Positions 1 through 7,717 of a stretch of 7,717 nucleotides of DNA are shown here, piece after piece. The stretch comes from Deltaproteobacteria bacterium TMED58 (lineage in GTDB: Bacteria; Desulfobacterota_D; UBA1144), in assembly GCA_002167555.2 (NCBI GenBank), contig NHDL02000004.1, forward strand, positions 14,161 to 21,877, read 5' to 3'. The position numbers and the translations under genes were made by a program. Each line of letters starts with the position of its first letter. Within the stretch, counting starts at the first letter, position 1. Below the pieces are notes generated by a model. It was not told the DNA's origin, made no database searches, and saw only the letters and a program-made list of their open reading frames with translations.

Positions 1-809
1 TGTACAATATCAGCTTCCAAAATATCTCGAGTTGTTCCCGGGTTTGGAGATACTATAGCTCTGTCCTCCTCCAGAAGTACATTTAAGAGTGTTGACTTTC
101 CCGCATTTGGTTTACCTAAAATAGTTACTCTAGTTCCAGAAAATGCAAGCCTCCCTTTTGAATAAGTACTAAGTATTCGCTCGGAATCTGAAATTAGTTC
201 TTCATAAAGCAAGCTAATCCTTTTTTTATCAAGTTCAGGAATTTGATCCTCGGGAAAATCAACTCTGGCTTCTATTTCAGCTAATAAAGTTACAGCTAAG
301 TTTCTGATATCATTGAACTTTTTGGAAATTTCACCTGATAAATTTTTAATTGAAAGGTTCGCTCCCATTTCAGTTTGGGATGCTATAAGAGACGCAATAG
401 ATTCAGCTTTTAATAGATCAATCTTACCATTTTGATAAGATCTGAATGAAAACTCTCCAGGACTCGCAATTCTGCCACCATGATTAACTAAAACCTTAAG
501 AACAGCATTTGGCACAAAAGTGCCACCATGGGTATGTATCTCAACAACATCCTCGCCTGTAAATGATTTTGGTGACTTAAAAAAGATACAAATTGATTCA
601 TCTATGACTTTATGAGAGTCTACAATTTCTCCCAAATAAACTCGTCCCAATTCTAAATTTGAAAATTTCTTCCCATTTTTGGCTTTAAACATCTTTTTTA
701 CAATTCTAAAAGCGTCAGGCCCACTAACTCTAATCACAGCAATGGAGCCTACTCCAATAGGTGAACAAATGGCACAAATAGTGTCTTCAGCTTGTATGAC
801 ATATTTCAT
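1..809 (-). CDS. mnmE: tRNA modification GTPase MnmE, N-terminal part (3' end beyond window)
   Basis: MnmE works with MnmG to install the aminomethyl-type modification on the wobble uridine (U34) of certain tRNAs, using GTP hydrolysis and a folate-derived one-carbon unit. The reading frame is open from ATG at 809 down to position 1 (269 codons plus two bases), so the C-terminal part is outside the window. The N-terminus reads [22 protein letters not shown], matching the folate-binding TrmE N-domain, followed by [19 protein letters not shown] and [11 protein letters not shown], all family hallmarks. The G1/P-loop GKPNAGKS lies at residues 232-239 and PGTTRD at 257-262, close to their usual positions in the roughly 450-residue family. 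The start is secure because an in-frame TAG immediately precedes the ATG. No Shine-Dalgarno sequence is visible upstream. It is divergent from the acyl-CoA operon and probably unrelated to it in function. Confidence 0.95.
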
Positions 810-817
810 CTAATAAC

Positions 818-823
818 AATATA
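818..823 (-). promoter_or_regulatory. possible -10 box for mnmE (leaderless start?)
   Basis: On the minus strand TATATT is read at 823-818, nine bases before the mnmE ATG. A transcript starting the usual six or seven bases downstream of this box would begin almost at the ATG, which fits the absence of a Shine-Dalgarno sequence. No good -35 hexamer lies 16-18 bp upstream, so this is a weak call in an AT-rich region. Confidence 0.2.
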
Positions 824-871
824 AACTTATTTCTTAAACAAGAAAAGTAGTGGGTTTTGTAACTTTTTTTT

Positions 872-900
872 TTGCGATATAGATTGCATTCTGATATAAT
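872..900 (+). promoter_or_regulatory. sigma70-like promoter for the acyl-CoA operon
   Basis: TTGCGA at 872-877 is followed by a 17-bp spacer and a perfect TATAAT at 895-900, with TG one base upstream (892-893), giving an extended -10. A run of ten T (864-873) overlaps the start of the -35 and could act as an upstream A/T-tract. It lies about 50 bp before the acyl-CoA dehydrogenase start, and no other convincing promoter was found before the four plus-strand genes. No clear operator palindrome is visible around it. Confidence 0.7.
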
Positions 901-936
901 TAATTTCGTTCTATTTACCCCTAAAATATATATAAC

Positions 937-941
937 GGAGG
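937..941 (+). promoter_or_regulatory. Shine-Dalgarno site fixing the acyl-CoA dehydrogenase start
   Basis: GGAGG lies seven bases before the ATG at 949. The in-frame TTG at 946 is only four bases away, so ATG 949 is the preferred start. Confidence 0.8.
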
Positions 942-948
942 AAAATTG

Positions 949-2094
949 ATGAGTTTAAGCTTTGATTTTTCAGAAGACCAAAACATGATGAGAGATGCAA
1001 TCAGGACCTTTTGTAAAGAAGAGATTGCTCCATTGGTAGAAGAAGCAGAAGAAAAGGAATCCTTCCCTCAAGAGCTTTTTCCTAAAATGGCTGAAATGGG
1101 TCTTTTAGGAATTTGCTTTGAAGAGAAATATGGTGGTCTTGGGTTAGACAAAGTTACCCAATGTATATTAGCAGAAGAGCTAGGTAGAACCTGTGCAGGT
1201 ATTGCAAAAGGAGTAGCTGCCCACGTTGATCTTGGATCTCTACCAGTGGCCAAATTTGGAACAGAAGAACAAAAAGAGAAATATCTAGTACCGTCAATTG
1301 CCGGAGAAATGATAGGTGCTTTAGCAATAACAGAACCTAATGCTGGTACGGATGCTAGGTCAATTAAAACCAATGCGGTTAAAGATGGTGATTCATGGGT
1401 TATGAATGGAACAAAAACATGGTGCTCAAATGGTGTCATTTGTAATTATGTAATAGTTGCAGCCTATACAAATAAAGAAGATAAAAAAAATGGAATTAGC
1501 ATTTTTATAGTTGACAAGGATACTCCTGGCTTTGAAGTTTCAAGAAAAATTCACAAGTTAGGTCACAGATCTTCTGATGTAGCTGAGTTAGTTTTTGAAA
1601 ATTGCAAACTCCCTGCAGACTCTTTGTTAGGTGGTGAAGAAGGAAAGTTTCAAGCTTTAATGGAAACTTTAATTGCTGCTAGAATTTCTCATGCAATTAA
1701 AAGCGTTGGGCTTGCAACTGCTGCTTTTGAATATGCCCTTCAATATTCCAAAGAAAGAGAGGCATTTGGAAGGCCGATTAATAAGTTTCAAGCTATAAGC
1801 TTTAAGTTGGCGCAAATGGCTGTAAAAATTGAAACTGCAAGACTTCTTGGATACAAAGCCGCATGGCTATATGATCAAGGAAGGCCTTGTGTTAAAGAAG
1901 CTTCTATGGCAAAACTATATTCTGCAGAAGTAGTCCAATGGTGTGCTAGTGAGGGCGTTCAGGTCTTAGGAGGCTATGGATATGCAACTGAATATTCCGC
2001 TGAAAGATTTTATAGAGATGCAAAGCTATCCTCTATCACAGAGGGAACATCAGAAATTCAGCACGTTATAATTGCTAAGGAGCTTGGAATTTAA
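949..2094 (+). CDS. acyl-CoA dehydrogenase (FAD flavoprotein)
   Basis: This predicted soluble 381-residue protein has the usual length for a short/medium-chain-type acyl-CoA dehydrogenase, which oxidises an acyl-CoA to the trans-2-enoyl-CoA and passes electrons to electron-transferring flavoprotein. Both family signatures are intact: AITEPNAGTDARS at residues 126-138, and QVLGGYGY through the RD pair at 338-357. The active-site segment ITEGTSEIQ carries the candidate catalytic glutamate E365, the position used by short- and medium-chain enzymes. YSKEREAFGRPI near 266-277 is the usual FAD/dimer-interface segment. The start at ATG 949 is chosen over an in-frame TTG at 946. It is the first gene of a four-gene operon and ends 49 nt before the thiolase-like gene. 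The substrate cannot be read from sequence. As a complete single-chain enzyme it differs from the two-subunit ChsE1-ChsE2 steroid enzyme. Confidence 0.93.
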   Translation: MSLSFDFSEDQNMMRDAIRTFCKEEIAPLVEEAEEKESFPQELFPKMAEMGLLGICFEEKYGGLGLDKVTQCILAEELGRTCAGIAKGVAAHVDLGSLPVAKFGTEEQKEKYLVPSIAGEMIGALAITEPNAGTDARSIKTNAVKDGDSWVMNGTKTWCSNGVICNYVIVAAYTNKEDKKNGISIFIVDKDTPGFEVSRKIHKLGHRSSDVAELVFENCKLPADSLLGGEEGKFQALMETLIAARISHAIKSVGLATAAFEYALQYSKEREAFGRPINKFQAISFKLAQMAVKIETARLLGYKAAWLYDQGRPCVKEASMAKLYSAEVVQWCASEGVQVLGGYGYATEYSAERFYRDAKLSSITEGTSEIQHVIIAKELGI

Positions 2095-2143
2095 GTATTT
2101 TTTGTTAATCTAAAAGAATAAAAAAATAAAGGAGAATAAGAAA

Positions 2144-3355
2144 ATGGGTACACACATACCAAGTATCGTAGATACAAAAGAATTACTAAAGAAGAATCAG
2201 ATTGGAATTATAGGTGTAGGAGAGACTGAGCAAGGAAAAATTCCTGGAAAAAGTTCTTTTCACTTTTTATCAGAAGCATCTAAGCTTGCAATTGAGGACG
2301 CGGGCCTTCAAAAATCTGATGTTGACGGTGTTATTACTGCTTTCTCATTAGTTGAGGAAACATTTATGCATTGCACTACTTTTGCAGATTATATTGGAAT
2401 CAATCCAAAATACTTTGAATCAGTTGCAATTGGAGGAGCTACAGCGGTTTGGATGACTGCTGCAGCAGCTATGGCAATCAACTCGGGCCAAGCTGAAGTC
2501 GTTTTATGTGTAAGAGGAGATAACACTTTATCAGGAATTTCATCTACTGGAATGATTGCCCTGATTAGAGAAATGTGTCATGGAGAATTTGAGTTTCCAT
2601 TTGGTTTAACAACTCCAGGTGGATATGCTCTTATGGCTCAAAGATATCTTCATGAAACAAAAGGAAAAAGAGAGCATCTACATTCAGTTGCTGTTACAAT
2701 GCGGGAACACGCAAAATTAAAAGAAAATGCAATGATGAAAGATGATTTAACTTTAGATGATGTTATGGGAACTAGACTACTTGCTTCTCCATTAACTAAA
2801 TTCGATTGTTCAATTGTTTCTGATGGTGGAGCTGCTTTCATTGTTACTACAAATGCAAAAGCAAAAGAGCTAGGTTTAAAAAGAGACCCGGTATACCTTC
2901 ATGGAATGGGACAAGGCTTTTCGCATCAATATCTAACTTCATGTGAGGATTTAGATCAAATTTATGGTGCTGTAGAAAAATCAGGTAAAAAAGCATTTGA
3001 TACAGCTGGTATGACTAATGATAATGTTGACATAACATTTTTATATGACTGTTTTACAATAACAACATTACTAGAACTTGAAGGATTGGGAATAGTTCCT
3101 AAAGGTCAAGCTGGTGCTTACGCACTTGAAGGAAGACTTCACAAAGATGCAGATACACCTATTAATACTCATGGAGGTCTTTTGTCACAAGCTCACTTAG
3201 GTGCTATGCACCATGTTATTGAAGCTGTGCTTCAGTTAAGGGGTGAAGCAGGGCCAAGGCAAGTTAAAGATCCAAATGTTGCTTTAGTTCATGGTAACGG
3301 TGGAATTGTTTCAGCTCATAGTACAATTATTTTAGGAAATGAGCCAGTTAGTTAA
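2144..3355 (+). CDS. thiolase-like protein (SCP-x/Ltp2-type, non-classical active site), possible acyl-CoA aldolase
   Basis: This 403-residue member of the thiolase superfamily belongs to the SCP-x/lipid-transfer-like branch. Branch motifs are IGGATAVWMTAAAAM at residues 96-110, YDCFT at 301-305, NTHGGLLSQAH at 341-351 and HGNGG at 383-387. In classical thiolases a nucleophilic cysteine sits where GGAT (97-100) is, and a second cysteine precedes the final GGG-type loop, where this protein has HGNGG. Both are absent, so classical ping-pong thiolysis through an acyl-cysteine is unlikely. In the characterised relative Ltp2, which acts with a DUF35 partner, a remodelled tyrosine-based site performs retro-aldol cleavage. 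Y301 and H351 are candidate catalytic residues here, by inference. A good GGAG site at 2131-2134 lies nine bases before the ATG. The next gene encodes a DUF35 protein, the expected partner, 23 nt downstream. Automatic tools may label it acetyl-CoA acetyltransferase, which I consider doubtful. Confidence 0.85.
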   Translation: MGTHIPSIVDTKELLKKNQIGIIGVGETEQGKIPGKSSFHFLSEASKLAIEDAGLQKSDVDGVITAFSLVEETFMHCTTFADYIGINPKYFESVAIGGATAVWMTAAAAMAINSGQAEVVLCVRGDNTLSGISSTGMIALIREMCHGEFEFPFGLTTPGGYALMAQRYLHETKGKREHLHSVAVTMREHAKLKENAMMKDDLTLDDVMGTRLLASPLTKFDCSIVSDGGAAFIVTTNAKAKELGLKRDPVYLHGMGQGFSHQYLTSCEDLDQIYGAVEKSGKKAFDTAGMTNDNVDITFLYDCFTITTLLELEGLGIVPKGQAGAYALEGRLHKDADTPINTHGGLLSQAHLGAMHHVIEAVLQLRGEAGPRQVKDPNVALVHGNGGIVSAHSTIILGNEPVS

Positions 3356-3366
3356 AAAAAAGAATT

Positions 3367-3371
3367 AGGAG
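3367..3371 (+). promoter_or_regulatory. Shine-Dalgarno site fixing the DUF35 gene start
   Basis: AGGAG lies seven bases before ATG 3379 but only one base before the alternative in-frame TTG at 3373, so the ATG is the start. Confidence 0.75.
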
Positions 3372-3378
3372 ATTGAAT

Positions 3379-3804
3379 ATGTCAGAAGAAAAAAACGAAT
3401 ATACGAAACCACTACCAGATTTTAGACCAGAAACTAAGCCTTTTTGGGATGGAACTAAAGAGCATAAATTACTTTTACCTAAATGTAAGGAAACAGGGAA
3501 AGTTTTCTTTTACCCAAGAGCTATAAGCCCGTTTCCAGGATCAGTTAATATGGACTTCGATTGGGTCGAGTCTTCTGGTAAAGGTACAGTTTGGACATAC
3601 TCTGTTCATTACATGGGCCCTACTAAAGCTTACAAAGGTGAAACATATGTTGTAGCACTTATAGAGCTTGATGACGGAGTCAAGATGATGTCTAATGTTG
3701 TGGATTGTGATCCTGAGAGCGTAACAATTGGAATGGAAGTGGAAGTAGTTTTTGAAGATGCAACTGATGAAGTAACTTTTGCTAAATTTAAACCAGTACA
3801 ATAA
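3379..3804 (+). CDS. DUF35/OB-fold protein, probable partner subunit of the thiolase-like enzyme
   Basis: This 141-residue protein has the layout of the DUF35 family: an N-terminal helix with PFWDGTKEHKL (residues 21-31), a rubredoxin-like zinc-ribbon region (about 31-54), and an OB-fold containing GKGTVWTYSVHY (67-78) and ETYVVALIELDDG (88-100). DUF35 proteins bind thiolase-superfamily enzymes and help form the acyl-CoA site, as in Ltp2-ChsH2 and the archaeal thiolase/HMG-CoA synthase complex. The zinc ribbon is degenerate. Where two Cys-x2-Cys pairs are usual, only C36 (PKCKETGK) remains, and the second pair is replaced around PRAISP (46-51). The one other cysteine, C110, lies in the OB-fold. 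Metal binding is therefore unlikely. It lies between the thiolase-like gene and the MaoC gene, 16 nt before the latter, and is presumably co-translated with them. Confidence 0.85.
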   Translation: MSEEKNEYTKPLPDFRPETKPFWDGTKEHKLLLPKCKETGKVFFYPRAISPFPGSVNMDFDWVESSGKGTVWTYSVHYMGPTKAYKGETYVVALIELDDGVKMMSNVVDCDPESVTIGMEVEVVFEDATDEVTFAKFKPVQ

Positions 3805-3820
3805 GAATAAAGGTGATAAA

Positions 3821-4267
3821 ATGGACGATAAATTATTTTACGAAGATGTTGATGAAGGTACCGAACATGAATCAAGTGGTCGAACAGTAACTGAGGCAGA
3901 TGTTGTAAATTTTGCCGGACTTTCAGCTGACTTTAACAATATGCATATTGACGAAGAGTTTGCTAAAAATACTGTTTTTAAAACCAGAGTCGCTCATGGA
4001 ATGTGCGTTTTGTCGATAGCTACAGGTCTTTGGTTTACAATGCCCAGACTTGCAACAATAGCATTCATGGGATTACAAGATTGGAGATTTTCTGGTGCAG
4101 TTAAACCTGGAGATACAGTTAAAATAACTCGTAAGCTTGTTGAAAAGAAAGAACATAAAAGACCAAACATGGGGTTCTTGAACTGGGAAGTTAATGTTGT
4201 CAACCAAGCAGGCGAGGTGGTACAAAAGGGTATTTGGGTCATTCTTGTTCAAAGAAAAGAAGCTTAA
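3821..4267 (+). CDS. MaoC-family (R)-specific enoyl-CoA hydratase/dehydratase
   Basis: This is a single hot-dog-fold MaoC domain of 148 residues, a normal length for bacterial stand-alone members. They hydrate trans-2-enoyl-CoA to the 3-hydroxyacyl-CoA and usually act as dimers. The hydratase-2 motif is present: AGLSADFNNMHID at residues 32-44, with D37 and H42 as the expected catalytic pair, followed by the conserved VAHGM at 57-61. ATG 3821 is chosen because AGGTG at 3811-3815 lies five bases upstream. The frame is open further upstream to a TTG at 3779, but that would overlap the DUF35 gene and add residues unlike the family. It is the last gene of the operon. It would act between the dehydrogenase and the C-C cleaving thiolase-like/DUF35 pair, like ChsH in steroid side-chain degradation. 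No 3-hydroxyacyl-CoA dehydrogenase gene accompanies it. Confidence 0.9.
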   Translation: MDDKLFYEDVDEGTEHESSGRTVTEADVVNFAGLSADFNNMHIDEEFAKNTVFKTRVAHGMCVLSIATGLWFTMPRLATIAFMGLQDWRFSGAVKPGDTVKITRKLVEKKEHKRPNMGFLNWEVNVVNQAGEVVQKGIWVILVQRKEA

Positions 4268-4296
4268 TTAACTATCTTTCTATATCAAAAAATGCA

Positions 4297-4328
4297 ATAA
4301 CTAGAGGTATTTAACTACCTCTAGTTAT
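4297..4328 (+). terminator. perfect 13-bp hairpin after the acyl-CoA operon, possible terminator
   Basis: ATAACTAGAGGTA (4297-4309) and its exact reverse complement (4316-4328) flank a six-base loop, TTTAAC. It begins 29 bases after the MaoC stop codon. The tail AAATTTCTT is only moderately T-rich and the stem is mostly A/T, so termination may be partial. It could instead stabilise the mRNA 3' end or, as an inverted repeat upstream of the next promoter, act as an operator. Confidence 0.5.
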
Positions 4329-4358
4329 AAATTTCTTAAGAAAAAAGCTTAATAAATG

Positions 4359-4386
4359 TTGACATTAGTTGACTTTTTATGATAAA
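4359..4386 (+). promoter_or_regulatory. promoter for the AmiS/UreI-type channel gene
   Basis: A consensus TTGACA at 4359-4364 is followed after 16 bp by GATAAA at 4381-4386. A second TTGAC starts exactly ten bases later (4369-4373), so the six-base word GTTGAC occurs twice on the same helix face. Either copy could serve as a -35 (the second with GATAAC at 4391-4396). The -10 elements are imperfect, so the exact start site is uncertain. Confidence 0.5.
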
Positions 4387-4402
4387 ACTAGATAACTCTA
4401 AA

Positions 4403-4410
4403 AAGGAGGT
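4403..4410 (+). promoter_or_regulatory. strong Shine-Dalgarno site of the channel gene
   Basis: AAGGAGGT is a near-complete anti-16S match. It is nine bases (counted from GGAGG) before ATG 4419 and only three before ATG 4413. This spacing, and the family N-terminus MLG, favour ATG 4419 as the start. Confidence 0.75.
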
Positions 4411-4418
4411 ATATGTAT

Positions 4419-4913
4419 ATGTTAGGATATGTACTTGTACTCGTAGGTTTCGTATTTTTTGCTAACGGTATGACCTTGCTAGGAAAAACCGGTGGTAAAG
4501 AAGTTGGTATGCTTAACGGTGGCGTTGCAGTTTTAATTCTTATAGCGGCTTTCACAGGCGCTGGATTAGGACCTGAAGGTGCTGCTAGTACCACACTTAT
4601 TTCAGTTTTTGCTCTTATCTATGTTATAGCTTTTGGTGTTTTCACCTTAGGTCATGACGGAAAAGGCTTAGGATGGTATTGTTTGTTCGCTACTATAGTT
4701 TTTCTATGGTACGCATCATACTTCTTTGGCGTTGGAGCTATGGAACTAGGTATGTTTAATATTGCGTGGGGTGTTCTTACTTTAGTTGCTTTCTTAGTGT
4801 TAGCACAAGGTAAAGCATTAGGAACTCTTCTTGCTTATTTATTTATAGCAGAAAGTTTTGTAACACTTTTAATTCCAGGCATGAACTTATTACTTAAAGG
4901 AACATTCTTTTAA
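4419..4913 (+). CDS. AmiS/UreI-family urea or short-chain amide channel
   Basis: This is an integral inner-membrane protein of 164 residues with six predicted hydrophobic segments, roughly 2-21, 31-50, 57-79, 83-103, 109-130 and 134-158. The N-terminus MLGYVLVLVGFVFFANG, the GWYCLF segment (85-90), NIAWGVLTLVAF (114-125) and IAESFVTLLIPG (143-154) line up with Helicobacter pylori UreI and the AmiS proteins, including a conserved glutamate (E145). These proteins form passive channels for urea or short amides. The loop between segments 1 and 2 is very short. The loop between segments 2 and 3 (about 48-57) is short and lacks the histidines of the acid-gated H. pylori protein, so an ungated channel is more likely. 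It appears monocistronic, with its own promoter and terminator. No urease, amidase or nitrilase gene lies in the window, so the substrate is unresolved. Confidence 0.9.
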   Translation: MLGYVLVLVGFVFFANGMTLLGKTGGKEVGMLNGGVAVLILIAAFTGAGLGPEGAASTTLISVFALIYVIAFGVFTLGHDGKGLGWYCLFATIVFLWYASYFFGVGAMELGMFNIAWGVLTLVAFLVLAQGKALGTLLAYLFIAESFVTLLIPGMNLLLKGTFF

Positions 4914-4931
4914 ATAATAGTTTATTTTATT

Positions 4932-4960
4932 AAAGGGCCAGTCAATCTGGCCCTTTTCTT
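4932..4960 (+). terminator. intrinsic terminator between the convergent genes
   Basis: AAAGGGCCAG (4932-4941) pairs perfectly with CTGGCCCTTT (4947-4956) around a five-base loop, giving a 10-bp stem with a GC-rich core that ends in TTTTCTT on the plus strand. It lies 18 bases after the channel stop and two bases beyond the stop of the convergent minus-strand gene. It can serve both strands, although the T tail on the minus strand is shorter. Confidence 0.9.
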
Positions 4961-4962
4961 AC

Positions 4963-5550
4963 TTATGGAGCAATCCAATCACTACTCTTTACAACATCAT
5001 TTTCAATAACAAAGCGACATCTAACATGTCCATCATAATTCAAGGACAAATAGTCTATTTCATACGCCTTGCTTACAATTAAACCAAAGATATTGATTCC
5101 TAAATCTTTATTGTCAAAGTCGAGTAAATCATTTGTGAAAGGTTTTTCTAGAATGGAAGATGGCGGTTGCACAGCATAATAACATCTTTTGCTTATCTCT
5201 TGAGAACTATCCCAAATAGACTGGACCTGCTGCCCATGTTCTATTATGTGGGATTTGGACTTAATACGTATTTGTATTTTCTTTTCATAATCGTAGAAAA
5301 GGAGTGTTGTTTTGGGATTTTCTTTAATCTCATTAGCCTTACTAGATCTTAAATCACAATTGCTTCTGAGCAAGAATTTATCAAAGACAACCTCACGTAA
5401 AATAACAATTCTAGACTCCGGGGTTAAGGATGAAGAGGTGGTTGCCATAAAACATAGATGAAAAGGGTGCTTCCTTTGAGTCGCACCAAAATTTAATTCT
5501 TCCCAAATTGAATTAAATATTAAATCAAGATTTGGTTTATTTTTTTCCAT
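4963..5550 (-). CDS. PNPOx-like FMN-binding split-barrel protein (Alr4036-like)
   Basis: This 195-residue protein resembles the pyridoxamine 5'-phosphate oxidase superfamily, probably its Alr4036-like FMN-binding group. Family-type segments in order are FMAT (34-37), SRIVILRE (46-53, FMN-contacting arginine region), CDLRSSKA (65-72), KIQIRIKS (91-98), a tryptophan at 113, and a C-terminal RCRFVIEN ending in DWIAP (177-195). The C-terminal Arg-x-His-Asp-Arg substrate motif of true PdxH is not seen. The corresponding stretch reads NYDGHVRCRF, so vitamin B6 synthesis is doubtful. FMN binding is likely, but the reaction and substrate are unknown. The ATG at 5550 lies inside the end of the aldehyde dehydrogenase gene with a 14-nt overlap and no strong Shine-Dalgarno, which suggests translational coupling. 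It is the last gene before the shared terminator. Confidence 0.75.
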   Translation of the reverse strand: MEKNKPNLDLIFNSIWEELNFGATQRKHPFHLCFMATTSSSLTPESRIVILREVVFDKFLLRSNCDLRSSKANEIKENPKTTLLFYDYEKKIQIRIKSKSHIIEHGQQVQSIWDSSQEISKRCYYAVQPPSSILEKPFTNDLLDFDNKDLGINIFGLIVSKAYEIDYLSLNYDGHVRCRFVIENDVVKSSDWIAP

Positions 5551-6994
5551 ACCACTTTGGCAAAGATCTTCCAGTAAAAATAGAAATATTTTTAACTCTA
5601 AGATATTCTTCTAAGCCCTCTGAGCCCAATTCTTTTCCAAGTCCACTCTGCTTAAAGCCACCATATGGTGTCTCAGGTATAATGCCTCCATATGTATTTA
5701 CCCAAAGATATCCTGCATCAACTTGAGATGCAACTCTAATCGCCCTTGAAATATCTTGCGTCCATACACCACCAGCTAGGCCATAATTAGTTTCATTAGC
5801 CATTGAAATAACTTTATTTTCATCCTCAAATTTCATTATAGCAACAACAGGGCCAAAAACTTCTTCTTTAAACAAAATGTTCTTTGTATCTAAAATTTCA
5901 ATTAATGTTGGAGGAAAATAGTGACCATTTAAACCTTTCTTGATTTTACCTTGAAAGATTATCTTCGACCCTTGTTTAATACTTTTATCTACGCAAGAGG
6001 TTACTTTTTTTAAATGAGCTTTGGAGATTAAAGATCCCATTTCACTATTATTCTTATCAGGCTCATCCATATTAATTTCAGCAATCCTTTTTTTGTAAAG
6101 ACTAATAAATTTATTGTAAATTTTCTTATGAACAAACAATCTTGTTACTGCCGTACAATTTTCGCCCTGATTAAAAAAACCGCCTCTTAAGTTCGCCTCA
6201 AGACAAGAGTCTAAGTTTGCATCATCAAAAATAATATTAGGAGCCTTTCCTCCTAACTCCAATGAGAGTTTGGTCAAGTTATCCGAACTATTCCTTACTA
6301 TAGACTTTCCAACAATTGAAGACCCAGTAAAGGAAATCTTTGCAATTTTTTTATTTTTTACTAGTGCATCCCCAGCCTCTTCACCACTACCAGGGCAGAC
6401 ATTAATTACCCCATCTGGAACGCCACAATCAGAAATAATTTTAGCAAGCTCAATTGTACCGTGTGGGGTCAACTCAGAAGGTTTTACCACGACAGTACAC
6501 CCTGATGCAAGGGCTGGTGCAATTTTCCAAGAAGCTAACAACAAAGGGAAATTCCATGGTAATATCTGTCCAACAACCCCTATTGGTTCTTTTATAGTTA
6601 AGGAAAGAAGTTCTTTGTTGATTACTTGCGAGGTGCCTTTTATTTTTGTAGCTAGCCCAGCATAATACTCAAATGTCCTTATAACACCTCCGAGCTCAAC
6701 CAGCGTACTTTCTTTGATTGGCTTGCCTGTTTCTTGAGTATTTATTAATGATAAAAAGTTAATCTTTTCTTTTAATTGTGCAACTACCCTGAACAAGATT
6801 TGCCCTCTAAATGCAGGAGGAGTTTCTGACCAAGTTTTAAAAGCATTCAGGGCAACGCTACACGCGTGGTCTACATCTTTTTTTGAAGCCAACGAAACCT
6901 CTTGAAGTGGGTCCAAGGTTGCAGGATTTTCTCTTATATAGGTTTTTTTTGAATTTATAAATTTTCCATTTATATATAGAGGTGAACTTCTCAT
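5537..6994 (-). CDS. NAD(P)-dependent aldehyde dehydrogenase (betaine-aldehyde-dehydrogenase-like)
   Basis: This is a full-length aldehyde dehydrogenase of 485 residues, a soluble enzyme that oxidises an aldehyde to the carboxylate with NAD(P)+. All key elements are present: PWNFP with N148 (146-150), KPSE (171-174), FTGS (222-225, nucleotide loop), the general base E246 in LELGGK, the nucleophile C280 in NQGENC, and EVFGP at 378-382. The C-terminal PYGGFKQSGLGKELG and the overall pattern are closest to the betaine-aldehyde/gamma-aminobutyraldehyde type, but the substrate cannot be assigned. The start MRSSPLYINGKF fits the family, where YINGKF lies near the N-terminus. No good Shine-Dalgarno or promoter is visible in the short gap after the preceding terminator. 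It is coupled by a 14-nt overlap to the FMN split-barrel gene. A role with the acyl-CoA operon is possible but unproven. Confidence 0.92.
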   Translation of the reverse strand: MRSSPLYINGKFINSKKTYIRENPATLDPLQEVSLASKKDVDHACSVALNAFKTWSETPPAFRGQILFRVVAQLKEKINFLSLINTQETGKPIKESTLVELGGVIRTFEYYAGLATKIKGTSQVINKELLSLTIKEPIGVVGQILPWNFPLLLASWKIAPALASGCTVVVKPSELTPHGTIELAKIISDCGVPDGVINVCPGSGEEAGDALVKNKKIAKISFTGSSIVGKSIVRNSSDNLTKLSLELGGKAPNIIFDDANLDSCLEANLRGGFFNQGENCTAVTRLFVHKKIYNKFISLYKKRIAEINMDEPDKNNSEMGSLISKAHLKKVTSCVDKSIKQGSKIIFQGKIKKGLNGHYFPPTLIEILDTKNILFKEEVFGPVVAIMKFEDENKVISMANETNYGLAGGVWTQDISRAIRVASQVDAGYLWVNTYGGIIPETPYGGFKQSGLGKELGSEGLEEYLRVKNISIFTGRSLPKWYGKK

Positions 6995-7031
6995 CCTAAA
7001 TAATTTATCATGTTTTCAAGATTTAAGAAAG

Positions 7032-7052
7032 AAGGGGGGCCAAAGCCCCCCT
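7032..7052 (-). terminator. intrinsic terminator of the acetoacetate-decarboxylase-like gene
   Basis: On the minus strand AGGGGGGC, loop TTTG and GCCCCCCT form a tight 8-bp GC-rich stem, followed by TCTTTCTTAAAT, a T-rich tail. It lies 15 bases after the stop codon. It separates this gene from the aldehyde dehydrogenase downstream, which therefore needs read-through or its own weak promoter. Confidence 0.85.
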
Positions 7053-7067
7053 AAATGATCTAAAGTC

Positions 7068-7717
7068 TTAAGCACCTGGATAGTATGGTGTTAAGAATCT
7101 GTGTCTCATTGTATATTTGTAAGGAGTTGAGAATAGAAGATGTTTTGCAGTATCATCATCATTTCTTTCAACTCTTTTCTCCCATACAATTGATGCTGGT
7201 GGAATAATTAAGTTAAATGTGAACGAAATTAAACCATGAACAGTTACGTTACCTAATGAGCCTCCCATGAAGTCAAAAGGTGTTCCAGCCATATACCATG
7301 ATCTTACGTCATCACCAGTTGCAGTTCTAACAGAACTTGGATCCAATTGGAATCTATGTCCTGTACCGAACTGTGGTGGTAACTCAGAACCAAGGTATGT
7401 AACTTGGTGGTCACTGTATGCAACACTTGGATGAGTTGTGATTCTGTAGTTTAATCTGCCCCAGTCTGTTTTACCGTAGAATGTTGGTTTAACAGAAACT
7501 GGTTTATCAGAATAACGACCATTTGCTGAATGAAGAACATAACCTCTTCTTTCCATTGTCATGTTGAAATAGTTGTCATTTGTTCCATGCTCATAAGCAG
7601 CAATGTATGCAGCTTTTTTTGGAAATCCGAAAGGTTCTCTACCAGCAAAAATTGGTGAGTCGTTTGAAAGGTACATATGTGGATAATATCCACCTTTCCA
7701 AACCTGAGCGTCTGCTC
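7068..7717 (-). CDS. acetoacetate-decarboxylase-family protein, 5' end beyond window
   Basis: The frame stays open from the stop at 7068 to the right edge, so the gene starts outside the window. The internal ATG at 7676 is not the start, because the codons upstream of it (reading ADAQVWKGGYYPH) continue the family alignment. GGYYPHMYLSNDSPIFAGRE followed by GFPKK matches the clostridial acetoacetate decarboxylase region GDYLHMMYLDN through GRE and YPKK. The PKK lysine pair (codons at 7614-7619) corresponds to the Schiff-base lysine and its neighbour, so imine chemistry is plausible. About 200 residues follow the MYL motif, roughly 50 more than in the clostridial enzyme, so this is a longer family branch whose members need not decarboxylate acetoacetate. 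No signal or membrane segment is visible in the part seen. It is transcribed separately from the aldehyde dehydrogenase by virtue of the terminator. Confidence 0.82.
   Translation of the reverse strand, partial: ADAQVWKGGYYPHMYLSNDSPIFAGREPFGFPKKAAYIAAYEHGTNDNYFNMTMERRGYVLHSANGRYSDKPVSVKPTFYGKTDWGRLNYRITTHPSVAYSDHQVTYLGSELPPQFGTGHRFQLDPSSVRTATGDDVRSWYMAGTPFDFMGGSLGNVTVHGLISFTFNLIIPPASIVWEKRVERNDDDTAKHLLFSTPYKYTMRHRFLTPYYPGA

Follow-up and report, generated by a model that had tools for sequence, protein, structure and literature searches.

Within the literature searched, thiolase-fold retro-aldol cleavage of acyl-CoAs has been demonstrated only for steroid side chains, and the papers on DUF35/thiolase/MaoC retro-aldol chemistry are steroid papers. 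In CtSal, the aldolase of Comamonas testosteroni, Tyr302 and Cys304 are experimentally essential for retro-aldol cleavage; Y302F retains almost no activity, and the activity of C304A, C304S, and C304H is nil (PMC12329534). Within the same literature no paper joins Dadabacteria with acyl-CoA dehydrogenase, and the operon enzymes described here do not appear in the marine Dadabacteria paper.

Organization of the operon

The window, that is, the whole stretch of 7,717 nucleotides analysed here, belongs to a streamlined marine Candidatus Dadabacteria with a small genome (~1 Mb, 92.8% complete), in agreement with the non-actinobacterial origin proposed in the preliminary description. Open reading frames and Pfam assignments, the latter unambiguous for all four genes, likewise confirm the operon claimed there: acyl-CoA dehydrogenase, thiolase-like, DUF35, and MaoC genes lie on the forward strand, separated by 49, 23, and 16 nt. 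The acyl-CoA dehydrogenase (ACAD; 949-2094, +; 381 aa from the ATG at 949; PF00441/02770/02771) is a Bcd/SCAD-like single chain. Its catalytic Glu lies in ITEGTSEIQ, a motif kept in class homologues, and its best PDB matches, 4l1f and 5ol2, are of the butyryl-CoA/SCAD type. Steroid ACADs (ChsE) are heteromers of two unlike subunits, whereas the operon holds one full-length ACAD gene.

The second gene (2144-3355, +; 403 aa; PF22691, E 1e-48) encodes a thiolase-superfamily protein, THL1, the candidate retro-aldolase. Its presumed partner is a DUF35/OB_ChsH2_C protein (3379-3804, +; 141 aa; PF01796 and PF12172), whose zinc ribbon is down to one Cys and whose best PDB relatives are 9myr_B, 6esq_E, and 6ok1_B. 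The single-domain MaoC hydratase (3821-4267, +; 148 aa; PF01575) is the only MaoC in the host genome and carries the dyad D37/H42; this Asp/His dyad occurs in every homologue, as ADFNNMH, ADYNNMH, or GDFNNMH. Both the single-chain dehydrogenase and the stand-alone DUF35 anticipated from the sequence are present as separate ORFs.

Downstream, a gene for an AmiS/UreI-family membrane protein (4413-4913, +) starts after a 145-nt gap from MaoC, possibly as a separate transcript, and adjoins the operon class-wide. On the reverse strand lie a 485-aa aldehyde dehydrogenase (5537-6994, -), a neighbour kept in the host family only, and the acetoacetate-decarboxylase-like ADC1 (7068-7717, -), which is truncated by the contig end; ADC1 keeps its Lys-Lys pair, and its N-terminal part is located at G000 C5:3-131. 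Elsewhere in the genome, a second ACAD adjoins malyl-CoA-lyase-like and mutase-like genes and resembles an ethylmalonyl-CoA-type module. We rejected a role of the window's MaoC in serving this second ACAD; the only link is that it is the genome's only MaoC.

Active site and relationships of THL1

G98 of THL1 (IGGAT) aligns with the nucleophilic Cys of thiolases. The Cys-thiolases 6esq and 7yvy read ACASG at the same position, while Sal and Ltp2 have Gly; THL1 thus lacks the residue that marks a Cys-dependent thiolase. Additionally, the Y301-D-C303-F motif is invariant in class homologues, and in the alignment Tyr301 and Cys303 are the equivalents of CtSal Tyr302 and Cys304. The Sal supporting residues Gln161 (oxyanion hole), Gln347, and Gln352 are replaced by Thr157, Leu346, and His351, and His351 is also where Ltp2 has its acid, Tyr344. 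Ltp2 combines YDHF with Tyr344, and THL1 combines YDCF with His351.

The tree contains a 100/100 split between THL1, Sal, Ltp2, and 4u4e on one side and the Cys-thiolases on the other. Inside this superclade, THL1 falls in its own sub-clade with non-steroid homologues, apart from Sal, which is on a long branch, and Ltp2. The predicted structure of THL1 is of medium quality (mean pLDDT 68), and we used it for fold-match ranking, leaving residue geometry aside; the top ranks were 4u4e, Ltp2, Sal, and TbSLP. Collectively, sequence, tree, and fold comparisons place THL1 nearer to Sal and Ltp2 than to the Cys-thiolases. The lost thiolase nucleophile, together with the active-site pair of a steroid aldolase, suggests that THL1 is probably a reverse-aldol enzyme. 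Superclade relatives of THL1 carry YDSF or YDAF and, given that C304S and C304A abolish Sal activity, the chemistry of the superclade may not be uniform.

Conservation of the operon

The gene order ACAD-THL-DUF35-MaoC, or THL-DUF35-MaoC without ACAD, recurs at most of the 28 loci examined in the class, and a DUF35 gene accompanies THL1 in 27 of the 28 loci counted. Because this order recurs across the class and YDCF is invariant, the arrangement is not due to chance. THL1 homologues across the class share 72-97% identity, and THL1 and MaoC are the most conserved operon genes; ACAD is missing beside THL1 in family f3 and in most of f4. The class-wide neighbourhood also holds a second thiolase/DUF35 pair, THL2-DUF35b, in which THL2 has its Cys, as well as genes for Sir2, a nitroreductase, and two ADC-like proteins that carry a Lys-Lys pair.

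In homologous clusters of other phyla, THL1 occurs mostly with MaoC, a CoA ligase or CoA transferase, and ACAD. Plasmids from Pseudomonadota, Actinomycetota, and haloarchaea carry homologues as well, and SDRs lie near several of these copies. For high-GC loci, genes were located by tblastn. In another class surveyed, close relatives were present in 2 of 113 genomes, and the operon is therefore sporadic there. No relatives were found among viral contigs.

Absence of 3-hydroxyacyl-CoA dehydrogenase

No 3-hydroxyacyl-CoA dehydrogenase (3HCDH) is encoded in the operon or in the whole window, and PF02737 has no match in the entire host genome, at 92.8% completeness. The host's entire family is without a true 3HCDH, whereas most sister families have one: PF02737 gives weak partial Rossmann matches or nothing in families f1 and f3, and real 3HCDH enzymes occur in f2 and f4-f8. 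Where THL1 and 3HCDH coexist (21 genomes), they lie on separate contigs or, in G030, ~770 kb apart. Moreover, 3HCDH is never adjacent to the class-level THL-DUF35-MaoC loci, and no gene annotated as 3HCDH lies within 8 kb of the homologous clusters in other phyla. The missing oxidation gene noted in the preliminary description is thus absent from operon and window and, as PF02737, from the 92.8%-complete genome, and the neighbourhood survey suggested there extends the pattern to homologous loci. Its caveat that the enzyme could be encoded elsewhere holds in part: PF02737 is absent genome-wide, but SDRs are present elsewhere, for example at C5:248365.

Proposed pathway and alternatives

With a probability of about 0.57, we interpret the operon as a three- to four-enzyme acyl-CoA-shortening module without a 3-hydroxyacyl-CoA oxidation step, probably non-steroid, in which THL1 probably cleaves acyl-CoA by reverse aldol chemistry and not by the usual beta-oxidation. 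ACAD would desaturate an acyl-CoA, and MaoC, through Asp37/His42, would hydrate the enoyl product to 3-hydroxyacyl-CoA. In THL1, Tyr301 would then accept the proton of the hydroxyl group, and the enolate would be protonated by Cys303, possibly together with His351; the products would be an aldehyde or ketone and acetyl-CoA or another short acyl-CoA. The adjoining aldehyde dehydrogenase could take up and oxidise an aldehyde product. We infer that THL1 and DUF35 form a complex, as well as the direction of the module, each individual reaction, and the substrate. The retro-aldolase activity first proposed from the sequence thus gains the nucleophile loss and the CtSal Tyr/Cys pair in its favour, and is still a prediction.

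Normal beta-oxidation, with the oxidising enzyme supplied in trans, appears unlikely. MaoC hydratases of this type usually yield the (R) isomer, and the resulting (R)-3-hydroxyacyl-CoA would be oxidised by a PhaB/FabG-like SDR and cleaved by a BktB-like thiolase, with THL1 as an auxiliary or scaffold. The genome encodes seven SDRs, of which the one at C5:248365 best resembles models of acetoacetyl-CoA reductase/FabG, and also a canonical BktB-like thiolase at C5:200496. However, neither that SDR nor the thiolase is encoded close to the host operon, and this route leaves unexplained the intact Tyr/Cys dyad of THL1 and its top conservation, shared with MaoC. Furthermore, the operon's own "thiolase" would be unable to use the SDR product by the normal mechanism. 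It is also improbable that THL1-DUF35 is synthetic, or a decarboxylase, acyltransferase, or condensing enzyme (compare the PhlABC acylases and the weak malonyl-CoA decarboxylase TbSLP), acting with the linked THL2-DUF35b and two ADC-like proteins. The class-wide presence of that Cys-bearing pair, the Lys-Lys proteins, Sir2, and nitroreductase would fit such a role, as would PhlC in the THL1 fold-search list; nevertheless, PhlABC-type acylases and Cys-thiolases work through the nucleophilic Cys that THL1 lacks, and the linked ACAD and MaoC suit degradation better. CtSal, with the same dyad, does not decarboxylate malonyl-CoA (PMC12329534).

That the operon truly degrades steroid or bile-acid side chains, as ChsE-ChsH-Ltp2 or Shy-Sal do, is very improbable, although the enzyme-family combination is identical and, among characterised proteins, steroid enzymes are the nearest relatives. 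The ~1 Mb genome has two ACADs and one MaoC, and KshA_C, the single steroid ring-degradation marker searched, has no match in it (92.8% complete). The operon ACAD is Bcd-like and not of the heteromeric ChsE type, and THL1 clades with non-steroid homologues.

If the aldolase reading is true, many genes that now carry the annotation "acetyl-CoA acetyltransferase" or "lipid-transfer protein" would encode aldolases. The operon is highly conserved throughout the class, in an ocean lineage that is cosmopolitan and streamlined, and the aldolase reading gives a testable account of why a lineage without FadB/Hbd retains ACAD and MaoC. A broader and doubtful extension is a phylum-wide non-steroid pathway of two thiolase/DUF35 pairs (one a retro-aldolase), MaoC, two ADC-like enzymes, and an AmiS/UreI transporter, retained by streamlined ocean Dadabacteria after FadB/Hbd loss. 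The remaining acyl-CoA catabolism would then proceed via C-C cleavage without 3-hydroxyacyl oxidation, with substrates that are perhaps beta-branched, their tertiary alcohols not being oxidisable.

Comparison with known systems

Similar to Ltp2-ChsH2(DUF35) of actinobacterial cholesterol catabolism (PDB 6ok1), THL1 has the fold, the Gly at the nucleophile position, and the catalytic Tyr of YDxF, and the operon follows a dehydrogenase-hydratase-aldolase logic without oxidation. In contrast, YDHF is replaced by YDCF and the general acid Tyr344 by His in THL1, the ACAD consists of a single chain, and the hydratase is one MaoC domain with its own dyad. The parallel with ChsE/ChsH/Ltp2 drawn in the preliminary description therefore stands for the lack of an oxidation gene in the operon and its homologues, but the active site is nearer to Sal YDC[YF], and ACAD is not universal. 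The compact form with a stand-alone DUF35 is not new either: Atf1-ChsH4 of Mycolicibacterium neoaurum, compared by description and not by sequence, already combines a Sal-like aldolase with a stand-alone DUF35 in one operon, although its substrate is a sterol and its operon contains ChsE6 and KstR3 and no MaoC (PMC10398937).

TbSLP, the SCP2-thiolase-like protein of Trypanosoma brucei (PDB 5ab4-7), shares YDCF, the fold, and a proposed aldolase function, but it is eukaryotic, has ~29% identity, and is without a DUF35/MaoC operon. The putative thiolase 4u4e of Sphaerobacter thermophilus is the best sequence and fold match and, as in THL1, has Gly for the nucleophile and His where Ltp2 has Tyr344, but it has YDSF where THL1 has YDCF. 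Finally, the bile-acid aldolase CtSal-CtShy(DUF35) (PDB 9myr, PMC12329534) has Gly for the nucleophile, a Tyr-Asp-Cys motif with both catalytic residues, a DUF35 partner, a MaoC hydratase that supplies the substrate, and an aldehyde dehydrogenase later in the pathway. In the Dadabacteria operon, however, DUF35 and MaoC are separate chains, the DUF35 zinc site is largely lost, THL1 has His351 for Gln352 and Thr/Leu for Gln161/Gln347, and the protein lies in a separate clade with no steroid context. Collectively, the retro-aldolase reading is well supported in kind, with a resemblance to Sal more than to Ltp2 and a context that is not steroidal.

Operon and active site

The four genes recognized in the preliminary description were confirmed on one strand, encoding an acyl-CoA dehydrogenase (ACAD, 949–2094), the 403-residue thiolase-like protein THL1 (2144–3355), a DUF35 protein (3379–3804), and a MaoC protein (3821–4267), with gaps of 49, 23, and 16 nt. 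Their products carry the Pfam domains ACAD, thiolase C-terminal (PF22691), OB_ChsH2_C with zf-ChsH2, and MaoC, respectively, and none of the four meets an NCBIfam cut-off.

THL1 and its homologues were aligned (MAFFT) with the bile-acid aldolase Sal (CtSal, 9myr), the steroid aldolase Ltp2 (6ok1), the putative thiolase 4u4e, and two Cys-thiolases (6esq, 7yvy). The nucleophile position is Gly98 in THL1 and Gly in 11/11 homologues, as in Sal and Ltp2; both Cys-thiolases have Cys there, and so does THL2, a second thiolase of the host. Moreover, the thiolase HDCF motif is replaced by Y301-D-C303-F, which is invariant throughout the class. In CtSal, Y302F retains only trace activity, C304A, C304S, and C304H are inactive, and Gly at the nucleophile position was concluded to rule out thiolysis (PMC12329534). 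A Cys-dependent thiolase is very unlikely; a retro-aldolase is the best-supported reading of THL1, at a probability of roughly 0.57, and its substrate is probably not a steroid.

Oxidation step

The 3-hydroxyacyl-CoA dehydrogenase domain (PF02737) has no match in the host genome (92.8% complete). The host family (14 genomes) and family f3 show none or weak partial matches to other Rossmann proteins (≤ ~25 bits), while nearly all f2 and f4–f8 genomes have strong matches (E 1e-24 to 1e-69); the true enzyme is kept by sister families and missing from all host-family genomes and f3 (G017, G020). Among the 21 genomes having both THL1 and a strong match, none has them on one contig save the single-chromosome genome G030, where they lie ~770 kb apart. 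Some genomes in the class do have canonical thiolases next to the dehydrogenase, G015 C8, G033 C97, and G050 C149 among them.

Outside the class, ten annotated plasmid clusters encode homologues 37–52% identical to THL1, and 0/10 have an annotated 3-hydroxyacyl-CoA dehydrogenase within 8 kb; several contain SDR genes outside the core. In a Desulfovirgula MAG (55% identity), an AMP-binding CoA ligase comes after THL1-DUF35-MaoC and a TRAP transporter lies alongside; the dehydrogenases of this MAG are on other contigs. The preliminary description would have been contradicted by homologous operons consistently including this dehydrogenase; none was found in the class loci, plasmid clusters, or Desulfovirgula locus. 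As evidence for a pathway lacking oxidation, this survey is limited because the host encodes seven SDRs, one PhaB/FabG-like.

Conservation and genomic context

The window is C2:14161–21877 of a 1.01-Mb genome; streamlining is known for marine Dadabacteria (PMC8115339). The host was rightly described as non-actinobacterial, since THL1 relatives at 71–97% identity in a scan of named genomes fall almost only in Candidatus Dadabacteria records or in MAGs that are labelled Thermodesulfobacteriota or Deltaproteobacteria or bear no taxon name. A contig labelled Ruegeria sp. MAG (L096), with the Dadabacteria cluster in identical gene order (73% identity), is probably a binning contaminant.

THL1 occurs in 11/14 host-family genomes (host counted) at 86–97% identity and in other families at 72–75%. 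Within the host-family operon, THL1 is 88–96% and MaoC 86–97% identical, the adjoining genes being far less conserved (MnmE 46–67%, PNPOx 39–60%, ALDH 62–78%). Clustered ORFs gave 28 loci for THL1, 27 for DUF35, 25 for MaoC, 22 for AmiS/UreI, and 18 for ACAD; ACAD does not adjoin THL1 in f3 and most f4 loci, and several f4 loci have a DnaD/HTH-like gene in its place. The AmiS/UreI-family membrane protein (4413–4913) adjoins the operon throughout the class, and another lies ~6–7 kb from the Desulfovirgula homologue. A second host ACAD adjoins malyl-CoA-lyase/CitE-like and methylmalonyl-CoA-mutase-like genes (together L125 5572–9768; G000 C5:179571–183767, minus strand), a grouping that recalls an ethylmalonyl-CoA-type module. 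The host genome has no MaoC other than that of the window.

Class-wide, the operon is linked to two acetoacetate decarboxylase (ADC)-like proteins, Sir2, a nitroreductase, a second DUF35 (DUF35b), and THL2, which keeps its Cys nucleophile. In the host, ADC2, Sir2, nitroreductase, DUF35b, and THL2 start contig C5 (L038 1–4680; G000 C5:1–4680). ADC1 is cut by the window's right end (7717, the end of G000 C2), with its N-terminal 43 residues at C5:3–131 and residues 111–324 at the window's end. Because its pieces lie on both contigs, C2 very probably adjoins C5 in the genome, with ~200 nt probably missing between them. The tandem ADC-like proteins (7068–7717; L038 167–1138; L041 12414–14427) are conserved together with the operon and retain the FPKK Lys-Lys pair; they have ~323 residues, whereas solved ADCs have 244–255.

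Comparison with known aldolases

In the tree, Sal, Ltp2, 4u4e, and THL1 with its homologues separate from the Cys-thiolases (100/100), Sal and Ltp2 being on long branches; THL1 groups with Miltoncostaea and Desulfovirgula (97/94). The predicted THL1 model (pLDDT 68) matches 4u4e, Ltp2, Sal, and TbSLP ahead of true thiolases.

Among the partners, MaoC keeps the Asp/His dyad needed for hydration (PMC11321319), and ACAD its catalytic Glu. The closest relatives of the operon DUF35 are those of Sal, an archaeal thiolase, and Ltp2. Three of its four zinc Cys are gone in the host family (one left) and all four in most other Dadabacteria; one f5 lineage (L061) has them intact (CxxC...CxxC). A stand-alone DUF35 beside a Sal-like aldolase is already known, given the M. 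neoaurum precedent (PMC10398937). Finally, THL1 has His351 where Ltp2 has its second residue, Tyr344, and Sal has Gln352; Gln161 and Gln347 of Sal are replaced by Thr157 and Leu346. Aligned with Sal and Ltp2, THL1 is, at the sequence level, Sal-like in its dyad with supporting residues of its own.
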